Below are positions 1 to 64,000 of a DNA stretch of 64,000 bases, one piece after another. The stretch is from Myxococcota bacterium (GTDB taxonomy: Bacteria > Myxococcota > XYA12-FULL-58-9 > JALHOP01): contig JALHOP010000001.1 of NCBI GenBank assembly GCA_022842935.1, positions 434,001 through 498,000 of the forward strand, read 5' to 3'. A program made the translations under genes and the position numbers. Under the pieces are notes generated by a model that worked only from the letters and a program-made list of their open reading frames with translations, had not been told where the DNA came from and made no database searches. Numbering within the stretch: the first letter of the stretch is position 1; every line of letters starts with the position of its first letter.

Positions 1-276
1 GCCGGGGCCGTGCACGGCCTCGCCATGACGCTCGACCAGACCAAGCGCCTGCTCAATCTCGCGAAGCGACACCTGTTCCTGCCCAGGCACGAAGTTGTGC
101 ATCAAACACTGCACGGTCTGGCCGACCGAGTCCTCGGTTGCATCCACCGATGACTGGTACGCGCTGGGCACGCTCTCGCCCAGCACCATCGCGGTGAGAA
201 TTCCTCGGATTCGCGAGGCAGGCCCCGTGAACAACGGCTGCGCTCTCTGGAACGCCCGGACATCGCTTACGTCCAA
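1..276 (-). CDS. Partial uncharacterised protein (C-terminus beyond window)
   Basis: An open frame runs leftward off the window edge. It reads with codons ending mostly in G or C, as in the clear genes here, and gives a sensible mixed sequence (for example ILTAMVLGESVPSAYQ and SLREIEQALGLVERHG). No ATG or GTG lies in this frame before the upstream in-frame stop near 418. I therefore place the start at TTG 274-276, which follows a GAGG-like stretch, but a more upstream alternative start cannot be excluded. At least 92 residues are present. I do not recognise the family. It is divergent from gltA, and the two share a 279-bp spacer that contains a perfect palindrome. Confidence 0.5.
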   Translation of the reverse strand, partial: MDVSDVRAFQRAQPLFTGPASRIRGILTAMVLGESVPSAYQSSVDATEDSVGQTVQCLMHNFVPGQEQVSLREIEQALGLVERHGEAVHGPG

Positions 277-448
277 AGCCCCACGCCTCGCGAGCTGGAC
301 GTTTGAGTGGCGAAGGTCGTTGCAACGAGTTTTATCGCTTGCCGCCGGAGGGTCGATGCTGCGCCGGGGGCTGACCGTACTGCATGACCATATGACAGCG
401 GTTTTCGCGCGTTACCCGAGCAAGCGACGCCCCCCGCGACACGTTAGT

Positions 449-464
449 GCGTAAACGTTTACGC
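449..464. promoter_or_regulatory. Perfect 16-bp palindrome, LacI-family-type operator candidate
   Basis: GCGTAAACGTTTACGC is a perfect dyad centred on a CG step. It lies between the divergent leftward gene and gltA, about 92 bp upstream of the gltA start codon. The form (AAACGTTT core with symmetric flanks) is what LacI/GalR/PurR-type repressors bind. No such regulator is encoded in this window, so the binding protein is unknown. Confidence 0.45.
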
Positions 465-555
465 AACGTCTTGCCCGACGCCGCCTCAGCGACTATTCAT
501 CGTGACGCGCTGCCCCAATGCGCCTCGCAACAGCTCGAAGAAGTGAGAAGAAACG

Positions 556-1845
556 ATGACGGATAAAGCGACCCTCACCCTCCGCGGCAAGACCTATGAG
601 CTCCCGATCCAAGTCGGCACCGAAAACGAGGTCGCGATCGACGTCCAGCAGCTCCGCGCGCAGTCTGGTGCCATCACCTTTGACCCGAGCTATGGCAACA
701 CCGGCGCTTGCGAGAGCAAGATCACCTTCATCGACGGCGAGAAGGGCATCCTGCAGTACCGGGGCTATCCCATCGAGCAACTCGCCGAGAAGTCGTCGTT
801 CCTTGAGGTTGCGTATCTGCTCATCAACGGTGAGCTACCGAGCGCAGAGAAGCTCACGGCCTTCAGCGATCGTCTGACCCGTCACTCGCTGATTCACGAA
901 GACATGCGCCGCATGTTCGAGGCCTTCCCGAAAGACGCGCACCCGATGGCGATTCTTTCGTCGGTCGTCTGCGGTCTTTCGACGTATTATCAGGACACGC
1001 GCGTTTGGCAGGACGAGGCCGCTCTCGACCTCACCATTCACCGCCTCATCGCCAAGCTCCCCACCATCGCGGCGTTCTCGTACCGCAAGTCACACGGCTT
1101 GCCGCTCATGTATCCGGACAACGCGATGAGCTACGTCGAGAACTTCATGCGCATGATGTTCGGTTTCCCGACGGAGCCGTACAAGGTGTCGCCCGAGCTC
1201 GTCAAAGCGCTCGACGTCCTCCTCATCTTGCACGCGGATCACGAGCAGAACTGCTCGACCTCGACGGTCCGCATGGTTGGAAGCTCGCAGGCGAACCTCT
1301 TCGCGTCCATCGCGGCGGGTATTTGCGCGCTCTGGGGTCCGCGTCACGGCGGCGCCAACCAAGAGGTCCTCGAGATGCTCGAGGAGATCAAGCAAGACGG
1401 TGGCGACGTTGCCAAACACATCGCCAAGGTGAAGGACAAGAAGGCTGGCGTGAAGCTCATGGGCTTCGGTCACCGCGTCTACAAGAACTTCGATCCGCGC
1501 GCGACCATCATCAAGAAGCAGACCGACAAGGTCCTGCAAATCATGAAGAAGAACGACCCGCTTCTCGACATCGCCAAGCAACTCGAAGAGGCTGCCCTGC
1601 GCGACAGCTTCTTCGTCGAGAAGAAGCTTTATCCGAACGTCGATTTCTACTCGGGCATCATCTACCGCGCTCTCGGCATCCCGACGAACATGTTCACGGT
1701 GCTTTTTGCGATGGGTCGCCTGCCCGGCTGGATCGCCCAGTGGAAAGAGATGAAGGACCAAGACTCGCGCATCTCGCGCCCGCGTCAGGTGTACACAGGC
1801 GCGACCAAGCGCGATTACGTCGCGCTCGACAAGCGCGCGAAGTAA
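556..1845 (+). CDS. gltA: Citrate synthase, hexameric type
   Basis: This enzyme condenses oxaloacetate with acetyl-CoA to form citrate at the entry to the TCA cycle, in the cytosol. The 429-residue length matches the bacterial type II enzyme (about 427 in E. coli). Catalytic and binding residues sit almost at the E. coli positions: His226 and His229 in HADHEQN, His264 in WGPRHGGANQ, His306 in GFGHRVYKNFDPRA and Asp363 in NVDFYSG. The ATG is preceded by AGAAGAAACG, a reasonable ribosome site. A pterin dehydratase gene starts 3 bp after the stop, so the two are probably co-translated. A palindromic operator candidate lies upstream. Family assignment is secure. Confidence 0.98.
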   Translation: MTDKATLTLRGKTYELPIQVGTENEVAIDVQQLRAQSGAITFDPSYGNTGACESKITFIDGEKGILQYRGYPIEQLAEKSSFLEVAYLLINGELPSAEKLTAFSDRLTRHSLIHEDMRRMFEAFPKDAHPMAILSSVVCGLSTYYQDTRVWQDEAALDLTIHRLIAKLPTIAAFSYRKSHGLPLMYPDNAMSYVENFMRMMFGFPTEPYKVSPELVKALDVLLILHADHEQNCSTSTVRMVGSSQANLFASIAAGICALWGPRHGGANQEVLEMLEEIKQDGGDVAKHIAKVKDKKAGVKLMGFGHRVYKNFDPRATIIKKQTDKVLQIMKKNDPLLDIAKQLEEAALRDSFFVEKKLYPNVDFYSGIIYRALGIPTNMFTVLFAMGRLPGWIAQWKEMKDQDSRISRPRQVYTGATKRDYVALDKRAK

Positions 1846-1848
1846 GTC

Positions 1849-2169
1849 ATGGGCGTCAAGCTCCTCACCATGCGTTGCCGCGACGGCGCTCCGGCGCTCG
1901 ACGAGGGCACGCGCAAGCTGCTCGAGGTCGAGGTGCCTTCATGGCGGGTGGTCAACGACCACCACCTCGAGAAGCAATACGCGTTCAAGGACTTCGCGCA
2001 GGCGCTTGCGTTCGTGAACAAGATTGGGGCTCTTGCAGAGCAGGAGAACCACCATCCCGACATCAGCCTCGGCTGGGGTAAGGTGGGGATCATCACCTGG
2101 ACGCATAGCGCCGGTGGGCTCTCCGAGAACGACTTCGTGCTGGCTGCGAAGATCGACGCGCTGAAGTGA
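1849..2169 (+). CDS. phhB: 4a-hydroxytetrahydrobiopterin dehydratase (PCD/DCoH family)
   Basis: The enzyme dehydrates 4a-hydroxytetrahydropterin, recycling the cofactor used by aromatic amino acid hydroxylases; some family members also act in molybdopterin metabolism. The 106-residue protein has the family signature ENHHPDI around His68-His69-Pro70, followed by a Trp-containing strand and THSAGG with His86, and then a conserved downstream Asp. It begins 3 bp after the gltA stop, which suggests translational coupling. No phenylalanine hydroxylase gene is present in the window, so the physiological partner is unclear. The gene symbol rests on family resemblance only. Confidence 0.9.
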   Translation: MGVKLLTMRCRDGAPALDEGTRKLLEVEVPSWRVVNDHHLEKQYAFKDFAQALAFVNKIGALAEQENHHPDISLGWGKVGIITWTHSAGGLSENDFVLAAKIDALK

Positions 2170-2307
2170 GGTAGCCGCGCTGGCGTCGCAGCGTGCGTCC
2201 CTCGGGCGGCGACTACGACGTCGTGTCAGTGTGACCGCATGACCCAGATCACTTGGGCTAGGGTACGCCCTCGTATTCCCGGCGATTTTGTCGGAAGGCG
2301 AGGACGC

Positions 2308-3951
2308 ATGCGGCTATGGGCGCGGCATGTTCTGGGACCGATTTGTGCGGTCGCGTGTACCGCCTGTAGCGGCCTCATCGGCGATACAGAGCCCGGGCCG
2401 CTCGAGCCTCTGGCGTTGCCGCCGCCAATCATGGTGAAGAGCAGCGCGCCGCGAACGCTCTCGAACACCGAGTACCGAAAGGCCCTCTCGTCGCTGCTTG
2501 GCTATCCGGTGCCTGCGAGCCTGTTCGCGGGCTGGACGGAGACGCTCACCTACTCGGGGTTCGACGGCGTGCTCTGGTCGGGCTTGAGCGGCAAGGCAAC
2601 GCAAGACCGCATCACCACCGTAGATGCGCTGCTCGACGGCGTCGTGGCTTCGCCGCGTGTCATGCTCTGCGAGCCCGACGACGTGAGCGGCGAAGCGTGC
2701 GCGGGCCGCATCCTGCAGAGGTTTGCCTCGCGCGCCTTTCGGCGACCACTGGGCGAGACCGAGCTCGCCGAGCTGGCTGCGTTGTATCGCGAGGGCTTCA
2801 GTCTCGCGCAGGGTCGCGTACCCTCCGCACGCGACCAGTTCCACGAGGGTCTGCGTGTCGCCATCGCAGCCATCTTGCTCTCTCCGCAGCTTATGGTGAG
2901 GGTCGAGCCGCCACCGGCCGAGGGCGAGCGTGACCTCGGCGCATTCGAGCTGGCTACGCGGCTCGCCTTTTTCATGACCGGGACGCTGCCTGACGACGAG
3001 CTGTGGCTTGCGGCCGAGAGCGGCGCGCTCGTCGAGGTCGAGGTGCTGCGCGCGCATGCCATGCGTCTCTTGTTCACGCGCACGGCCGACTTCGTCGACA
3101 CCTTCGCGGGACAACTCTTCGATTTTCGTCAACTCGCGACCGCCGGAGCAGGCACGCTCGCCCATGAGTTTTATCGCGAGAGCGCGGCCGTCATGAGCGA
3201 GATCGTGACCCGTGAACTGCCGGCGAGTAGCCTCGTCGCCCCAGGCTTTACGTATTTGAGTGGCACGCTCGCCGCGCACTACGGCATCGGACCGCCATCC
3301 TACGCGTTCATGAATGACGACATGCTGCGCTTCGAGACCAGCGAGCGCGGCGGCATTCTGCAACAGGGGAGCGTCCTGTCACTCACCTCGACGACGACCA
3401 AGACGTCGCCGACGCGCCGGGGGCGTTGGGTGCAAGGGCGCTTGTTGTGCAAGACCATTCCTCCTCCTGGCCCCGAGCTGCTCGAGCAGATCACCAGCGT
3501 GAGCGCGAACATCCCAGCCGACGCAACGGTGAAGCAGCGCGTCGATGCACATCGCAAGGCTGGTCCCGCGTGCGCGGGCTGCCATCAGTACATGGACCCC
3601 ATTGGTCTTGGGCTCGAGGCCTTCGACATGCTTGGCAAGACGCGGGCCTTCTACGACCAAGCGGCGACGCTCCCCGTGGAGACCGACTCCGAGCTCTTGG
3701 GCCAGCCGTTCACGACCTTTCAGGAGCTCAACGGGCTCCTCGCCAAGATGCCCGACGTCAACACCTGTCTCGCCGAGAAGCTCGTCATCCACGGACTGGG
3801 CCAGATGCCGGTTGAAGGCGACGAGGGGCTCATTGCGGCGCTGTCCGCTCCCGTGGACGGGCACGACCCCAGTTTCGCCGACCTCGTCGAGCGACTCGTG
3901 ACCAGCACTCCGTTTCGCCGCATCGCCAGCACCCCAGGAGCACAGCCATGA
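2308..3951 (+). CDS. DUF1592/DUF1588/DUF1585 exported lipoprotein
   Basis: The 547-residue protein belongs to the cytochrome-like group found mostly in Planctomycetes and Myxococcota. Its order is an N-terminal SNTEYRKAL segment (DUF1587-like), a long helical DUF1592 region (FASRAFRRPLGETE, LSPQLMVRVE, LATRLAFFMTG), DUF1588 (GGILQQGSVLSLTST, Cys422-x-x-Cys425-His426 in PACAGCHQYMDPIGLGLE) and a C-terminal DUF1585 part. I start at ATG 2308, which follows GGAAGGCGAGG, because it gives a clean export signal (MRLWARHVLGPICAVACTACSG) with lipobox-like Cys; a longer ORF begins at 2239. Its stop overlaps the next gene by 4 bp. The CxxCH resembles a heme-binding motif, but heme binding is not demonstrated for the family. 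Confidence 0.88.
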   Translation: MRLWARHVLGPICAVACTACSGLIGDTEPGPLEPLALPPPIMVKSSAPRTLSNTEYRKALSSLLGYPVPASLFAGWTETLTYSGFDGVLWSGLSGKATQDRITTVDALLDGVVASPRVMLCEPDDVSGEACAGRILQRFASRAFRRPLGETELAELAALYREGFSLAQGRVPSARDQFHEGLRVAIAAILLSPQLMVRVEPPPAEGERDLGAFELATRLAFFMTGTLPDDELWLAAESGALVEVEVLRAHAMRLLFTRTADFVDTFAGQLFDFRQLATAGAGTLAHEFYRESAAVMSEIVTRELPASSLVAPGFTYLSGTLAAHYGIGPPSYAFMNDDMLRFETSERGGILQQGSVLSLTSTTTKTSPTRRGRWVQGRLLCKTIPPPGPELLEQITSVSANIPADATVKQRVDAHRKAGPACAGCHQYMDPIGLGLEAFDMLGKTRAFYDQAATLPVETDSELLGQPFTTFQELNGLLAKMPDVNTCLAEKLVIHGLGQMPVEGDEGLIAALSAPVDGHDPSFADLVERLVTSTPFRRIASTPGAQP

Positions 3952-5258
3952 GTAGGCCGAACCGCCGTGACGTTCTGCGTTGGGGAGGTGTCGCGCTCTC
4001 ATTGCCCCTTTTGCCGTCGCTCGCGCCGCGCGTTGGGTCCGCCGCTCGTCCGCCATCAAAGACGCGCTTCATCGGCTGCTTCTTCCCGAGTGGTGCAGCG
4101 ATGCCCGATGGTGCACACGGTGACTGGACGCTCAACGGTGCGTTGGCGCCCATCGTCGACAGGGGTCTCGCCGAAAACGTTGCGGTCTTACGCGGCTTCC
4201 GGGCGGTGGAGGACGTCGATGTCCACTGGAGTGGAACGGCGGCCTTCATGTCGTGCAACCGGGTCGGGCGCTACCAAGGCAGTAGTCTCGTCGGCGAGCG
4301 GTGCGGTAAGACCTTCGACCAATACATCGCGGACCTGCAGCCAACGAAGCTGCGTAGCCTTAATGTCGGATGGGGACATCTGTCGGGCTGGGACGAAGGT
4401 CACGACTCGATCGTCTCCATCCAATACGTCAACAGCATCGCCTGGCGCGACGAGCGCAATCCCATCGCCAACACCCGTGACCCGCAGGCGCTCTTCACCC
4501 GTGTCTTTGGGGACGGCTCGACCATCGCTGACCCGCACATCGCCTATTTGCTCGATCGTAAGCAGAGCATCCTCGACGGCGTCCTCGACCAGCTCGGTCG
4601 CTTTCGCGCGAGTCTCCCGGCCGACGAGGTGGCCAAGATGGATGCCTATGAGTCCGGCATTCGCGATGTCGAGCGCGAGCTCGTCGCCCGACGAGAGGCC
4701 AACGTATGTTCCGGCGACGCGACGATCGATGACGATGTCGAGGTCTACATCGCGACGCTGAAGACAATGCAGAACATCATCGTTCGCGCGTTCGAATGCG
4801 ACGCGGCTCGGTCGGCTACCGTCATGTACCACGAGGGTATCGGCGACACGACACTCGGCACCGCGACGGTCGGCAAGCAGCACGACTGCGCGCACAACGA
4901 TTGGGAGCAGCTCCGCCGCATCAACCGCATTCAAGTGACCTTGTGGGCCGACTTCATTGCGCAGCTCAAGGCCAGCAGTCTGCTCGAGCAGACAGTCGTG
5001 GTGCTTGGTAGCAACATGTCCGATGGGCGTTCCCATCGTAGCGCCAACATACCGATGCTCGTCGCGAGCGCCGGCAACGAGCTGCGCCTCGGCGAAGAGG
5101 TTGTCGCGACGACGGCGTTCGACAACCCTGCGATGAACCGCAACCTCGCCGACGTCTACGTCGACCTCTTCAAGCTCTACGGCGTCGACCGACCGGTCTT
5201 CGGGGAAGGTCAATGGCAGAGCACGGGCGTGCCGTCGGGCGTGCTGGCCCCCACTTGA
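3948..5258 (+). CDS. DUF1552 protein with Tat signal
   Basis: This is a 436-residue DUF1552 (PF07586-type) protein. The N-terminus has a twin-arginine motif (NRRDVLRWGG) followed by a hydrophobic stretch and a likely cleavage near VGSAA, so the protein is probably exported folded. Family-typical segments include CFFPSGAAMPDG, LRGFRAVEDVDVHWSG and TVVVLGSNMSDGRSH. The ATG overlaps the preceding DUF1592 gene by 4 bp (ATGA), and the two families are habitually paired, so they very likely act together at the cell surface. The biochemical role of the pair is not established, and I do not assign one. Confidence 0.9.
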   Translation: MSRPNRRDVLRWGGVALSLPLLPSLAPRVGSAARPPSKTRFIGCFFPSGAAMPDGAHGDWTLNGALAPIVDRGLAENVAVLRGFRAVEDVDVHWSGTAAFMSCNRVGRYQGSSLVGERCGKTFDQYIADLQPTKLRSLNVGWGHLSGWDEGHDSIVSIQYVNSIAWRDERNPIANTRDPQALFTRVFGDGSTIADPHIAYLLDRKQSILDGVLDQLGRFRASLPADEVAKMDAYESGIRDVERELVARREANVCSGDATIDDDVEVYIATLKTMQNIIVRAFECDAARSATVMYHEGIGDTTLGTATVGKQHDCAHNDWEQLRRINRIQVTLWADFIAQLKASSLLEQTVVVLGSNMSDGRSHRSANIPMLVASAGNELRLGEEVVATTAFDNPAMNRNLADVYVDLFKLYGVDRPVFGEGQWQSTGVPSGVLAPT

Positions 5259-5307
5259 CCCGAGAGGCTTTAGCGGCGCAACCGCGAGCGATGCAGTAAG
5301 AACTAGG

Positions 5308-7521
5308 GTGGGGCGCCTGCTACTCGTCGCGGTGCTTTGGCTCGCTGCCTGCGGGCGCAGCGGCTATGAGTTTGGTGCGCCCGTTGAGCCTGCATCGGGC
5401 GATGGTCGTGGCCGCGACGGCGATGTCGACCCGTTGCCAGAGCTTGTCGTCGAGCCGCTCGTGCCGGGTGCTCCCACTGCTTGGAATAGCTACATGCGCA
5501 CGCCCACGGCTGCGAGCCTCGATTTCGTCGTCGAAGACTGCGCGGCGCCGGGGCGTTACCGCGATTGCCTGCACGCTGGGGAACTGCGCCGCGTGGCCGT
5601 GCCAGCGGCGAGTTCGTGCGCTGGACTTGCGATCACCGCCACGCCGGCCTTCTTCACATGGCAGTGCGTCGAGACCACCAATGGACCGGTCTTCGTGACG
5701 ACGTGGTTGGCCCCCGGCGTCGGCCTGCGTGACCTCATCGACTTCGAGACGCTCTCGTTTCGACCGGTCACGGTCACTGTCACCGAGCCGGGCCGAGGGC
5801 CGCGCGTGTCCGCTGAGACGGTCTGGTGGAACAACCCCGTGAGGGTCGTGCCAGCAGCCGGCGCCGCTGGCCGCGTCATCATCGACGACCCAGAGGTTGT
5901 CTACCTCGTGCCAGCGACGCTCGCGCTCCACGGTATCGACGTGCGGGCTGATGGAGTCGCGCTGGTCGGTGCACCAGGCGCTCGGCTGACGGCGGCGCCC
6001 GGCACACCCCCCGAGACCTGCGAGAGCTTGTCGTTCGGCACCCACGTCCCGTCGGCGAGCTCCTGCGCGCTTCACGCCCAGGACGTGGAGCGCGTCTGGA
6101 TCGAGCTCGACACCGGTGGCCCGGCCGGATTTCCCGGCATGACCTTGTCGCTCGACAACACGCGACTCGCGCGCGTCCATCGCTCGCGCTTCTCACCGTC
6201 CACGGGTCTCGGAATGCAGCTTCGCGGTGCACTCGCTAGTCGCATGACCGACGTCACCATCGAGCGCGGCGCCGGCAACATCGTCTTTGCTTCTGACGGG
6301 AACCTCTTCACCAATCTGCGCTTGGCAGGCACCGACCTTTACATCTACGGGTCCGACGCGAATGTGTTCGAGGGGCTTACGACCTTCGGCGGCTTCGCTG
6401 GCATCAACATCAACGGAAGCTCGAGCGGCAACGCGTTCGTGCGCAGCCTCTCATTTTCGCACTCCGGCCACGGTCTTCAGATCGTTGGTAGTGGCAACGT
6501 CGCGAACGTTTTCGTGGGCACCACCTTCGCCGCGTCTACCCTCGCCGGCGCTGGTCTTTGGGCGGGCGACCGCACAACACTCCACCTGTCGGCCATCGTC
6601 AATTCAGGCAAACACGGCATCGACTTCACCAGCAGCGCCGTTACCGTCTCGCACCTCGCGACCGCCGCCAACAACTTCGCGGGCGTCGAGATTCAGAACC
6701 AGGCGCAGTGGTTACGTTTTGCAGGGATCCTCTGCTCGGTGGCGAACGGCGCCCAAGCCTGCGAAGTCGGCGCCTTGGCTGTTGGACCCGCGCTCACCGC
6801 GCCCGCGTGTGACCCGGCCAACCTTTCGGACGACGTCCTTCGCGTTCGGCTCGTAAGCGCTGACATTGGCTCGGCATTCGTCGGCTACGTGGGGGACGAC
6901 CCAGTGAACGTGAGCGATGGCTCGGGCGCGACGGAAGTACCCGCCCCCGGTGCGCCTTTCGACTATGGTGGCGCATCGAGTCGCTATCGCGGATGGATGG
7001 CAGGTGGAACAAGCCCGCTGCTCGGTCCAGGTAACCGCGACTGTCCAGGCAACGGCACCGGCGGATGCTGGAACTCGACCGGCGCGCCGATGCGCATCGT
7101 TGATTGGTCGCTGCGCGCGCTCGACAGCGATTTGTTCAATAGGACGATTGCCGAGCCCAACGCACCGTTCGTGTCGGGCGAGCCGTGCCCGGTTGGCTTG
7201 GGCGGGGCCGACTTCATCATGGACCTCCTCGACGGTGAACTGCTGGGCGACGGCGTGGGCGACGAAGACGGTGTCTGCGAGGCCGCCGAGAGGTGCTCTG
7301 GCAACACGTATGTCGGCGCGGCCATCGAAGTCATCGATGACTACGATGGCGACGACGATGGTCTGTGCGAGACGGACGAGCAGTGCATCTACGCACCCAA
7401 CTTTGGCGCTTATCAGGGGCACGGCGACTATCGACTCTCGCGGTGCGTCTTTGCGGACGGCACGGTGACGAACGTCACGATGTTCGCCTACCCAGAGAAC
7501 GGCTATCCAGCGGGGCCATGA
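5308..7521 (+). CDS. Large surface lipoprotein with right-handed beta-helix region
   Basis: The GTG start gives a 737-residue protein with a lipoprotein signal (MGRLLLVAVLWLAACGRSG, lipobox LAAC), so it is probably anchored in the outer membrane. Residues of roughly 250-470 contain short repeated strands with Asn/Gly turns (NTRLARVHRS, GNLFTNLRLAG, ANVFEGLTTFGG, GNAFVRSLSF, GNVANVFVGT) typical of parallel beta-helix proteins. The C-terminal part has two Asp/Cys motifs (GDEDGVCEAAERC and GDDDGLCETDEQC) often seen in myxobacterial surface proteins. It lies 49 bp after the DUF1552 gene on the same strand and may be transcribed with it. No enzymatic motif is recognised; a polysaccharide-binding or lyase-like fold is possible but unproven. 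Confidence 0.8.
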   Translation: MGRLLLVAVLWLAACGRSGYEFGAPVEPASGDGRGRDGDVDPLPELVVEPLVPGAPTAWNSYMRTPTAASLDFVVEDCAAPGRYRDCLHAGELRRVAVPAASSCAGLAITATPAFFTWQCVETTNGPVFVTTWLAPGVGLRDLIDFETLSFRPVTVTVTEPGRGPRVSAETVWWNNPVRVVPAAGAAGRVIIDDPEVVYLVPATLALHGIDVRADGVALVGAPGARLTAAPGTPPETCESLSFGTHVPSASSCALHAQDVERVWIELDTGGPAGFPGMTLSLDNTRLARVHRSRFSPSTGLGMQLRGALASRMTDVTIERGAGNIVFASDGNLFTNLRLAGTDLYIYGSDANVFEGLTTFGGFAGININGSSSGNAFVRSLSFSHSGHGLQIVGSGNVANVFVGTTFAASTLAGAGLWAGDRTTLHLSAIVNSGKHGIDFTSSAVTVSHLATAANNFAGVEIQNQAQWLRFAGILCSVANGAQACEVGALAVGPALTAPACDPANLSDDVLRVRLVSADIGSAFVGYVGDDPVNVSDGSGATEVPAPGAPFDYGGASSRYRGWMAGGTSPLLGPGNRDCPGNGTGGCWNSTGAPMRIVDWSLRALDSDLFNRTIAEPNAPFVSGEPCPVGLGGADFIMDLLDGELLGDGVGDEDGVCEAAERCSGNTYVGAAIEVIDDYDGDDDGLCETDEQCIYAPNFGAYQGHGDYRLSRCVFADGTVTNVTMFAYPENGYPAGP

Positions 7522-7686
7522 CCCAAGCCCTTTCGTTCCGCGGTCGTTCGCGAGCACCGCGTTCGGTGGGCGTGACCGTGATCCGGTCGGTTTGATTGCC
7601 AGTTGCTTGCGTCGCGATCCGATCTCGCGGCAAATCTGCCCTTCTTCAACGGAGCAGGCCCCGCACGATGTGCGACTGAGGAGCTC

Positions 7687-9342
7687 ATGACCACGGCGAA
7701 GCTACCCGAATGGCAGGCGCTGGTTCAGCACGCGAATGCGACTCGCGACATCCACATGCGCGAGCTGTTCCTGCGCGATGGCGGTCGCGCCGAGCGTTAC
7801 TCACTTCGCGCAGCCGACGTGTTTCTCGACTACTCGAAGCATCGCATCACCGACGAGACGCTTGGCAAGCTTTTCGCCTTGGCGCGCAAGCGTGGCGTCG
7901 AGCAGTTGCGGGACGCCATGTTTCGCGGCGAGAAGATCAACGTCACGGAGAACCGCGCTGTCTTGCACGTGGCGTTACGCAATCGCTCGAGCTCGCCCGT
8001 GCTGGTCGACGGCAAAGACGTGATGCCCGATATCCTCGCCGTACTCGCGCGCATGCGGATGTTTACCGACAAAGTGCGTAGCGGGGCCTGGACGGGACAT
8101 ACGGGCAAGCGCATCACCGACATCGTCAACATCGGCATTGGCGGCTCCGACCTGGGGCCCGTGATGGTGTGCGAGGCGCTCAAGCCGTATTGGCAGCGTT
8201 CGATTACTCCCCATTTCGTTTCGAACATCGACGGCACGCATATGGCCGAGACCCTGCGCGCCGTGCACCCAGAGACGACTCTCTTCATCGTCGCGTCGAA
8301 GACCTTCACGACCCAGGAGACCATCACCAACGCCAAGAGCGCGCGCAGTTGGCTCGTGAAGGCGCTGGGTGACGAGAAGGCGGTGGCCAAACACTTCGTG
8401 GCCGTCAGCACTGCGGCCCAAGAGGTTGCGAAGTTCGGTATCGACACCGAGAACATGTTCGGTTTCTGGGACTGGGTTGGAGGTCGCTACTCGTTGTGGT
8501 CGGCGATCGGGCTCCCCATCGCTTGCATGATTGGCATGGATGCGTTCGAGGAACTTCTGGCTGGCGCCCACGCGATGGACCAGCATTTCAAGAGCGCTCC
8601 GCTAGAGCGGAATATGCCAGTGATCTTGGGCATGCTCGGCGTCTGGTACACCAATTTCCATGGCGCCGAGACGCACGCCGTTTTGCCCTATGACCAATAC
8701 CTGCATCGCTTCGCGGCGTACTTCCAGCAGGGCGATATGGAGTCGAACGGCAAAGGAGTCGACCGCGACAACGCCCGCATCGACGACTACGGCACGGGCC
8801 CTGTGATCTGGGGCGAGCCGGGCACCAATGGCCAGCACGCGTTTTACCAGCTCATCCACCAAGGGACGCGCCTCATTCCCTGCGACTTCATCGTCCCCCT
8901 CGAGACGCAGAACCCCCTTGGCAATCACCACGATATCCTCGTGGCGAACTGCTTCGCCCAGACCGAGGCCCTCATGCGCGGCAAGAATCGCGAAGAGGTC
9001 GAAGCGGAGCTGCTCAAAGCAGGATTGCCGGCGGAGAAGGTCGTTAGGCTTGCGCCGCACAAGGTCTTCTCCGGCAATCGGCCGACCAGTACCCTGTTGG
9101 TCCAGAAGCTCACGCCCAAAGCGCTGGGCGCACTCATCGCGCTTTATGAGCACAAGATCTTCGTGCAGGGCGCCGTGTGGAACGTAAACAGCTACGATCA
9201 GTGGGGCGTCGAGCTGGGTAAGCAGCTGGCGAGCGCCATCCTGCCTGAGCTCACGAACGCGACCCCGCTGGGGCACCACGACAGCTCGACGCAGCGCTTG
9301 ATCACGTTTTATCGCGAGCGCCGCCTACCTACTGCCTCGTAG
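7687..9342 (+). CDS. pgi: Glucose-6-phosphate isomerase
   Basis: This enzyme interconverts glucose 6-phosphate and fructose 6-phosphate in glycolysis and gluconeogenesis. The 551-residue length matches the long bacterial form (549 in E. coli). Visible signatures are [17 protein letters not shown], the family signature [16 protein letters not shown], catalytic Glu352 in MESNGKG, His384 in GQHAFYQ and Lys512 in GVELGKQ. I choose ATG 7687 because GAGGAG lies 4-9 bp upstream; a TTG at 7603 would add 28 non-conserved residues. A hairpin with a T-run follows the stop. The gene appears monocistronic. Confidence 0.98.
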
Positions 9343-9360
9343 GGTCGCGCGGCCGACTTC

Positions 9361-9390
9361 GCCAGCTGACGTACGCTGGCAGCGTTTTTT
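9361..9390 (+). terminator. Intrinsic terminator after pgi
   Basis: The inverted repeat GCCAGC (9361-9366) and GCTGGC (9375-9380) is separated by an 8-nt loop and followed by AGCG and six Ts (9385-9390). It lies 18 bp after the pgi stop codon, which fits a Rho-independent terminator for the rightward transcript. Confidence 0.7.
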
Positions 9391-9471
9391 CGCGGCTTGG
9401 CACGCACCTTCCGTTTCGCCCAGCCGATACACACGGCAGACGACATTGGGGCCCGTTTTTCGCTTACTGCC

Positions 9472-10197
9472 ATGCCAACGCCACTGACAGACGCCACCCA
9501 AACGCAGACTCTGGCGGGCATTCCGCGACGGCACGCTGTCCCCGAGATGCCGCCCCCGCCACCGCCCGAGGCTATTCTCGAGTCACGGATCGCCGCCGTC
9601 GCTCATATGCGCCGTCCCGCCGCCCAGCAGCGTGACGCCTTCAGCAGCACGTTTGCCCCCTGGGCGAAGGGCTCCCAGCCGCAGCCCACACGAGCCGCCG
9701 AGGCCAAGCCCAAGGCGCTTACGGTGGAGACCCCCGAACCGCCGGTCTTCACCGTCCCGGTCGACGAGGCGAAGCTCGAGGCCCTCAAGACCGCCCTCGG
9801 GATCCTGGCGGGCCGCATCAAGGCAACGACCAAAGACAACCCCATCGCTGCGTTGTTCGGCGCCGCGCTGATCGGCGACGACCCGTTCTTGCGCGCCATT
9901 CGGGTGCGCCGCACCACCGGCTCGGCGCTGAGCTTTGGCCAGCGCGCCACCCAGGCCGCCAGCAAGACCCGCGAGGGCGGCGCTTATTTGGTTCTCCAGA
10001 TCGAGGCAGTCGACGCCGAGCGCATCATCGAGGTCCGCATCGCCGTCCAACGTCTGCATCCTCACAGCGGCCGCACGGGCTCGTTCCTCGAAGTCATCGG
10101 CTCGGCGCCTGTCACCCACGCGTCGGACATCAAGCTCGTCGACAACCTACGCCAGCGGCTCATCGCCGTCTGGGGACGCGATAGCAGGCGCTGCTGA
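9472..10197 (+). CDS. Uncharacterised protein with Pro-rich N-terminus
   Basis: This is a 241-residue soluble protein if translation starts at ATG 9472; an upstream ATG at 9397 in the same frame would add 25 residues but overlaps the pgi terminator region more closely. Residues 30-35 contain a six-proline run (MPPPPPPEA), followed by a low-complexity linker to about residue 100. The C-terminal 130 residues look folded (GGAYLVLQIEAVDAERIIEVRIAVQ, quoted in part: IEAVDAERIIEV), with alternating strands. No signal peptide or membrane segment is visible. It is convergent with dnaE, with 25 bp between the stops. I do not recognise a family. Confidence 0.7.
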   Translation: MPTPLTDATQTQTLAGIPRRHAVPEMPPPPPPEAILESRIAAVAHMRRPAAQQRDAFSSTFAPWAKGSQPQPTRAAEAKPKALTVETPEPPVFTVPVDEAKLEALKTALGILAGRIKATTKDNPIAALFGAALIGDDPFLRAIRVRRTTGSALSFGQRATQAASKTREGGAYLVLQIEAVDAERIIEVRIAVQRLHPHSGRTGSFLEVIGSAPVTHASDIKLVDNLRQRLIAVWGRDSRRC

Positions 10198-10222
10198 CTC
10201 GGGCGAAGTTGAACCGGCCTAC

Positions 10223-13200
10223 TCAGGCGAGCTTCACGACCTTCTGACCGAACAGCTTGTCGACGCGGATGAGCAGTTCTTCCGTGGGATTCACCTTCAT
10301 GGTCTCAGGCAGAACGATGACCGTCTCGAAGAGATTCGGCTGCGAGATGGTGAGCCTTGCCTGAACGTCACCACGGTTTTGCACGAGCAGCTCACGCAGG
10401 CGCACGAGCTTGTCATCCGTCATCGCGTACACCGGGATGGCGAGCTCGAGCCGTTTCGTTTTCTTAGCCCGAGCTTCGCTCAAGAGCTCGACTTGCTGAG
10501 CTCGCAGCTTCACGGCCCCGCCGGCTTCGCTGTCATCACCGTCTTTGCCGCCATGGTCGACCATGACCGCGCCGGTGACGAGTACGGGGTCGTCGCCCTT
10601 CAAGAGTTGCTCGTACTCCGCATACACCTTGCTGAAGACCAGTACCTCGCACGATCCGGTGAGGTCTTCGATGGTGACAAATGCCATGCGACCGTCGCCG
10701 CTTTTCAGTGGACGCTCGCGGAACTGCGTAATGATACCGGCGATGCTGATACCCTTACCGCCGAAGCGGACATCGCGGGACTCGGCGAGGGCTGGGAGAG
10801 CGCTCGTCGTCGTGGTGGCGATACGCGGCAGGTCGTCGGCGTAGCTGTCGAGAGGGTGGCTGGTGACGAAGAAGCCGAGGGCTTCCTTTTCAGCGGCGAG
10901 CTTTTGCTTTTCGGTCCATTCGGGAACCGAAGGGTAGGTCTCACTCGTGGTCATCTTGACGGTCGGACTCGCAGTCATGGCGAACGCCGCGAAGAGGTTC
11001 GTTTGTCCGCTTTCGCGATCTTTTTGCACCGACTGGCCGAGCTCGATGGCCTTGTCGAGGGCACCAAGCAAGACCTCGCGCGGCTTGCCGAACTGATCGA
11101 ACGAGCCGCTCTTGACCAAAGCTTCGAGCACCTTGCGGTTGATTTTCCGCGTGCTGACGCGCTCGCAGACGTCGAAGAGGGACGTGTACTGCTTGCCGCC
11201 AGCGCGACCCTCGATGATCGCTTCGATCGCGGTATCTCCGATGCCCTTCACGGCCCCGAGACCGAACAGAATGCGGTTGCCAGTGGGCTCGCGCACGACG
11301 GTGAAGTCGCGCTCCGACGCGTTCACGTCGGGCGGCATGACCTTGATGCCGCGCTGTTTCGCGCTCGAGATGTAGCGGACGACGTTGTCTTGGACGCCCA
11401 TTTCGGTCGACAGGAGCGCGGCGGTGAACTCGACCGGGTAGTACGTTTTCAGGTACGCCGTTTGGTAGGTCACCACGGCGTAGGCAGCGCTGTGTGACTT
11501 GTTGAAGGCATAGCCCGCGAACTTTTCGATTTGAGTGAAAAGCTCATCTGCAGCCGTGCGGTCCATGCCACTGGTCTCGACGGCGCCGTTGACGAACTTC
11601 GCGCGCATCTCGGCCATGACGTCGGCCTTCTTCTTGCCCATCGCCTTACGGAGCGTGTCCGATTGGCCCATCGTGAACCCCGATAGGGCTACCGCGATGC
11701 GCATGACCTGCTCTTGGTAGACGATGACGCCATACGTTGGCTTGAGGATCTCTTCGCACGTCGGGTGCGGATACTCGACCTTCTTCTTGCCGTGCTTGCG
11801 GGCGATGTAGTCTTCGACCATGCCAGCGTCGAGCGGGCCCGGACGATACAACGCGACTGCGGCCACGATGTCTTCGAAGCGGTCGGGCTTGAGGCGCTTC
11901 AAGAGCTCCTTGAAGCCGCTGGATTCGAGCTGAAACACGCCGTCGGTGTCGGCCGCGGCGATGAGCTGGTACACCTTCGGGTCGTCGAGCGGAAGGTTCG
12001 CGGCGTCGAAGTCGGGCCGCACCTGGCGCACGTGCTTGACCGCGTTGGCGATGACGGTAAGGGTTTTGAGGCCGAGGAAGTCGAACTTGATGAGGCCTGC
12101 CTGCTCGACTTCGTCCTTGGCGAACTGGGTGATGATCTCACCCTCTTTGCCCCGCAACACCGGCACGTAGTCCCAAAGGGGCTTGTCACCAATCACGACG
12201 CCCGCAGCGTGCATGCCGGTCTGGCGGTTGAGCCCTTCGAGGGCGCGCGCGACGTTGATGATCTCTTTGTAGACCGGCTTTTCGTCCTGGATTTGCTTGA
12301 GCTTGGGTTCGAGCTCCAAGGCTTGGTCGATAGTGACCTTCTTGCCGTTCACGAGACCAGGAATGAGCTTGGTGAGCTCGTTCACTTCCTGGAACGGAAC
12401 CTCCATGACGCGCGCGACGTCTTTGATGACGCCCTTTGCGGAGAGCTGCGCGTAGGTGACGATCTGGCCGACGTTGTTCTCGCCATACTTGTGCGTGACG
12501 TAGTCGATGACCTCGCCGCGGCGGTCCTGACAGAAGTCGATGTCGAAGTCGGGCATCGAGACGCGCTCGGGATTCAAGAAGCGCTCGAAGAGGAGGTCGT
12601 TCGGGATGGGATCGAGATCGGTAATGCGCAGGGAGAAGGCGACGAGCGAGCCAGCACCCGAGCCGCGGCCAGGCCCGACCGGAATGGTCTGCTCCTTGGC
12701 GTAGCGGATGAAGTCCCACACCACCAAGAAGTAACCCGCAAAGCCCATCTTGATGATGACGCCGAGCTCGTAGTCGAGGCGCGCCTTGTACGCCGCGCGG
12801 TCGATAGGGTAGCGCGCTTCGGCGATACGCTGGTCGAGCCCGGCGAGCGCCGTGTGCTCGAGGTAGGTGTCGAGCGTGAAGCCCTCAGGCACCGGAAAGC
12901 GCGGCATGTAGACGCTCGACAAGTCGAGCTCGACGTTGCAGTTGCGCGCGATCATCGCTGCATTCTCGACCGCTTGCGGACAGATCTTCGAGAACGCCTG
13001 GTACATCTCGTCGGGGCTCTTCACGTAGAGCTCGTCGGAGTGTTTGAACTTCGACCGGAACTCACCGAGCGACTTGTTCTCCTTGATGCACATCAAGATC
13101 TCGTGGGCTGCCGAGTCTTTTGGCGTCAAGTAGTGCGCGTCCGCTGTAGCGACCAACGGGATGTCGTAGAGCTCGGCGACGTTCATCAAGAACGTGTTTG

Positions 13201-13765
13201 CCTTCACTTGCTGCTCGTAGCCGTTGTTCTGCAGCTCGAGAAAGAAGTGGCCGGGCTCGAAGACGTCTTTGAGCTCTTTGGCGTAGGCCGCAGCGGCGGA
13301 CTCGCCGTCACGCCACAACGTCTTGTTGATGACGCCACCCAAGCACGCACTGGTCGCGTAGAGGCCCTTGCTGTGCTTTTTGAGTAGCTCGAGATCGATG
13401 CGCGGGTGGTAGTAGAAGCCCTCCATGAAGCCCATGGAGATGAGGTACGAGAGGTTCTTGTAGCCCTCGTTGTCCTTGGCCAAAAGGACCATGTGCGCGG
13501 CAGAGCGATCGGTTCGGTCGTGCCGCCCCTTGGAGCCGGCGACGTAGGCCTCGCAGCCCATGATTGGCTTAATGCCGTGCTTTTTCGCGGTCTTGTAGAA
13601 GTCGATGGCGCCGAACATGTTCCCGTGATCGGTCACTGCGACCGAGGTCATGCCCTTCTCTTTGACCGTGGGGACGAGGTCGGCGAGCCGGATGGCGCCG
13701 TCGAGCAGCGAATACTGCGAGTGCAGATGGAGGTGGGTGAAACCGCTGGAATCCTGCGCCGACAT
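10223..13765 (-). CDS. dnaE: DNA polymerase III subunit alpha
   Basis: This is the replicative polymerase catalytic subunit, 1180 residues (1160 in E. coli). Domain order: an N-terminal PHP domain starting at HLHLHSQYSLLDG (residues 11-23); the polymerase core with GPGRGSGAGSLVAF (364-377), the catalytic pair in MPDFDIDF (Asp408, Asp410) and the third Asp at about 562 in KFDFLGLKTL; the tandem helix-hairpin-helix region; and a C-terminal OB-fold (ISIAGIITQFRERPLKSG). ATG 13765 is chosen because the conserved N-terminus begins there. ATG 13777 is 4 codons upstream, and a longer ORF reaching 13957 runs into the divergent neighbour. No strong ribosome site is visible. Confidence 0.98.
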   Translation of the reverse strand: MSAQDSSGFTHLHLHSQYSLLDGAIRLADLVPTVKEKGMTSVAVTDHGNMFGAIDFYKTAKKHGIKPIMGCEAYVAGSKGRHDRTDRSAAHMVLLAKDNEGYKNLSYLISMGFMEGFYYHPRIDLELLKKHSKGLYATSACLGGVINKTLWRDGESAAAAYAKELKDVFEPGHFFLELQNNGYEQQVKANTFLMNVAELYDIPLVATADAHYLTPKDSAAHEILMCIKENKSLGEFRSKFKHSDELYVKSPDEMYQAFSKICPQAVENAAMIARNCNVELDLSSVYMPRFPVPEGFTLDTYLEHTALAGLDQRIAEARYPIDRAAYKARLDYELGVIIKMGFAGYFLVVWDFIRYAKEQTIPVGPGRGSGAGSLVAFSLRITDLDPIPNDLLFERFLNPERVSMPDFDIDFCQDRRGEVIDYVTHKYGENNVGQIVTYAQLSAKGVIKDVARVMEVPFQEVNELTKLIPGLVNGKKVTIDQALELEPKLKQIQDEKPVYKEIINVARALEGLNRQTGMHAAGVVIGDKPLWDYVPVLRGKEGEIITQFAKDEVEQAGLIKFDFLGLKTLTVIANAVKHVRQVRPDFDAANLPLDDPKVYQLIAAADTDGVFQLESSGFKELLKRLKPDRFEDIVAAVALYRPGPLDAGMVEDYIARKHGKKKVEYPHPTCEEILKPTYGVIVYQEQVMRIAVALSGFTMGQSDTLRKAMGKKKADVMAEMRAKFVNGAVETSGMDRTAADELFTQIEKFAGYAFNKSHSAAYAVVTYQTAYLKTYYPVEFTAALLSTEMGVQDNVVRYISSAKQRGIKVMPPDVNASERDFTVVREPTGNRILFGLGAVKGIGDTAIEAIIEGRAGGKQYTSLFDVCERVSTRKINRKVLEALVKSGSFDQFGKPREVLLGALDKAIELGQSVQKDRESGQTNLFAAFAMTASPTVKMTTSETYPSVPEWTEKQKLAAEKEALGFFVTSHPLDSYADDLPRIATTTTSALPALAESRDVRFGGKGISIAGIITQFRERPLKSGDGRMAFVTIEDLTGSCEVLVFSKVYAEYEQLLKGDDPVLVTGAVMVDHGGKDGDDSEAGGAVKLRAQQVELLSEARAKKTKRLELAIPVYAMTDDKLVRLRELLVQNRGDVQARLTISQPNLFETVIVLPETMKVNPTEELLIRVDKLFGQKVVKLA

Positions 13766-13887
13766 CGACCGCACCATGCCACGTCGCACCGACAGATCGC
13801 ATCGGCAAACAGGGGGGCATGGCGGAATGCAGAGGCGCCTAAATTTTTCGTTTCTCGCGGGCGAAACCGAGGGTATCCTCCCGACTA

Positions 13888-15270
13888 ATGCTCCACGTCC
13901 TGGTTGCCGTTTCCCTCCTCGCTGATCCGGGCGCTGTCGAAGTTGTTGGATCCGCATCGCCCCTCAAGTGGACCCCGAAACTAAGCGGCTACGAAGTGCC
14001 GAAGGGTGGCGTTACCTACAAGGTGACTGGACCGGCCGCGGTACTTCTCGAGCTGCGCGGTAAGGCGTCCGAGCGCGGGAAGCCCGTCACCGTCGAGCTC
14101 ATCCGTGACGACGAATCGATCTCGCGCAACCAGGTGGCCTTGAAGTCGAAGCCAGCCGGCGGTCCGAAGACCCACCCGCTCTATGGCAAGCTCTCCTGGA
14201 AGGTCCCCGAGGGGACGCACACCTACCGCGTTACCGCCGGTGGCGGCGCCATCTCGGCCGCGCTCAAGGCCGTCGACAAGGTTGCTGGCGATGCCGTCGC
14301 AGCAGTCGAGCAACCTTACATTTCGACGGATAGCACCGTCGTTGCCGACAGCACGCCAGCGCCGGCCAGCACGCCGCCCCCGACCACGCCTGCGAAGGCC
14401 ATTGATCTTGGTGCGTCGGCGACCTCGGCTGCCGCCATCGTCGCCGATCAGCTTGGCGGTGGCAGCGGCGCCGGCGGCATGGCGAAAGCAACGCGTATCG
14501 CGGTGTATGACTTCGAGCTCGCCGGCGTCGAGCCCAACGTCGGTGCTGTCGTGACCGATTCGGTGCTTGCCGAGATGCGTAAGCTCCAGCGCGTCTCCGC
14601 CATCGGCATGGACGAGATCCGCGACATGCTCTCCCACGAGGCCAACAAGCAGTTCATGGGCTGTGAAGAGAACGAGGCCTGCCTTGCCGAGATCGCAGGC
14701 GCGCTTGGTGTCGACGAGCTCGTCTCTGGCTCCCTCGCGAAGGTCGAAGGCTCGCACGTCATGGTCATTCGCCGTATCGACCAGAACCGCGCGAAAGTCG
14801 TGGGCACGGTCGACAAACGCCTGAAGGCCGAGTCCGGTCAGGAGTTCTTGGCAGCGGTCGGTCCCGCCGTCGAGGAGCTCTTCCCCGAGTACCCGGTGCG
14901 CGAGGGCGTGAGCCGTGGCGTTCCGCGCGACGTCGCATTGCGTCTCGATCCGCCGCCGCTGCCCAAGTGGGTCTTCTGGGGCACGGCCGGCGCCGCCGCC
15001 GCGACCGCGGTGGCTGGCGGTCTGTTCGCTTATCTCGCGCAGGACAGCGAGAACCAGTGGAACGACACCGTGAACGCCAACACCCCCGGTGGTGTGCCCG
15101 GCGACACACTCGTCGACATCGGCAACACGGCGAGGTCGCGCGCCAAGACCGCTAACATCTTCTTCGTCAGCTCGGGCGTGCTCGCGGTCAGCGCTGGTGT
15201 CATCGCGCTGTTCACCGACTGGCATGGCTACCGTGATGCACCCAACGCCCAGACGGCGGCGGCGCGCTAG
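13888..15270 (+). CDS. Exported protein with TolB-N/FlgO-like domain and C-terminal membrane segments
   Basis: The 460-residue protein begins with a short hydrophobic signal (MLHVLVAVSLLADPG). A beta-rich N-terminal half (to about residue 135) is followed by a Pro/Thr/Ala linker. A domain at about 200-330 begins RIAVYDFELAGVEPNVG and contains LGVDELVSGSLAKVEG, resembling the TolB N-terminal/FlgO-like fold common in myxobacterial envelope proteins. Two hydrophobic segments lie near the C-terminus (WGTAGAAAATAVAGGLFAY and FFVSSGVLAVSAGVIALF). It is divergent from dnaE with 122 bp between starts. The role is probably in the periplasm or envelope, but the exact function is unknown. Confidence 0.8.
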   Translation: MLHVLVAVSLLADPGAVEVVGSASPLKWTPKLSGYEVPKGGVTYKVTGPAAVLLELRGKASERGKPVTVELIRDDESISRNQVALKSKPAGGPKTHPLYGKLSWKVPEGTHTYRVTAGGGAISAALKAVDKVAGDAVAAVEQPYISTDSTVVADSTPAPASTPPPTTPAKAIDLGASATSAAAIVADQLGGGSGAGGMAKATRIAVYDFELAGVEPNVGAVVTDSVLAEMRKLQRVSAIGMDEIRDMLSHEANKQFMGCEENEACLAEIAGALGVDELVSGSLAKVEGSHVMVIRRIDQNRAKVVGTVDKRLKAESGQEFLAAVGPAVEELFPEYPVREGVSRGVPRDVALRLDPPPLPKWVFWGTAGAAAATAVAGGLFAYLAQDSENQWNDTVNANTPGGVPGDTLVDIGNTARSRAKTANIFFVSSGVLAVSAGVIALFTDWHGYRDAPNAQTAAAR

Positions 15271-15325
15271 GCCCGTTTGCTCTTGCCGTAGGTCGTTGGT
15301 GTTCGCGAGTTGCTGACCTCGGACC

Positions 15326-16498
15326 TCACTCTGGGCGGGCCGTCGCGCTCGGCCGCGCCCAGATGCCGATGCTGAGGACGTAGAGCAGCGGAAGATAGAG
15401 CAGCGACAGACCGGCGCGCAGACCGAAGGCGTCGCCCAGTCTGCCGACAGCGAGCGGCACGAGGGCGCCGCCAACGATACCTGTGCACAAGATGCCAGCG
15501 AAGGTGCCGTGATGCTCGCGGACGGAGTTGAGGGCCAACGCGAAGATGACCGACCACATGATCGAGAGGGCAAAGCCGCAGAGCGGAAATGCAAAGACTG
15601 CCATAGCGGTCGACCCAAAGAGAGCCGTGGTCAACGTGACGAAGGCGGCCACGCCGAATCCGACGAGGATCGCGCGGCTATCCGCGAGCTTGAGCAACAC
15701 GAGTCCAAGCAGACAGCCGGTGGTCATCGCCCCCCAGAAGCCAGCGACCGCGTGAGCTCCGACGGTGCGTGCATCGAGCCCGTGCGCCGATGCGAGATAT
15801 TGCGACATCCAGTTGGCGAGACTTTGCTCGAGGCCGACGTAACAGAAGATGCCGATGAAGTAGAGCCACACCCGAGGGCTGCGAAGCAGCGCGACATGCG
15901 CAGAAGTCGCGCCGACCATTTCGCCATCATGACGCGCGATACGTGGAAAGCGCACGAGGCTGAACAGCCCAACCATGGCCACTGCGATCCCAGCGAAGAG
16001 CCAGTAGATCGACACCCAGGGCAGTGCGAACCGACCCACCATGTGACTGTAAACGAGAGGAGAGGCGAAGCTCGCTGAGCCAAAGACGATTTGCCCGAGC
16101 ACCGAGTTGAACGCGAAGTTCTCCTCTCCACCTGCAGCCCGTAGCAGCGGGCTGAGTGTTACCTGCAGGCCTGCTATGCCTACCCCAGTGAGAAACACCG
16201 CCACGATGGCTGTAGGGTAGAGCGGCAACGAAGAGACCAGTAACGAGCCCGCGAGCACGACCAAACATGCCCCGACCAAGACGGGCGTCTCACCGCGCAA
16301 CTCGACGAGGAGTCCAGCGGGGATCGAGGTGACGGCGTACGCCGCGAAAAACGCAAACGGCAACAAGGCGGCCGTCGTCAAACTCAAGTCGAACGCCCGA
16401 ATGAGGTCGGGGATGAGCGGCCCGGTGATGTTGGTAACGAGCGAAACGAAGAAAAACGCCACCAGGATGATGGCGGTTTGCACGCGACCGTGCCGCAC
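15326..16498 (-). CDS. Major facilitator superfamily transporter
   Basis: About 390 residues with roughly twelve hydrophobic segments, including AIILVAFFFVSLVTNITGP, LLPFAFFAAYAVTSIPAG and YFIGIFCYVGLEQSLANW. The N-terminal half is closest in style to FucP/NarK-like MFS symporters (VTNITGPLIPDLIRAF, followed by IPAGLLVELRG in the 2-3 loop). I place the start at GTG 16498, because the frame upstream overlaps the preceding gene and is low quality. The start lies 5 bp after the stop of the saccharopine dehydrogenase-like gene, so the two are probably co-translated. The substrate cannot be read from the sequence; an amino acid or organic acid linked to the upstream dehydrogenase is only a guess. 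Confidence 0.85.
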   Translation of the reverse strand: MRHGRVQTAIILVAFFFVSLVTNITGPLIPDLIRAFDLSLTTAALLPFAFFAAYAVTSIPAGLLVELRGETPVLVGACLVVLAGSLLVSSLPLYPTAIVAVFLTGVGIAGLQVTLSPLLRAAGGEENFAFNSVLGQIVFGSASFASPLVYSHMVGRFALPWVSIYWLFAGIAVAMVGLFSLVRFPRIARHDGEMVGATSAHVALLRSPRVWLYFIGIFCYVGLEQSLANWMSQYLASAHGLDARTVGAHAVAGFWGAMTTGCLLGLVLLKLADSRAILVGFGVAAFVTLTTALFGSTAMAVFAFPLCGFALSIMWSVIFALALNSVREHHGTFAGILCTGIVGGALVPLAVGRLGDAFGLRAGLSLLYLPLLYVLSIGIWARPSATARPE

Positions 16499-16503
16499 TG
16501 TGG

Positions 16504-17553
16504 CTATTGCGGACGCACGAACGGATACGGCGGATCGAAGCCGATGCCGCGCACACGCAACGCGTCGAGGATGAACTGATACGCCGAGTGGTCGGTTGCG
16601 AGCTTCTCCGGTGGCACGACTCCCGCAAACTGCATCTTCCCGCCCGCGACCCAGCGCGCGAAGGCAGCGCAAGTAATTGCTGTCGTGTGTGCCATCGCGG
16701 ACACACCATCGCGTGAGCGGTCGACCATGGTGACGACGTCGCCGTCGCACTGGACGCGCAACACCACGATGTCACTACCTTCGGCGCATTTTTCGGTGAG
16801 CTCCTTGACGAGCGTGCCGCTGGCGATGAGCGGCTTGACTGCCTCGACGTGACCGGGCCAGCGCACCGTCTTTTCGGTCATGTTCTTGATGCGCGGAACG
16901 CCCACGTGGGGGTTTGCCTCCGACAGCAACGTGCGCAGGCCATCCGTGAAGAACGCCTCGACCTCGCCGACGCCCGGGATCTTGATGGTCTCGAGCCCCG
17001 ATAGGGCTGGCACCTCGGCCACCTTGCCGTCGCGGATGATGCGCGCTGGTCGCAGGTACTCTTCGAGCAGGTCGTCGGGCGCCCAAGTAATGACGTAACC
17101 ATAAGGCGCCTTCGGGTCGGCTGCGAAGCCACCCACCTGGATGTTGATCTCCTTGGGCTTGCGGGTGGCTAGAGCGCGGCCGGCGATGAGGTTCGACAAG
17201 CCAGGCGCGACGCCGCAGTCTGGCATGATAGCGACGCCAGCGGCCTGGGCAGCTTCATGAAGCTGGGTCGCATCTTCGATGTAACGGGAAACGTCGACGT
17301 AGTGGCGCTTTGCCTTCACCGCAGCTTGGGCCGCCGCAAAGCCAAGACGCGCCGGAAGAGCGCCGACGATCACGTCATAGGCCTGCATCGTTCCGATGAG
17401 CTCCTGCGGCCGGGAGAGATCCCGCTGCAGAATGCGTACACCTGGAAGGTTTGCAGTATTGAGGTCAGCGACCGTGACGTCGTGTTCACCCACGAGGTCA
17501 TTGGCTATGATGCGCCCCTGGCGACCGCCACCGAGTACGAGGATTCGTGCCAT
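16504..17553 (-). CDS. Saccharopine dehydrogenase-family oxidoreductase
   Basis: This 349-residue protein has an N-terminal Rossmann motif MARILVLGGGRQGRII and an Asp after the second strand (VTVADLNTANL). The middle (DCGVAPGLSNLIAGRAL) is typical of the LYS9/LysDH-like family that acts on saccharopine or lysine with NAD(P). A close relationship to lysine 6-dehydrogenase is possible. ATG 17553 gives the canonical N-terminus; a second ATG at 17571 would add six residues. It is followed 5 bp later by the MFS gene and preceded by rtcA. A link to lysine metabolism is plausible because lat, dapB and lysC are in the window, but they are in other transcription units. Confidence 0.85.
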   Translation of the reverse strand: MARILVLGGGRQGRIIANDLVGEHDVTVADLNTANLPGVRILQRDLSRPQELIGTMQAYDVIVGALPARLGFAAAQAAVKAKRHYVDVSRYIEDATQLHEAAQAAGVAIMPDCGVAPGLSNLIAGRALATRKPKEINIQVGGFAADPKAPYGYVITWAPDDLLEEYLRPARIIRDGKVAEVPALSGLETIKIPGVGEVEAFFTDGLRTLLSEANPHVGVPRIKNMTEKTVRWPGHVEAVKPLIASGTLVKELTEKCAEGSDIVVLRVQCDGDVVTMVDRSRDGVSAMAHTTAITCAAFARWVAGGKMQFAGVVPPEKLATDHSAYQFILDALRVRGIGFDPPYPFVRPQ

Positions 17554-17598
17554 GTGCGAGTGTACTGGCACAGTCGGGGCGCCCCGCCAACCCTCCAG

Positions 17599-18615
17599 TC
17601 AGCCAACGCTTACCGTGGTCGCGTGCTCTGCTTCGTCGAAAGTCACTTCCGTCTCGAGGAAGCGTCGAAGGACGAGGGCGTTGGTGCGCGTATGGAGCGT
17701 GAGCCCGACGGCACGAAAGACCCCACCACCCGCGATAGCGAATGGCAAGAGGAGCTGGTCGGCTAGGTGAACGCCAACTGGCGCATCGGACGCGAGGTAG
17801 GCTCGCGTCTCATCGACGAGCTCGGCCACCACTTCCTCGGCGCTCGTCTTGTCGTCGCCGAAGGCCGATACCACCTCGCAAACTGCTTCGCTTTCGATCT
17901 CTGCCTGCAGGACGTTACCCGGCCCTGCGCTCTCGACCTCCTCTACCGAGAAGACGTTGGCAGGCCAACCGAGCATGGACGCGGCAAGACGCGTCTGACG
18001 GTCCGCGATGGACCTGGGGAGGTTCGAGAGCAGCACACGGCCGCGCTTGGCGACGAGCGCGCCACGTTCGAGAACGTCGATACGAGCGAGCTTGGCGACG
18101 GGTTCGACGCGAACCACCATGCGCCCGCCCCCTGCTGGGTAGAAACCCGGGCGCTCGAGAGTAAGCGCCACCCGCGCGCCCATGCGTTCGAGGATGGGGA
18201 GAAAGGTTCGCGTCAGAAATTCGAAGGGCGGCGACAACCCGTTGTGTGTTCCGCCTTCGAGAATCACCGTCGACGCTGTATCCGCGAAAACGAGCGGAAG
18301 GAGGATGGTTTGCAGGACGAGGTTTGCGCTCCCCGCCGTGCCAATGGCGAAGCGGTAGTCCCCGCCTCGTACTTTGTCCGGCGTGAACGTCACACGCGTC
18401 GAGCCGAGCTCCGCGCCAACAACCTCACCGTCGCAAATCGCGCACGCGGCTTCGACTGCCACGCGATGTTGCCGCATCAAGCCAGGCCTCGCGCGACCAG
18501 CACGAATGCGCTCGATCTCGAGCCGGCTACCGGTGAGGATGGCGAGAGTCAACGACGAACGGAGCACTTGCCCTCCGCCTTCGCCCTGCGCGCCGTCGAT
18601 GCGAACGGTCTTCAT
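17599..18615 (-). CDS. rtcA: RNA 3'-terminal phosphate cyclase
   Basis: The enzyme converts RNA 3'-phosphate ends to 2',3'-cyclic phosphates using ATP. The 338-residue length matches bacterial RtcA. Signatures include the N-terminal DGAQGEGGGQVLRSSL, the family motif IGTAGSANLVLQ (91-102), HNGLSPPFEFL, HLADQLLLPFAIAGG and the adenylated His in LHTRTNALV (His308, equivalent to E. coli His309). The usual partner, the RNA ligase gene rtcB, and the sigma-54 regulator rtcR are absent here. Instead the gene lies between a TPR-type lipoprotein (20 bp upstream) and the saccharopine dehydrogenase-like gene (45 bp downstream). Confidence 0.95.
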   Translation of the reverse strand: MKTVRIDGAQGEGGGQVLRSSLTLAILTGSRLEIERIRAGRARPGLMRQHRVAVEAACAICDGEVVGAELGSTRVTFTPDKVRGGDYRFAIGTAGSANLVLQTILLPLVFADTASTVILEGGTHNGLSPPFEFLTRTFLPILERMGARVALTLERPGFYPAGGGRMVVRVEPVAKLARIDVLERGALVAKRGRVLLSNLPRSIADRQTRLAASMLGWPANVFSVEEVESAGPGNVLQAEIESEAVCEVVSAFGDDKTSAEEVVAELVDETRAYLASDAPVGVHLADQLLLPFAIAGGGVFRAVGLTLHTRTNALVLRRFLETEVTFDEAEHATTVSVG

Positions 18616-18635
18616 TTCAGCTCACTCATCGGCAC

Positions 18636-19325
18636 CTAAGGATAGTAGCGGGCGACCTCTTCGTCGACCCTCTGCGTCGCAGCCGCGTCGCGCGTACGCA
18701 AAGTCGCAAGCCTGTGCTCGAGGCTAGCTCGGACCGGAACGAGCGATGGAGGCAAAGACCCGTCGTCTTCCAAAGCGGACAGTGCGGCGCGGAGGGCGCT
18801 CTGCCCGAGCAGGCTGTCGCGATGCCTGTCGAGCAGCGGCGCAGTGATGGCAAGCTCTCGACTCGTCTTGACCCCCATGGTGTCTTCGGCCTGCGAACGA
18901 AACCCGCTCTGGCGGATACCAAGCAGCGCGAAAGTGTATGCAACCGCGGCGTCTTCGTTGTTCGGGTCGAGCGCAATCGCCTTTTGAAGATAGGCGAGGA
19001 CGCGTCGTCCCGGCTCGGCCTTGTTCCAGAACAGCGTCGTGAAGTGCTCGATGAGGAGCCCTTCGCCTTTGGCGGCCAGCACATAGGCCTCTGCGCGCTC
19101 GTCGTTCGCTCGGGAGTCGTCGGCCCCCAAGGTCTCGAGCTCCGCGACCTGGAGCATCACCCACTCTGGCGTGACGCTGGTTGGATCGGAGCTGGCCCGG
19201 GTCAACGCGTCGCGTGACGCCGATATCGACGTCGGCGCGGCGCTCGGCGGCGGCGGCGGAGCGGTAGCTCCGTGACAGCCGAGTAGCCCAAGCAAGGGCC
19301 ATGCGAATCGATTTGCGCGTCCCAT
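18636..19325 (-). CDS. Lipoprotein with TPR-like repeat
   Basis: A 229-residue protein with a lipoprotein signal (MGRANRFAWPLLGLLGCHG, lipobox LLGC). The Pro/Ala linker after the Cys is followed by a helical region that includes a TPR-like unit, AYLQKAIALDPNNEDAAVAY. I choose ATG 19325 because it gives the signal peptide; the open frame extends nine codons upstream. It sits 20 bp before rtcA on the same strand. Its start region overlaps the longest reading of the divergent hydrolase gene by about 25 bp, so one of the two starts may be off. No enzymatic motif is seen. Confidence 0.72.
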   Translation of the reverse strand: MGRANRFAWPLLGLLGCHGATAPPPPPSAAPTSISASRDALTRASSDPTSVTPEWVMLQVAELETLGADDSRANDERAEAYVLAAKGEGLLIEHFTTLFWNKAEPGRRVLAYLQKAIALDPNNEDAAVAYTFALLGIRQSGFRSQAEDTMGVKTSRELAITAPLLDRHRDSLLGQSALRAALSALEDDGSLPPSLVPVRASLEHRLATLRTRDAAATQRVDEEVARYYP

Positions 19326-20554
19326 CACCTTGGTACGATAGAGTCGAGCCAAGGGTCATTTCCATCCTGAAGCGTTTACTCATCGCCGTTGCGGTTTGCG
19401 GTGTCCTGGTCGGCGCAGCGGCTGGCTACATCGCCAGCGTTCCCGCTTTCGGTAAACATGCGGCTGGCAACCGGCAACGCCGAATCGAGGGGTCGCCGCA
19501 GTGGAAAGACGGGAAGTTCCGGACCGAGGAGCCGATGTGGTCGAATCTCTGGGCCTCGCTTCGTCGAGGCCTTGCGCCGTCGCCCACGAGCGCGCCGTCA
19601 GGCGAGGTGGATAGACTCGCGAGTCATGGCGATCAGTTCGATACGCCTCCATCGAGCGGCCTGCGCATCACCTGGTTCGGTCATTCGTCGACGCTGGTCG
19701 AGATCGACGGGGCGCGGGTGCTGACCGACCCCATCTGGAGCGAGCGCGCTTCACCCGTCCACTGGGCGGGGCCGAAACGCTGGTACGAGCCCGTCCTACC
19801 CATCGACGCGCTGCCGCCGCTCGACGCGGTCCTGGTGTCGCACGACCACTACGACCACCTCGACATGGGGAGTGTGTCCGCTTTGGCGGCGAGAGGAGCG
19901 CGCTTCATCGTGCCTCTCGGGATCGGCGCGCATCTGGCCTATTGGGGTGTCCCAGAGGCGCAAATCTCGGAGCTCGACTGGCTGCAGACGGAGAGCGCGG
20001 GTCCTGTCGAGGTCACCGCGACACCTGCGCGGCACGCCTCGGGTCGCATCAATCCCCAGGCCAATCAGACGCTCTTTGCGAGCTATGCCATCATAGGCCG
20101 TAACCACCGCGTCTACTTTTCGGGGGACACCGGCTACTTCGCCGCCCTCGCGTCAATCGGTCACGCGTACGGTCCATTCGACGTCACGCTGATCGAGTCG
20201 GGGCAATACAATGACACCTGGCCCGACTGGCACATGGGTCCAGAGCAGGCGGTCGAGGCGCATCGCCAACTGCGCGGCAAGGTACTCATTCCCATTCACT
20301 GGGGCTTGTTCACTCTTGCGCCGCATGGGTGGACTGAGCCGGTCGAGCGCGTGCTAGCAGCTGCGCGGTGCCAAGCAGTCCGAGTGATGACACCACGCCC
20401 AGGCGAGAGCGTGGAGCCAGAGAAGCAGAGCGTGACCGCGCGTTGGTGGCCGGATTTGGCCTGGGAATCTGCCGCGCAGTCGCCCGTCCTATCGACGCGC
20501 GACGGTACGACCGAAAATCGTTTCGTTCTCCCGCCTTGCTCCTCGGGAGACTGA
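19301..20554 (+). CDS. Metallo-beta-lactamase-fold hydrolase, membrane-anchored (UlaG/NAPE-PLD-like)
   Basis: Up to 417 residues. A single N-terminal hydrophobic segment (LLIAVAVCGVLVGAAAGYI) suggests an inner-membrane anchor or uncleaved signal. The catalytic fold follows: WFGHSSTLVEIDG, the metal motif HDHYDHLD (His181, His183, Asp185, His186), ARHASGR, YFSGDTGYF and IPIHWGLF. This pattern matches the group that includes NAPE-PLD and RomA-like proteins, so a lipid phosphodiester or lactone substrate is possible. The start is uncertain: ATG 19301 overlaps the divergent lipoprotein start at 19325, and a non-ATG start near 19367 would avoid this. Confidence 0.85.
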   Translation: MRIDLRVPSPWYDRVEPRVISILKRLLIAVAVCGVLVGAAAGYIASVPAFGKHAAGNRQRRIEGSPQWKDGKFRTEEPMWSNLWASLRRGLAPSPTSAPSGEVDRLASHGDQFDTPPSSGLRITWFGHSSTLVEIDGARVLTDPIWSERASPVHWAGPKRWYEPVLPIDALPPLDAVLVSHDHYDHLDMGSVSALAARGARFIVPLGIGAHLAYWGVPEAQISELDWLQTESAGPVEVTATPARHASGRINPQANQTLFASYAIIGRNHRVYFSGDTGYFAALASIGHAYGPFDVTLIESGQYNDTWPDWHMGPEQAVEAHRQLRGKVLIPIHWGLFTLAPHGWTEPVERVLAAARCQAVRVMTPRPGESVEPEKQSVTARWWPDLAWESAAQSPVLSTRDGTTENRFVLPPCSSGD

Positions 20555-20634
20555 GACGCACTGTTCGCCGCATGGAATTCGCGCACCGGGTGAAGAGCGT
20601 CGCTAGGTCGACCTCATGCTCGACGGTCTGAGCT

Positions 20635-21324
20635 TTAGTGCGCCGCGGCCTGGTTGAAGCCTTCGTCACCACGGACCATCGTGGTCGGCGTTTCGTCTTC
20701 GCGGAGGAACGCCGATACGAGCGTGACCAGCGCCTCGGCCTGGACCGTGTCGTGGACGTTGAAGTGCGTCACGTCGAACGTCATGACCGGGATGCCGTGT
20801 TTGGTCTTCAGGACCTGGGGCAGAGCCGCGTAGTAGCCGTTCAAGCCTTGAAGAAATTCGGCCTGCATGGCGCGCTCTTCCCGGCGGCCCCGCGTTTGAA
20901 TGCGGCGCATGAGCACGTCGAGGTCGTGGCATTGCAAGTAGATGACCTTGCTGGGCTGCTGGATGTGGCGGTTCAGGCGTTCGAAGTACTCGAGGTAGAG
21001 CTGTAGCTCGCTGTCGGTCATGTGCCCGAGCCCGTGCAGGTACTTGGCAAAAATCTCGGGATCTTCGAGCAGAGTGCGGTCCTGGATGCAGCTCTTGGGG
21101 AGGCGCTCGATGATCTCGTGGTGGGCCACCCGCTTGATGAGAAACTCGAGCTGCAGCGTGAACGACCAGCGCCGCATATCGCCGTAGTAGGGGGCGAGAA
21201 AGCGATTATCGATGACCGGCTCGTCGAACAGCTCGAACCCTAGGCGCTGGCTTAGGAGCTTCGCGACGGTGGTCTTGCCCGAACCGATGTTTCCAGCCAG
21301 TGCGACGAAGGTGCGGTCGTTCAT
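20635..21324 (-). CDS. Deoxynucleoside kinase
   Basis: This 229-residue kinase has the Walker A motif GNIGSGKTT (11-19), the Glu in FDEPVIDN, and the DRS-equivalent QDRTLLEDPEIFA. The LID-like RGRREERAM contains the arginines expected at the phosphate site. It matches the dCK/dGK/dAK family that phosphorylates deoxynucleosides for nucleotide salvage. The specific base preference cannot be told from sequence alone. The gene is convergent with the hydrolase and divergent from queE, with overlapping or very short promoter regions (59 bp between starts). Confidence 0.9.
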   Translation of the reverse strand: MNDRTFVALAGNIGSGKTTVAKLLSQRLGFELFDEPVIDNRFLAPYYGDMRRWSFTLQLEFLIKRVAHHEIIERLPKSCIQDRTLLEDPEIFAKYLHGLGHMTDSELQLYLEYFERLNRHIQQPSKVIYLQCHDLDVLMRRIQTRGRREERAMQAEFLQGLNGYYAALPQVLKTKHGIPVMTFDVTHFNVHDTVQAEALVTLVSAFLREDETPTTMVRGDEGFNQAAAH

Positions 21325-21383
21325 GGGGCCACCCTAACGGGAGGGGCTGACGATTTCGTTAGACGGTGGCATACGAGCGCCCA

Positions 21384-22109
21384 ATGCGTGTGAACGGGCT
21401 ATCGGACGCCGCGAAACGGCTTACCATCGCGGACAAACGCTTGAAGGTGCTGGGCGCGGCTCCCGAGGGGACCCTGGTGGTCCACGAGATCTACGCGAGT
21501 GTCCAAGGCGAATCGACCTACGCGGGGCTGCCTTGCACGTTCGTGCGCACGAGCGCCTGCAATCTGCGCTGCCGCTACTGCGACACCCCCCACGCTTTCG
21601 TTGAAGGCGGGGCGATGACGCTCGATGCAGTGCTCGACCGCGTCGACGCCCTCGGCATCAAGCTCGTCGAGCTCACCGGCGGCGAGCCCCTGCTGCAGCA
21701 GGCGAGCTTTACGCTGATGACCCGGCTCTGCGACGCCGGCTATACGGTGCTCCTCGAGACCAGCGGCTCGGTCGATATCCGCGATGTCGACCCACGCGTG
21801 CGTCGCATCGTCGATTTCAAGTCACCGTACAGTGGCGAGGAAGAGCACAATCTCTACGATCTCGTCGCCGCCTTGCGGCCCCATGACGAGGTGAAGCTGG
21901 TGCTCGCGGACCGTGCCGACTACGAGTGGGCGAGGGCGCTCGTTCGTGAGCGCTCCATCGACCGCATGTGCGCCGTGCTGATGGGCTGCGTTTTCGGTAA
22001 GCTCGACCCCAGGGACCTGGTTGCCTGGATCCTCGAGGACAAGCTCCCCGTGCGCATGCAGATTCAGATGCACAAAGTGATCTGGGATCCAGCTAAACGC
22101 GGCGTCTGA
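21384..22109 (+). CDS. queE: 7-carboxy-7-deazaguanine synthase (radical SAM)
   Basis: QueE makes 7-carboxy-7-deazaguanine from carboxytetrahydropterin in the queuosine pathway. The [4Fe-4S]/SAM motif is CNLRCRYC (Cys59, Cys63, Cys66), preceded by IYASVQGESTYAGLPCTFVR and followed by LVELTGGEPLLQ, all characteristic of QueE. Length is 241 residues from ATG 21384; the frame is open from GTG 21366. No other queuosine gene (queC, queD, queF) is in the window. The gene is divergent from the deoxynucleoside kinase, and no coding partner follows clearly. Confidence 0.93.
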   Translation: MRVNGLSDAAKRLTIADKRLKVLGAAPEGTLVVHEIYASVQGESTYAGLPCTFVRTSACNLRCRYCDTPHAFVEGGAMTLDAVLDRVDALGIKLVELTGGEPLLQQASFTLMTRLCDAGYTVLLETSGSVDIRDVDPRVRRIVDFKSPYSGEEEHNLYDLVAALRPHDEVKLVLADRADYEWARALVRERSIDRMCAVLMGCVFGKLDPRDLVAWILEDKLPVRMQIQMHKVIWDPAKRGV

Positions 22110-22172
22110 GCGCTCCGCGGGAGTGTGGCACCGCGCCTTCTGTGATGCCCCCACCCGGCTCGAGCGTTCTCA

Positions 22173-22523
22173 ATGGCTGCTTCACGTAAACCGTATGTTA
22201 GGGACTGCGTCGTGAATCTTTCGACCCTTGCAGCCGACCCGAGCTCAGATCCCCTCTATTGGACGACGCAGCTCGCTCGCGCGTCCGGCTCGTCAGCCGT
22301 TTTGATCGCTGCCCGAGCGGTTGGGCACGGAGCGACGAAGGCCTTGCTCGACCGGGCACTCGAGGGCGCAACGCGAGTCGAGCCGGCCGAAGCCCAGGAG
22401 CGCGTTGTGCGGGTCGCGTCGAAGCCTTGGTTGCGCGGTGCCGTGCCCGCGGACCAAGGCCAGAGTATCGCGGTACCAGCCCCGGTCGTCGGCAGCGATG
22501 GCGAGGGCAGCGCGCACAAATGA
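22173..22523 (+). CDS. Possible 116-residue protein (one of two competing readings)
   Basis: The ATG-initiated rightward frame uses mostly G/C-ending codons and gives segments such as DPLYWTTQLARASGSSAVLI and GHGATKALLDRALEG. The second half reads less well. It ends at TGA 22521-22523, after which the same frame stays open to 22802. If this is the real gene, it may be the front part of a longer ancestral protein interrupted by that stop. It conflicts with the leftward reading at 22293-22616. I recognise no family. Confidence 0.28.
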   Translation: MAASRKPYVRDCVVNLSTLAADPSSDPLYWTTQLARASGSSAVLIAARAVGHGATKALLDRALEGATRVEPAEAQERVVRVASKPWLRGAVPADQGQSIAVPAPVVGSDGEGSAHK

Positions 22524-22616
22524 CTCGGCCGCAACCACAAGCCCTTCTGTGTCGAGCGCGCGCGCGGCCGCACGAAACAAATAGGAGGGCTCTGCGCCCT
22601 GCCAGATCGCCTCCGC
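22293..22616 (-). CDS. Possible 107-residue protein (competing leftward reading)
   Basis: The leftward frame, codon-aligned with the rightward ORF above, begins at GTG 22616 (VAEAIWQGAEPSYLFRAAA) and is particularly protein-like over its first 60 codons. The frame is open further upstream to a stop near 22700. Mirror frames of high-GC genes often look like proteins, so this may be an artefact. It would be convergent with queE. No family is recognised. Confidence 0.28.
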   Translation of the reverse strand, partial: AEAIWQGAEPSYLFRAAARALDTEGLVVAAESFVRAALAIAADDRGWYRDTLALVRGHGTAQPRLRRDPHNALLGFGRLDSRCALECPVEQGLRRSVPNRSGSDQNG

Positions 22617-22942
22617 CACACGCAGGTCTTGGTCGCCGCCGACAAGCTCGACGAAGAGGCCATGGCGCTGAAATGGGGCGGTGTGGCCATGTCGGCGCTA
22701 GCGCCGCATCTTGCCGGCTATTGGTTGGAAGAGGTCGGTGCGTTCTTGGCAGTCGTCCGCTGGGCCCTGGGCACCAACGTCACCGCCTTCGAGGATCCCT
22801 AGAGCATAACCCCGGTCCTCTCCCGTGTTGACCCGCGCCACCAGGTCCAGCGACTCCCATTCTCAGTCGATGCGTCCGCGGCGTCCCACCGCGTCCCGCC
22901 ACGCTTGTGCGCTTCAAATTGGCTTGGTATTTGGCAACTTAA

Positions 22943-24268
22943 ATGACCCTCCCGGCCGCGTCAGTTCACGAAACCTTGGGTAAATGGCTTCTCGCCGACG
23001 GCATGTCCGTCGTTTTCGACGGCGAAAAAAGTCGTGGCCAATATTTGCACGACGCCAAGACTGGCAAGGACTACCTCGATTTCTTCGGCTTTTTCGCGGC
23101 GCGCGCTCTCGCCTACAATCATCCCAAGCTCAAAGAGCCCGACTTCGTCGAGCGCATGGCGATCGCGGCGACGCACAAGCAATCCAACTGCGACCTCTAC
23201 TCGACCAACTACGCGAGCTTCGTCGACAGCTTCGCCACGAAGGCTCTTGGCGGCCACTTCAAGCACGCTTTCTTCATCGAGGGAGGATCTCCCGCGAATG
23301 AAAACGCCCTGAAGACAGCCTTCGACTGGAAGGTGCGAAAGAACTTGGCCGCGGGGCGCGGTGAGAAGGGCAAGCAGATCTTGCACTTCCGCCAAGCCTT
23401 CCACGGACGCACCGGCTACGCGCTGTCGATCACCGACTCGTACGATCCGCGCAAGACCATGTACTTCCCCCTCTGGCCGTGGCCGCGTGTCACCAATCCC
23501 AAGATGCGCTTCCCGTTCGATAAGGCCGCTGAAGCGGACACCCTCGCGGCCGAGAAGCAGTCCTTGAAGGAGATCGACGAGGCCTTCGACAAAAACCCCC
23601 ATGACATCGCCGCCATCATCATCGAGCCCATCCAGAGCGAGGGCGGCGACAACTACTTTCGCTCCGAGTTCCTGCGCGCCTTGCGCAAGGTGTGCGACGA
23701 GCGCGAGTGCTTGCTCATCTTCGATGAGGTGCAGACCGGTATGGGCATCACCGGCTCGTGGTGGGACTGGCAAAACCATGATGTGAAGCCCGACCTGTTG
23801 ACCTGGGGCAAGAAAGCGCAAGTGTGTGGCTTTGCCGCGACCGAGCGCATCGACGAGGTCGACTCGGTCTTCAAGGTGGCCTCGCGTATCTCGAGTACCT
23901 TCGAGGGCAACATCGTCGACATGGTTCGTTGCCAACGCATCATCGAGGTGATCGAGAGCGACGGCCTGCTCGACAACGCTCGGAGCATGGGCAAGTACCA
24001 GCAGAAGCTGCTCACCGAGCTGGCTGCGAGCTTCCCAGAGATCAGCAACGTCCGCGGTCGCGGACTGCTCGCCGCGTTCGACCTGCCGTCCACCCAGGAG
24101 CGCGACAAGGTCGTGCGTAGCGCCTTCGAGGAGATGCTCCTCATCCTGCCGTGTGGCACCAAGTCCATTCGTATGCGGCCAGCGCTCGACGTTGGAGCCG
24201 ATGCCATCGCTCGTTGTATTGCCCAGCTCGAAGCCGGCTTCCGGCGTGCCTATGGGCGCGAAGGCTAA
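22943..24268 (+). CDS. lat: L-lysine 6-transaminase
   Basis: LAT transfers the epsilon-amino group of lysine to 2-oxoglutarate, giving 2-aminoadipate 6-semialdehyde (which cyclises) and glutamate. The 441-residue protein has the typical LAT segments FFIEGGSPANENALKTAFDW and FRQAFHGRTGYALSIT, the PLP-phosphate region, the cofactor Asp in FDEVQTGMGITG, and the PLP lysine in TWGKKAQVCGF (Lys290 or Lys291). It is a class III fold-type I aminotransferase. The dapB start codon lies inside its last codons (17-bp overlap), so the two are translated together. No convincing ribosome site is seen before the ATG. Confidence 0.93.
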   Translation: MTLPAASVHETLGKWLLADGMSVVFDGEKSRGQYLHDAKTGKDYLDFFGFFAARALAYNHPKLKEPDFVERMAIAATHKQSNCDLYSTNYASFVDSFATKALGGHFKHAFFIEGGSPANENALKTAFDWKVRKNLAAGRGEKGKQILHFRQAFHGRTGYALSITDSYDPRKTMYFPLWPWPRVTNPKMRFPFDKAAEADTLAAEKQSLKEIDEAFDKNPHDIAAIIIEPIQSEGGDNYFRSEFLRALRKVCDERECLLIFDEVQTGMGITGSWWDWQNHDVKPDLLTWGKKAQVCGFAATERIDEVDSVFKVASRISSTFEGNIVDMVRCQRIIEVIESDGLLDNARSMGKYQQKLLTELAASFPEISNVRGRGLLAAFDLPSTQERDKVVRSAFEEMLLILPCGTKSIRMRPALDVGADAIARCIAQLEAGFRRAYGREG

Positions 24269-25013
24269 TACGCTGACTGTTTCGGAACGTGCCAAGGTCG
24301 TGGTCGTCGGCGCTGCCGGACGGATGGGGCGGCGCGTCGTGTCACTGCTCGCAGACCATGCGACGCTGACGCTCGGGCGCGCCTTCGATCGCGATGACGA
24401 CCCGGAAGCGGCTATCGCTGGCAGCCATGTCGTGATCGACTTCGCAGCGCCAGCGGTGAGTGCCCGCATCGCACCCATCTGCGCCCGCCAGGGCACCGCC
24501 TACCTCGTTGCCTCGACGGCGCTCACGCGGGACGACGAAACTGCGCTCGACCTAGCTTCGCAGAGCGTGCCAGTGCTGCAAGCTGCGAACCTGAGCATCG
24601 GGGTCAACGTGCTCGCCGAGCTCGTCTCGGATGCAGCCGCACGCCTCGCCGGCTTCGACGTCGAGATCGCCGAGATTCACCACCGGCACAAGCGCGACGC
24701 GCCGAGCGGCACCGCACTAGCACTTGGCGCCGCAGCTCGGCGTGGACGCCCGACGCTCAAGGACGCGCTCGCGCGCCAGGGCAACGCGGTGCGGGCGGAC
24801 GACGAGATGGCGTATGCCGCGATGCGCGGGGGCGACGTCGCTGGCGAGCACACCGTGTATTTCTTTGGCGAGGGCGAGCGGGTGGAGCTTACGCATCGCG
24901 CGACGACCCCGGACATCTTCGCGCGGGGCGCGCTGATCGCGGCGGCATGGCTCATCAAAAAGCCAGCCGGTCGTTACACCATGCGCGACGTCCTCGGGTT
25001 CACGGCTCGCTGA
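24252..25013 (+). CDS. dapB: 4-hydroxy-tetrahydrodipicolinate reductase
   Basis: DapB reduces hydroxytetrahydrodipicolinate in the diaminopimelate/lysine pathway. The 253-residue protein has the NAD(P)-binding VVVVGAAGRMGRRVV (residues 16-30) and the active-site signature EIHHRHKRDAPSGTAL with His143, His144 and Lys147. Start ATG 24252 places the coding region 17 bp inside lat in a different frame; a longer in-frame ORF from 24153 would lie almost wholly inside lat and is not needed. Pairing a biosynthetic lysine gene with a lysine-consuming transaminase is unusual. Confidence 0.95.
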   Translation: MGAKANTLTVSERAKVVVVGAAGRMGRRVVSLLADHATLTLGRAFDRDDDPEAAIAGSHVVIDFAAPAVSARIAPICARQGTAYLVASTALTRDDETALDLASQSVPVLQAANLSIGVNVLAELVSDAAARLAGFDVEIAEIHHRHKRDAPSGTALALGAAARRGRPTLKDALARQGNAVRADDEMAYAAMRGGDVAGEHTVYFFGEGERVELTHRATTPDIFARGALIAAAWLIKKPAGRYTMRDVLGFTAR

Positions 25014-25056
25014 GCGGTCGGTCCCCTGTGTGAATTCGTACCTGCGGGCGTCAGTC

Positions 25057-25084
25057 TTGCGCAGGTTTAGCTAAAAACTATTTC
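25057..25084 (+). promoter_or_regulatory. Possible sigma-70-type promoter for the candidate RNA
   Basis: TTGCGC (25057-25062) and TATTTC (25079-25084) are separated by 16 bp in an AT-rich patch (TAGCTAAAAACTATTTCG) that stands out from the GC-rich surroundings. A start near 25091 would lead directly into the long hairpin. The match to the consensus is only moderate. Confidence 0.28.
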
Positions 25085-25163
25085 GTTTTGTTACGACCGC
25101 CCCCCAAGGCTCTCCCGACGCCATACATTACGTTCTGCAGTCTGGGCCTTGCCCCGGGCTGTT

Positions 25164-25267
25164 CCTTACATGCGGAGGAGCTTGGGGTTACGCGTCGGCT
25201 TGTGGGCACCTCTAGAATTAGCTGGGGGTTAGTCGAACGTGACGATCAAGCTCCTCCGCTTGTAAGG
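25164..25267. repeat. Long inverted repeat (21-bp arms, one mismatch)
   Basis: The arms are CCTTACATGCGGAGGAGCTTG-like at 25164-25184 (key block GCGGAGGAGCTTG) and its complement at 25247-25267, with a single mismatch (T at 25171 against T at 25260). A 62-nt interior can pair further. No coding sequence spans it. Confidence 0.88.
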
Positions 25268-25292
25268 CTCTGGGTCTATCGCGCCCATCGCG

Positions 25293-25313
25293 CGATCGCA
25301 GGCGATCGTTTTT
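25293..25313 (+). terminator. Possible weak intrinsic terminator
   Basis: CGATC (25293-25297) and GATCG (25304-25308) flank a 6-nt loop and are followed directly by TTTTT (25309-25313). The stem is short (5 bp), so efficiency is uncertain. It sits 25 bp after the long inverted repeat. Confidence 0.4.
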
Positions 25314-25453
25314 CCTCGAGAATTGGGCGCGCCGTTCGATCGTAAAGGATCGCGATCGCAGATCTGTCGGACCCTCGATCAAGACTCTCTCCACGCTGAA
25401 TTCAGCCCGCCGTGATGGCGAGCCGTGTTCGAAGCGAATGGAGGTCTGCGATC

Positions 25454-25858
25454 ATGTCGAAGAAAGTTGTCCACCTGTCTGACGATGCGCACGAGCTCGC
25501 CAAGATGTACTGCAAAGACTCGGGCATGAAGATGAGCGACTGGGTGGCGATGCTGATCAAGCGCGCCGTCGAGCCGCAGCCGCAGGTGACCGTGCCAGCC
25601 GCTCCGCCGGCCGCGAGTCATCAGGCCATGCGCGAGTCGTCGCCGGTGCGTCTGAGCGAGCAGCGTCCGACCAGCATGAGCTCGTCGGCGGTCGGGGCGT
25701 CCCCCATGAATGGGTCGTCGATGACCTCGTCCATGGGCCAGTCGGCGCATAACCCGTCGCTCCCCAAGAAGAAGCCGCTCCGCGAAATGTCATCCGAGAA
25801 CGAAGACGCGGTGCCCGTGTATGCTCAGCCGCCGTTCTGGGCGCGCAAGAGCTCCTGA
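25454..25858 (+). CDS. Small protein with ribbon-helix-helix-like N-terminus
   Basis: ATG 25454 is preceded by GGAGG at a spacing of 9 bp, a good ribosome site. The 134-residue protein begins KKVVHLSDDAHELAKMYCKD, then SGMKMSDWVAMLIKRAVE: a strand followed by two helices, like CopG/Arc-type ribbon-helix-helix DNA-binding proteins. Residues 50-105 are a Ser/Pro/Met-rich disordered linker, and the C-terminus (AVPVYAQPPFWARKSS) is short and conserved-looking. It may be a small transcription factor, but the DNA-binding assignment is by shape only. It lies upstream of tRNA-Leu, with a strong hairpin between them. Confidence 0.8.
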   Translation: MSKKVVHLSDDAHELAKMYCKDSGMKMSDWVAMLIKRAVEPQPQVTVPAAPPAASHQAMRESSPVRLSEQRPTSMSSSAVGASPMNGSSMTSSMGQSAHNPSLPKKKPLREMSSENEDAVPVYAQPPFWARKSS

Positions 25859-25913
25859 GTCCGCGCGTCGCCGGCTGTGGCGGCCGTGCACTTCAGCTGC
25901 TAGACCTCCGCTT

Positions 25914-25945
25914 CGCTCCCGTCCGGGCTCGACCCGGCGGGAGCG
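25914..25945. terminator. Strong GC hairpin between the RHH-like gene and tRNA-Leu
   Basis: CGCTCCCG (25914-25921) pairs with CGGGAGCG (25938-25945), and CCGGG/CCCGG continues the stem to a CTCGA loop with one bulged T: 13 pairs in total. There is no T-run, so it may act as a weak or processing-type terminator before the tRNA rather than a classical intrinsic one. Confidence 0.4.
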
Positions 25946-25953
25946 GCGCGCTC

Positions 25954-26037
25954 GCCGCGGTGGCGGAATCGGTAGACGCTAAGGACTTAAAATCCTTTAT
26001 CCGCAAGGGTGTCCGGGTTCGAGTCCCGGCCGCGGCA
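25954..26037 (+). tRNA. tRNA-Leu (anticodon UAA)
   Basis: The 84-nt cloverleaf is complete. Acceptor arms GCCGCGG/CCGCGGC with discriminator A; D-arm around GGAATCGGTAGACG; anticodon stem AAGGA/TCCTT with loop CTTAAAA and anticodon TAA at 25988-25990; a long variable arm typical of class II tRNA; and T-arm CCGGG-TTCGAGT-CCCGG. CCA is not encoded. The last 19 nt are repeated exactly at 27262-27280, which marks this gene as the integration site of a small element. Confidence 0.97.
26019..26037 (+). repeat. Proximal attachment-site repeat (inside tRNA-Leu)
   Basis: TCGAGTCCCGGCCGCGGCA, covering the T-loop 3' part, T-stem, acceptor strand and discriminator base of tRNA-Leu. It is identical to 27262-27280. 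Confidence 0.85.
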
Positions 26038-26045
26038 CTTCACAA

Positions 26046-26083
26046 GCATTGGGTAACTCCCGCTGTCGTCGGCTCACAGCGAA
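26046..26083 (+). repeat. Imperfect internal direct repeat, copy 1
   Basis: GCATTGGGTAACTCCCGC and the bases following it resemble 27136-27172 (GCAGTGGGTAAGTCCCGC) with about four-fifths identity over some 37 bp and one gap. Copy 1 lies 8 bp inside the proximal attachment site. It could be an accessory recombinase-binding site or the trace of a second insertion. Confidence 0.55.
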
Positions 26084-26144
26084 CCGGAACGTGCGGTGTG
26101 CTGCGAAGCGGCGCCGCAGCTGCCGCAGTGGACGCTGACACGCG

Positions 26145-26636
26145 TCATCGGCGCGGCCTCACTTCCTTGTCGGCTCTACGCTTCACAGCTGCCGGCGCCC
26201 GCGGCGCTTTCTTTTCCATCAGAAGCGCTCCTCCCCTCAGTTTCTTGATGACCCTGCTGGCAGAGAACTTTCCCGACGCGGTATCGAGCAGGAGCACCTC
26301 GGCGGGAACGCCAAGATCGAAATGTGCGCGTCGCATCATCGCTGGACTCAGGCCGCGGATGCCGTTCATGAACTCAGACATGCGGCTCTTGCTGCCGAAA
26401 ATCTTCACGCGATCCGACGGACCCCAGCCGCGTTGCTCGAACGCGAATTCGAGCGCCTCGCGAACAGTTGGCGCCTCGATCGGAAAGTGCTCTTCCTCGT
26501 AAGCCTCGACAAGAATCGCCCAGACCTCGAGCTCCTCCATCGCCGCACTGTCGTCGTCGTCCTTGTCCATGAGCGCGTCGATGAGAGCGACCGCCTTCTC
26601 GTACTCGGCCTTGGTGTGGATGGCTTTGAACTTCAT
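26145..26636 (-). CDS. higA: HigA-family antitoxin
   Basis: A 163-residue protein of the HigA type that pairs with HigB. The N-terminal part (HTKAEYEKAVALIDALMD, then LVEAYEEEHFPIEAPTVREA) is typical of this group, and the C-terminal half holds a helix-turn-helix (GSKSRMSEFMNGIRGLSP, then GVPAEVLLLD). HigA neutralises the toxin and represses its own promoter. It follows higB by 14 bp, with GGAGG before the ATG. The C-terminal tail after residue 135 is basic (KKAPRAPAAVKRRADKEVRPRR in part) and longer than usual for this family. Confidence 0.93.
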   Translation of the reverse strand: MKFKAIHTKAEYEKAVALIDALMDKDDDDSAAMEELEVWAILVEAYEEEHFPIEAPTVREALEFAFEQRGWGPSDRVKIFGSKSRMSEFMNGIRGLSPAMMRRAHFDLGVPAEVLLLDTASGKFSASRVIKKLRGGALLMEKKAPRAPAAVKRRADKEVRPRR

Positions 26637-26650
26637 GGCTACCTGCCTCC

Positions 26651-26941
26651 TTAGACTTTAGTCACATCGATCTTGTCGTACTCCGCGTGGGTGCCGAACC
26701 AGCGCACGAAAAGCAGCTTAACGGGGTACTTCACGCGCACAACAAGGCGAAAGTTATTGCCACCGATGTTGAATACGAGGCGGTCACCAATCTCATCGAC
26801 CGAGTTGAACGTTCCGCGAGCATCAACCAGGTGCTTCCAGCTGGCCTTTTTCGCCTCAGCATACCACGCGCGCAAGCTGGACTTTGCACGTGGGTGCTTC
26901 GTCCAAAACTCCGTCAAGCGGCTGCGTTTGATGATCCGCAT
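26651..26941 (-). CDS. higB: HigB-type mRNA interferase toxin
   Basis: A 96-residue RelE-fold toxin of the PF09907-like HigB group, which cleaves mRNA at the ribosome. Diagnostic segments are the start MRIIKRSRLTEFWTKHPRAK, LRAWYAEAKKASWK, VFNIGGNNFRLVVRV and FVRWFGTHAEYDKIDV. It is the first gene of the pair, as is usual for higBA. ATG 26941 gives the canonical N-terminus; a TTG two codons upstream is also in frame. No strong ribosome site is seen. A symmetric 44-bp dyad lies 16 bp upstream of the start. Confidence 0.95.
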   Translation of the reverse strand: MRIIKRSRLTEFWTKHPRAKSSLRAWYAEAKKASWKHLVDARGTFNSVDEIGDRLVFNIGGNNFRLVVRVKYPVKLLFVRWFGTHAEYDKIDVTKV

Positions 26942-26956
26942 GAACAAAACGTAGCT

Positions 26957-27000
26957 GTTCCCGTTTCGGTAATCAATGGGGAAGTTACCAGTACGGGAAC
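26957..27000. promoter_or_regulatory. 44-bp symmetric dyad, HigA operator candidate
   Basis: GTTCCCGT (26957-26964) mirrors ACGGGAAC (26993-27000). GGTAA (26968-26972) mirrors TTACC (26985-26989). Spacers are 3 bp on both sides, with a 12-bp centre, so the whole is geometrically symmetric. It ends 16 bp before the higB start codon, where the promoter and a HigA autoregulatory site are expected. Confidence 0.55.
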
Positions 27001-27135
27001 TGTTCTCAGGATGACGCAGTCAGCTCTTCTTCGCGCATGGCCGGGCCGATCAAGCACCAGTCCGAGCGAGAGCCCAGATCGGGCTGGTTCCAGGCATGAC
27101 CGCGACCCGATCCCGAACCGAGCCGCCCCCATGGT

Positions 27136-27172
27136 GCAGTGGGTAAGTCCCGCGTCATCGGACGTCACCGAA
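27136..27172 (+). repeat. Imperfect internal direct repeat, copy 2
   Basis: The partner of 26046-26083, about 90 bp inside the distal attachment-site copy. The shared core is GCA-TGGGTAA-TCCCGC followed by TCATCGG/TCGTCGG. Together with copy 1 it brackets the higBA genes. Confidence 0.55.
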
Positions 27173-27261
27173 CGCAAAACCGAAACAGCCTCGTCGGAGT
27201 AACGACGCTCTTTGTTCGTCCGCTATAAGATACAAGTGAGCGTGCTTGTCTGGATCCGGAC

Positions 27262-27280
27262 TCGAGTCCCGGCCGCGGCA
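27262..27280 (+). repeat. Distal attachment-site repeat
   Basis: An exact copy of the last 19 nt of tRNA-Leu with no tRNA body in front of it. It marks the right end of the inserted segment, 36 bp before the end of the FG-GAP lipoprotein gene. Confidence 0.85.
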
Positions 27281-27316
27281 TGCGCGCATGGTCGACGCTC
27301 GATGGGGGGCCGAGGG

Positions 27317-30300
27317 TCACAACGTCGTATCGATATACGCCTGCATATGCCCCAAGCGGTCGGTGAGTACGCGAACGACGCCAGCTAAGGTGTCGATCTC
27401 GAAGCGACTGCCTGCCTGCGTGCCCGTGTCCAAGCCGTCAGGGTCGAAGTCGATCTCGAACCATGTCGTTCGCTCGACGATGACATCGCGAAACCCGGAA
27501 GCCTGTGGCATCCGTGGGAGGAAGCTCGCGGCATCGGTTGCGCTACTCAATGGGTCGAGAGCGAATTCGGAAGCGCGCAGCCAATCTGGCGCGCCGACGA
27601 AAACACGGACCCGCGAACCGTCACCGGCGGCACCAGCGCGCCCGCTAAGCATCGGTAGCTCGACGATGACACCTCTGGGGGGCGTCGCGTTCAGATCGAG
27701 ACCGAGTCTGCGCTGGCCCGCCGCATCAGTCGCATCTAAGGGACCAAGGCGTGGGACGGGGCGCAGCCGTGGGCCGGTGTTGTCGCCGAGGCCAACGGCC
27801 GCGGGCTCGAGCCGTTGCAGCTCGATGTCACCGACGACGAGCTCAGCCGCAGTGAGCGGCTGCAAGAAGCGTCTCTCGAATCCCGCGGGCATGAGGTTTT
27901 TCACTCCGCCATCGCGGACCATGTGGGTTGGCTCGATGGTGCGACCAAGCCTTGCCGGGTTCGACTTTGACCAGCGTGTCGACTGGGGCGCGACGTCGCC
28001 GACGGCGACCAGAGTGGTCCCGGGGCGTGCGGCCCGTTTGGCGTCGCGTGCCCAATTCACTTGCATCTGATGCGTCGTCGCGATGCTGGTGACGACGTCA
28101 GAGGCGCCATCCGCGTTCAGGTCGACGACGGCGAGCGCGCCCGGCAGGCCCGTGCCCGCGGCTGTGGTGGCCGCGAGCGAGCCAGTGCCGAGCACCGCGC
28201 CTCGCTGGGTCTCGTAGACCGTTCGGTTCACGCCAGCCGCCGTGCCACTCATGAAGTCCGGGACGCCGTCGTTGTTGTAGTCGCCGACCGCGATAAACTG
28301 CTGACTGGCCGGCCCCACGACTCCGGCTGACACGAAGGTGCCGTTGCCTTGCGAGATGAGAAGCGTCGCTGCAGAGACGCCGACAAGGACGATGTCATCG
28401 CGACCGTCATCGTTGACGTCTGCGCTCGCAAGCCCCAGCCAATTGCCCGTGATAGCGGTGGATACCGTCGCGCCGAACCCCCCGCTGCCATTGCCGAGAC
28501 GGACAGCGACCGCGTTGCTCGCGCAGCCTGCAAAGTCCTGATCGGTGTCACCGTCGAAGTCGCCGACCACGACATCGTTCGGGTTGAGTCCGAGCGCGTA
28601 GGTGGTGACGGAGCCTGTCCAGGCCCCTGCCTGGACCGTTCCCAAGTAGACCTGCGCGTTGCCGGCGGAGGTGTTTGCGGCGACTAAGTCGGGCACGTCG
28701 TCTTCGTTGAAGTCGGCAAGTGCTAGCTCATCAGCGTTGAGCGCAAGCGCGGCCGTGAAACCAGGCGCGAAGGTCGTGTCGCCCCGATTTTCGTAGGTGA
28801 CCAAGGTGAACACGTTGAGCGGCGTGTTCTGGATGGTCGCAAGGTCGGCAAGCCCGTCACCGTCGAGATCGACGACGACGACATCGGCGACCTCGGAAGT
28901 CACCTCGATGACCCCGACCGGGTCGAGCACGCCGGCGGCGACACCGCTAAGACCGCGACCGCGCAGGAACGCGAGGCGACCGGATGGACTGTCGAACTGC
29001 GGTTCGCTTGCAGCGACGACATCGAGGATGCCGTCGATGTTCAGGTCGGCGACTGCGAAGGCGCCGGGCTCGACCACTGTGCTCGCCAGGGAGCTCACAA
29101 AACCCCCATTGCCGATGTAAGGGCTCGAGGCGGCAACACTGACCACCGCGAGCTGGAGCTCGTCTGGGTCCTCTGTTGCCACGATGATCTCACGTTGGCC
29201 GTTCCCGTCGAGATCGACCACTTCGACGCCAGACGGGAAGATGCTCACCTCTACGACCAACGGAGAGATGAAGGTCCCGTTGATCCTCTCGCTGTCGGTG
29301 ATGAAGAGGTTGTCAGTGCCGAGCGTGAAGAGCTCGTCGACACCGTCGGTGTTGAGATCCGCGGTTGTCATCGCCGCGAGCGAGTCGGCGAGCTCTGGGA
29401 GCAGCATCGTCTGCAAGACCTCGAAGCTTCGCGCGCCTGTGTTGGCGTAAGCCACAACGATGCCGCTTGGCAGGAAACCCACGGCAAGGTCGCGAGCGCC
29501 GTCACCGTTGAGCTCGCCGATGGCGACCTGCTGTGCGCCGGTTGGCCCAGTGTCTAGACGCACGGCGGTTGCGAACGGGGCCGCGCTCCCGTCCCCATAG
29601 AAGATCTCGAGATCGTCTCCACTCGCGACGGCGAGGTCGGCGCTCCCGTCTCCGTCGAGATCGCCCGTCGCGATACCGCGCGGCGGCGCCGCGGTTGTGA
29701 GGGAAAGCATCGGTGAGAAGGCGCCGGTGGTCGAGCCGGCGAGCACGCGGACCTGGTTGCTCCCGGTGCAGGTCACGGCAAGGTCGAGTGAGCCGTCGCC
29801 ATTGAAGCGGCCGGTGACGACCGCTGCAGGCTGCGGGCCGACCCCGTAGAGGACGGGTGTGAACGGCCCGGTCCCCGAAAGGAAGACGCGAATCTGGGCG
29901 CTGTTCTCATCCGTCGCGACGATGTCGTCGAAGGCGTCAGCGTCGAACCGCCCGACCGCGAGCGTGCGTGGGAACGCACCAGCTGCGCGCGTCAGCGTGG
30001 GTGCGACCGAAAATGTCCCACTCCCCAACCCTGTGTGGATGTAGAGGGAGCCGAACGAGAGATACGCAAGATCGAGGGTGGCGTCGCCTGTGAAGTTTCC
30101 GATGACCAGGTCTTGCGTTGGGTTTTGCAGATCGCGCTCTGCGGTCGAGAAGCCATAGGGTGCGCCGAGCTCTCCCACGGCGATCTCGGCCACCGCCTCG
30201 AGAGGGGCGTCGGGAGGGAAACCGTCGGTCGCGATGAGCCGCACGCGTCGCGGCAGCGAATCGACGCCGACACCGGCAGGGTCGAGCATGAGGACATGCC

Positions 30301-31489
30301 TCACGCCGCCACTGCCATCGCTCTCATCGGGCGCGGCGGCGAGGTCAAACATGCCTTCGCTGATTGGAGCAGGATACTCGTTGATCGCCGACCAAGTGAT
30401 GCCGTCGACAGAGACCTCGGCGCGAAGATCGACGCGGTCATTCTCTTCGTCCATCAGTACATACGTGAGCGCAAAGCGCCCCGTGCCTGTGGCGCCGAGC
30501 ACGCGTTGAACCTCCAGCGCGTCGATTTGCGGCGGCGTTTGGTTGCGCACCGCGCCCACGGCTCGGGCCTCGGACCACGGGCCGGGATAGGCGAGCGTGC
30601 CTTCCGGATGATCGACAGCGCGCGCGCGTAGCTCAACCCCATTCGCCCAGATGCGGCCCACGCCTTGTGGCGCCTCGGGGTCGTCGTTGAGCGGCGTGTC
30701 GGTGCGCCAGGCGACGAGGTAGAGGTTACCGTCGGGCGTCGAGGGCACATCGGTCACCAGGTCGAAGGCGATGTCGCAGCGACGCCAGGTGGGATCGTCG
30801 CGGTATCGGAAGTCCACCTCGATGTCGACGTCGTCGGCGGCCACATCGACCAGGTTCATCTGAACCGCGAGCAGGCCTGCGTAGCTCTCCCGTTCAAAGG
30901 GACGTAGGTCGGCCACCGCGAGAGTATTGCCAATAGCGAACACCTCGCTGACCGCGAAGGAGCTCGTGAGCCCCGTTGCATCGGTGGCACGCGCGCGGAG
31001 TCTGATTTGTGGCGCGTAGGCGACGAAGCCTGCTTCAGCTACGCCTAAACCGCCGACCGAAGCAGCTGCGTCCGCTAAAGCGTTCCAGCGATAGACGCCT
31101 TGTAGGTTGCGCTCGTCGATGCCGGTCAGCGGGCCGTCCGCGGGTGTCGCCGGGAACCAGGTCTCGCTCGTCGCGCCGACTGAAAACTCGAACGCCAGCG
31201 TCACACGATCGCCGCCGGGGATGTTGCGGTCGTCGGCCGTGAACGGCACGTCGATGACGTCGACGAAGCGGGGACCGGCCGCCGGGCGGATCGACCCGAG
31301 GGCGAGGGTGGGTTGCACGGGGCGGTCGGTTGCGCCCTCGACGCAGCGATTGATGTCGACGTCACAGCTAAAGCCGCTTGGACACTCACCCTTGGGTCCG
31401 CAGGTGATGATGGCGTCGCCGGCGCTCAGGTCGAGAGAGCACGCTGACAACGCCATCAGCGCGGGGAGGAAAAAGTAGCGGTACGCCAT
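27317..31489 (-). CDS. Giant FG-GAP/VCBS-repeat surface lipoprotein
   Basis: A 1390-residue lipoprotein: signal MAYRYFFLPALMALSACSLD with lipobox LSAC, then a Cys-rich segment (CGPKGECPSGFSCDVDINRC) common in myxobacterial surface proteins, two beta-sandwich-like regions, and about fourteen FG-GAP units from roughly residue 480 to 1160. Each unit has a calcium-loop pattern such as GDLDGDGSADLAV, GELNGDGARDLAV, ADLNIDGILDVV or GDYNNDGVPDFM. Such repeats fold as a beta-propeller and bind ligands or carbohydrates. The C-terminal 230 residues lack repeats. It is divergent from the rhomboid operon (257-bp gap). The precise ligand is unknown. Confidence 0.9.
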   Translation of the reverse strand: MAYRYFFLPALMALSACSLDLSAGDAIITCGPKGECPSGFSCDVDINRCVEGATDRPVQPTLALGSIRPAAGPRFVDVIDVPFTADDRNIPGGDRVTLAFEFSVGATSETWFPATPADGPLTGIDERNLQGVYRWNALADAAASVGGLGVAEAGFVAYAPQIRLRARATDATGLTSSFAVSEVFAIGNTLAVADLRPFERESYAGLLAVQMNLVDVAADDVDIEVDFRYRDDPTWRRCDIAFDLVTDVPSTPDGNLYLVAWRTDTPLNDDPEAPQGVGRIWANGVELRARAVDHPEGTLAYPGPWSEARAVGAVRNQTPPQIDALEVQRVLGATGTGRFALTYVLMDEENDRVDLRAEVSVDGITWSAINEYPAPISEGMFDLAAAPDESDGSGGVRHVLMLDPAGVGVDSLPRRVRLIATDGFPPDAPLEAVAEIAVGELGAPYGFSTAERDLQNPTQDLVIGNFTGDATLDLAYLSFGSLYIHTGLGSGTFSVAPTLTRAAGAFPRTLAVGRFDADAFDDIVATDENSAQIRVFLSGTGPFTPVLYGVGPQPAAVVTGRFNGDGSLDLAVTCTGSNQVRVLAGSTTGAFSPMLSLTTAAPPRGIATGDLDGDGSADLAVASGDDLEIFYGDGSAAPFATAVRLDTGPTGAQQVAIGELNGDGARDLAVGFLPSGIVVAYANTGARSFEVLQTMLLPELADSLAAMTTADLNTDGVDELFTLGTDNLFITDSERINGTFISPLVVEVSIFPSGVEVVDLDGNGQREIIVATEDPDELQLAVVSVAASSPYIGNGGFVSSLASTVVEPGAFAVADLNIDGILDVVAASEPQFDSPSGRLAFLRGRGLSGVAAGVLDPVGVIEVTSEVADVVVVDLDGDGLADLATIQNTPLNVFTLVTYENRGDTTFAPGFTAALALNADELALADFNEDDVPDLVAANTSAGNAQVYLGTVQAGAWTGSVTTYALGLNPNDVVVGDFDGDTDQDFAGCASNAVAVRLGNGSGGFGATVSTAITGNWLGLASADVNDDGRDDIVLVGVSAATLLISQGNGTFVSAGVVGPASQQFIAVGDYNNDGVPDFMSGTAAGVNRTVYETQRGAVLGTGSLAATTAAGTGLPGALAVVDLNADGASDVVTSIATTHQMQVNWARDAKRAARPGTTLVAVGDVAPQSTRWSKSNPARLGRTIEPTHMVRDGGVKNLMPAGFERRFLQPLTAAELVVGDIELQRLEPAAVGLGDNTGPRLRPVPRLGPLDATDAAGQRRLGLDLNATPPRGVIVELPMLSGRAGAAGDGSRVRVFVGAPDWLRASEFALDPLSSATDAASFLPRMPQASGFRDVIVERTTWFEIDFDPDGLDTGTQAGSRFEIDTLAGVVRVLTDRLGHMQAYIDTTL

Positions 31490-31746
31490 AGGTCTGAGCC
31501 TACCATGCCGACCCAGGCGGACGCCGCGTGCGTGCGCTTACATCGTAACGAATTCGCCGCTCTGGCGGCGATCGACCCGTCTTCGAGTGTGCGAAAGCCA
31601 GGACACGTGCTCGGCGCCCGCGGCGCTCGAGGGGGGGGCGATCGGCCAAGCCGGGTCGGTCTGCGAAACCTGACGCGCTTCCATGGTCGCGCGCGGGCCC
31701 CGACCATTGCGCCACCGCCCCAAGCCGCATATTGGCCACAGCTCCG

Positions 31747-33657
31747 ATGCAAACCGAGACCTCAACCGACATCTTGCGGTTGACCTTCCGCAAGCCCGCT
31801 TTCTGGTCGGGGACGCTGCTCTTCACCATGGTGGTCTGCGCCGTCGCCTCACTCAGCCTCGTCCGCGCCGATGGACAGGTAAACCTCTTGTGGACCGGGA
31901 GCCTTGCGCTCGTGTGTCTCGGGGTGATCGTGGCGAGGGCAGTGCGCTTGCCGCGCTTCGTGCCACCCATCGAGCTTGGCGCCAACCGATTCGCCATGCC
32001 CACCTCGGCGGACTCGAAGAGGGCTGTGGAGCTCGAGTACAGCGACCTGCGCGCGCTCAGCCTGCGCCAGCGCGGCTCCCAGCAGATCCTGGTCGTCGAG
32101 ACGACGCGGGGCCTGTTCATGTTTCCCGCGGCTGCCTTCACCGATCCGAACGCCATCGAGCGTTTCTTCGTGGGCCTACGCGAGCGCCTGCAGACGCTTC
32201 CGAACGGTAGCGATGTCCTCGATGTGATGGCGCGTCGGGAGGAGTTGATTCGGCGCGTGCTCGGTCAGCGGCCGACCGTCACGTACGTGATTCTCGGTAC
32301 ACTCCTCGTGGGTCTCGCGGCGCAAGTGTTCATGGGTGCGCTCACCGACGACGGTGACATCATCAAGATCAGCAGCCTGGGCGCTAACGTTCCCGAGCTG
32401 GTGCGCGCTGGCGAATGGTGGCGGCTCGTGACCGCGAGCTTCCTGCACGGCAGCTTTCTGCACATTTTCGTCAATGGCTTGTCCCTCATCGTCGTGGGCC
32501 AGATCGTCGAGCGCATCATTGGTCCGTGGCGGCTCGCCATCGTCTATGTGGTCGCGTGCGCGGGCGGGGCGCTGGCGTCGGCGGTACTCGGGGTCGGTAG
32601 CGTGTCGGTGGGCGCCTCCACCGGCATCTTCGGCATCTTCGGGGCGCTTGCGGTTTGTAACTGGCACTACCGCAGGGAGCTCGCTCTGGGGTTCAAGCAG
32701 CCGCTCGAGCTCTGGGCCTTCAACATCTTGCTCAACCTGCTCTTGCCTTTCCTGTTCCCGTTCATCGACCTTTGGGGCCATATCGGTGGCCTCGTCGCTG
32801 GCGCACTCATGACCTACATCCTGGTCGCGCCGCACGCGCAGCTCGTCTACAACCGCCCGGCTGGTGGGCTCGTGAAGGTTGCCGGCGCGCTCACTGTCAC
32901 GGCCGTCGTCATCTGCGTTGGCTTCGCCGTTCGCAGCTCCGTGACGTTGAACGACGCTCGCATCCTCGCCCTCGCCGAGAACAGTACGGACTCGGGATGG
33001 ATGAACGCGGTCGCTTGGGAGGTGGCGCGGCGCCCTGATGCCGCCCCGGAGAGCATCGCTGGGGCGACGCGTGTCGCCAAGCGCGCCCTCGAGCATAGCA
33101 AGGGCATCGGCGAGGTAGGGCAGGTGCGCGACACCTATGCGACGTTGCTCTACAGGGGCGGCGCCTACGACGACGCGCTCGATAGCGAAGACAAAGCGCT
33201 CCGCGAAGCATCCGCTTTCGCGGAGGAAATTCAGCAGCCTATCGATATCGTCCTCGGCGCGCAGCTTGGACGCTTCCTCGATGCACGCTACAAGAAGCTG
33301 GGAGTGCGGGCGGCTGGCTTCGACCCGTCGCAGCTCCACGTCGCCATCGTTGGCCAGGGGCTGCGTATCCAGCTCGATCGGCCAGCGCCCAAAGGGCTGG
33401 TCGCGTACGGACTGCTCAAGCGGGGTAGCGCCCGCGAAGGTATCGTCCGCGTGACTCTTGGACCCGATCGGGCTGCCGAGCGCGAGCATACGATTCCGTT
33501 CGGCGCTGCCGTCGTGCGTGGGGTCGATCTGATGCGCAACCCGCAGGGACTCGAGGTGGTCATCGCCTGGGTGGACGCGAACGATTGTCGCTGCGATGCT
33601 TCGTCGTACGAGGTGCGGTTTTGGCCGCACGACACGAGCATCGATGGATACCCCTAG
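31747..33657 (+). CDS. Rhomboid intramembrane serine protease with extra N- and C-terminal regions
   Basis: A 636-residue protein. Residues 20-65 hold two hydrophobic segments, followed by a soluble PH-like stretch (about 70-160). The rhomboid core spans about 175-365, with WWRLVTASFLHGSFLHIFVN (His239 and Asn243, the oxyanion positions), the catalytic serine Ser291 in VGASTGIFGIFG, and the catalytic His345 in WGHIGG. After a further hydrophobic segment (380-395) comes a helical region with TPR-like character (LLYRGGAYDDALDSEDKAL) and a beta-rich end with a CRC motif. ATG 31747 is chosen over an in-frame TTG at 31732. The next gene, another rhomboid, overlaps its end by 14 bp. Rhomboids cleave membrane proteins; the substrate is unknown. 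Confidence 0.92.
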   Translation: MQTETSTDILRLTFRKPAFWSGTLLFTMVVCAVASLSLVRADGQVNLLWTGSLALVCLGVIVARAVRLPRFVPPIELGANRFAMPTSADSKRAVELEYSDLRALSLRQRGSQQILVVETTRGLFMFPAAAFTDPNAIERFFVGLRERLQTLPNGSDVLDVMARREELIRRVLGQRPTVTYVILGTLLVGLAAQVFMGALTDDGDIIKISSLGANVPELVRAGEWWRLVTASFLHGSFLHIFVNGLSLIVVGQIVERIIGPWRLAIVYVVACAGGALASAVLGVGSVSVGASTGIFGIFGALAVCNWHYRRELALGFKQPLELWAFNILLNLLLPFLFPFIDLWGHIGGLVAGALMTYILVAPHAQLVYNRPAGGLVKVAGALTVTAVVICVGFAVRSSVTLNDARILALAENSTDSGWMNAVAWEVARRPDAAPESIAGATRVAKRALEHSKGIGEVGQVRDTYATLLYRGGAYDDALDSEDKALREASAFAEEIQQPIDIVLGAQLGRFLDARYKKLGVRAAGFDPSQLHVAIVGQGLRIQLDRPAPKGLVAYGLLKRGSAREGIVRVTLGPDRAAEREHTIPFGAAVVRGVDLMRNPQGLEVVIAWVDANDCRCDASSYEVRFWPHDTSIDGYP

Positions 33658-35389
33658 CTCCACGCGGGAAAATGCCGTGACGCTGCCGCTTCGCCGTTCG
33701 CGCGTCGGCACGTCGTTTTTTGGTTTCGCTGGAGACAAGGCGCCCGCGCATCAGGTCGAGCTTCACCCCGATCACCTCATCGTGCCGGCGGGCCACCTCA
33801 GTACCCGGCGCGTCGAGATACCGCTCGACCAGGTTACCGGTCTGCGTATCGTGCCCGAGTTGGCGCGTTCGCTCCTCACCATCGAGGCCGGCGCGCGTGT
33901 CTTCAATCTCGGCTTCGGGGGAAGAGCCGCGCTTCAGGCGGCGCGCAGCTTCGTCACGGCGACGCGCGACCGCATAGGGAGCCAGCCGCACGGTGATCTC
34001 ACCCTCCAGCGTATCGCGGCACGCGAGGCGGAGGTCGAGGCGCTTGTCGCGCACCGCGCACGCTTCGCTTGGCTCGTCGTGCCACTGCTGTTCGCTGCGT
34101 ACTTCGCGCGGCTTGGTCTCGCTGAAGCGGTCTTCGACTTGGACTACTTCGGCGCCAGCGCTCGCGCATGGCTTGCGGCGGGCGAGCTCTATCGCCTCGT
34201 GACTGCCGCCTGGCTGCACGCGAATCTCTGGCACATCGGTGGCAACCTCGTCGCCATCGTATGGTTGGGCTACGCCGTCGAGCGAGCGCTCGGTGTGTCG
34301 CGTCTCATCCTCATCATGACCGCAGCGACCCTCGGCAGCGCGCTCGGCTCGACCTGGCTCACCTTCGGGCACACGATCGGCGCTTCGGGGGTCGGCATGG
34401 GGCTTGCGGCCGGCTTCGCCGTTGTCGCCATCATGTATCGGCGCGAGCTACCGCGGCCGATCGCACGCCCCGCGTGGTGGTGGATGGTCTTCGTTTTGTT
34501 GCTGGCGCCATCGCCCGACGGTCCCGGCCCGTCCGCCATCGACCACGCCGCACACGCAGGCGGTGCTTTCGGTGGTGCGCTCGCGGCTTACGTCTTGTGC
34601 GCGCGACGTCCGTTGTCACGGCTGCGGCGACCCGATCTACGTTGGCTTGCTGGTCTTGCGGTGCTCCTGCACGTCGCTGCCCTGGGCATGATGAGCTACC
34701 GCGTCGTCGTGACATCGCCGCTGGGAGAGCTCCAGCGCCTCACCGCACTCGTGCGCGAGAAGCGGCTTTCAGCGCACGAGGCAAACGCGATCGCGTGGGG
34801 CTTCGCCATCAAAAAGAACGTCGAGCCAAACCTTCTCCAAGCCGCCTTGCAGCTCGCGGACGCAGCGCTCCAAGTCGCCCCGCGCGACATCGGCCTCGCC
34901 GACACTGTCGCGACGTTGCATCATCGCACCGGCAGTGACCGCCGGGCCGCCGAGCTCGAAGCGCGCACCCTGGACGATGTCGCCGAGGCCTTCGACGCTA
35001 CCGGCTTTGCGACACAGCTCGCACGTTTCCTCGCGGCCGCGCCGCCTGTCCAGTCCGGCATCACCATTGAGGCGAGCGATCGTCAGGTAAGGGTGGCGTT
35101 CGCCGACAGCGCGCTCGGACTTGCCGAGTCCGGCGTGACCATCTACGCAGTGGCTCTGCGTCACGGTCGCATCGAAGGCCTCATCCGCTTGCGTCTCGGA
35201 GCTGGTCAACGCGAGCGCTACGTGAAGGTGCCAGCGCCGACCGACAGCATCTGGAATGCCATGAGCACGCCAATCGCCCCGGATGCCGACTACGGCATCA
35301 TGCTGGTGCGCAGCGGCTGCGGCTGCAAAGACGGCTCCTCCATGCTTAATGTCTGGGCGGTCAATCCCGAGGTTCTCGGCTGGCCATGA
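33644..35389 (+). CDS. Second tandem rhomboid protease, divergent paralogue
   Basis: A 581-residue paralogue of the preceding protein with the same layout: an N-terminal PH-like beta stretch (residues 35-115), a rhomboid core at about 140-320, and helical repeats and a beta-rich end with a CGC motif. Catalytic residues are kept: His197 and Asn201 in LWHIGGNLVA, Ser248 in TIGASGVGMG, and His304 in HAAHAGGAFG. It lacks the N-terminal hydrophobic pair of the first copy. ATG 33644 overlaps the first gene by 14 bp. mutM starts 9 bp after its stop. Both C-termini share the phrase [VI]AW or IMLV followed by a Cys-rich loop, implying common descent of the whole fusion. Confidence 0.9.
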   Translation: MDTPSSTRENAVTLPLRRSRVGTSFFGFAGDKAPAHQVELHPDHLIVPAGHLSTRRVEIPLDQVTGLRIVPELARSLLTIEAGARVFNLGFGGRAALQAARSFVTATRDRIGSQPHGDLTLQRIAAREAEVEALVAHRARFAWLVVPLLFAAYFARLGLAEAVFDLDYFGASARAWLAAGELYRLVTAAWLHANLWHIGGNLVAIVWLGYAVERALGVSRLILIMTAATLGSALGSTWLTFGHTIGASGVGMGLAAGFAVVAIMYRRELPRPIARPAWWWMVFVLLLAPSPDGPGPSAIDHAAHAGGAFGGALAAYVLCARRPLSRLRRPDLRWLAGLAVLLHVAALGMMSYRVVVTSPLGELQRLTALVREKRLSAHEANAIAWGFAIKKNVEPNLLQAALQLADAALQVAPRDIGLADTVATLHHRTGSDRRAAELEARTLDDVAEAFDATGFATQLARFLAAAPPVQSGITIEASDRQVRVAFADSALGLAESGVTIYAVALRHGRIEGLIRLRLGAGQRERYVKVPAPTDSIWNAMSTPIAPDADYGIMLVRSGCGCKDGSSMLNVWAVNPEVLGWP

Positions 35390-35398
35390 GCACCCCCC

Positions 35399-36223
35399 AT
35401 GCCCGAGCTTCCTGAAGTCGAAACCGTCCGGCGCACCCTGTTGCCGCGGGTCTTGGCCTTGCGAATCGATAGCGTGCAGGTGCGAGACGGACGCTTGCGG
35501 TCCGCGGTGAACGCGAGGCGCCTCGCGCAGCTTACCGAAGGCCGCGGAATCGTCGACGTGCGACGTCGCGCAAAGTACCTGCTCTTCGACCTCGAAGGTG
35601 ACGCTGTGCTGCTCGTGCATCTTGGGATGACCGGGCGCCTACGCTTCGTGAAAGCCAAAGACACGTTCGCCAAGCACGACCATGTGGTCTTCGCGCTCTC
35701 GAACGGTCTCGAGCTGCGGTTCAACGATGCGCGTCGATTCGGGATGGTTGAAGCGTTTCTCAAAGCCGAGGAAACCTCACACAAGAGCTTGCGGCACCTA
35801 GGTATCGAGCCTCTCTCCGACGCGCTCACGCCAAAGCGTTTCGCGGAGCTTGCTCGCGGTTCGAAGCAGCCCATCAAGAGCTTCCTCATGGATGCAACCA
35901 AGGTCGTCGGCGTCGGCAACATCTACGCCTGCGAAGCGCTACACCTTGCGCGCATTCACCCGCTCAAAGCCGCGGGCAAGCTCGACAGCGCCAAGTGGCA
36001 GCGGCTCACGCGCGAGGTGCGCGGCACCCTCGAGCGCGCCATCGTCGATGGCGGTACGACGCTGCGTGACTTCGTCGACGCCGAAGGCGTAACGGGCAGT
36101 TATGCGACGCGGCTCGCGTGTTACGGGCGCGAGGGCGAAACATGTCGCTGCGGCCGGGGACGCATCCGACGGGTCGTCACCGCGGGTCGCAGCACCTTTT
36201 TCTGCGCTGCTTGTCAGCGCTGA
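35399..36223 (+). CDS. mutM: Formamidopyrimidine-DNA glycosylase (Fpg), unusual zinc finger spacing
   Basis: Fpg removes 8-oxoguanine and other oxidised bases from DNA. Of 274 residues, the key ones are present: Pro2-Glu3 at the N-terminus (MPELPEVETV), Lys59 (RRAKYLLFDL), HLGMTGRL, NDARRFG, and Asn174 in VGVGNIYACEAL. The C-terminal zinc finger has Cys249, Cys251, Cys269 and Cys272, with Arg264 in TAGRST. The first pair is CxC (TCRCG) where the family has CxxC, one residue short. The gene begins 9 bp after the second rhomboid and was probably captured in that operon. Confidence 0.96.
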   Translation: MPELPEVETVRRTLLPRVLALRIDSVQVRDGRLRSAVNARRLAQLTEGRGIVDVRRRAKYLLFDLEGDAVLLVHLGMTGRLRFVKAKDTFAKHDHVVFALSNGLELRFNDARRFGMVEAFLKAEETSHKSLRHLGIEPLSDALTPKRFAELARGSKQPIKSFLMDATKVVGVGNIYACEALHLARIHPLKAAGKLDSAKWQRLTREVRGTLERAIVDGGTTLRDFVDAEGVTGSYATRLACYGREGETCRCGRGRIRRVVTAGRSTFFCAACQR

Positions 36224-36253
36224 GTGGAGGGTGAGTCACCCGCGAGGGGCCCT

Positions 36254-36838
36254 TCAACGGCGCAGGATGACGCCGCAACTGATCCGTGCCCCGGCGTTAC
36301 CTGCGGGTTGGCTGGCTAGATCGTCCGCTTTGGCATGCACAATGACGGCCCGGCCTACGATGTTGCCGCGCGCATGCTCGACTTGACCGATCGCGCCAAT
36401 CGAGCCCCCGACGATAAAAGCGCTAACCGAGGCCAGGCCATCGGCGTCGCTTACGATGTTGCCCATGTCGCCGACGTGGCTCGCGGGACCCGGTGCGCCA
36501 TGTTGCGCTTGCGTGGGGTTATAGTGATCACCAGCGGATGACCCATCTGGGGCGGTGCAATCTCCCCTGTCATGGATGTGGAAGCCGTGGGTGCGGTTGG
36601 GTGTGAGACCCTTCACGTAGCCCTCGACGCGAACGCCCCCATCGGTGGGGAAGAAGGCCAGCTCACCACTGACTCCGCTCTGCGCGAGAGGTGAGAGTGT
36701 GACCGAAGCTGCCGGATCGACGCGGCCTGCTTTGTCCGCCATTGTGGTGCCCTGCTCGGCAGCCCGGGGATGCTGGTTGTCGACCTTGGAGCAAGCAAGA
36801 CCCACGGTCGCAACCGCCGCGATGACGAGACAACGCAT
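36254..36838 (-). CDS. sodC: Superoxide dismutase [Cu-Zn], lipoprotein
   Basis: It disproportionates superoxide in the periplasm. The 194-residue precursor has a lipoprotein signal (MRCLVIAAVATVGLACSK, Cys16). Metal ligands are His87 and His89 (GFHIHDRGDC), His105 (GDHYNP), His113 (QHG), His121 and Asp124 (HVGDMGN), and His168 (VIVHAKADD). Cys94 and Cys188 form the expected disulfide. ATG 36838 has AAGGGGAATGT immediately upstream, a good ribosome site. It is convergent with mutM and divergent from a small membrane protein gene. Confidence 0.95.
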   Translation of the reverse strand: MRCLVIAAVATVGLACSKVDNQHPRAAEQGTTMADKAGRVDPAASVTLSPLAQSGVSGELAFFPTDGGVRVEGYVKGLTPNRTHGFHIHDRGDCTAPDGSSAGDHYNPTQAQHGAPGPASHVGDMGNIVSDADGLASVSAFIVGGSIGAIGQVEHARGNIVGRAVIVHAKADDLASQPAGNAGARISCGVILRR

Positions 36839-36918
36839 GACATTCCCCTTGAGTGCGTGAGCCGTGGCAAATAAGCGTACGAGCTGTAGTCGCAGCAAGA
36901 CGCAAAAGGGGGCTCGAC

Positions 36919-37218
36919 ATGATGCGCGCGGTGACCTGGTTTACGATGCTTGGTGCTCTCTTGGGCGCTGCCGTCGGTTCGATCTTCGGCTATCGCCTCG
37001 CGCTCTTCTGGTTCGATCCAGGCAACAACACCCACGTCCAAGCCGCATTGTGCCCGTGTCTTGCGAACGCGCAGGACGCGATTCACATGTTTTTCCGCTC
37101 ACAGGCCATTGGTTGCATCGTCGGCGTTGTTCTCTTCAACCTCATCGGATTGCTGTTCCGACGGAGGCTGCAGCAGCGCGCCGCCGCGCGCGGTGCCAAA
37201 CCCACCGCGTCGACTTAA
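36919..37218 (+). CDS. Small membrane protein with two hydrophobic segments
   Basis: A 99-residue protein from ATG 36919, which has AAGGGGG at a good distance. Hydrophobic segments are about residues 6-28 (TWFTMLGALLGAAVGSIFGY) and 63-80 (CIVGVVLFNLIGLLF). The loop between contains CPC. The tail is basic (RRRLQQRAAARG). The family is not recognised; the longer ORF from 36853 adds residues without signal character. Confidence 0.7.
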   Translation: MMRAVTWFTMLGALLGAAVGSIFGYRLALFWFDPGNNTHVQAALCPCLANAQDAIHMFFRSQAIGCIVGVVLFNLIGLLFRRRLQQRAAARGAKPTAST

Positions 37219-37281
37219 CGGGTCAAGGTGAGGCTTGCTGCCACCTTGGCGGCGTAAGCCCCCGAAACTACATGCAACTTC

Positions 37282-37986
37282 GTGGCCGAGGTCACGATAA
37301 CAGGCGGCGTGAAGTCGTCGCATGCGCGTCGGGTTTCTTCGTCTCCCGAGCCAACCGAGGTCCGCCTCGGTCAATCACCTCTGCCCGGGCGCCCGGCGAG
37401 CGATCTCGAGCGGTTGCGGCTGGGAGCTGCAGACGAGGCTCTGTCACGCGGCGCGAGGCTCAGCGCCGGTGTCTCTGCGATCGCGGACGGGACGTTTCGG
37501 GTCGGTCCCAAGCACACCTGGCATGCCATCAAGGCGAAGCCGTTGCGCTACGCCATGCTCCTCGGTGGCTTGGGCGCGGCGGGAGCGGGCCTCATGGCGG
37601 CTGGTGTCAATCCGGCGCCCTATACGATCGGCTTAAGTCTCTTGGTGTGCGGTTGGGCGACCTACTGTGCTCTGCCCGAGATGCGTAGTTGTCAGGGGCC
37701 CGATCGTCTGCGCAGCATTGGCGCCAACGCGTTGTGGCCGGCGGCGCTCTGCGTGGGAACCGCCGTGGGCGGACATCCATTGGGCATTGATGCGCCTTTG
37801 ACCAGCGCGGGGCCTACCGATCTTCTGAAAGCGGGGGCCCAGACCGTCGTCATCGGCGCGGATATGCCAACCATCGTACAGACTGTCCTCGATGTTCCCG
37901 AAGGTGCGCGAGCTCAGCGCAAGTTCCGCAGATGGTTGTTCGGCCGCGGACCTGCGAAGGCACCCGATAGCGCCGGTGAGTCGTAG
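37282..37986 (+). CDS. Uncharacterised protein with hydrophobic central segments
   Basis: A GTG start gives a 234-residue protein. The first 45 residues are polar and Pro/Ser-rich, and a central pair of hydrophobic stretches follows (YAMLLGGLGAAGAGLMAAG and YTIGLSLLVCGWATYCAL). The C-terminal half contains VVIGADMPTIVQTVLDVPEG and a basic tail (RAQRKFRRWLFGRG). No strong ribosome site is visible, and the start is uncertain. It precedes the two hydroxylase-like genes by 126 bp and may belong to the same unit. No family is recognised. Confidence 0.6.
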   Translation: MAEVTITGGVKSSHARRVSSSPEPTEVRLGQSPLPGRPASDLERLRLGAADEALSRGARLSAGVSAIADGTFRVGPKHTWHAIKAKPLRYAMLLGGLGAAGAGLMAAGVNPAPYTIGLSLLVCGWATYCALPEMRSCQGPDRLRSIGANALWPAALCVGTAVGGHPLGIDAPLTSAGPTDLLKAGAQTVVIGADMPTIVQTVLDVPEGARAQRKFRRWLFGRGPAKAPDSAGES

Positions 37987-38112
37987 CGACAAACTAGCGC
38001 TGCGCACGGTGTCAAAGACCGCGAGGTCGAGCGCCAGAGCGGCACCGCCTCCCGCCCTGCGCTGACGCACCGGGCACCAGACGTTCGCCGATACGCGTCG
38101 AGAGAGGCGATC

Positions 38113-39318
38113 GTGTTCCTCGGTAGCGTCATCCACCCGAATTCCTTCAATGCAACCGAGTCTGTTGCCGCCCAAGATGCCTTTGCCCAGATGCGTCGCG
38201 CCGCCGCGTTAAGCGGCTCGCGCTTCGTGAAAACGGACGAGCCCGATGCGGCGGCCCGCAGCGGGCTCGACACCTGGGCGGCGCGTCTCGCGCAGGCGCC
38301 AAGCCTCTCGGTGCTCGAGTACACCGGTCTGCTTTATGCCGCCCGCAACGGCACGCTCGCGGACGAGAAGAGCGCGCTCGAGACGCTCCGGCGGGCCTGG
38401 ACGCAGCTCACTTGCCTTCCCGCTCCGACGAACATCCTCGCGCGCCGCTTGCCGATGTACGTGCTCGCTGCGGCGTCTCGCGATGAGCGGTTGTTTCATG
38501 TGGCGGTGTTTCGCGGCGACAACGAAGCGCCAAGCAGCGTGCGTGGGTTGCGGGACATGGTCCCGAGCTATCGGCAACTCGCAATGGCCGCTGGGGTGGC
38601 TGGTGCCTGCGTGATGTCTCCCTTCGTCGGCGCGGCGTTAGCAGGTGTCGCCACGACGGTGCTCGTTTCGGCGGTGGCCGAAGCGGTCATGCACGACCAC
38701 GTCGGCCATGCGTCGCCCGAAACCATGAAGAAGCTCGAGCGCTTCCCGCGCGTCCACGCCTATGTAGAGGGGGCGCGCTATGCCCATGCGGTCGTGCACC
38801 ACGGCATGACCTTCAAGGACTACGTGACGCAGTTTCGCGATGAGGACCATCGAGCGCAGGTCGATGGCATCATCAAAAAGCAACGCGGTGAGAAGCACTG
38901 GGCCTATATCAAGAAGAACGGCTACGGGACCTCAATGGGCCTGCGGGCGGCCCTTCAGTACGTCGCGCCGTTGTCACCGTTCCTCGTTGGAGCCGCCGCT
39001 CTGACGGGCTTCAACCCAGCTTTTGTTCTGGGGATGCTTCCCGCGTTAGTCGCGTACCCTATGTACTCCGCGGCTGTGCATGACTTCTTGCACAAGCAAA
39101 TGGAGAAGGTGGAGATCACTGCGGGTCCGCTTATGCGGACATATCTGTCGACCGCGGTCGCGCGTCTCACCTCTCGTCAGCATTGGGACCACCACCGCGG
39201 CAGCCACCGCAACATGAATCTCAGTCCCGGTGCGATCGGCGACCTCGTGGTCGGCTCGTTCGTGCCCCTTAGTGTTCCCAAGCTCCTCGAGGTGCGTAGG
39301 CTGGAGATCGTGCGATGA
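38113..39318 (+). CDS. Membrane di-iron hydroxylase-like protein, copy 1
   Basis: The 401-residue protein starts at GTG 38113 after GAGAGGCG. Hydrophobic segments are about 155-195 and 285-320. The histidine boxes expected of the fatty acid hydroxylase/sterol desaturase superfamily occur in order: HDHVGH, HAVVHHGMTF (Hx3HH), HDFLHK (Hx3H) and HWDHHRG (Hx2HH). These would hold a di-iron centre for oxidising a lipid or similar substrate. The N-terminal 140 residues are extra and of unknown role. Its stop overlaps the start of its paralogue by 4 bp. The substrate is not predictable. Confidence 0.72.
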   Translation: MFLGSVIHPNSFNATESVAAQDAFAQMRRAAALSGSRFVKTDEPDAAARSGLDTWAARLAQAPSLSVLEYTGLLYAARNGTLADEKSALETLRRAWTQLTCLPAPTNILARRLPMYVLAAASRDERLFHVAVFRGDNEAPSSVRGLRDMVPSYRQLAMAAGVAGACVMSPFVGAALAGVATTVLVSAVAEAVMHDHVGHASPETMKKLERFPRVHAYVEGARYAHAVVHHGMTFKDYVTQFRDEDHRAQVDGIIKKQRGEKHWAYIKKNGYGTSMGLRAALQYVAPLSPFLVGAAALTGFNPAFVLGMLPALVAYPMYSAAVHDFLHKQMEKVEITAGPLMRTYLSTAVARLTSRQHWDHHRGSHRNMNLSPGAIGDLVVGSFVPLSVPKLLEVRRLEIVR

Positions 39319-40730
39319 TGCCGCCTCGCATCGTACGAAGCGCGACCGCGCCTCGCACCTTGCCCATGGTGACCGCGAGCTCCAACACGCGGTGCATGTT
39401 GCCGCAAGCAAGCGCTGCACCGGCTGCGCAGTGGGTGACACAGTACAGCGAGCATCTGCGCGCGGCGGTTGGGATCTCGCCTGCGATGGCCACGGGGGCG
39501 TTGCAGGCGCTTGCCGACGAGCAAGCCTTAGCGGTGCTGCGCGGCGTCGTTCTCGCGAAGGGGAAGCTCGACGGTATGAAGCCCGAAGTCATCGGCTGGG
39601 CACACGCGCTGGCTGGCAAAACCAGTCTGACCGTGATCGAGCACACGGCAGCAGCCTACATTGCGCGCTCCGGGATGTTCGCTGACGAGCCGGCGATCGG
39701 TGCGATTCTCGATGGCACGGTTCGCAGGAGCTGGTGCCGCCTTACCGGAAGTGACGCGGGCGATGCCTTTGGCCGCTTACCGAGACCCGTACTGCGCCGC
39801 GCGAGCCGCAAAGCACGTGTTTACCATGCGGCATCGTTTCAGCCGGCTTGTGGCCTGCGTCACCCGGAGGATCTGCGGGCCCGCAGGGAGGCCTCGAGTC
39901 TCCTGCGTAGCTACGTGCCTGAGAATAGCGACATTGCGGTTGCCACGGCTGCCATGCTCGCCATGGCGTTCACGCATACCGGCGCGCCGCTCATCGCTTC
40001 CGGTCTCCTGACCTTCGGCGTCTTCGCGCTAAGCGAAGCCATTTTGCATCGCTTCGCGGGCCACCAGCACCCGGATGGGTTCGCGCACTGGATCAAAAAT
40101 CCTATCCCCTCGGAAACCCCGTGGCTCAAGCGCAAGTTGCACGCCGCGCTTCATAAGGTACTCGCCCAGCCGCTCGAGCGGACACGTGTCTCACATGGAG
40201 TCGTCCACCACCACCTCACCTTCAAGTCGTTCACGCGCATGTTCGACAGCGCAGAGCACAAAACACGGGTCGATGCCTTCATCGCCAAGCTTCCGCCGAA
40301 TATCGCGAGAGGCATTACCGAGGAGCGTTACGGATCGACTCTGTCGCTTCTCGGATGTGTCCGTGTGTTGCGCTCGGTTGCCCCCCAGACCGCAGCGCTG
40401 GTTCTCGCCGGCGTAGCCTTTGGCGCGCCACCTATCAGTGCGCTGCCGGTCGCGCTCATCGCCCTTTGCTTCCCGCTATCGATGGCGCGGGTTCATCCGC
40501 AGCAGCATGTCGACAGAGACAAGGCCCAAGCAGAGTCGGGGCCGGCGGTACGACGCATTCTAGCGACGCGCTGGGCCGCCTGGTCGACTCGCAGCCACGA
40601 GCTGCATCACGAGGGCCCCTGCAACTACAACCTCGCCTTCCCTGGGGCTGACTCCCTGCTGGGTACCTACGTGGAGCCTAACCTCGAAGACCTCTTCCGC
40701 ATGGACGACGCGCGGGCGCACTACTACTGA
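39315..40730 (+). CDS. Membrane di-iron hydroxylase-like protein, copy 2
   Basis: A 471-residue paralogue of the upstream gene, aligned over its length. The His boxes are kept: HRFAGH, HGVVHHHLTF, HPQQH and HELHHEG. The shared block around VVHH-TFK and the final HxxHH region are the best conserved. The ATG overlaps the previous stop (ATGA), so the pair is probably translated together and may form a heteromer. The end of the gene is followed by the tandem repeats downstream of the sigma-factor gene. The superfamily call rests on the His pattern and membrane segments. Confidence 0.72.
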   Translation: MMPPRIVRSATAPRTLPMVTASSNTRCMLPQASAAPAAQWVTQYSEHLRAAVGISPAMATGALQALADEQALAVLRGVVLAKGKLDGMKPEVIGWAHALAGKTSLTVIEHTAAAYIARSGMFADEPAIGAILDGTVRRSWCRLTGSDAGDAFGRLPRPVLRRASRKARVYHAASFQPACGLRHPEDLRARREASSLLRSYVPENSDIAVATAAMLAMAFTHTGAPLIASGLLTFGVFALSEAILHRFAGHQHPDGFAHWIKNPIPSETPWLKRKLHAALHKVLAQPLERTRVSHGVVHHHLTFKSFTRMFDSAEHKTRVDAFIAKLPPNIARGITEERYGSTLSLLGCVRVLRSVAPQTAALVLAGVAFGAPPISALPVALIALCFPLSMARVHPQQHVDRDKAQAESGPAVRRILATRWAAWSTRSHELHHEGPCNYNLAFPGADSLLGTYVEPNLEDLFRMDDARAHYY

Positions 40731-40757
40731 AAGGCAAGTGTGTCCGCTCGCGAGGAC

Positions 40758-40982
40758 GTCATGCAATGAAGATGCGCCTAACTGATCTTTCGTCGCTCGC
40801 ACATGCGGCGCCTCGCGGCCTCAAGTGGCCGCGGGGGAAGAGGTCATGCAAATGAAGATGCGCCTAACTGATCTTTCGTCGCTCGCACATGCGGCGCCTC
40901 GCGGCCTCAAGTGGCCGCGGGGGAAGAGGTCATGCAATGAAGATGCGCCTAACTGATCTTTCGTCGCTCGCACATGCGGCGC
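40758..40982. repeat. Tandem duplication of the sigma-factor gene 3' end (2.6 copies)
   Basis: Units of 85 bp (40758-40842) and 86 bp (40843-40928, one extra A) are followed by a third partial copy (40929-40982) that runs into the real end of the sigma gene. Each full unit contains a copy of the last eleven or so codons plus stop (reading leftward R-M-C-E-R-R-K-I-S-stop) and a GC hairpin, CGCGGCC-TCAAGT-GGCCGCG (40814-40833 and 40900-40919). The copies are nearly identical, so the duplication is recent or kept by conversion. Confidence 0.9.
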
Positions 40983-40991
40983 ATCTTCATT
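40935..40991. repeat. Perfect 14-bp inverted repeat spanning the sigma-factor stop codon
   Basis: AATGAAGATGCGCC (40935-40948) is the exact complement of GGCGCATCTTCATT (40978-40991), with a 29-nt loop. One arm lies just after the stop codon and the other within the codons for L-M-K-M-R. In the sigma mRNA this would fold the last codons and stop into a hairpin. Confidence 0.85.
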
Positions 40992-42577
40992 AGGCCCTGC
41001 GCCTGAATCTGCCGCACACGCTCGCGCGAAAGATTGTAGATCTTCCCGATCTCATCGAGGGTCTGGTCGGTGTCATCGCCTAGCCCGAAGCGGCGGCGGA
41101 TGATGTCCTTCTCGATGGGATTCAAGAGATGTAGCAGCTCACGGACGCGCTCGTGCGTGTTTTCGCGGATGAGCGCCTCGTCAAGACCCGGCGCGCTATC
41201 GTCCCGCACAAGGTCGAGGAACTTGCGGGGATCATCACCTCCCACGCTCTCGTCGAGTGAGACGGGGTCCTGCTGAACGCCGCCCAAGATCTGCTCGACC
41301 TTGGTCTTGGGCATCTTGACGGTCTTCGAGATCTCCGCAGGCGTTGGAGCGCGGCCTAGGCGCTGCGTGAGCTTCGCCGTCGCGCGGCCAATTTGGCGGC
41401 GCGAGTCGATGACGTGGACGGGCAGGCGTACCTGCGAGCCCTTGTTGATAATGGCGCGCTCGATCGACTGACGGATCCACCAGTGGGCGTACGTCGAAAA
41501 GCGAAAGCCGCGACGATGATCGAAGCGGTGGACCGCCTTCATGAGCCCGACGTTGCCTTCTTGGATGAGGTCGATGAACGGGATGCGATAGTGGTGGAAG
41601 TTGCGCGCGACGCTCACGACGAGGCGCAGATTCGCGCGTACGAAGTTGTTGCGGCAGCGCAGCGCGAGCCCTCGAGCTTTCTCGATCTCGGTGAGGTCCG
41701 CGTGCGTGATGCGAAAGGCCGGCGATGAGTCGAGTACACGGCGCCCCCACACCTCGCGCCGCAAGCGCTGCATGGTCTGATCGAGCACTTCCTTGTCGTA
41801 GTCACCTAGCCGTAGGCCCTTGGCAACCTTCTCGATGACCTTGGCGCGCGCCGGATGCGGTGGGATCTTGCGCTTGCGGGTACGCGACGCCGCGCGGCGG
41901 TAGCTCTGCAGCAGCGTTTCGATCTCGTTCTTGAGAGGCGCTTCGAGCTCCGTCGATTCGGTCCAAAGGTGCTCAACGGCGCGCGGCGAGCTCAGAATGA
42001 GGGTCCAGGTCGCGAGATCGAGAGTCTCGAGCGTGCGGGCGTTCTCGAGCTCTTGGTCGGGCGTGAACAGGGGGATACGCGAGAGCTGGTCCATGTAGCT
42101 CGCGAGCAAGTCTTTGCCAGGCGCCGGCGTGTTCTTGGTCTTCTTCTTGAGCTCTTTCTCTTCGGCGACGATCAGGCTTTCTTCCGACGCCATCTCTTCG
42201 AGGGTCGGTTCGACGTCTTTTCCTTTACCCTTCGCGTCGGGCTTGGCCTTCGAGCTTTTCTTGCCGCGCTTGAGCGCGCCGTCGGCGGCCTCGTCGTCGC
42301 CTGAGGCGAGCGCGAGCAGGTCGATATCTTGAGCCTCCTCGTCCCGACGTTCGGCTTTCTTGCCCGCTTTAGCGTTGACGGCGGGGGTCTTCTTCTTGGC
42401 GGCTGCCTTGCCGGTGGCCGCTGGTCCGCTTGCGCGGGCAGTCATTGCACGTCCGCCGCGGGCGGCGCTGACTTTACGTTTGGAATTCGGTTTCACGGTC
42501 GTGCGTTGACCTGGGCGCTCGTGCACCGGACGTCCTTGCGTGGGGGTTCTGTTTCGCTTGCTACCGGTGGTGTCCAT
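40949..42577 (-). CDS. RNA polymerase sigma-70 family factor (group 1/2)
   Basis: A 542-residue sigma factor with a Lys/Ala-rich, probably disordered head (residues 1-150, for example GKAAAKKKTPAVNAKAGKK). Region 1.2 begins near DLLASYMDQLSRIPLFTPDQ. Region 2 has FIDLIQEGNVGLMKAVHRFD and RFSTYAHWWIRQSIERAI. Region 3 has GRAPTPAEISKTVKMP. Region 4 has RFGLGDDTDQTLDEIGKIYN and LSRERVRQIQAQGLMKMR. The large insertion between 1.2 and 2 is present but shorter than in RpoD of many proteobacteria, so it is either the primary factor or a group 2 factor. ATG 42577 is used; ATG 42601 adds eight codons. Its 3' end is duplicated downstream. Confidence 0.92.
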   Translation of the reverse strand: MDTTGSKRNRTPTQGRPVHERPGQRTTVKPNSKRKVSAARGGRAMTARASGPAATGKAAAKKKTPAVNAKAGKKAERRDEEAQDIDLLALASGDDEAADGALKRGKKSSKAKPDAKGKGKDVEPTLEEMASEESLIVAEEKELKKKTKNTPAPGKDLLASYMDQLSRIPLFTPDQELENARTLETLDLATWTLILSSPRAVEHLWTESTELEAPLKNEIETLLQSYRRAASRTRKRKIPPHPARAKVIEKVAKGLRLGDYDKEVLDQTMQRLRREVWGRRVLDSSPAFRITHADLTEIEKARGLALRCRNNFVRANLRLVVSVARNFHHYRIPFIDLIQEGNVGLMKAVHRFDHRRGFRFSTYAHWWIRQSIERAIINKGSQVRLPVHVIDSRRQIGRATAKLTQRLGRAPTPAEISKTVKMPKTKVEQILGGVQQDPVSLDESVGGDDPRKFLDLVRDDSAPGLDEALIRENTHERVRELLHLLNPIEKDIIRRRFGLGDDTDQTLDEIGKIYNLSRERVRQIQAQGLMKMRRMCERRKIS

Positions 42578-42998
42578 GGGCGCTCGATTCTGGTGCGTCA
42601 TGCGTCACAAGCGTCTACGTCGATCAAACGGCGGAGGCGCGAAAAGTCAATACCGTCAGGCGAGTCGAGGCCACGCGGTTGCGCGACGCCCGAGCGATTC
42701 TGACGACCCACGGCGCACTTTCATGCAGCGTGAACGCCGTGAATCGCCCCAACGCGGGGAGGTTCATTCCATTCGATTGTCCGATGCAAGTTACCGAAAT
42801 GAAAAATTTTTGCCGGCGGTAGAGCGCGCAGGACCACGCGGGAGGGATTGCTGAACTGCCAGGCACCCTGCGCAAGCGCGTAACGCCGCATGTCCCCCAC
42901 AATGCGGGGGCGTCGAATAAAGATCAACAGGCTTACCCGCCTCTTGGATGATTTCGCGAGGTGGGTTGCTGTGGGGCCTAACGGGGGACGAGAGGTGA
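42578..42998. other. 421-bp intergenic region upstream of the sigma-factor gene
   Basis: No credible ORF is present. On the minus strand TTGACT (complement of 42645-42650) and TTGATC (complement of 42622-42627) with a 17-bp spacer make a weak promoter candidate for the sigma gene. An AT patch (GAAAAATTTTTG near 42802) and a CCCCC-N7-GGGGG hairpin near 42894 are also present. Nothing else stands out. Confidence 0.4.
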
Positions 42999-43451
42999 TC
43001 AGCCGCTGGCGGCTTCGCGCGCGTGCACCAGCGTCTTCGGGCCCGACTCGAACAGGACCTCGATCTTGCCGTCGGAGAGAAGGCGCGTGACGACTCCGAA
43101 ACGAAAGCTCGGATGGTCGATGACGTCGCCAGCGGCGAAAGTCGTTGCCGGCTTGTAACGGTGCGCGCGGGACAGGTCTTTCCCCTGCATGGCGCGGTCG
43201 AAATCGCTGGCCTTTGGGGTACCGCTCTTGCCCGCGGCACCACTCATGCGCTTGGGCGCGGCCTTGCTGCGTCCGTCCACGGACTGTTTGCCTCGATAGG
43301 CGTGCGGAGACTTACAGGTCTTGCACTGGACGCGAACGACGCGGTCCCCAATCATGGCGATGATCACGTGCGCGAGGTCGAGATCACACTTAGAGCAATA
43401 GGCGTCGATATCGGAGCCGGCTTTGGCCCGGGTCCTGGGTACGGTTGTCAT
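42999..43451 (-). CDS. Zinc-ribbon protein with C-terminal Tudor/SH3-like domain
   Basis: A 150-residue protein. Two CxxC pairs (CSKCDLDLAH and CKTCKSPHAYRG, about residues 20-50) form a zinc ribbon. A basic, low-complexity linker with SKAAPKRMSGAAGKSG leads to a C-terminal beta-barrel-like segment, AAGDVIDHPSFRFGVVTRLL, ending in ESGPKTLVHAR. The C-terminal part resembles the small Tudor-like domains at the ends of UvrD-type helicases and other RNA-polymerase or nucleic-acid-associated proteins. ATG 43451 is preferred over an upstream start because the zinc ribbon sits near the N-terminus. A nucleic-acid-binding role is inferred. Confidence 0.75.
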   Translation of the reverse strand: MTTVPRTRAKAGSDIDAYCSKCDLDLAHVIIAMIGDRVVRVQCKTCKSPHAYRGKQSVDGRSKAAPKRMSGAAGKSGTPKASDFDRAMQGKDLSRAHRYKPATTFAAGDVIDHPSFRFGVVTRLLSDGKIEVLFESGPKTLVHAREAASG

Positions 43452-43540
43452 GCGGCGCGCAAAGTAGCCCAACTGCCGCCCCCATGGCCACGCCTCTACT
43501 CCTGGCCATGTTCGATTCATCGGGTAAGCTTGAAAGAATT

Positions 43541-44530
43541 ATGAAGTTCGCTCCCCCCCAGCTCAACGACCGCGCCCTGCGCCACCACCTGCGTGCGTTT
43601 CGCATCGGGGACCTGGTTGCGTCCCGCGGCGTGTCAGGCGGCATCCTCGGGATGTTGTACGAGCTCAACACCACTCGCGGGCGCTATGTGATGCGGCTGC
43701 TCGCCGATCGCCAGCCCGCCGACGCGCGCTTCGAGGAGGCGCTACTCAAGCACCTCGAAGAGCGCTCGTTCCCGGTCGCTCCGGTCCTCAAGGCGCGTCA
43801 CGAGAGCAGCTCCGTGCCAGTGGCGCGGCACGCCGAGCTTTCACTTTTCCATCCCGTGCCTGGGCGATCGCTTGCCGCCTTCGAGGTGAGCGCGGAACAC
43901 GCGCGTCAGGTCGGTGCCTTTCTCGGGTCCATGCACCTCGCGCTCAAGAGCTTCCGCCGCGTTCGTCGCAGTCGCTCGACGCCAGCCATGGTGGCTCGAC
44001 AGCTCGAACGGCTGCTAAAGCGGACAATGCCGGATGACGTAGGCCGCGATGCGCGCGCACTCGGCCTCGAGCTCGTTCGCCACCTCACGCAGCGACGCAT
44101 GCCCCGTGGCGTCGTCCACGGCGACCTCACGATCGACCATGCGCGCTATGCACACGGCGAGCTTCGCGCCGTGCTTGGCTTTGGCAACGCGGCGGTCGGC
44201 CCCCTCGCTTGGGACATCGCGGTGGCATTGTGCGATTGGGGTTTCTCCCACGATCGCCTCGTCCCCGATCGCGCCGCCGCGCTCGTGGCCGGCTACGAGA
44301 GCGTGCGACCGCTCGAGCCTTCCGAGCGAGGCGGGCTGTTCGACCTGACGCGCTACGCCGCGACGCGCAGCGCCATTATGCACCTCGTTGCCTTCGAGGT
44401 GCCGCCGCGTCAGTCAGTGCTGCGTTACCGCGACTATCGCCACTCCATGCGGCGTTTGGACGCATTGCGCGCCTTCGGGGCACAACAGTTTCGCGACAAG
44501 ATTCTTGGCCGCGGCGCGCGTGAGCGCTAG
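43541..44530 (+). CDS. APH/homoserine-kinase-like protein with altered catalytic motifs
   Basis: A 329-residue member of the aminoglycoside phosphotransferase/ThrB-II fold. The N-lobe has VSGGILGMLYELNTTRGRYV. The catalytic loop is VVHGDLTIDH (His193, Asp195), where the usual Asn is replaced by His200. The metal-binding Asp of the DFx motif is replaced by Gly213 in VLGFGNAAVGPLAWDIA. The rest of the C-lobe (PLAWDIAVALCDWGF) is well kept. Loss of the Mg-binding residues suggests weak or no phosphotransfer. Start ATG 43541 matches the family N-terminus; ATGs at 43484 and 43508 are also in frame. An M23 peptidase gene follows after 11 bp. Confidence 0.82.
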   Translation: MKFAPPQLNDRALRHHLRAFRIGDLVASRGVSGGILGMLYELNTTRGRYVMRLLADRQPADARFEEALLKHLEERSFPVAPVLKARHESSSVPVARHAELSLFHPVPGRSLAAFEVSAEHARQVGAFLGSMHLALKSFRRVRRSRSTPAMVARQLERLLKRTMPDDVGRDARALGLELVRHLTQRRMPRGVVHGDLTIDHARYAHGELRAVLGFGNAAVGPLAWDIAVALCDWGFSHDRLVPDRAAALVAGYESVRPLEPSERGGLFDLTRYAATRSAIMHLVAFEVPPRQSVLRYRDYRHSMRRLDALRAFGAQQFRDKILGRGARER

Positions 44531-44541
44531 AGCCTTGTGAC

Positions 44542-45687
44542 GTGGGGCTCGCAACGACCGCTGGCACGAAGCTGCTGCTCGTCTCCTTGTTGGCCGCGCC
44601 GTCAGCAAAGGACAAGGAGCCGGCGTTGCTCGCCGCGCCGCCCGCCGGCGTCCCGATCATCAAGGAAGGTCCGCCCCTCACGCCGCCGGCCGGTGCGAGC
44701 ACGATGGAGTCGCCCCTCGTCAACAGCGCGGATCCAGCCCAGGGGCCGGAGAACGATGCGTTCGGCGCACCATCTGGCCTGCCGGCAGTGGATCCCAACG
44801 CCGAGGTCGTCTGGAGTCTCCAAACCGAAGGCACCATCTCGCTCATCCGGCCGCAGACGGTCGTCGACGGGCAGCTGATGGTGGCGCAAGTCGAGGGTTC
44901 GCCAAAGTGCGAACGGGTTCGCGTCACCTGGATGGGGCACCGCCACGACGCCTTCGCCGTCGACGGTGTCCACCAAGTGTTGTTGCCGGTGCGTCTCGCG
45001 CTCAACGCGGGCGATCAGACGCTGAAAGTCCGCTGTGGCGGACGTGAGGCCAAGTTCGTCGTGCAGGTCTCAGAGGGCACGTTTCCGGAGTCCAAGCTTT
45101 CGGTGGATCCCAAGTTCGACAAGGCCCCGCCTCCGCGCGTCGTCCTCGAGAGTGCGGCAATCAAACACGCCTGGACCCTCGGCGAAAGTCGGCGACAGTG
45201 GAGCAAGACCTTCACGCGCCCGGCCAAGGGTATCGACACCAGCCCGTTCGGCGTTCGTCGCACGTTCAACGGCAAGATCGAGGGCCGACACCGCGGGCTC
45301 GACATCGATGGAAAAAGTGGCGACCCGATCTTCGCCACGAACGACGGCAAGGTCGTGCTCGTGGCCGACGATTTTTACTACATCGGGAACGCGGTCTTCA
45401 TCGATCACGGGGCTGGGTTGTTCACCATCTACTTCCACATGACCACGTCGGCGGTAAAAGAAGGCGAGCGTGTGAAGCGAGGCCAGCGCATCGGCACGAT
45501 TGGCAAGACGGGGCGCGTCACTGGCCCGCATCTGCACTTTGGCGTGAAGCTCGCGGACACCTACGTGAATCCAATTGATCTGCTTCGGTACAGCGGTGAG
45601 CGTATCCACGTGACGCGTACGGACGTGACGACTATGCGCGACGCCGCGACCAGCGTGAGCGGTGCGGCGTCCGGCGCGACACGCTGA
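44542..45687 (+). CDS. M23-family peptidoglycan endopeptidase
   Basis: A 381-residue secreted or membrane-tethered peptidase. A short hydrophobic signal at residues 4-20 is followed by a Pro/Ala linker, a beta domain (about 88-180) and the LytM-type catalytic domain at 230-345. Zinc ligands are His250 and Asp254 (HRGLDID) and His332, and catalytic His299 (YFHM) and His330 (GPHLHFG) are present, so it should be active on peptide cross-bridges of the cell wall. GTG 44542 is the start, with a weak ribosome site. It lies 11 bp after the kinase-like gene, implying a shared transcript. Stop to next gene is convergent. Confidence 0.93.
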   Translation: MGLATTAGTKLLLVSLLAAPSAKDKEPALLAAPPAGVPIIKEGPPLTPPAGASTMESPLVNSADPAQGPENDAFGAPSGLPAVDPNAEVVWSLQTEGTISLIRPQTVVDGQLMVAQVEGSPKCERVRVTWMGHRHDAFAVDGVHQVLLPVRLALNAGDQTLKVRCGGREAKFVVQVSEGTFPESKLSVDPKFDKAPPPRVVLESAAIKHAWTLGESRRQWSKTFTRPAKGIDTSPFGVRRTFNGKIEGRHRGLDIDGKSGDPIFATNDGKVVLVADDFYYIGNAVFIDHGAGLFTIYFHMTTSAVKEGERVKRGQRIGTIGKTGRVTGPHLHFGVKLADTYVNPIDLLRYSGERIHVTRTDVTTMRDAATSVSGAASGATR

Positions 45688-45747
45688 CGACTCCGATTGG
45701 CTTTCGGCCCGGCAGCGACGACCTTGTGTACGAGCTCGATCGAAGGT

Positions 45748-46212
45748 TCAGAGCCCGCTGACGATCATCCACTTGTCGTTTTCGCGGACGAGCTCGATAC
45801 GGTTGAACTCGCGATGGGTATCCCAGGTTCCACCGGAAGGTAGCTCGATGCGTGCTCGTGAGGCATAGCGGACGTCGGCCCATGCCTTGTCGTCCTGGAC
45901 GGTGATGGCGTGCACGTCGAGGATGACGTGCATCTCCTTGGTGGCGCCGAAGCTCTCGCTTACCAGCGACTTGAGCTGCTCGTAGCCGTAGTCGTCGTTC
46001 GGTTCAGTCGTGCCCATGTCTTCGAAATATTGGGGCGACACATGCGCGAGGACGCGCTCACCGTTGCGCTCTTCCATACCGGCTCGAACATCTTCGATGA
46101 CATCGAAGACAGCGTGATTCTCACGGGTGTCCTCGACGCGGGTGCCCTTGATGTAGCGGTGGCCGCAGGCGGTCAAAGTGATGAGTAGCAAGGGGAGTGT
46201 GAGCTTCGTCAT
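45748..46212 (-). CDS. Small lipoprotein, NTF2-like fold possible
   Basis: A 154-residue lipoprotein: MTKLTLPLLLITLTACGHRY (lipobox LTAC). The mature part, with AVFDVIEDVRAGMEERNGER and the strand-rich end RIELPSGGTWDTHREFNRIE, is organised like NTF2/SnoaL-type domains (three helices followed by a curved sheet). ATG 46212 starts the signal; the frame is open to 46269 with other Mets (46227-46230). It is convergent with the M23 gene. Function unknown. Confidence 0.75.
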   Translation of the reverse strand: MTKLTLPLLLITLTACGHRYIKGTRVEDTRENHAVFDVIEDVRAGMEERNGERVLAHVSPQYFEDMGTTEPNDDYGYEQLKSLVSESFGATKEMHVILDVHAITVQDDKAWADVRYASRARIELPSGGTWDTHREFNRIELVRENDKWMIVSGL

Positions 46213-46332
46213 TGCGATTTCCATCATAAGGCGCTGCGCACGAACATCGAAATAGCGGGCCAATGTCAACCTGTGGGACCCCGCGCGGCATTCCGTTTGA
46301 ACGATGGGCGACGAGCTGTTACCCGTTTAGAC

Positions 46333-46902
46333 ATGACGAAACTCTTGCGTTCGGTCGCGTTGGTCGGTCTCGTGGGGTGTGCAAGCAGCGGCGGCAGCAG
46401 CCCAGACGGCAAGCCGGCGCCGGTCGCGGCTGACGCCTCGAGCTTTTCGTCGCACGGCATGACCATCGATCGGCCGTCGCAATGGCATTTCGTGCAACCC
46501 GATAGCAGTGTCGCGGCGGACACGCAGGTCATCTTGCACGGACCGATCGGCAACGCCACCCTTGCGCCGACCGTCGAGGTTTCGCGCCGGCCCCTGACCG
46601 CCGCTGACCGCCGCCGCGCTCCTGCCCAGATCCTGACCGCACTGGTCAACGAGATCGCCCAGACCTTCGATGGCTTCGAAGCACAGGGCTCTCCAGCAGA
46701 TGTCGAGGTGGGCGGTCGCAAAGCTGCACGCATGGACGTTAATCTCACCGAGTCCCTGGCCGACGGCACCGAGGAGCGGCGGGCGGCGCAATTGTACGCT
46801 ATCGTGGATGGCGAGCAGCTCTGGGTGGTGCGCGGTTTCGGACCTGGCGATGGTAGTGCCAACAGTCAGATCAGCGAGGTGGTCAAGGGGATCCACTTCT
46901 AG
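46333..46902 (+). CDS. Small lipoprotein, unknown function
   Basis: A 189-residue lipoprotein with signal MTKLLRSVALVGLVGCASSG (lipobox LVGC). After a Ser/Gly/Asp linker comes a compact domain, SSHGMTIDRPSQWHFVQPDS, then GRKAARMDVNLTESLADGTEE and ending LWVVRGFGPGDG. The layout resembles the PsbP-like/DUF1795 type of domain (short beta-sandwich proteins), but I am not sure. It is divergent from the NTF2-like lipoprotein gene (120 bp between starts), with a start at ATG 46333 favoured because it gives the signal peptide. Confidence 0.72.
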   Translation: MTKLLRSVALVGLVGCASSGGSSPDGKPAPVAADASSFSSHGMTIDRPSQWHFVQPDSSVAADTQVILHGPIGNATLAPTVEVSRRPLTAADRRRAPAQILTALVNEIAQTFDGFEAQGSPADVEVGGRKAARMDVNLTESLADGTEERRAAQLYAIVDGEQLWVVRGFGPGDGSANSQISEVVKGIHF

Positions 46903-46935
46903 CCCTGCCTTGCTGAACACTCGCGAGCACGGACG

Positions 46936-47991
46936 TTACAGATCGAGCTTCTGCGTCTCCGCGGGTGCGAGCTTCAGGTCTTCGCGAAGCTGGTGATTGT
47001 AGTCGGCGATGATTTCGTCGGTCTCGCTGGCAGTGAGCTTATTTCCGTTTCCGATGGTCGGGGTCAGGGCGGCCATGATGGCGCTCGCGACCCCCACGCC
47101 GAGCAGCGAAAAACCGATCGCGCGCGTGTCGTTCGTGTACTTGTCGTCATAGAGCAAGACGCCGCCCGTGATGCCGGCAATGGCGCCGAGGCCGAACCCC
47201 ACGCCCCACCAGACCTTCGGCTTGAAGCGTGCTTCGCGGATGCGTTCCTCGAGCGCTCGGTTGCCGATGAGGCGCGCTAGCTCGATCTCGTCGATGATGT
47301 CGGCGGGGCCGCGTACCACGACCCAGTCACCGGCCTTCTGCCCAGGGATCGGTGTACCGCCCATCATTCCGTTTCCCCAGCCCCACGACGGGTCCGCAAA
47401 CCCTGGCGCTGCCTGGTAGCCGCCGTAGTAGATGGTCGACGGCCCGACCGGCGCCTGCATGATGGGTCGTAGGGCGAGACGCTCGCGCGCATAGCGGCGC
47501 AGGCGTGCGAACCGCTCCTCGTCGTCGAGACGGGCTCTCTCCCCGCTCGGTCTCGGCCAGGTGATCGCTTTGACCCAGACGCGCTCGCCAGCCCGCGCCG
47601 TGAGCGTGGCAAGAACCTCGTTGGGGGACAGCCGCCGCAGCTGCAGGGTCGCCTGTGCGGCGTCGATGCCGACGACCACGAACAAACCGGTCTTCTCGAG
47701 TGCTTTGCGTGTCGCTGCTAGCTCGTGACTCTCGATGGTGTCGTCCGCTGCGAGGGCGAGCTCGCGGAGCGTGCTGCCTTGGGCCTCGGCGAGGTCGATG
47801 GTCAGTTGAGTTGCGGGGTCGGGCACGTAGGCGCGAATGGCGTCGGGCGGCGCGGGCTCCGGCTTTTCTTTTTCGACGTCCGCGGGCAGGGTGCCAATGA
47901 CTTTGCGCTGCGGCTCATCGGGCTTGGCCGGCGCGGCCGGGACCTGGGCCTGGGCCTGGGCGACGAGCAGCATGATGGCGGAGAGCTTCAT
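46936..47991 (-). CDS. Exported protein with two C-terminal membrane segments
   Basis: A 351-residue protein with signal MKLSAIMLLVAQAQAQVPAA. The mature region has a Lys/Pro/Glu-rich linker, a domain with strands (TGLFVVVGIDAAQATLQLRR and GERVWVKAITWPRPSGERAR), a Gly/Tyr/Pro loop with a run of GW-type residues (residues about 210-230), and two hydrophobic segments near residues 275-320 (VGFGLGAIAGITGGVLLY and IGFSLLGVGVASAIMAAL). ATG 47991 is chosen because upstream codons are of poor quality and overlap the divergent neighbour. Probably an envelope protein; no family recognised. Confidence 0.72.
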   Translation of the reverse strand: MKLSAIMLLVAQAQAQVPAAPAKPDEPQRKVIGTLPADVEKEKPEPAPPDAIRAYVPDPATQLTIDLAEAQGSTLRELALAADDTIESHELAATRKALEKTGLFVVVGIDAAQATLQLRRLSPNEVLATLTARAGERVWVKAITWPRPSGERARLDDEERFARLRRYARERLALRPIMQAPVGPSTIYYGGYQAAPGFADPSWGWGNGMMGGTPIPGQKAGDWVVVRGPADIIDEIELARLIGNRALEERIREARFKPKVWWGVGFGLGAIAGITGGVLLYDDKYTNDTRAIGFSLLGVGVASAIMAALTPTIGNGNKLTASETDEIIADYNHQLREDLKLAPAETQKLDL

Positions 47992-48043
47992 GCACTGAAG
48001 GTGCGTTGACACCAGCCCCGAGCGCAACCCAATAACGGGGTCC

Positions 48044-49123
48044 ATGGCGCGAATCGCGGTGATTGCTGGGGATGGAATTGGTGTCGAGGTTACGGCCGCG
48101 GCGCTCGAGGTGCTTCGTGCGACGGGCGTAAAGCACGGGGTCCCGCTCGACATCGAAGAGCTCGACTATGGCGCCGAGCGCTATTTGCGCGATGGCACAA
48201 CCATGCCCGCCGGCGAGATCGATCGCTTTCGCCGCGAGATCGACGCGATCTTCCTTGGTGCCGTCGGCGACCCGCGTATCCCGGACATGCGACACGCGCG
48301 CGATATCCTCCTCGCCACGCGCTTCGAGCTCGACCTCTACGTGAACTTCCGCCCGGTCCGGTGCTTGTCGGATGCGCTGTGTCCGCTCAAGCGAAAAACG
48401 GCTGCTGATATCGACTTTGTCGTCTTTCGCGAGAACACTGAAGGGGCGTATGTCGGCATGGGCGGCAACTTCAAGAAGGGCACACCCGACGAGGTGGCGA
48501 CGAACGAAGACGTGAACACCCGAAAGGGTGTCGAGCGCATCGTCCGAGCCGCCTTCGCTTACGCCGTCGAGCATGGCAGGCGACGCGTCTGCATGGCTGA
48601 CAAGTCGAACGCGCTACGTTTTGCGCACGACCTGTGGCAGCGCGTCTTCACGGAGGTGAAGAAAGACTATCCGCAAATCGAAACACGCCACCTGTTCATC
48701 GACGCGCTGGCCATGGAGCTCATCCGCGGGCCCGAGGCGTTCGATGTCATCGTCACCAACAACATGTTCGGTGACATCATCACGGACCTCGGTGCCGCCT
48801 TGCAGGGCGGCATGGGGCTCGCGGCGAGTGCCAACATCAATCCGAGCGAGGCACTGCGAAGGCCCTCAAGACCCAATGGCATTGGCTTATTCGAGCCAGT
48901 CCATGGTTCGGCGCCCGACATCGCGGGGAAGGGAGTTGCAAATCCCCTAGCGGCCATTCAGACCGTGGCGCTGATGCTCGAGAACCTTGGTTATGAGGGG
49001 GCCGCGAAAGACATCGCCCGTGCCGTGCAGACCGTTGTCAATGCGGGGGTTTTTACTCCGGACTTGGGTGGGAGCGCGACCACGGCCAAGACCCGCGACC
49101 GTGTCCTCGCTGCGCTTGGCTAG
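48044..49123 (+). CDS. leuB: Isocitrate/isopropylmalate dehydrogenase family, 3-isopropylmalate dehydrogenase-like
   Basis: A 359-residue beta-decarboxylating dehydrogenase. The metal-site signature is NNMFGDIITDLGAALQGGMG followed by LAASANINP; RENTEGAYVGMGG, LYVNFRPVRCL and EPVHGSAPDIAGKGVANP complete the family pattern. Among relatives the RENTEG loop with a following GGNFKKGT and NEDVNTRKG fits the bacterial isopropylmalate-type enzymes better than NADP-isocitrate dehydrogenase. Tartrate- or homoisocitrate-like activity is not excluded. No leuA, leuC or leuD lies in the window. The start at ATG 48044 follows GGGG at a short spacing. Confidence 0.83.
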   Translation: MARIAVIAGDGIGVEVTAAALEVLRATGVKHGVPLDIEELDYGAERYLRDGTTMPAGEIDRFRREIDAIFLGAVGDPRIPDMRHARDILLATRFELDLYVNFRPVRCLSDALCPLKRKTAADIDFVVFRENTEGAYVGMGGNFKKGTPDEVATNEDVNTRKGVERIVRAAFAYAVEHGRRRVCMADKSNALRFAHDLWQRVFTEVKKDYPQIETRHLFIDALAMELIRGPEAFDVIVTNNMFGDIITDLGAALQGGMGLAASANINPSEALRRPSRPNGIGLFEPVHGSAPDIAGKGVANPLAAIQTVALMLENLGYEGAAKDIARAVQTVVNAGVFTPDLGGSATTAKTRDRVLAALG

Positions 49124-49178
49124 GTTGTCAGGGTCAAGGTGACGAAACCCGAGGCGTTTCGCCGCGATAAGCTTGCCC

Positions 49179-50360
49179 ATGCGCGTTCCCACCAACCGCG
49201 CTGTGACCCGACATCCCCGGTCACAGACGGACACCTTTGCCCAGATTCCGCCCGCCACTACTCTACAGCGGGCGAAGCCCCAGGAACTGTCGCGCGCACT
49301 TGATGCGCTCGAACGGCGGCCGAAGTCGGTGCCTGGGACCAGGCCCCAACCGCTTTGCGACATCTCGGACTACAAGTTCGTCACGCATACGCGCCCTGAC
49401 GGACAGCCAGTGCGCATCGAGGTGCACGGCAGCCTGGTTATCCCGCACCTGCTCCCGCCGGGTGGCGCCGAGCTGCCGCCGCTCATTCTTCCGGGCAAGA
49501 CACTCAACTTCCTGGCCATCGGCGATGGCGGTCACGGCAGCGACTCCCAGCGTGAGACCGCTGCGGCGCTCACCAAGATGGCAGGCGAGCGTGGCGTCAA
49601 CTTTGGGGTCTACACCGGCGATATCATCTACCCGCACGGAGTCTCTGGTCCCGACGATCCACAGCTCAAGGCGAAGTTCGTCGATATGTATCGGGGCCTT
49701 CCGGAGATGCACGCGGTTCCCGGCAATCACGACTACGGTAACGTCTCTGGTGCAGGCATCCCCGAGGCACTGGTCGAAGCGGCCAATCGCAACACAGACG
49801 GCATGTTCCGCATGCCAACACGCTACTACTCGCGTTTGGTGAAAGTGGATGGGCTCACCATTCGGACCCTGTTCCTGGATACCGCCACCTTGCCAGTCGA
49901 CCCCGTGCAGCTCACCTGGCTGCACGAGCAACTCGCAAAAGACGCGGACTACACGCTCGTGTTCGGACACCACCCGATCGCGAACGTTGGCTGGCATGGC
50001 GCGTCGAAGTGCATGAAGACCCTCTTACTGCCGATGCTCGAGGCGCGCGCCGACCTCTACGTGTGCGGCCACGAGCACAATCAGCAACAGCTCCGCACCA
50101 AAGGTGGTCTTCCCACTGTGGTCAGTGGTGCGGCCTCGGAGTCGCGTCCAACTCTGCGGATCGGCAGAAGCGAGTTCGCTTCCGTCCGCCGGGGCGGAGC
50201 ATTCTTCACGGTGGGACGCGAGGGCATCCAATACGAGGCGTTGTCGTCGTCGAAGGAAAAGGTGCTCTTCACGAACACCTTCCAAAAGCGCGAGCGCAGG
50301 CCCCTGCCACCACTCGAGCTGCCGACCGGCTCAGGCCTTGAAAACGATAAATCGGCTTAG
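49179..50360 (+). CDS. Calcineurin-type metallophosphoesterase
   Basis: A 393-residue phosphatase of the purple-acid-like branch. Metal motifs in order: GDGGHG, GDIIYPHGV, PGNHDYG, GHHPIA and GHEHNQ, as in class III/TRAP-type enzymes. Residues before about 100 are extra and partly disordered. There is no clear signal peptide, so the location is uncertain. Start ATG 49179 is used; a TTG at 49173 is in frame. The stop overlaps the convergent neighbour by 30 bp. Substrate unknown. Confidence 0.88.
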   Translation: MRVPTNRAVTRHPRSQTDTFAQIPPATTLQRAKPQELSRALDALERRPKSVPGTRPQPLCDISDYKFVTHTRPDGQPVRIEVHGSLVIPHLLPPGGAELPPLILPGKTLNFLAIGDGGHGSDSQRETAAALTKMAGERGVNFGVYTGDIIYPHGVSGPDDPQLKAKFVDMYRGLPEMHAVPGNHDYGNVSGAGIPEALVEAANRNTDGMFRMPTRYYSRLVKVDGLTIRTLFLDTATLPVDPVQLTWLHEQLAKDADYTLVFGHHPIANVGWHGASKCMKTLLLPMLEARADLYVCGHEHNQQQLRTKGGLPTVVSGAASESRPTLRIGRSEFASVRRGGAFFTVGREGIQYEALSSSKEKVLFTNTFQKRERRPLPPLELPTGSGLENDKSA

Positions 50361-50843
50361 GTCGATACCAAACTTCTTCTGCGCCTGGTCGAGGTAGTCG
50401 TTGTGCTCCTCGATGCGCTTGTTCAAGAACTCTTGGAAAATATCGACGAATGCGCAGGCGGCCCGATGCGCGGTCGTTTCGGTCTGCTCGAGCGCTTGAT
50501 TGAACTTGCGGATGGCGTCGTCGCCCTGCAGGTCGGCATATTCCTCGGCCAGCAGGCGGCGGATGACCTGGGGGAAGAGCAAGATGGCGGAGAGCACATC
50601 GCTGATCTTGAACTTCTTCGCCGCATGCACGCGCGACATGTAGCGGAACACCTTCTCCAGCGCGTCGGTTTGACCCGTCACCAAGAGGTCGACGTAGCCG
50701 TCGAGTAGGTGCTCGAGCATTTGCTTGAGCTCGGTGCGAGGCATCTTGCTGTAGGCGGCGACGGACCTCGGGATCTTGGTCAACAGGAGGTTGACGATCT
50801 GGGAGTTGTAGTCCTCGAGAAAGTTGAACAGCTGAATGTTCAC
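50331..50843 (-). CDS. Helical protein, RsbRD-N-like
   Basis: An all-helical 170-residue protein. The segment DALEKVFRYMSRVHAAKKFK followed by ISDVLSAILLFPQVIRRLL is reminiscent of the RsbRD N-terminal sensor-type domain, which in other bacteria precedes stress-signalling modules; here it stands alone. No catalytic motif or membrane segment is seen. GTG 50843 is favoured as the start because AAGGCGG lies 6 bp upstream; ATG 50864 would add seven residues and lacks a ribosome site. It is divergent from lysC. Confidence 0.72.
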   Translation of the reverse strand: MNIQLFNFLEDYNSQIVNLLLTKIPRSVAAYSKMPRTELKQMLEHLLDGYVDLLVTGQTDALEKVFRYMSRVHAAKKFKISDVLSAILLFPQVIRRLLAEEYADLQGDDAIRKFNQALEQTETTAHRAACAFVDIFQEFLNKRIEEHNDYLDQAQKKFGIDLSRFIVFKA

Positions 50844-50946
50844 TGCGAACCGCCTTGTCTCCATCCATAGCAAAGGAACGCCTTGGATTGCACGTTGGCG
50901 GCCAAACGTGCGATTTCAGCGCGCCATGCAGCCAGTTCGAGACATC

Positions 50947-52254
50947 ATGGTCCAGAAGTTCGGCGGCAGCTCCGTCGGCACGGTAGAACGCATCAAACAC
51001 GTGGCCGAGCTGGTCGCCAAAGCCAAGGTCCAGCATCCACACCTCGTCGTCGTGGTGTCGGCGATGCGCGGCGAGACGGACCGGCTCTTGGGCCTTGCCG
51101 GGCAAATGGCGCCACGCCCCGATCCACGCGAGACCGACGCGCTGGTCGCTACCGGCGAACAGGTTTCGGCGGCGATGCTTGCGATTGCCCTCCGCGATCG
51201 CGGTGTCCCGGCCGTGTCGATGAGTGGTCCGCAGATGCTCGTGCGCACTGATGGCATGTTCTCGCGTGCGCGCATCAAGAGCATCGATCGCAGCGCCATC
51301 GACCGGGCCTTGATGCGCGGTCAGGTCGTGGTTGCGACCGGTTTTCAGGGCATGGACGACGAAGGAAACCTAACAACCCTCGGTCGCGGCGGCTCCGACA
51401 CCAGCGCGGTGGCACTCGCGGCGGCTCTTCACGCCGCCCGCTGTGACATCTACACCGACGTGCTCGGTGTCTACACCGCCGATCCCAACCTATGCCCCGA
51501 CGCGAAGAAGCTCGACGTCATCGCCTTCGAGGAGATGATGGAGATGGCATCGGCCGGTTCGAAAGTCTTGCAGATCAGATCCGTGGAGCTTGCGATGAAT
51601 CACAACATGCCAGTGCGCGTACGTTCGACCTTCAGCGATGATCCCGGCACCCTGGTCACGGCCGATGACGAGCACATCGAGCGTCTGGTGGTGCGCGGCG
51701 TCTCGCACGACAACGGTGACATCAAGGTCACGGTACGCCGCATCCCCGATCGCCCAGGTGTCGCCGCAACGCTGTTTCGCGGGCTCTCGAAGGCCGGGAT
51801 CAACATCGACGTCATCGTTCAGAACGCGTCCGAAGACGGCAAGACCGATGTCTCGTTCACCGTGGCGAAGGCCGATGCGGCACAGACCGAAGAGCTCGTG
51901 CGCGAGGCCGCGCGCGAGCTGCAGGGTGGCAACGTCGAGGTCGACCATTCGATCTCGAAGGTGTCGATCGTGGGCGTTGGCATGCGCGCGCACGCGGGCG
52001 TCGCGGCCGAGATGTTCCAGGCTCTGCACGAGGCCGGGGTCAATATCGCGATGATCACGACCAGCGAGATCAAGGTAACTTGCGTGATTGCCCGCGCGCA
52101 GGTGGAGAAAGCGGTGAAAGCCCTGCATGCGCGCTTCGAGCTGCACGCTGGGGGCAAGAAGGCCACGTCAACGACTCCCGCCGCGAAGAAGGTCTCGAAA
52201 CCGAAACCAAAGACCAAAGCGAAGGTCGCCGCGCGCCGCGGCAAGAAACGCTAG
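50947..52254 (+). CDS. lysC: Aspartate kinase with Lys-rich C-terminal tail
   Basis: It phosphorylates aspartate at the start of lysine, threonine and methionine synthesis. The 435-residue protein has KFGGSSVG (4-11), the substrate site TLGRGGSDTSAVALAAAL and YTDVLGVYTADP, followed by two ACT domains that hold the feedback site. The end is unusual: residues 402-435 contain eleven Lys and three Arg with Pro and Ala (for example KKVSKPKPKTKAKVAARRGK), resembling a histone-H1-like tail. ATG 50947 gives the canonical start; an upstream in-frame ATG at 50926 is possible. It begins the rightward gene run that ends at 60820. Confidence 0.96.
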   Translation: MVQKFGGSSVGTVERIKHVAELVAKAKVQHPHLVVVVSAMRGETDRLLGLAGQMAPRPDPRETDALVATGEQVSAAMLAIALRDRGVPAVSMSGPQMLVRTDGMFSRARIKSIDRSAIDRALMRGQVVVATGFQGMDDEGNLTTLGRGGSDTSAVALAAALHAARCDIYTDVLGVYTADPNLCPDAKKLDVIAFEEMMEMASAGSKVLQIRSVELAMNHNMPVRVRSTFSDDPGTLVTADDEHIERLVVRGVSHDNGDIKVTVRRIPDRPGVAATLFRGLSKAGINIDVIVQNASEDGKTDVSFTVAKADAAQTEELVREAARELQGGNVEVDHSISKVSIVGVGMRAHAGVAAEMFQALHEAGVNIAMITTSEIKVTCVIARAQVEKAVKALHARFELHAGGKKATSTTPAAKKVSKPKPKTKAKVAARRGKKR

Positions 52255-52266
52255 AGCGGACTGACC

Positions 52267-52440
52267 GTGTCTCGACGCGAAGGACCGAGCACGGCACTGG
52301 GTCTCGCCGCCATCGTAGCGGTTGTGGCGCTGTGTATCGCTGCGCGTGTCTTGTGGAGACAGTGGTCGGCGCAACATGTCCCGAACGAGGCGATCGAAGA
52401 CGTCTCGCCGCCGGGGCTTGGCGATGAGCGCCCGAAGTGA
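52267..52440 (+). CDS. Small single-pass membrane protein, 57 residues
   Basis: This short frame begins at GTG 52267, 12 bp after lysC, and encodes a polar N-terminus (MSRREGPST), one hydrophobic segment (ALGLAAIVAVVALCIAARVLW) and a short acidic cytoplasmic or periplasmic tail. Its TGA overlaps the psd start (GTGA), a classic coupling signal that supports both starts. Codons end mostly in G or C. The position between lysC and psd and the coupling argue that it is real despite its size. The role is unknown. Confidence 0.68.
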   Translation: MSRREGPSTALGLAAIVAVVALCIAARVLWRQWSAQHVPNEAIEDVSPPGLGDERPK

Positions 52441-53420
52441 GATATGCCCCGCCGATGCGGCCAGACACCATGACGAGACCTGACAACGACGATACGCCGA
52501 CGCCGGTCCCGACGCGGAGTAATCCGTTGCAAAGTGGGCTCGTTGTCGACCTCACGCGGCGCCTACCGCAGGCCGTCATTTCGCGCGCGTGGGGCTGGCT
52601 CGCTCGCCGCAAGCACCCGAAGGTGGGCGTCGCTCTCCTAAAGCGGACCTTCGTCAAGGCCACAGGCATCGACATGTCCGAGGCCCGTGAACCCATCGGC
52701 GACTATTCGACCCTCGAAGACCTCTTTGTGCGTCACCTGAAGGTCGGTGCTCGTCGCGTCGAGCCGCAACCAGACGCGGTCGTGAGCCCGGTTGACGGCA
52801 CTGTCGGCGAAGTTGGCGTCATCGAAGACGGCACCCTCATGCAGGTCAAGGGACGTCGCTACAGCCTCGCGCGGCTTCTCGATGACGACGTCGAAGCAAA
52901 GCGCTTCGAGGGTGGCGCTTACGCAACGTTGTACCTCGCGCCCAACGACTATCACCGCATCCACGCTCCCGTGGCTGGGAGTGTCTCTGAAGGGACGCTG
53001 ATACCTGGCGCGCTCTTCCCGGTGTTCCGCGAAGCTCTCGAGCGGATCGACGAGCTCTTCGCCCGCAACGAGCGAATCGTCACCTATATCGACAACAAGG
53101 CGTGTGGTCGCGTCGCGGTCGTCAAGGTGGGAGCTACCTTGGTTGGGCGCATCTCGCTTGCCTACGACGATAGTGTGCACAGTAACGTCAAAGGGCAGGC
53201 GCGCGCGGCACTCCGCTACGATCCACCCCATGCCATGCAGAAGGGCGCCGAGCTCGGTGCTTTCGAGCTCGGCTCGACCGTCATCCTGGTCTGTGAAGAG
53301 GGGCGTGTTTCTCTCGAGGGGCTCAGACCAGGTCGCAAGGTGAGGATGGGGCAGCGCATCGGCACCCTCGAGGATAGGCCCCGCACCAAGCGGTCGCGTT
53401 CACGCAAGTCGGAGGCATAG
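52437..53420 (+). CDS. psd: Phosphatidylserine decarboxylase
   Basis: It converts phosphatidylserine to phosphatidylethanolamine at the inner membrane. The 327-residue proenzyme has the catalytic Asp120 in SPVDG, the YHRIH site (His173, His176) and the self-cleavage motif LGS(280)T in FELGSTVIL, where Ser280 becomes the pyruvoyl group. The C-terminus is Lys/Arg-rich (RTKRSRSRKSEA), which may aid membrane contact. GTG 52437 overlaps the small gene before it; ATG 52455 is an alternative. The pgeF start overlaps its stop by 1 bp. Confidence 0.95.
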   Translation: MRYAPPMRPDTMTRPDNDDTPTPVPTRSNPLQSGLVVDLTRRLPQAVISRAWGWLARRKHPKVGVALLKRTFVKATGIDMSEAREPIGDYSTLEDLFVRHLKVGARRVEPQPDAVVSPVDGTVGEVGVIEDGTLMQVKGRRYSLARLLDDDVEAKRFEGGAYATLYLAPNDYHRIHAPVAGSVSEGTLIPGALFPVFREALERIDELFARNERIVTYIDNKACGRVAVVKVGATLVGRISLAYDDSVHSNVKGQARAALRYDPPHAMQKGAELGAFELGSTVILVCEEGRVSLEGLRPGRKVRMGQRIGTLEDRPRTKRSRSRKSEA

Positions 53421-54175
53421 TGACTGTCGCGATGCTGACATCGCAGGTCCTCTCGGGCGTTCCCGGGATTGTGCACGGTTTCACAACCCGCGATGGCGGA
53501 GTGAGCCAGGGCCCATTCGCGAGCTTGAACCTGGGTGGGGCGCAAGACGAACGCTCGACCATCGAAACGAATCGCGCGCTCGTCTTGGACACCTTGGGGC
53601 GCAAGGACGCGAGCTTCGTCGCCCTGCGCCAGGTCCATGGCAACGATGTCGTCCAGGTCACTCGCCTCGCGGGCCGTAGCATCGAGGCCGACGGGTTGTG
53701 GACGCGTGATCGCGGCGCGGTCTTGGCGGTGCTCGTCGCGGACTGCGTGCCGATCCTTTTCGCCGACCATCGGGGCAGGGCGGTGGGGGCGGTCCACGCT
53801 GGTTGGCGCGGGACAGCCTCGCGCATCGCCGCCGAAATGGTGAAGCGCCTCAAGGACGCGGACATTCCTCCTCACGATTTGCGTATCGCGATTGGGCCGG
53901 CGATCGGCCCGTCGGACTTCGAAATCGGGCCGGACGTCGTATTGGCTCTGGAGACGGCTTTCCCTTCACCTGGTGCGGCTATCCGACCAGGTCACGACGA
54001 CCGCTCGTACGCAGATCTGTGGGCCCTCAACAAGCGCTGCCTGCTCGAGGCGGGGGTCCCCGAGACCTGTATCGATGTGGTCGCCTACTCGACGCTCGCC
54101 GACGGACGATTCTTCTCGCACCGACGGGACAAAGGCGTCACTGGTCGTCAGGCTGGGGTCATCGGTCTCGCTTAA
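53420..54175 (+). CDS. pgeF: PgeF/YfiH-family protein (laccase-domain, peptidoglycan editing/purine nucleoside enzyme)
   Basis: A 251-residue protein with the catalytic triad His73 (QVHGNDV), Cys109 (ADCVPI) and His126 (VHAGWRG) that defines this family. E. coli YfiH (PgeF) is reported to remove mis-incorporated L-Ser from muropeptide precursors, and human LACC1 acts on purine nucleosides; which applies here is not known. Because CpoB-like and LysM genes follow 50 bp later, the peptidoglycan role is attractive. The GTG start overlaps psd by one base. Confidence 0.9.
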   Translation: MTVAMLTSQVLSGVPGIVHGFTTRDGGVSQGPFASLNLGGAQDERSTIETNRALVLDTLGRKDASFVALRQVHGNDVVQVTRLAGRSIEADGLWTRDRGAVLAVLVADCVPILFADHRGRAVGAVHAGWRGTASRIAAEMVKRLKDADIPPHDLRIAIGPAIGPSDFEIGPDVVLALETAFPSPGAAIRPGHDDRSYADLWALNKRCLLEAGVPETCIDVVAYSTLADGRFFSHRRDKGVTGRQAGVIGLA

Positions 54176-54225
54176 CAGCCCGCCGTTTTTTTGACCCGGC
54201 GCTCGGGACGCCCGACACTCGCTCC

Positions 54226-55011
54226 GTGCGACTGCTCTTCGTCTCACCTCTCATCGTCCTGTCCGCTTGCGCGCACTCTTCCGCGGGCGACATCGACAAC
54301 GCGCAGCTCGCGCGGAGCCTTGACGCACTGCGGGCTCAGGTGGCCGCCCAGGCGCAACAAATCGAGACGCTGCAAGGCCGAATCGACGTGATGACCGCCG
54401 CCAACGTGGCTCAAACGGCAGGGACGTCGCGAAACATGCGCGACCTCGAGGTCGTCAAGCTCACGCCCGCGCCCGTCCGCGCCGAGGCCGAAGAAGAACC
54501 GGTCATGCTCGAGATCACGGGTGAGGGTGACCGTCTCCAAGTCGTCAAAATGCCTCCTGCGCCACGGGCGCGCGCCGCTACGAAAGTCGCGGCAAGCCCG
54601 ACCAACGCCGCACCCGTCAAAGCGGACCCGCTAGACGGTCCCTTCGCGGACGCGCTCGACGCGTATCGGAACGGGCGCACCGAGGAAGCATTCGAGCGCT
54701 TCTCGAACCTCATGAAGAAGAGCCCCAAGGCTGAAAAAGCTTCGGCCGCGCTCTACTGGATGGGCGAGTCACGCTTCGACGACCAGCGCTACGATGAAGC
54801 CGTCGTGCAATACAAACGCCTGGTCGACGCCTATCCCTCGAGCAGTAAGGCCCCGGAGGCTCTCCTCAAGATGGGCATCAGCTTCGAGAAGCTAAAAGAC
54901 TCGGCGCGGGCGCGCGATGCGTTCCAGCGTCTCGTCGACGAACACCCTGACAGCGCTGTCGCGGAGCTCGCGCGCGCGCGTCCTGGCATCCGTGGAGGAC
55001 GCTCGAAATGA
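54226..55011 (+). CDS. CpoB/YbgF-like TPR lipoprotein
   Basis: The 261-residue protein has a lipoprotein signal from GTG 54226 (MRLLFVSPLIVLSACAHSSA, lipobox LSAC). A coiled-coil-like stretch (SLDALRAQVAAQAQQIETLQ), a linker rich in Ala/Pro/Lys, and three TPR-type units (ALYWMGESRFDDQRYDEAVV, PEALLKMGISFEKLKDSARA) follow. This is the arrangement of CpoB, which links cell-wall synthesis to the Tol-Pal system. No tolA, tolB or pal is present nearby. The LysM gene overlaps its stop by 4 bp. The longer ORF from 53803 lies inside pgeF and is rejected. Confidence 0.85.
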   Translation: MRLLFVSPLIVLSACAHSSAGDIDNAQLARSLDALRAQVAAQAQQIETLQGRIDVMTAANVAQTAGTSRNMRDLEVVKLTPAPVRAEAEEEPVMLEITGEGDRLQVVKMPPAPRARAATKVAASPTNAAPVKADPLDGPFADALDAYRNGRTEEAFERFSNLMKKSPKAEKASAALYWMGESRFDDQRYDEAVVQYKRLVDAYPSSSKAPEALLKMGISFEKLKDSARARDAFQRLVDEHPDSAVAELARARPGIRGGRSK

Positions 55012-56114
55012 TGTGGCAACGCCGGCCCGTGCGCATGACTGCGTACCATGCGGTCTTCGCCCTCCTGGTCGCCTCGGTGGTGGGATGGGTGCTCGTTGGC
55101 AGCTCGGCTACCCACGCCCAGACGCCGAGGAAGCGGCAGACGATCAACCCAGACGCCATTCCCTTCAGGCCGAACCTCGACACCTACATCGTCCAGCAGG
55201 GCGATAACCTCTGGAACATCACCCGCAAAGTCACGGGCTCGCCGTGGCTGTGGCCGCGCGTCTGGTCTTACAACCCAGAGATCACGAATCCGAACTGGAT
55301 CTACCCGGGCGACCAGATCCGCTTCTTCCCGAGCGACGTCGAGCTGCCGAGTCTCTATGACTTGGCGTCCGCACAGCGCGAGATTCCGGCAGACCAGCCA
55401 GCGAAGATCGTCGATGACGAGGCGCCCCGCCAGCGACCAGGCGGGGTCGACCCAGCGCGTTTCGTTGGCCTATTCGTGACCCCAAAGGAGCTGTCGGAGG
55501 CGGGGACGCTTCGCAACTCTGCGGACGAGCACATCCTCCTGTCGCGTAACGACCGCGTATTTCTTTCGTTCCCGCGCGAGAGTCAGCCGCGCAGCGGCGA
55601 GCGCTATTTCGTCTATCGCACGGTTGGCAAGGTGACCCACCCGGTCACCAAGAAGAACTTCGGATATATGACCGAGGTCACGGGCTTTGCCTCAATCGAA
55701 GAAGTCTACGAGAAGGTGAGCAAGGCCCGCATCGACGCCACCCGACTCGAGGTCGAGCGTGGACAGTTCGTGACCAAGCTCGAAGAGGACATCAAGGAGC
55801 GTGTCACTCCGACCAGCGCAAGCGCGCCGCTCGAAGGATACGTTTTGGCGGTCAACTACGACACCGGGGTGGTCGCCGGACAACACAACGTCGTCTTCAT
55901 CGACAAGGGTAAGAACGACGGTGTGCAACGCGGCAACCAGTTTACTGTCTCGAGGACGGACGACCCCATTCTCGGCGACCCCAAAGACCTACCGCCAAAG
56001 ACGATCGCTACCCTGATGGTGGTGGACACCCGGGACAACGCGTCGACGTGCCTGGTGGTTGCCGCCAAGCAAGAAGTGGAACCGGGTTTGAAGGTCAAGG
56101 CGATTACGCGATAG
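55008..56114 (+). CDS. LysM-domain exported protein
   Basis: A 368-residue protein with an N-terminal signal anchor (VFALLVASVVGWVLVGSSA). A LysM domain at residues 59-107 begins YIVQQGDNLWNITRKVTGSP and ends WIYPGDQIRFFP; LysM binds peptidoglycan. The rest is beta-rich, with a long helix (LEVERGQFVTKLEEDIKERV) and a C-terminal domain YVLAVNYDTGVVAGQHNVVF. It is in a run of four envelope genes and overlaps the gene before it (ATGA). It probably tethers the system to the cell wall. Confidence 0.88.
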   Translation: MMWQRRPVRMTAYHAVFALLVASVVGWVLVGSSATHAQTPRKRQTINPDAIPFRPNLDTYIVQQGDNLWNITRKVTGSPWLWPRVWSYNPEITNPNWIYPGDQIRFFPSDVELPSLYDLASAQREIPADQPAKIVDDEAPRQRPGGVDPARFVGLFVTPKELSEAGTLRNSADEHILLSRNDRVFLSFPRESQPRSGERYFVYRTVGKVTHPVTKKNFGYMTEVTGFASIEEVYEKVSKARIDATRLEVERGQFVTKLEEDIKERVTPTSASAPLEGYVLAVNYDTGVVAGQHNVVFIDKGKNDGVQRGNQFTVSRTDDPILGDPKDLPPKTIATLMVVDTRDNASTCLVVAAKQEVEPGLKVKAITR

Positions 56115-56124
56115 GGTTTGAGGC

Positions 56125-58578
56125 ATGCCCCGATCAGCGTTGGCTGCCTGCGTCCTCTTGTGCGTCGCGAAAGTCACGTCTGCTGCCGAGCCCGCGACGG
56201 TTCGTCTCCCGCTCGACCAGTGGCAACAAGCCGTCGACGGGGTCCGCGAGCTCGAAAAGCCCCCGGCGCCGCAACATCCTTACGCGGTCGTCCGGCGTAA
56301 CGTCGACGTCGCATTCGCTCGCGGTGTCCTCACCGGCAGCATGGACGCCGAGATCGACGTCGATACGCTCGACCGCACGGTGACAGTGCCGTTGCTCGAC
56401 GACGAGGCCTCGCTTTCGTCCATCACCGTCGACGGTGCCGCCGCAGTCGCTACACGAGCGGACGGCATGAATGCGGTGCTCATTGCCACGCGCGGTCGCC
56501 ATCGCGTGCATCTAACGTTTGCCAAGGGTCAGGACGAAGACCGCTTCACGCGCGGCTTCTCGCTCATGCTGCCGCCTGGGCCTGTGACCCGTGTCGTTGC
56601 TCTCTTGCCCGAGGCCGATGTCGAAGCCGAGCTCGACGGCGGCGTCATCCTCTCGCAGAGCCGCGGTGGGAGCGGGACACGTATCGACGCGGCGATGGGC
56701 GCCTCGGGTGAGCTGTCGTTGCATTGGCGGCGTCGCGCCGCAGATGCGAGCAGCGCCAAGCGCGAGCTCGAAGCCCGCATGTTCGTGCTGGCGAGCGTCC
56801 ACGAGCAGACCGTACGAACGCGCACGACCATCGCGTATCGCGTACTTGCTGGCGAAGCATCGCGCTTCGAGCTCGCGATCCCGGAGGGTGTGGAGGTTAC
56901 GTCCGTTACCGGCGACGCCGTGCTCCAATGGACGGCCGAACGCCGCGGCAGCGAGCGCGTCGTCACGACCCTGCTCAAATATCTGGTCGACGACGCGACG
57001 AGCATCGAGGTGGCCACTCAGCACCCGCGCGGCTCTGGAGGTAGCGCCGATTTGAAGCTCGTCCGCGCTAGCGATGCGACGTTGCGCGAGGGCTTCATCG
57101 CGCTCGAGGGCCGAGCCGGTTTCGAGCTTGCCGTGACCCGGAGCGAAGACGCGGCGGCGATGCCGACGGCCGATCTCCCCACCGAGCTGCTTTCGGCTAC
57201 CGACAAGCCACTCCTCGCCGCGTTTCGTTTCGAGAAGGAGCCCAAGGTCGCCGTCACTGTCACGCGCAACGAGCAAGTGGAGCTCACCCAGGCAGTCATC
57301 GACGACCTCGAGGCCGTGACTATCGTTGGCGAGGACGGCGTTGAAGTCGTGAAGCTCAAGCTCTTCGTCCGCAACAACACACGCCAGTATCTCGGTGTGA
57401 CCTTGCCGGCGGACAGCCACGTCACCCACGCTCTCATCGACGGTGCGCCGATCCAGCCCGCCGTGACGACCAGCGAGGCGGCGGAGGTCTTGCTTGTACC
57501 GTTACGCCAGTCGCAGAAGATCGGTTCGCGCGGCCGCCGTGTCCACTACGTCCAAGCGGGCGATACGCTTGGCGGTATTGCATTGCGTTATTACAACCGC
57601 GCTGACCGCGCCCGCGAGATCGCGGTGGCCAATGGAAACGTCCGCGCTGACCAGCTGCAGGTGGGTCAGGCGTTGGTGGTGCCAAGCGGAGGCGGCTCGG
57701 TGCAGGAGAGCAGCTTCGTCGTCGAGCTCGCCTACGAGACCCGGCGCGCAGCACTTGGGACTTTCGGTCGCCGCGTGCTGACCTTGCCGTCGCTCGACAT
57801 CGCGGTCATGACCGTCCACTGGAATGCCTACTTGCCGAACGCCTACGAGCCGCTGCGTTTTGCGACCGACCTGCGCCAGCTCGACGGACTCCGCTACGAC
57901 CCACTGACACGCCTGCGCTATTACATCCAAACCGCGCTAGCGACCCGGGACGCTTGGGCGGGTGGCAGCGGCGAATACGAGAACATCCTCCGCTCGCGGA
58001 AGATGATCTACGACAAAGAGCAGAAGAAGCAGGCGAAGGTCGTGCTCACCTCATTCCCGCTCGTGGGTGAGCGGTATCGCTTCAGTCGCGTACTTCTCGG
58101 CAAAGAGCGCGCCATGCTGGACGTCAGCTATGTGCGCCGAAGCGTACAGCCTTGGCTGCGCGGCGTGGTTTTCGTTTGTGTCGCCCTGGCGCTGTGGGTC
58201 TGGCTCACGCGCAGCCGCGAGCACGGCCGGCTTGCCTGGCGCGACCGCGATTTCGCCGTGCTCGTGTTGATGCTCGTCCTCGCGAGCGTTCTTGGACACT
58301 ATGTGCTCGGCATTCACCGGAGCGTCTTGCTCGCGCTCGACGTGAGCCTGTTGTTGTTCTTGATTCATGACATCTGGCGCACGTGGAGGCCAACGTTACG
58401 GACATCGCATCAAACGATGGTTTTGAAGCGTGGCTTTCGGGGGCGTTGGCTCTTGCAATTCGTTGGGCTTGTCGTTGCGGCATACGTCTTGGTGATGTTC
58501 CCGATGTTCTGGAGCCTCATCGCATTGGTCGTGCTCGCGGGGCTCGTGGCTCGCCGCGTGGAGGTGCGCCGTGGTTAG
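56125..58578 (+). CDS. Large envelope protein A, beta domains with inserted LysM and C-terminal membrane segments
   Basis: The 817-residue precursor has a signal at 1-20. Beta-rich regions cover 55-460, with the motif VRNNTRQYLGVTLP at 415-428. A LysM domain at 472-520 (VHYVQAGDTLGGIALRYYNR, ending QVGQALVVP) interrupts the domain, which resumes at FVVELAYETRRAALGTFGRR. The last 130 residues have four or five hydrophobic segments. Its paralogue downstream has the same phrases on either side of the LysM position but no LysM. The gene lies 10 bp after the previous gene and overlaps the next. Its function is not known. Confidence 0.85.
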   Translation: MPRSALAACVLLCVAKVTSAAEPATVRLPLDQWQQAVDGVRELEKPPAPQHPYAVVRRNVDVAFARGVLTGSMDAEIDVDTLDRTVTVPLLDDEASLSSITVDGAAAVATRADGMNAVLIATRGRHRVHLTFAKGQDEDRFTRGFSLMLPPGPVTRVVALLPEADVEAELDGGVILSQSRGGSGTRIDAAMGASGELSLHWRRRAADASSAKRELEARMFVLASVHEQTVRTRTTIAYRVLAGEASRFELAIPEGVEVTSVTGDAVLQWTAERRGSERVVTTLLKYLVDDATSIEVATQHPRGSGGSADLKLVRASDATLREGFIALEGRAGFELAVTRSEDAAAMPTADLPTELLSATDKPLLAAFRFEKEPKVAVTVTRNEQVELTQAVIDDLEAVTIVGEDGVEVVKLKLFVRNNTRQYLGVTLPADSHVTHALIDGAPIQPAVTTSEAAEVLLVPLRQSQKIGSRGRRVHYVQAGDTLGGIALRYYNRADRAREIAVANGNVRADQLQVGQALVVPSGGGSVQESSFVVELAYETRRAALGTFGRRVLTLPSLDIAVMTVHWNAYLPNAYEPLRFATDLRQLDGLRYDPLTRLRYYIQTALATRDAWAGGSGEYENILRSRKMIYDKEQKKQAKVVLTSFPLVGERYRFSRVLLGKERAMLDVSYVRRSVQPWLRGVVFVCVALALWVWLTRSREHGRLAWRDRDFAVLVLMLVLASVLGHYVLGIHRSVLLALDVSLLLFLIHDIWRTWRPTLRTSHQTMVLKRGFRGRWLLQFVGLVVAAYVLVMFPMFWSLIALVVLAGLVARRVEVRRG

Positions 58579-60820
58579 TCGCTGGACTTTCTTGGCGGTG
58601 CTCATCGCGGCGGTCTCAGCGCACGCCCAAGAGGTCACCATGCCGCTCTCGGAGTGGCAGGGCCTGCGCGAGCGTGAACGCGCGCTGCGCGAACGCGCTG
58701 AGCTTTCGGGCGACGCCGAGGTTGTCGTTGGCGTCACGCGCTATCGTGGGCGCATCGACGCCGCCGGCCTGCATCTCACCATGGTGATGCGGGTCGAGCT
58801 CGGCGCGAACGACCGCTACAAGGACGTGGCCGTGATCGGCAACCGCGTCGTGGTGATCGCGGCGCGCGTGGCTGCGGGGCCGATCGCGCTCATTGACGAT
58901 GGCCAGTATTGGACCTGGGTTACGAAGCAGCGTGGGGTCGCGGAGCTCACGGTCGAGTTGGTCGTGCCAGCGAGCGGCCCGCGTGGTTCGGCCGAATATC
59001 TCTTCGAAGTCGTCGAGAGCCCGGTCACCGATCTGACCTGCGCCTTCGCCGACCGTGACCTGTCTCCGCGCGTCGATGGCGCTGTGAGCAATGTCGTTCG
59101 CCAGACGCCCACCGGTGGAGAGCTTACGGCCATCATCGGTCCCACCCAGAGCATCCATCTCGTCGGCTTTCGCGAGCTCGCACAGGCCCCGACGGCGGCG
59201 GCCAAGCTCTACGCGGATACGCAGAGCCTGATGTCCCTCGCTGACGAAAGTGTCGAGCTGTTCACGGTTGTGAACCTCACGATCTTGTACGCTCCGCAGA
59301 AGCGCTTCCGTATCGCGCTCCCTGCCGGCTACGAGTTGGTCAGCGCGGACGGCGAGGGGGCTTTCCAATACACAGTCGACAGTGTCGACGGGACGCGGGT
59401 CATCACGGGCGAGACCAGCTACGGTATCCGCCAGAGCTACGAAATTTCGCTACGCCTCAAAAGGCCTCTCGCGGCTGGCGAGACGTCGGTGCCGCTCGCC
59501 ATCCCACGGATGCTCGACGTCGAACGCGATAGCGGCTTCGTCGCCATCGAGGTGCCAGGCAAGATTGCCATTACCGCCGTTACGCCAGAAGGCGCGGCTC
59601 GCTTCACGCCCCTCGACGTGCGCGAGTTGCCGGCGACTCTCATCGACAGCAGCGTGACGCCTATCGTTCGTGCGTTTCAATACAGCGATGCCGCGAGTCG
59701 TGGGGCCATTGGCATTGCTCGCTATCCGACCAAGCCTGTTGAGGGCGACAGTATCGACGCGCTGGTCGTGCATACGGTCGCGACGGAGGACGGCTCGCGC
59801 CTTACGGAGCTGTCGGTGAAGTTGCGGAATGCGCATCGGCAATATCTCACTGTTCAAGTCCCGAGCGCCGCCACGATTCGTAGCGCGACGGTCGAGGGCG
59901 AGCCCGTGAAGCCAAGCCGCGACGCGCAAGGCAAGCTCCTCCTGCCTCTCGTGCGCTCGCGCCAGGACGATGACGGGTTACGGCCCATCAACGTGCAGCT
60001 GGTCTATCAGGAGCAGGGTGGCGTCTTCTCGATCGTCGGGCGCGCGCACTTCGGTCTTCCCGCAATCGAGCTGCCCATCGCCTCGTTGCAGTGGACCGTC
60101 GACGTGCCGCAGCGCTACGCCGTCTCACGCCTGCGCGGCCCGGTCGCCCAGCAAAGTTACGCAGGGACGGCGCAGTGGCAGAGGCCGCGCGCGGCTGACG
60201 CGTTCCGCGATGACGACGGGGGTTATGACCAGCTCGACAACGCCCTCGAAGAGGGCACGCGGGCGCAAGGCGCGCGCCAGGGTCACGCGTTCGGTGGCAT
60301 CCGCCGTTCGGCGCCGCTCCCCATCCAGGCTCAAGTGCCTGGCAATGTCGGTGACGGAAATAGCGGTGGGGTGGCGGTCCGCGTTCAGGTTCCGCATGCA
60401 GGGCGCGAGATGGCGTATCGCCGCTATTGGATCGACGCTCAGGATCCCGTTTGGGTCGAGCTCACCTACCTGCGTCGCGCGTGGCTACGCGGGCTCGAGA
60501 TGCTGCTCGCTTTGTCGTTAGCGGCTGGGGCTATCTTCATGGTGTGGCGCGCGGATAAGCGCCGCCGTGCCGTCGTGACGTGGCTGCGCGACCTCGCCAA
60601 GACGCAGTGGCTGCGCATGGCGGAGGGCGCGCGCTTTTGGAGCGGAGCCTTTGCCGACCGTTTTGCCGCACGCCGAAAAGCCAGCCCGACGTGGGCGTTC
60701 ATCGCCGCGGGGATCGAGCTCGGGGTTGTCTCTGGGATCGCGGTCGCGATCACGCTTCTCACCATCGCCTTGATGGTGGCTGTCACACGTTTGTTGTGGC
60801 TCGCGGGCCATCCGCTTTAG
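58571..60820 (+). CDS. Large envelope protein B, paralogue of the preceding gene without LysM
   Basis: A GTG start gives a 749-residue protein with signal MVSRWTFLAVLIAAVSAHAQ. Shared elements with protein A: the opening phrase [LM]PL-[DS]-[QE]WQ, a strand block RFRIALPAGYELVSADGEG (A: RFELAIPEGVEVTSVTGDA), RNAHRQYLTVQVP at 419-431, LLLPLVRSRQ, and NVQLVYQEQGGVFSIVGRAH. Around residue 590 it has a Gly/Gln/Arg linker, and near the end are two hydrophobic segments (RGLEMLLALSLAAGAIFMVW and the last 30 residues). Coding overlap with A is 8 bp. A heteromeric envelope complex with A is plausible. Confidence 0.85.
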   Translation: MVSRWTFLAVLIAAVSAHAQEVTMPLSEWQGLRERERALRERAELSGDAEVVVGVTRYRGRIDAAGLHLTMVMRVELGANDRYKDVAVIGNRVVVIAARVAAGPIALIDDGQYWTWVTKQRGVAELTVELVVPASGPRGSAEYLFEVVESPVTDLTCAFADRDLSPRVDGAVSNVVRQTPTGGELTAIIGPTQSIHLVGFRELAQAPTAAAKLYADTQSLMSLADESVELFTVVNLTILYAPQKRFRIALPAGYELVSADGEGAFQYTVDSVDGTRVITGETSYGIRQSYEISLRLKRPLAAGETSVPLAIPRMLDVERDSGFVAIEVPGKIAITAVTPEGAARFTPLDVRELPATLIDSSVTPIVRAFQYSDAASRGAIGIARYPTKPVEGDSIDALVVHTVATEDGSRLTELSVKLRNAHRQYLTVQVPSAATIRSATVEGEPVKPSRDAQGKLLLPLVRSRQDDDGLRPINVQLVYQEQGGVFSIVGRAHFGLPAIELPIASLQWTVDVPQRYAVSRLRGPVAQQSYAGTAQWQRPRAADAFRDDDGGYDQLDNALEEGTRAQGARQGHAFGGIRRSAPLPIQAQVPGNVGDGNSGGVAVRVQVPHAGREMAYRRYWIDAQDPVWVELTYLRRAWLRGLEMLLALSLAAGAIFMVWRADKRRRAVVTWLRDLAKTQWLRMAEGARFWSGAFADRFAARRKASPTWAFIAAGIELGVVSGIAVAITLLTIALMVAVTRLLWLAGHPL

Positions 60821-60827
60821 CGAGCCG

Positions 60828-62648
60828 CTACGTTGCGTAGGTCTTGCCCTTGTACATTGACGCAATCACCCAGAAGATGAGGGCTGCTCCAGCGCCCAAT
60901 CCCGCGAACGCCCAGAAGAAGACCGAAAATTGCAACTTCAAGAGCGGCGCCATGAAGATGACGAACACGTTGCCTAGCGTGATGGTCAAGTAGAACAGGC
61001 CGAGGATCGTCGACTTCATGGATGCCGGCGCTTGCGAATAGGCGAACTCCAGCCCTGTCGTCGAGACGAGTACCTCGCCCGAGGTCAACAGCAGATACGG
61101 CAGCGCCTGCCATGCAACGTGCAACGAGCCGTCTCCGTTGCGCTCGAGATAGACTTGGATGAGTGCGATGGCGACGAAAGAGATGGAGGTTAGAAACATA
61201 CCGATGACCATGCGGGTCAACAGGCCGAGCGGCCGTCCGCGCCGCTGGAGCGGACGGTAGATGAAGACGTTGAAAAGCGGAATCGTAATGAGAATGAAGA
61301 ACGGATTGAGCGAGCTGCTTTGTGCGGCGTCCAACTGCAGGACCTGCCAGTCGCCGCTCGTGGCTTGCGCGACGATGGCGCCAATGCACCAGACGACGAG
61401 CGCACCCGCAAAGCCAACGTTGAGGGCGCGTGGCAAAGGGCGATTGGACACGTAGCGCATCAGCCATACGGCGGAGTAGAGCACCGCCGCGACAACGGCC
61501 GGCAGGAAGAATACTTCCCAGAAAATCTTCGGCACGGTGACCGCGAGGTTCATGTGGCGCGCCTGCTCGACCCAGGTGGAGGCGTGCTGATCGTACAGCG
61601 CCCAGAACATCGTGATCATGACGAAGACGAGCGCGATGCGCAGCACGGCAGGTGCTCCATCTGCGGCTTCGCCGAAGTGTTGACGGGCTGGCGCGAAGAA
61701 ACCGTCGCCGTCACCCTTGCCTCGATGTTTCACCGAGTATGCGATGACGGACAGCACGCTTGCGTGCGGCTCCATGCGATAGCGGATGCGGGCAAGCGTT
61801 GCTCCAAGCGAGAGCCCGGCGACCGTGATGCCGATGTTCCAGAGGGGATCCCAGCCGTGATTGACCCCCCAGAGAAGGACGAAGATCGGCGTAAACAACG
61901 CAAGCGTCGCGAATGTGTCGAGCAGACCGAGTATCGGTGTCGCGGCGGGCGGGCGGCGGACGAAGCGGTGGCGTCCCGCCCAGAACACGGCAGTCGCGAT
62001 AAACATGAGGACGCCTGGAACACCGAACGCCACCTCGGGTCCGAACTTCCGATAGAGGTATGGCGTCAGCATGGTGCTCAGGAATGAGCCGAAGTTGATG
62101 ATGTAGTAGAAGATTTGGAAGACGACGTCGAGCAGGGGCTTGTTCTCGCCCTCGAACTGGTCGCCGAGATTCGCTGCGATGCATGGCTTGATGCCGCCGG
62201 CGGCGAACGCGATGAGTCCGAGCCCGACGTACATCAAATTCTCGGCGCCCGCGTAGTCACCCATGACCGACAGACGACCGGCGACCGCGAGTACGGCGTG
62301 GCCGACACAGTAAATGAGCGAGACCCAGAAGATGGTGCGGTACTTGCCGAGCAGTCGGTCGGCGACGGTCGCCCCCAGCAGGGTGAACATATAGGCCGCG
62401 CCGAAAAAGGTGTGCGTTACCTGTGTGGCGTGGATTTTGGCGTCGCTGACCGCTTCAGCGGGCAGGGTATTCTCCGACACGAAGCGGAGAAAGAGACCGA
62501 CGAGGTAAATGTAGAGGATCTGGCGCATGCCGTAGTAGCTGAAGCGCTCGGCACCCTCGTTGGCGACGATGTACGGGATGCCGCCGGGGAACCTTGGTCG
62601 TGGCGCCTGCTCGGAAGACGGCGCCAGCCCTTCTGCCTGATTGGCCAT
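60828..62648 (-). CDS. POT/PTR-family proton-coupled peptide transporter
   Basis: A 606-residue inner-membrane transporter. The first helix has the proton-coupling motif ANEGAERFSYYGMR (Glu31, Glu34, Arg35 of ExxER), followed by FTLLGATVADRLLGKYRTIF. Around residue 390 are the helix motif FWEVFFLPAVVAAVLYS and later LLTSGEVLVSTTGLEFAYSQ, a conserved PTR phrase. There are about 13-14 hydrophobic segments and a loop with basic residues near 290-320. It should import di- or tripeptides, useful to a proteolytic predator, though that is inference. It is convergent with protein B (7 bp between stops). Confidence 0.92.
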   Translation of the reverse strand: MANQAEGLAPSSEQAPRPRFPGGIPYIVANEGAERFSYYGMRQILYIYLVGLFLRFVSENTLPAEAVSDAKIHATQVTHTFFGAAYMFTLLGATVADRLLGKYRTIFWVSLIYCVGHAVLAVAGRLSVMGDYAGAENLMYVGLGLIAFAAGGIKPCIAANLGDQFEGENKPLLDVVFQIFYYIINFGSFLSTMLTPYLYRKFGPEVAFGVPGVLMFIATAVFWAGRHRFVRRPPAATPILGLLDTFATLALFTPIFVLLWGVNHGWDPLWNIGITVAGLSLGATLARIRYRMEPHASVLSVIAYSVKHRGKGDGDGFFAPARQHFGEAADGAPAVLRIALVFVMITMFWALYDQHASTWVEQARHMNLAVTVPKIFWEVFFLPAVVAAVLYSAVWLMRYVSNRPLPRALNVGFAGALVVWCIGAIVAQATSGDWQVLQLDAAQSSSLNPFFILITIPLFNVFIYRPLQRRGRPLGLLTRMVIGMFLTSISFVAIALIQVYLERNGDGSLHVAWQALPYLLLTSGEVLVSTTGLEFAYSQAPASMKSTILGLFYLTITLGNVFVIFMAPLLKLQFSVFFWAFAGLGAGAALIFWVIASMYKGKTYAT

Positions 62649-62698
62649 GCGAAAAACCTCGCTTGGCCGAATGGGCTATCGCCTTTGGCCGCGAATGA

Positions 62699-63517
62699 TC
62701 AAGCGCCAAGCGCTTTGGCGACCGCGTCGACCTTGTCTTTGGCAAGGCCCCGGTCTGCCGCGACCGCGAGCGCTTTGAGCGATGCCGCGCGATAAAGTGC
62801 AAGGTCCTGAGGATTCGCCAGCGCGCCCAGGTGCCTCTCGATGGTCGCGACGTCGCCGCGCAAGACGGGACCAGTAAGCGCGTCCGTCGGTCCGCTCTTT
62901 GCGACGTTGTCGAGCGCGGACCGGGCGAGACCCATGAGTCCGTCTGCGAGGTCGCGACTGACCAGATCGGTCGCGCTCGCCATGCTGGCGACCACGAAGT
63001 TCGACGCAAACACCGCCGCGGCGTGGTAACGCGACTTGTCCTCCGCGCGGAGCGGCACAGGCCGTCCGCCAAGTCGACGCACGAAGAGGCTCGCGCACTC
63101 GCTCGGCGCGGCTCTTCCCTCGATGGTGATGATCGCCCCCGTCAGTGCGTCCGAGCCAGCTGTGGGGCTGGCAATGGAGAGCATTGGATGGACGGCCGCA
63201 GCGTCGTGTCGGCCGAGCACGCTCGCGGGCAATGCCCCGGAGAGATGCACGAGCGTCCCTTTGCGGTGGACGACGCGTTTTGCAACGTCGGCAATAGCGT
63301 CGTCCGCCACCGCGATCATGGTGATGTCAGCGTCGCTCGCGATCGGTTCGTCCAGTGAGAAAACGCGCGCTCCTGGCAACAGCGCTGCGGCGCGTTGGCG
63401 ACCCACGGCTCCACGATTCCAGATACCACGCACGACGATGCCGCGTCGCCGCGCTGCCAAAGCGAAGGCGAGGCCGGCGTTGCTGGCTCCGATGAGCGTG
63501 AGGCTGTCGATGGCCAT
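62699..63517 (-). CDS. Rossmann-fold DUF2520-type oxidoreductase-like protein
   Basis: A 272-residue protein starting MAIDSLTLIGASNAGLAFAL: a dinucleotide-binding opening with G-x-S-N-x-G. The order of segments (ITMIAVADDAIADVAKRVVH, LVHLSGALPASVL, AAVHPMLSIASP) matches the DUF2520/NADP-oxidoreductase coenzyme F420-dependent-like family, in which a SGA motif and an HP pair are typical. The C-terminal half is helical. ATG 63517 is used; ATG 63577 in the same frame would add 20 residues. Pathway unknown (some relatives lie near pantothenate genes, but none is here). Confidence 0.8.
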   Translation of the reverse strand: MAIDSLTLIGASNAGLAFALAARRRGIVVRGIWNRGAVGRQRAAALLPGARVFSLDEPIASDADITMIAVADDAIADVAKRVVHRKGTLVHLSGALPASVLGRHDAAAVHPMLSIASPTAGSDALTGAIITIEGRAAPSECASLFVRRLGGRPVPLRAEDKSRYHAAAVFASNFVVASMASATDLVSRDLADGLMGLARSALDNVAKSGPTDALTGPVLRGDVATIERHLGALANPQDLALYRAASLKALAVAADRGLAKDKVDAVAKALGA

Positions 63518-63608
63518 GAAGTGCGCAGCTTCGCAGCGACCCGCTGTGTCGGGCAAGCGCTGAGCTAAAGCGCTCATCGCTTGGGAACGGCGCCAGACAC
63601 CAAACGGT

Positions 63609-64000
63609 TCAAGGCGAGTGAAGAGCGCCAGAGGCGTTGCCAACGGCCGCGGACGCAGCACTTGTGCGACTCAGCGGGCGCTCCTGTTTGCGGGCCGGCG
63701 CAACGAAGTCGACGACGCGACGAACGGTGCTGGCGTCAGAGAGGATGCGCAGGTGGCCGAGCCCTCGCGTCAAGACGAGCTCAGCTCTCGGCCAAGCGAG
63801 CGCTAAGGCCTTGCCTTCTCCGACGTCGATCTCGCGGTCGGCGGCATCGTGCACGATGAGGAGCGGCTCGTGCCGCTTTGGCGCGATGGTCTCGGGATGC
63901 AGATCGGCAAAGCTGACCCCAAGCTCATGCTCGGCGCGCCGAACCAAGCGCTGGAATACGACAGGCGAGACACCGACGCCGTCGCGGAACCGGGACCAGA
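63609..64000 (-). CDS. Partial alpha/beta hydrolase (N-terminus beyond window)
   Basis: The leftward frame is open to the window edge, so about 130 C-terminal residues are present. LLIVHDAADREIDVGEGKAL carries the acid residue position and LVLTRGLGHLRILSDASTVR the catalytic His, in the order seen at the end of alpha/beta hydrolases. The nucleophile elbow lies outside. The C-terminal 30 residues are Ala/Ser-rich. The gene ends 91 bp before the DUF2520-type gene on the same strand. The substrate is unknown. Confidence 0.75.
   Translation of the reverse strand, partial: WSRFRDGVGVSPVVFQRLVRRAEHELGVSFADLHPETIAPKRHEPLLIVHDAADREIDVGEGKALALAWPRAELVLTRGLGHLRILSDASTVRRVVDFVAPARKQERPLSRTSAASAAVGNASGALHSP

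Follow-up and report, generated by a model that had tools for sequence, protein, structure and literature searches.

Two overlapping genes, here called A and B, encode rhomboid-family proteins that have complete active-site residues and are predicted to be proteases, and on balance we favour the reading that they act as client-recruiting proteases or adaptors of the YqgP type, present here as a pair. Judged by comparison with described systems, the plan is a known one, a YqgP/GluP-like rhomboid with TPR, with an N-terminal domain that appears to differ. Direct support extends to the homology of the two proteins, their intact active-site residues, the domain order, the TPR and the recurrence in other genomes. 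The genes lie in a 64,000-nt window, the whole stretch of DNA analysed, from a Myxococcota bacterium (GCA_022842935.1, JALHOP010000001.1, positions 434,001–498,000, forward strand); positions below are counted from the start of the window, and all features are on the + strand.

Gene A (31747–33657) encodes 636 residues counted from an ATG, with a possible TTG start upstream at 31732, and its reading frame, Pfam matches and structure model (pLDDT 74.5, pTM 0.61) indicate the order hairpin, PH-like domain, rhomboid core, TPR and beta tail. Gene B (33644–35389, 581 residues; model pLDDT 64.8, pTM 0.50) has the same architecture without the N-terminal hairpin; its ATG at 33644 gives a 14-nt overlap with gene A, and translation might instead begin at a GTG at 33677. 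From the PH-like domain onward, the two proteins can be aligned right up to their final residue, at 26% identity over 581 columns (E 5e-25), and by this alignment they are related throughout that extent. Furthermore, the flanks align on their own, at the N-terminus with a BLAST E of 2e-5 over 91 residues and at the C-terminus with an E of 1e-6. The first-pass annotation had described overlapping, active-site-complete rhomboids with the same flanks; the overlap is confirmed, the Ser and His positions are exact in both, and the flanks are indeed shared except for the hairpin, which only A has.

The Pfam Rhomboid model (PF01694, gathering score 22.6) matches A at E 6.1e-30 (104.7 bits) and B at E 6.2e-23 (82 bits). 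In A, the GlpG-like core spans residues 177–360 (32275–32826) and aligns with 5f5j_A (VIA-align, Z 18.3, rmsd 2.7, 177 residues), while in B, Pfam and alignment place the core at residues 135–319 (34046–34600). The candidate catalytic residues are Ser291 (32617–32619) and His345 (32779–32781) in A, placed by alignment and site table, and, from sequence and alignment, Ser248 (34385–34387) and His304 (34553–34555) in B; neither position varies when the two proteins are aligned with three homologues. The HxxxxHxxxN motif (H234, H239 and N243 in A; H192, H197 and N201 in B) is likewise invariant in the alignments of A, B and the three homologues. Each protein contains the catalytic Ser in GxS, a later His and the His/Asn motif, to which we assign the roles that we take their GlpG counterparts to have. 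The core of B is poorly modelled, with pLDDT below 50 at residues 137–198. A Foldseek search places iRhom structures at the top of the list for the model of A and returns nothing as good as E 0.001 for that of B. The GlpG equivalogue model TIGR04239 scores 28.9 and 37.8 bits for the A/B pair, short of its curated cut-off of 250. Like Escherichia coli GlpG, A and B have a 6TM core and a Ser-His dyad, but their models also show the PH-like domain, the seventh helix, the TPR and the beta tail, none of which is known from GlpG.

The N-terminal part of A begins with a predicted two-helix membrane hairpin, residues 22–66 (31810–31944), recognisable as hydropathy peaks at 18–42 and 44–66 and as model helices 22–42 and 47–66 at low pLDDT. 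It is followed by a domain of six strands and one helix, residues 75–150 (31969–32196; model DSSP and hhalign). Specifically, the alignment of family N-termini matches eight bPH_2 proteins in register (hhalign E 1.4e-4, probability 53), none of 199 scored column shuffles is equally good, but the trimmed domain alone reaches only E 0.0022 (probability 13). Pfam found nothing above cut-off in 12 family N-termini (best, DUF5924 at 0.022; bPH_5 at 0.3 in one member) and did not list bPH_2 (PF03703) for the 12 N-termini at E ≤5 or for A and B at E ≤1, and a PDB profile search returned nothing relevant to the PH question. In B, BLAST to A and the model place a PH-like domain or its remnant at residues 36–112 (33749–33979), with strands at 56–91 and a helix at 94–112. 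The profile match to bPH_2 and the predicted fold lend moderate support to a PH-like identity for the front of A and B, and refine the beta-rich domain annotated earlier before the core.

The core is followed by a predicted seventh transmembrane helix, at residues 374–400 of A (32866–32946; hydropathy 371–402, model helix 374–400) and 329–356 of B (34628–34711; model helix 329–356, hydropathy 332–357). The loop preceding it is basic in B and only slightly so in A; a basic loop here fits what is expected of a cytosolic loop. The helices that come next, residues 403–518 of A (32953–33300, from fold match and profile) and 359–465 of B (34718–35038, from model helices and alignment to A), are identified as TPR by predicted fold and profile, giving a name to the repeat-like helical region noticed at first. 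In A, they match TPR domains, those of LGN, Fis1 and CHIP among them, with Z 12–13 (VIA-align), and the C-terminal family profile matches an engineered TPR protein at E 2.6e-25 summed over five stretches; single Pfam TPR models each match at most 3 of 12 members at E ≤1, and A itself not at all. A predicted beta domain ends both proteins, at residues 521–627 of A (33307–33627, DSSP of the model) and 473–572 of B (35060–35359, model and alignment to A). No family was found for it, and the VIA list barely covers the tail; CcmI/CycH had been suspected, but the CcmI/CycH TPR model matched only one of 12 C-termini, at 0.032. The 14 matches of a combined TPR and tail profile that reach at least position 200 all fall within the rhomboids followed here. 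The Cys-containing end reported for both proteins is a CxC, C614 and C616 in A (33586–33594) and C559 and C561 in B (35318–35326).

In described layout, Bacillus subtilis YqgP/GluP is alike in having an N-terminal domain, a rhomboid core and C-terminal TPR, and in A (model, hydropathy, fold and profile) as in B (model and alignment) the TPR comes after the last transmembrane helix. The part of the YqgP account drawn on here orders the protein as an N-terminal domain inside, the core, and a TPR domain outside that is a likely binder of protein or peptide ligands, and describes it as both a protease and an FtsH adaptor (PMC7231995). By the same part of that account, YqgP begins with a metal-binding domain of restriction-endonuclease-like fold, where A and B have a domain predicted to be PH-like, and a beta tail receives no mention there (PMC7231995). 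On the YqgP/GluP plan, A and B would be inner-membrane rhomboid proteases with a cytosolic PH-like domain that may regulate or anchor them. The GlpG-like 6TM core would be followed by a seventh helix taking the C-terminus across the membrane, and the TPR and beta domain, then periplasmic, would be the part expected to bind client or partner proteins. Clients recruited in this way would be cut in the membrane and/or passed to another protease.

Whole-genome profile searches within the phylum yielded a table of 17 members, including A and B, from 14 genomes. Six loci came from a second contig scan of named genomes, where the first scan had found none, and three of the six hold full-length relatives (contigs of G004, G007 and G022). 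We excluded L066 (G040), which has a stop inside the frame, L067, L071 and L072, in which the PH-like part and core are present but the tail is missing and the TPR is scant or absent, and, as other rhomboids, L074, L075, L076, L114 and the second rhomboid of L112. We retained L158, in which profiles recognise the PH-like part and core but no TPR or tail, and L070, which has no PH-like part. L069 ends at a contig edge, with L115 as its possible front, L112 lacks its C-terminal end at a contig end, and the site table, tree and profile rows use L063 cut after residue 700 and L113 without its first 130 residues. The first-pass annotation named a widespread and already characterised architecture as what would refute it; the architecture does recur in this phylum, but searches of one open-licence library listed no published description of it.

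No family member adjoins another in the 15 other members on the stretches examined, three of which are visible on one side only, and the A-B pair, seen in this genome only among those followed, is read as a lineage-specific arrangement. In the best tree B groups with L070 (support 88/76), and a tree with A and B as sisters is not rejected (p-AU 0.13). The proposal that the fusion was duplicated as a whole finds divided support: the common architecture fits it, but the best tree does not join A with B, and B is without the hairpin. Probably the pair broadens or subdivides the set of clients; that it is a conserved two-step machine is unlikely.

It is unlikely that B is instead a redundant or drifting copy that lost its hairpin after duplication and evolves under relaxed constraint, with A carrying out the function. 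Besides the missing hairpin, B has a longer branch (1.68 vs 1.21 in A), lower core identity to relatives (29% vs 43% to L064; 31% vs 40% to L061) and a Met at a site occupied by F, Y, L or A in each of the 11 other active-looking members. However, B keeps a 581-residue open frame with coding-type GC3 (0.78 vs 0.82 in A), all active-site residues, and flanks that can still be aligned with A.

The site table shows that the catalytic Ser and His are absent in five of the 17 members (L014, L069, L073, L157 and L158), or in four of 16 without L158, and three of the five form one clade (support 100/98). With profiles restricted to the 12 active-looking rows, the PH-like part is recognised in L014, L073, L157 and L158, and for L069 in the fragment L115, its possible front; the C-terminal part is recognised in all but L158, while a tail-only profile recognises L014 alone. 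Four of the five keep recognisable N- and C-terminal parts, if L069 is credited with the part on a separate contig. These members, three of them in a supported clade, hint at a non-cutting role, and binding or adaptor work may be as important as cutting. Because five of the 15 relatives are catalytically dead and four of these five keep the flanks, a role in binding clients or as an adaptor probably goes far back in the family's history. Still more doubtful than a drifting B is the stronger proposal that the conserved function is itself non-catalytic, a client-sorting platform in which active copies cut and dead ones deliver or protect, with a CxC-joined A and B as two active subunits. If it were true, the dead copies would be the bacterial counterpart of iRhoms or Derlins. 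The family resembles these eukaryotic rhomboid pseudoproteases in that some members are dead and most of those keep extra domains; the domains added in iRhoms and Derlins differ from those of A and B, and A and B, unlike them, retain the active site. Since both window copies look intact, the dead relatives need not reveal the function of A and B.

The first-pass annotation proposed a two-step or hetero-oligomeric sheddase; we consider it very unlikely that A and B are dedicated to such a task and process a single substrate one after the other, for example the adjacent FG-GAP protein. The gene overlap suggests co-translation, and the CxC near the C-terminus, which both A and B have but which is absent from the C-termini of the 15 other members scanned (L112 ending at a contig end and L063 being trimmed), could permit a disulfide- or metal-linked pair. 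There is also a precedent for a substrate that is cleaved by two rhomboids, each at its own site, namely VesB by RssP and GlpG, in the part of that report drawn on here (PMC11389362). The proposal gained no positive evidence; the lack of a second family member beside any of the 15 relatives on the stretches examined, and a tree that does not show A and B to be sisters, argue against it. As a substrate, the FG-GAP protein (1390 residues) is a poor candidate: it has a lipoprotein-type start, no terminal membrane anchor and no hydrophobic segment after residue 1122, its strongest internal one (739–760, mean 1.61) lies amid FG-GAP repeats, and the suggested co-occurrence was not seen, no homologue being found among the neighbours called in 15 other loci.

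The neighbour comparison relied on a simple GC-filter gene calling, which failed in low-GC L073, missed the L063 rhomboid and window gene B and did not include L157 and L158, so that synteny is poorly tested in the affected loci. Within it, the called genes of the window had no match at E 1e-8 in 15 other loci except the rhomboid. A conserved operon was considered, as mutM starts 9 nt downstream of gene B, yet no called window neighbour was matched in the relatives' loci. As a separate observation, G004 and G007 have a common TatD-like gene (a label read from sequence) beside the A-like gene, G006 and G007 share three other neighbours, one of which G004 weakly has, and L014 and L115 have one in common.

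It is highly improbable that the family comprises rhombosortase-type sorting proteases for C-terminal surface signals: A and B share the rhomboid core of RssP, but they have long flanks and their weak matches to TIGR03902 (36.9 and 37.6 bits) fall below its curated cut-off of 84. A genome search for GlyGly-CTERM gave no match, but all 14 controls were equally silent, so that it does not bear on the question.

The functions of bacterial rhomboids are described as largely elusive in the part of the YqgP account drawn on here (PMC7231995). A single phylum that has both intact and dead members, most of them with the same extra domains, and a tandem pair in one genome offers a way to ask what the non-catalytic part does: do active copies bind the same clients as dead ones, and are those clients selected by the extra domains? 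The family would tie bacterial rhomboids to the adaptor role of YqgP, itself compared with that of the eukaryotic Derlins in the same part of that account (PMC7231995).

Genes A (31747–33657, + strand) and B (33644–35389, + strand) are open reading frames with Pfam rhomboid matches at 6.1e-30 and 6.2e-23, respectively, in a genome with five PF01694 matches. The ATG of B sits within the 3′ end of A, with an overlap of 14 nt, and mutM (Fapy_DNA_glyco by Pfam) starts 9 nt past B. The catalytic pairs named in the first-pass annotation, Ser291/His345 in A and Ser248/His304 in B, are correct by alignment with homologues, and the His/Asn motif, which makes the oxyanion hole in GlpG, is complete in both. 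From the PH-like domain through the last residue, the two proteins align at 26% identity (581 columns, E 5e-25), as computed with both ORFs starting slightly further upstream than in the genes given here. The N-terminal parts (2e-5, 91 residues) and the C-terminal parts (1e-6) each align alone, verifying that the flanks are shared, as had been proposed. Divergent from gene A lies a gene (27317–31489, − strand) for a 1390-aa FG-GAP repeat protein with a lipoprotein-type start.

The predicted structure of A, built on a five-row alignment (pLDDT 74.5, pTM 0.61), begins with two membrane helices (residues 22–42 and 47–66) modelled at low confidence, followed by an N-terminal domain of six strands and one helix (residues 75–150). 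The predicted core (residues 177–360) matches GlpG with a Z of 18.3 and an rmsd of 2.7 over 177 residues, and is followed by a seventh helix (residues 374–400), a helical segment (residues 403–518) that matches TPR domains with Z of 12–13, and a beta domain (residues 521–627). A Z near 13 can reflect a common helical-repeat arrangement, yet fold and profile agree on TPR, the C-terminal family profile matching engineered TPR proteins with a best E of 2.6e-25, summed over five repeats. The model of B is poorer (pLDDT 64.8, pTM 0.50), and B has no hairpin.

Pfam gave nothing above cut-off for the family N-terminal part. Compared with eight bPH_2 proteins, one from the window's genome and seven from relatives, the N-terminal alignment matches in register over 79 columns (E 1.4e-4, probability 53); after trimming to the domain itself, the match is at E 0.0022 with probability 13. 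None of the 199 column-shuffled alignments scored (200 made) reached the bPH_2 score of the N-terminal alignment, and reversing the alignment yielded E 0.23. The assignment of the domain as PH-like is moderately supported. A stand-alone 164-aa protein of the window's genome (L148:1453–1947), for which Pfam gave no match, has a domain resembling the family N-terminal domain (E 1.9e-5).

With up to six candidates scored per genome at E 1e-20, an A-like profile matched in 131 of 195 genomes of the phylum; among the matches listed, most cover the core only. We followed 17 members in 14 genomes, 15 of them besides A and B. L070 has no PH-like part, the sequences of L069 and L112 end at contig ends, and no profile recognised a TPR part or tail in L158. 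In a TPR-plus-tail search of 193 genomes (up to 15 candidates scored per genome), 14 matches reach position 200 of the profile or further, every one in a rhomboid among the 17. A match in genome G099 ends at position 179 and crosses a stop; the family profile does not identify the ORF there as a rhomboid, and its alignment is confined to the TPR part. Outside the 17, the family member L066 (G040 C309) has a reading frame with one in-frame TGA and its C-terminal sequence in a separate ORF. Among the papers listed by our searches of an open-licence library, no title or abstract opening describes a PH-rhomboid-TPR family in myxobacteria.

The first-pass annotation had further proposed that the whole fusion was duplicated and that the pair may act as a two-step or hetero-oligomeric sheddase. 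The best tree groups B with L070 (88/76) and not with A; constraining A and B to group gives a tree that is not rejected (p-AU 0.13). Neither gene was resolved in an earlier tree built from a different set of rows. Of the 17 members, only A and B carry a CxC close to the C-terminus (with L112 truncated and L063 trimmed), which would fit recent duplication or convergence. For the 15 others, no second family member adjoins in the flanking DNA examined, which covers one side only for L063, L112 and L069, about 0.6 kb on one side for L158, and about 0.6 and 1.3 kb on the two sides for L014. The second rhomboid of L112, a family-profile match over the core, lies about 10 kb away. The two-step idea has a precedent in a pair of rhomboids, each cleaving VesB at its own site (PMC11389362); for A and B, no observation favours it over two separate proteases. 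Shortly downstream in the window, two further overlapping genes in tandem (38113–39318 and 39315–40730, both + strand) encode proteins related to each other (BLASTP 31%, 387 columns, E 4e-36), both with His-rich stretches by eye; neither the product of 38113–39318 nor that of a 234-aa ORF (37282–37986, + strand) has a Pfam match at E 1.

Both catalytic residues are missing in five of the 17 members (four of 16 without L158), namely L014:623–2476, L069:8919–10304, L073:8635–10560, L157:7936–9885 and L158:8081–9994. Profiles from the 12 active-looking rows only find the PH-like part in L014, L073, L157, L158 and fragment L115, and the TPR part in L014, L069, L073 and L157. Among these five, only L014 has a tail that is found on its own, although TPR-plus-tail matches extend far into the tail of L069 and of L157 and some way into that of L073. 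A clade (100/98) unites L157, L014 and L069, which come from three genera of one family; L073 and L158, both long-branched, fall outside it in the best tree. Next to L014 is a gene with a match on contig L115, where about 4.7 kb separate the matching gene from the fragment that may represent the 5′ portion of the L069 gene. Three changes are required on the best tree, although a single origin for the whole set of five is also not rejected (p-AU 0.149). Long-kept frames and mostly conserved flanks around a core with no active site suggest, at the level of sequence, a role not requiring cutting.

YqgP has its N-terminal domain in the cytosol, then the rhomboid core, and a TPR domain on the extracellular side; it cleaves MgtE and, in a second role for which its own activity is not required, presents MgtE to FtsH (PMC7231995). 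By their similar layout, A and B would be expected to work likewise. The TPR and tail domains would bind clients in the periplasm, the core would cut or hold them, and the PH-like domain may serve in anchoring or regulation from the cytosol.

Follow-up and report, generated by a model that had tools for sequence, protein, structure and literature searches.

LysM domains normally meet glycan in the periplasm. The M1 aminopeptidases, among them PepN, LTA4H, and ERAP1, carry an N-terminal beta domain together with helical and catalytic domains, and two luminal domains have been described for Ost1, the ribophorin I (RPN1) protein of yeast (PMC7226087). Here, we describe two adjoining genes, A and B, whose products are predicted to resemble each of these systems in part; they lie in a 64,000-nucleotide stretch of a Myxococcota genome (the window). 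LysM and the M1-N-like fold are known parts, and what is new is their arrangement, an obligate pair of predicted ribophorin-like membrane proteins in which a single partner holds a looped-in LysM. We found no description of the family in the literature and no Pfam or NCBIfam family covering the ectodomain. Searches of A and B against Pfam, NCBIfam, and (by sequence) the PDB returned LysM as the sole match, and B was without any Pfam match. The features of the locus are collected in Table 1.

Table 1. Features of the A-B locus, numbered from the first nucleotide of the window (domain boundaries and folds are predictions; res, residues)
Feature	Coordinates	Strand	Description
Upstream secreted LysM protein	55008..56114	+	368 aa; PF01476 26.5 bits; probable operon partner in this genome
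Gene A	56125..58578	+	817 aa, ATG start; signal peptide, three M1-N-like beta domains, LysM insert, C-terminal membrane domain
A domain 1	56272..56736	+	res 50-204; M1-aminopeptidase N-domain-like; VIA-align Z 13.8, rmsd 2.9 over 142-150 residues
A domain 2	56752..57279	+	res 210-385; equivalent of the first luminal domain in Ost1/ribophorin I
A domain 3	57280..58140	+	res 386-672; split by LysM insert and helical insert; holds RNNxRQYL motif
Insert between two beta strands of A domain 3	57520..57702	+	A res 466-526; absent from B
LysM domain of A	57544..57684	+	res 474-520; PF01476 30.1 bits against a cut-off of 20.9
Second insert in A domain 3	57886..58053	+	res 588-643; predicted helical hairpin, low confidence
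A membrane domain	58144..58560	+	res 674-812; probably five transmembrane helices, cytoplasmic C terminus; from hydropathy, AF2 helices, positively charged loops
Shine-Dalgarno GGAGGTG of gene B	58560..58566	+	inside 3' end of gene A; equivalent site in 10/10 unfused loci inspected
Gene B	58571..60820	+	749 aa, GTG start; signal peptide, three M1-N-like domains, no LysM, C-terminal membrane segments
B domain 1	58709..59176	+	res 47-202; M1-N-like; against E. coli PepN Z 13.5, rmsd 3.5 over 153
B domains 2 and 3	59192..60478	+	res 208-636; ribophorin-I-like tandem
Short turn in B at the place of the A LysM	59948..59986	+	B res 460-472

The sequence-only reading had proposed that A and B are duplicates sharing blocks of sequence in the same order. 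The quoted motifs are present in both proteins, and BLASTP aligned them over A 153-465 (112 bits, E 2e-29), with a second segment past the LysM (A 533-574/B 475-516). Profile-profile alignment of the two families, the comparison which that reading had suggested, extended over 638 columns (P 3.6e-51) with one large gap, the LysM. Domain-by-domain comparison using hhalign gave 97.5, 99.2, and 99.8% for domains 1, 2, and 3, making domain 3 the best conserved between the proteins. Modeled separately, A and B showed the same three-domain architecture, with no switch to unrelated folds outside the quoted motifs. A and B are paralogues along their ectodomains, in all three domains.

The two open reading frames overlap by 8 nt. 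In the window and in the nine unfused relatives inspected, the 3' end of A contains both the Shine-Dalgarno sequence of B (GGAGGTG or a GGAGGTGG-like variant) and the B start codon, an arrangement which indicates translational coupling of the two genes. Two genomes that sit on different branches of the tree (G005, locus L050, and G011, locus L054) have A and B fused in a single open reading frame of ~1,600 aa. These fusions look genuine rather than being sequencing slips, because both are without the internal Shine-Dalgarno sequence and both retain the signal-like hydrophobic segment of B. Fusion of A to that segment implies a cytoplasmic C terminus for A, in agreement with a probable topology of five membrane helices whose inner loops are positively charged. 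B has two C-terminal hydrophobic segments in this genome and more in most orthologues, and both proteins thus end in membrane segments, as the earlier reading had it. In most orthologues, additional hydrophobic segments lie in the middle of this region near the C terminus; the B of the window is without them (60550-60720) and thus may have just two membrane crossings.

To survey the pair we collected 24 A orthologues, 22 B proteins, and 14 other paralogues. A scan of genome contigs with a single sequence gave zero matches, and a search with the family alignment did find matches. A-family matches at an E value of ≤1e-10 were obtained in 18 of the 195 genomes of the phylum, a tally that takes in relatives without LysM (e.g., the G016 and G030 loci). 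By name, the matches belong to Deltaproteobacteria, Myxococcota, and Myxococcales metagenome-assembled genomes and to four Polyangium genomes. B lay directly downstream of A at every one of the 21 loci where the contig continues, cultured Polyangium included; three further A copies are at contig ends and fall outside these 21 testable loci. The A-B pair is a conserved Myxococcota module, in which a LysM-bearing A and a LysM-free B recur.

In the model of A, the LysM insert sits in a beta-hairpin between strand 453-459 (LLVPLRQ) and strand 529-540 (SFVVELAY), and in the model of B the equivalent strands are joined by a short turn. The location proposed from the sequence was correct and the proposed size of about 58 residues was too small: the span from PLRQ to FVVELAY is 68 residues in A compared with 6 in B, or ~62 extra. 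The sequences flanking the LysM are invariant (PLRQS) or near invariant (ESSFVIELAY) across the A family. A LysM family profile matched 24/24 A orthologues, 0/22 B proteins, and 0/14 other paralogues (a weak A-like match, L117 in G182, is unreadable in one frame and was left out of these counts), and the Pfam LysM model matched 14 of 15 aligned A members at an E value of ≤0.1. The insertion is fixed in every A orthologue seen and is neither recent nor local.

A tree of 61 rows was computed with the LysM columns removed. It placed A in one clade (bootstrap, 100/100) and B in another (100/99), and the distribution of LysM on it requires one change, on the A stem. As B, the other myxococcal pairs, and the PVC proteins are all without LysM, this change is most simply read as a single gain in A, the tree being unrooted. 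The earlier statement that LysM was gained or lost in a loop of a duplicated protein therefore stands as to duplication and hairpin, with gain as the simplest reading of the direction.

The A-family LysM keeps the usual pattern (GETL, IA, and L..GQ.L.IP) and presumably binds peptidoglycan. Its closest sequence in the PDB, however, is the potassium-binding protein Kbp (E 2e-8), which makes wall binding uncertain. That match, together with linkers conserved as strongly as fixed packing would demand, would suit a LysM that serves the complex structurally or as an interaction module, for instance through contact with B or with an ion. Given the retained LysM pattern and the predicted periplasmic location, we judge such a role unlikely. 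The sequence-only reading had spoken of one wall-binding and one nonbinding partner; a LysM-bearing and a LysM-free partner are indeed what is found, and the binding itself is presumed from the domain.

AlphaFold2 models built from orthologues only were of moderate confidence (mean pLDDT of 74 for A and 68 for B). They suggest a name for the shared domain, which had seemed unnameable from the letters: each ectodomain is predicted to consist of three tandem M1-N-like beta domains, the last two in ribophorin I order. Foldseek returned Ost1/ribophorin I as the best PDB match of both models (E 4e-10 for A and 4e-8 for B), and the structural matches to Ost1/RPN1 had Z scores of 15.0 to 15.4. Using VIA-align, A 212-673 matched yeast Ost1 28-443 (Z 15.0, 309 aligned, rmsd 14) and B 211-636 matched human RPN1 29-431 (Z 15.2, 309 aligned, rmsd 16); with global rmsd values of 14 to 16 Å, these two-domain matches do not reproduce the relative domain orientation. 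The models thus place two tandem beta domains ahead of a membrane helix, as in ribophorin I, at a large global rmsd. The fold of the M1 N-terminal domain is likewise predicted (Z 13 to 14), and A 386-669 matched LTA4H 12-208 with a Z of 13.3 and an rmsd of 3.6 over 164 residues.

Sequence comparisons gave no counterpart to these likenesses. The profile-profile comparison with M1_N was not significant, the PF17900 matches in G000 did not include the A-B locus, and neither A nor B had an M1 catalytic domain or a Pfam M1 match. Pfam scans of A and B gave no hit to Ribophorin_I (PF04597), and at the locus this model had none at an E value of ≤10. Profile comparison among domains 1, 2, and 3 was also not significant, leaving predicted fold as the sole link among the three copies. 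The likeness to M1 aminopeptidases and to ribophorin I is one of predicted fold, without sequence support.

If A and B were degenerate M1 aminopeptidases, they would have lost the catalytic domain and persisted as inert structural proteins after a chance duplication. Their domains 1 and 3 do match M1 N-domains, but the presence of three copies in each chain, the membrane domains, and the strict conservation of the pair at 32 to 44% identity point to a selected function, and the sequence link to M1_N was not found; we regard this as very improbable. If they were instead an accessory of bacterial oligosaccharyltransfer, and so true functional kin of ribophorin I, the top structural match of both models and its position of membrane entry would be explained. 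Against this, no STT3/PglB-type enzyme was found in most A-B genomes, and an STT3 search of the window's genome (97% complete) gave no match, which makes the role unlikely. In addition, the Pfam Ribophorin_I family did not match, more membrane helices replace the cytosolic ribosome-binding domain, and OST1 has been reported only from eukaryotes and from TACK and Asgard archaea (PMC11417166). We consider this the least credible explanation. Membership of A-B in the oligosaccharyltransferase was rejected on the missing PF04597 match and the missing STT3, and the accessory reading is already largely refuted.

In this genome, psd, a pgeF/yfiH-like gene (we take both names from reading the sequence), a CpoB/YbgF-like gene (54226-55011), the LysM protein gene, A, and B follow one another on one strand (52437-60820), and three of the junctions overlap, by 1, 4, and 8 nt. 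From this layout, the region is likely an envelope operon. The product of 54226-55011 is a CpoB-like TPR lipoprotein, and in one relative (L091) a protein with an OmpA-family C-terminal domain is encoded just upstream of A-B. Such neighbors, though not conserved, fit an envelope role. The upstream LysM gene is not found beside A-B in the other genomes compared, and no operon context beyond A-B is conserved across the phylum, neighbors being shared only within close groups; the neighbors name no process for A-B. In one genome group, a TldD/PmbA-like gene with an apparent signal peptide lies upstream of A-B (L082, 7461-9239; L098, 7447-9207). TldD/PmbA proteins normally are cytoplasmic.

A third class of paralogue (~1,040 aa) lies directly 3' of a gene for a zinc-finger-like and VWA membrane protein (L074, 3669-10283, with equivalents in L067, L073, L075, and L076). 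In L074 that gene is preceded by an ECF sigma factor gene, and the locus may encode a sigma/anti-sigma system that includes a ribophorin-like membrane protein. A and B could form an envelope sensor, their ectodomains reading the state of the wall or of secretion and signaling through the membrane helices to a stress response; DUF4388 response regulators just downstream of A-B in some loci would agree with this. However, A-B itself has no sigma or anti-sigma gene beside it, its neighbors differ by lineage, and Pfam scans found no recognizable cytoplasmic signaling domain in A or B. A sensor is a less probable reading here, though the setting of the third class keeps it in play.

On balance, we lean toward the view that A and B are the cotranslated subunits of one inner-membrane-anchored complex, an envelope scaffold pinned to peptidoglycan by the LysM of A. 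Each protein would be exported via its signal peptide and would display in the periplasm three M1-aminopeptidase-N-like beta domains lacking a catalytic domain, the last two leading into the membrane as in ribophorin I. The C-terminal helices of both would sit in the inner membrane. The LysM, looped out of the third-domain hairpin on its conserved linkers, would pin the complex to peptidoglycan, and B would offer the same surface without the tether. Such a complex most likely would span from membrane to wall and hold or guide a protein, or report on the wall. We infer both the contact between A and B and the scaffold role, and the tether is deduced from the parts. This view is supported by the paralogy of all three domains and the common architecture of the separate models; by the invariable position of B directly 3' of A, its start signals inside A, and the two in-frame fusions; and by the restriction of LysM to A, the two clades, and the conserved LysM flanks. 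The Kbp match, the unconserved neighbors, the moderate pLDDT, and the large rmsd to Ost1/RPN1 count against it. A bolder version, in which a bacterial ribophorin-I-like heterodimer with triple M1-N-like ectodomains, wall pinned via its looped-out LysM, captures or guides newly exported periplasmic polypeptides, is speculative, and we think it improbable.

An unnamed and strictly paired protein family thus gains a predicted fold, a predicted topology, and a testable role. The presence of LysM in one partner and not the other is a built-in contrast for what wall tethering adds, and the pair occurs in Polyangium fumosum DSM 14668, which is in culture. Should function follow the ribophorin-like fold, this would be, to our knowledge, the first bacterial use of that architecture.

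Relatives of A and B include unnamed giant PVC proteins (L100 and L101) and Myxococcota paralogue pairs (L064, L065, and L066), which have the same RN[NR]xxQ[FY]L beta module, often paired or as two halves of one chain. Unlike A, none of them has LysM, and the PVC proteins have more domains per half. The latter (2,300 aa; L100, 4664-11557, and L101) consist of two halves of the same module, with a DUF1559 fragment (PF07596) lying between the halves of L100. As to M1 aminopeptidases, A domains 1 and 3 are predicted to share their N-terminal fold (rmsd of 2.9 to 3.6 over 142 to 164 residues); unlike them, A and B have no catalytic or helical domain and no sequence link, are membrane anchored, and carry three tandem copies. 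The predicted domains 2 and 3 of A and of B match the two luminal beta domains of Ost1/RPN1, which resemble each other, and they lead into a membrane helix at the same place. A and B differ in their extra N-terminal domain, in being two paralogous subunits with LysM in one, in having several membrane helices rather than one and no cytosolic ribosome-binding domain, and in showing no detectable sequence similarity in a genome where STT3 was not found. Finally, like other LysM-bearing envelope proteins, A is membrane anchored and has a predicted periplasmic LysM scoring above the Pfam cut-off; unlike in them, this LysM interrupts a beta-hairpin of another domain instead of sitting at one end, and a LysM-free paralogue, B, is always encoded beside it.
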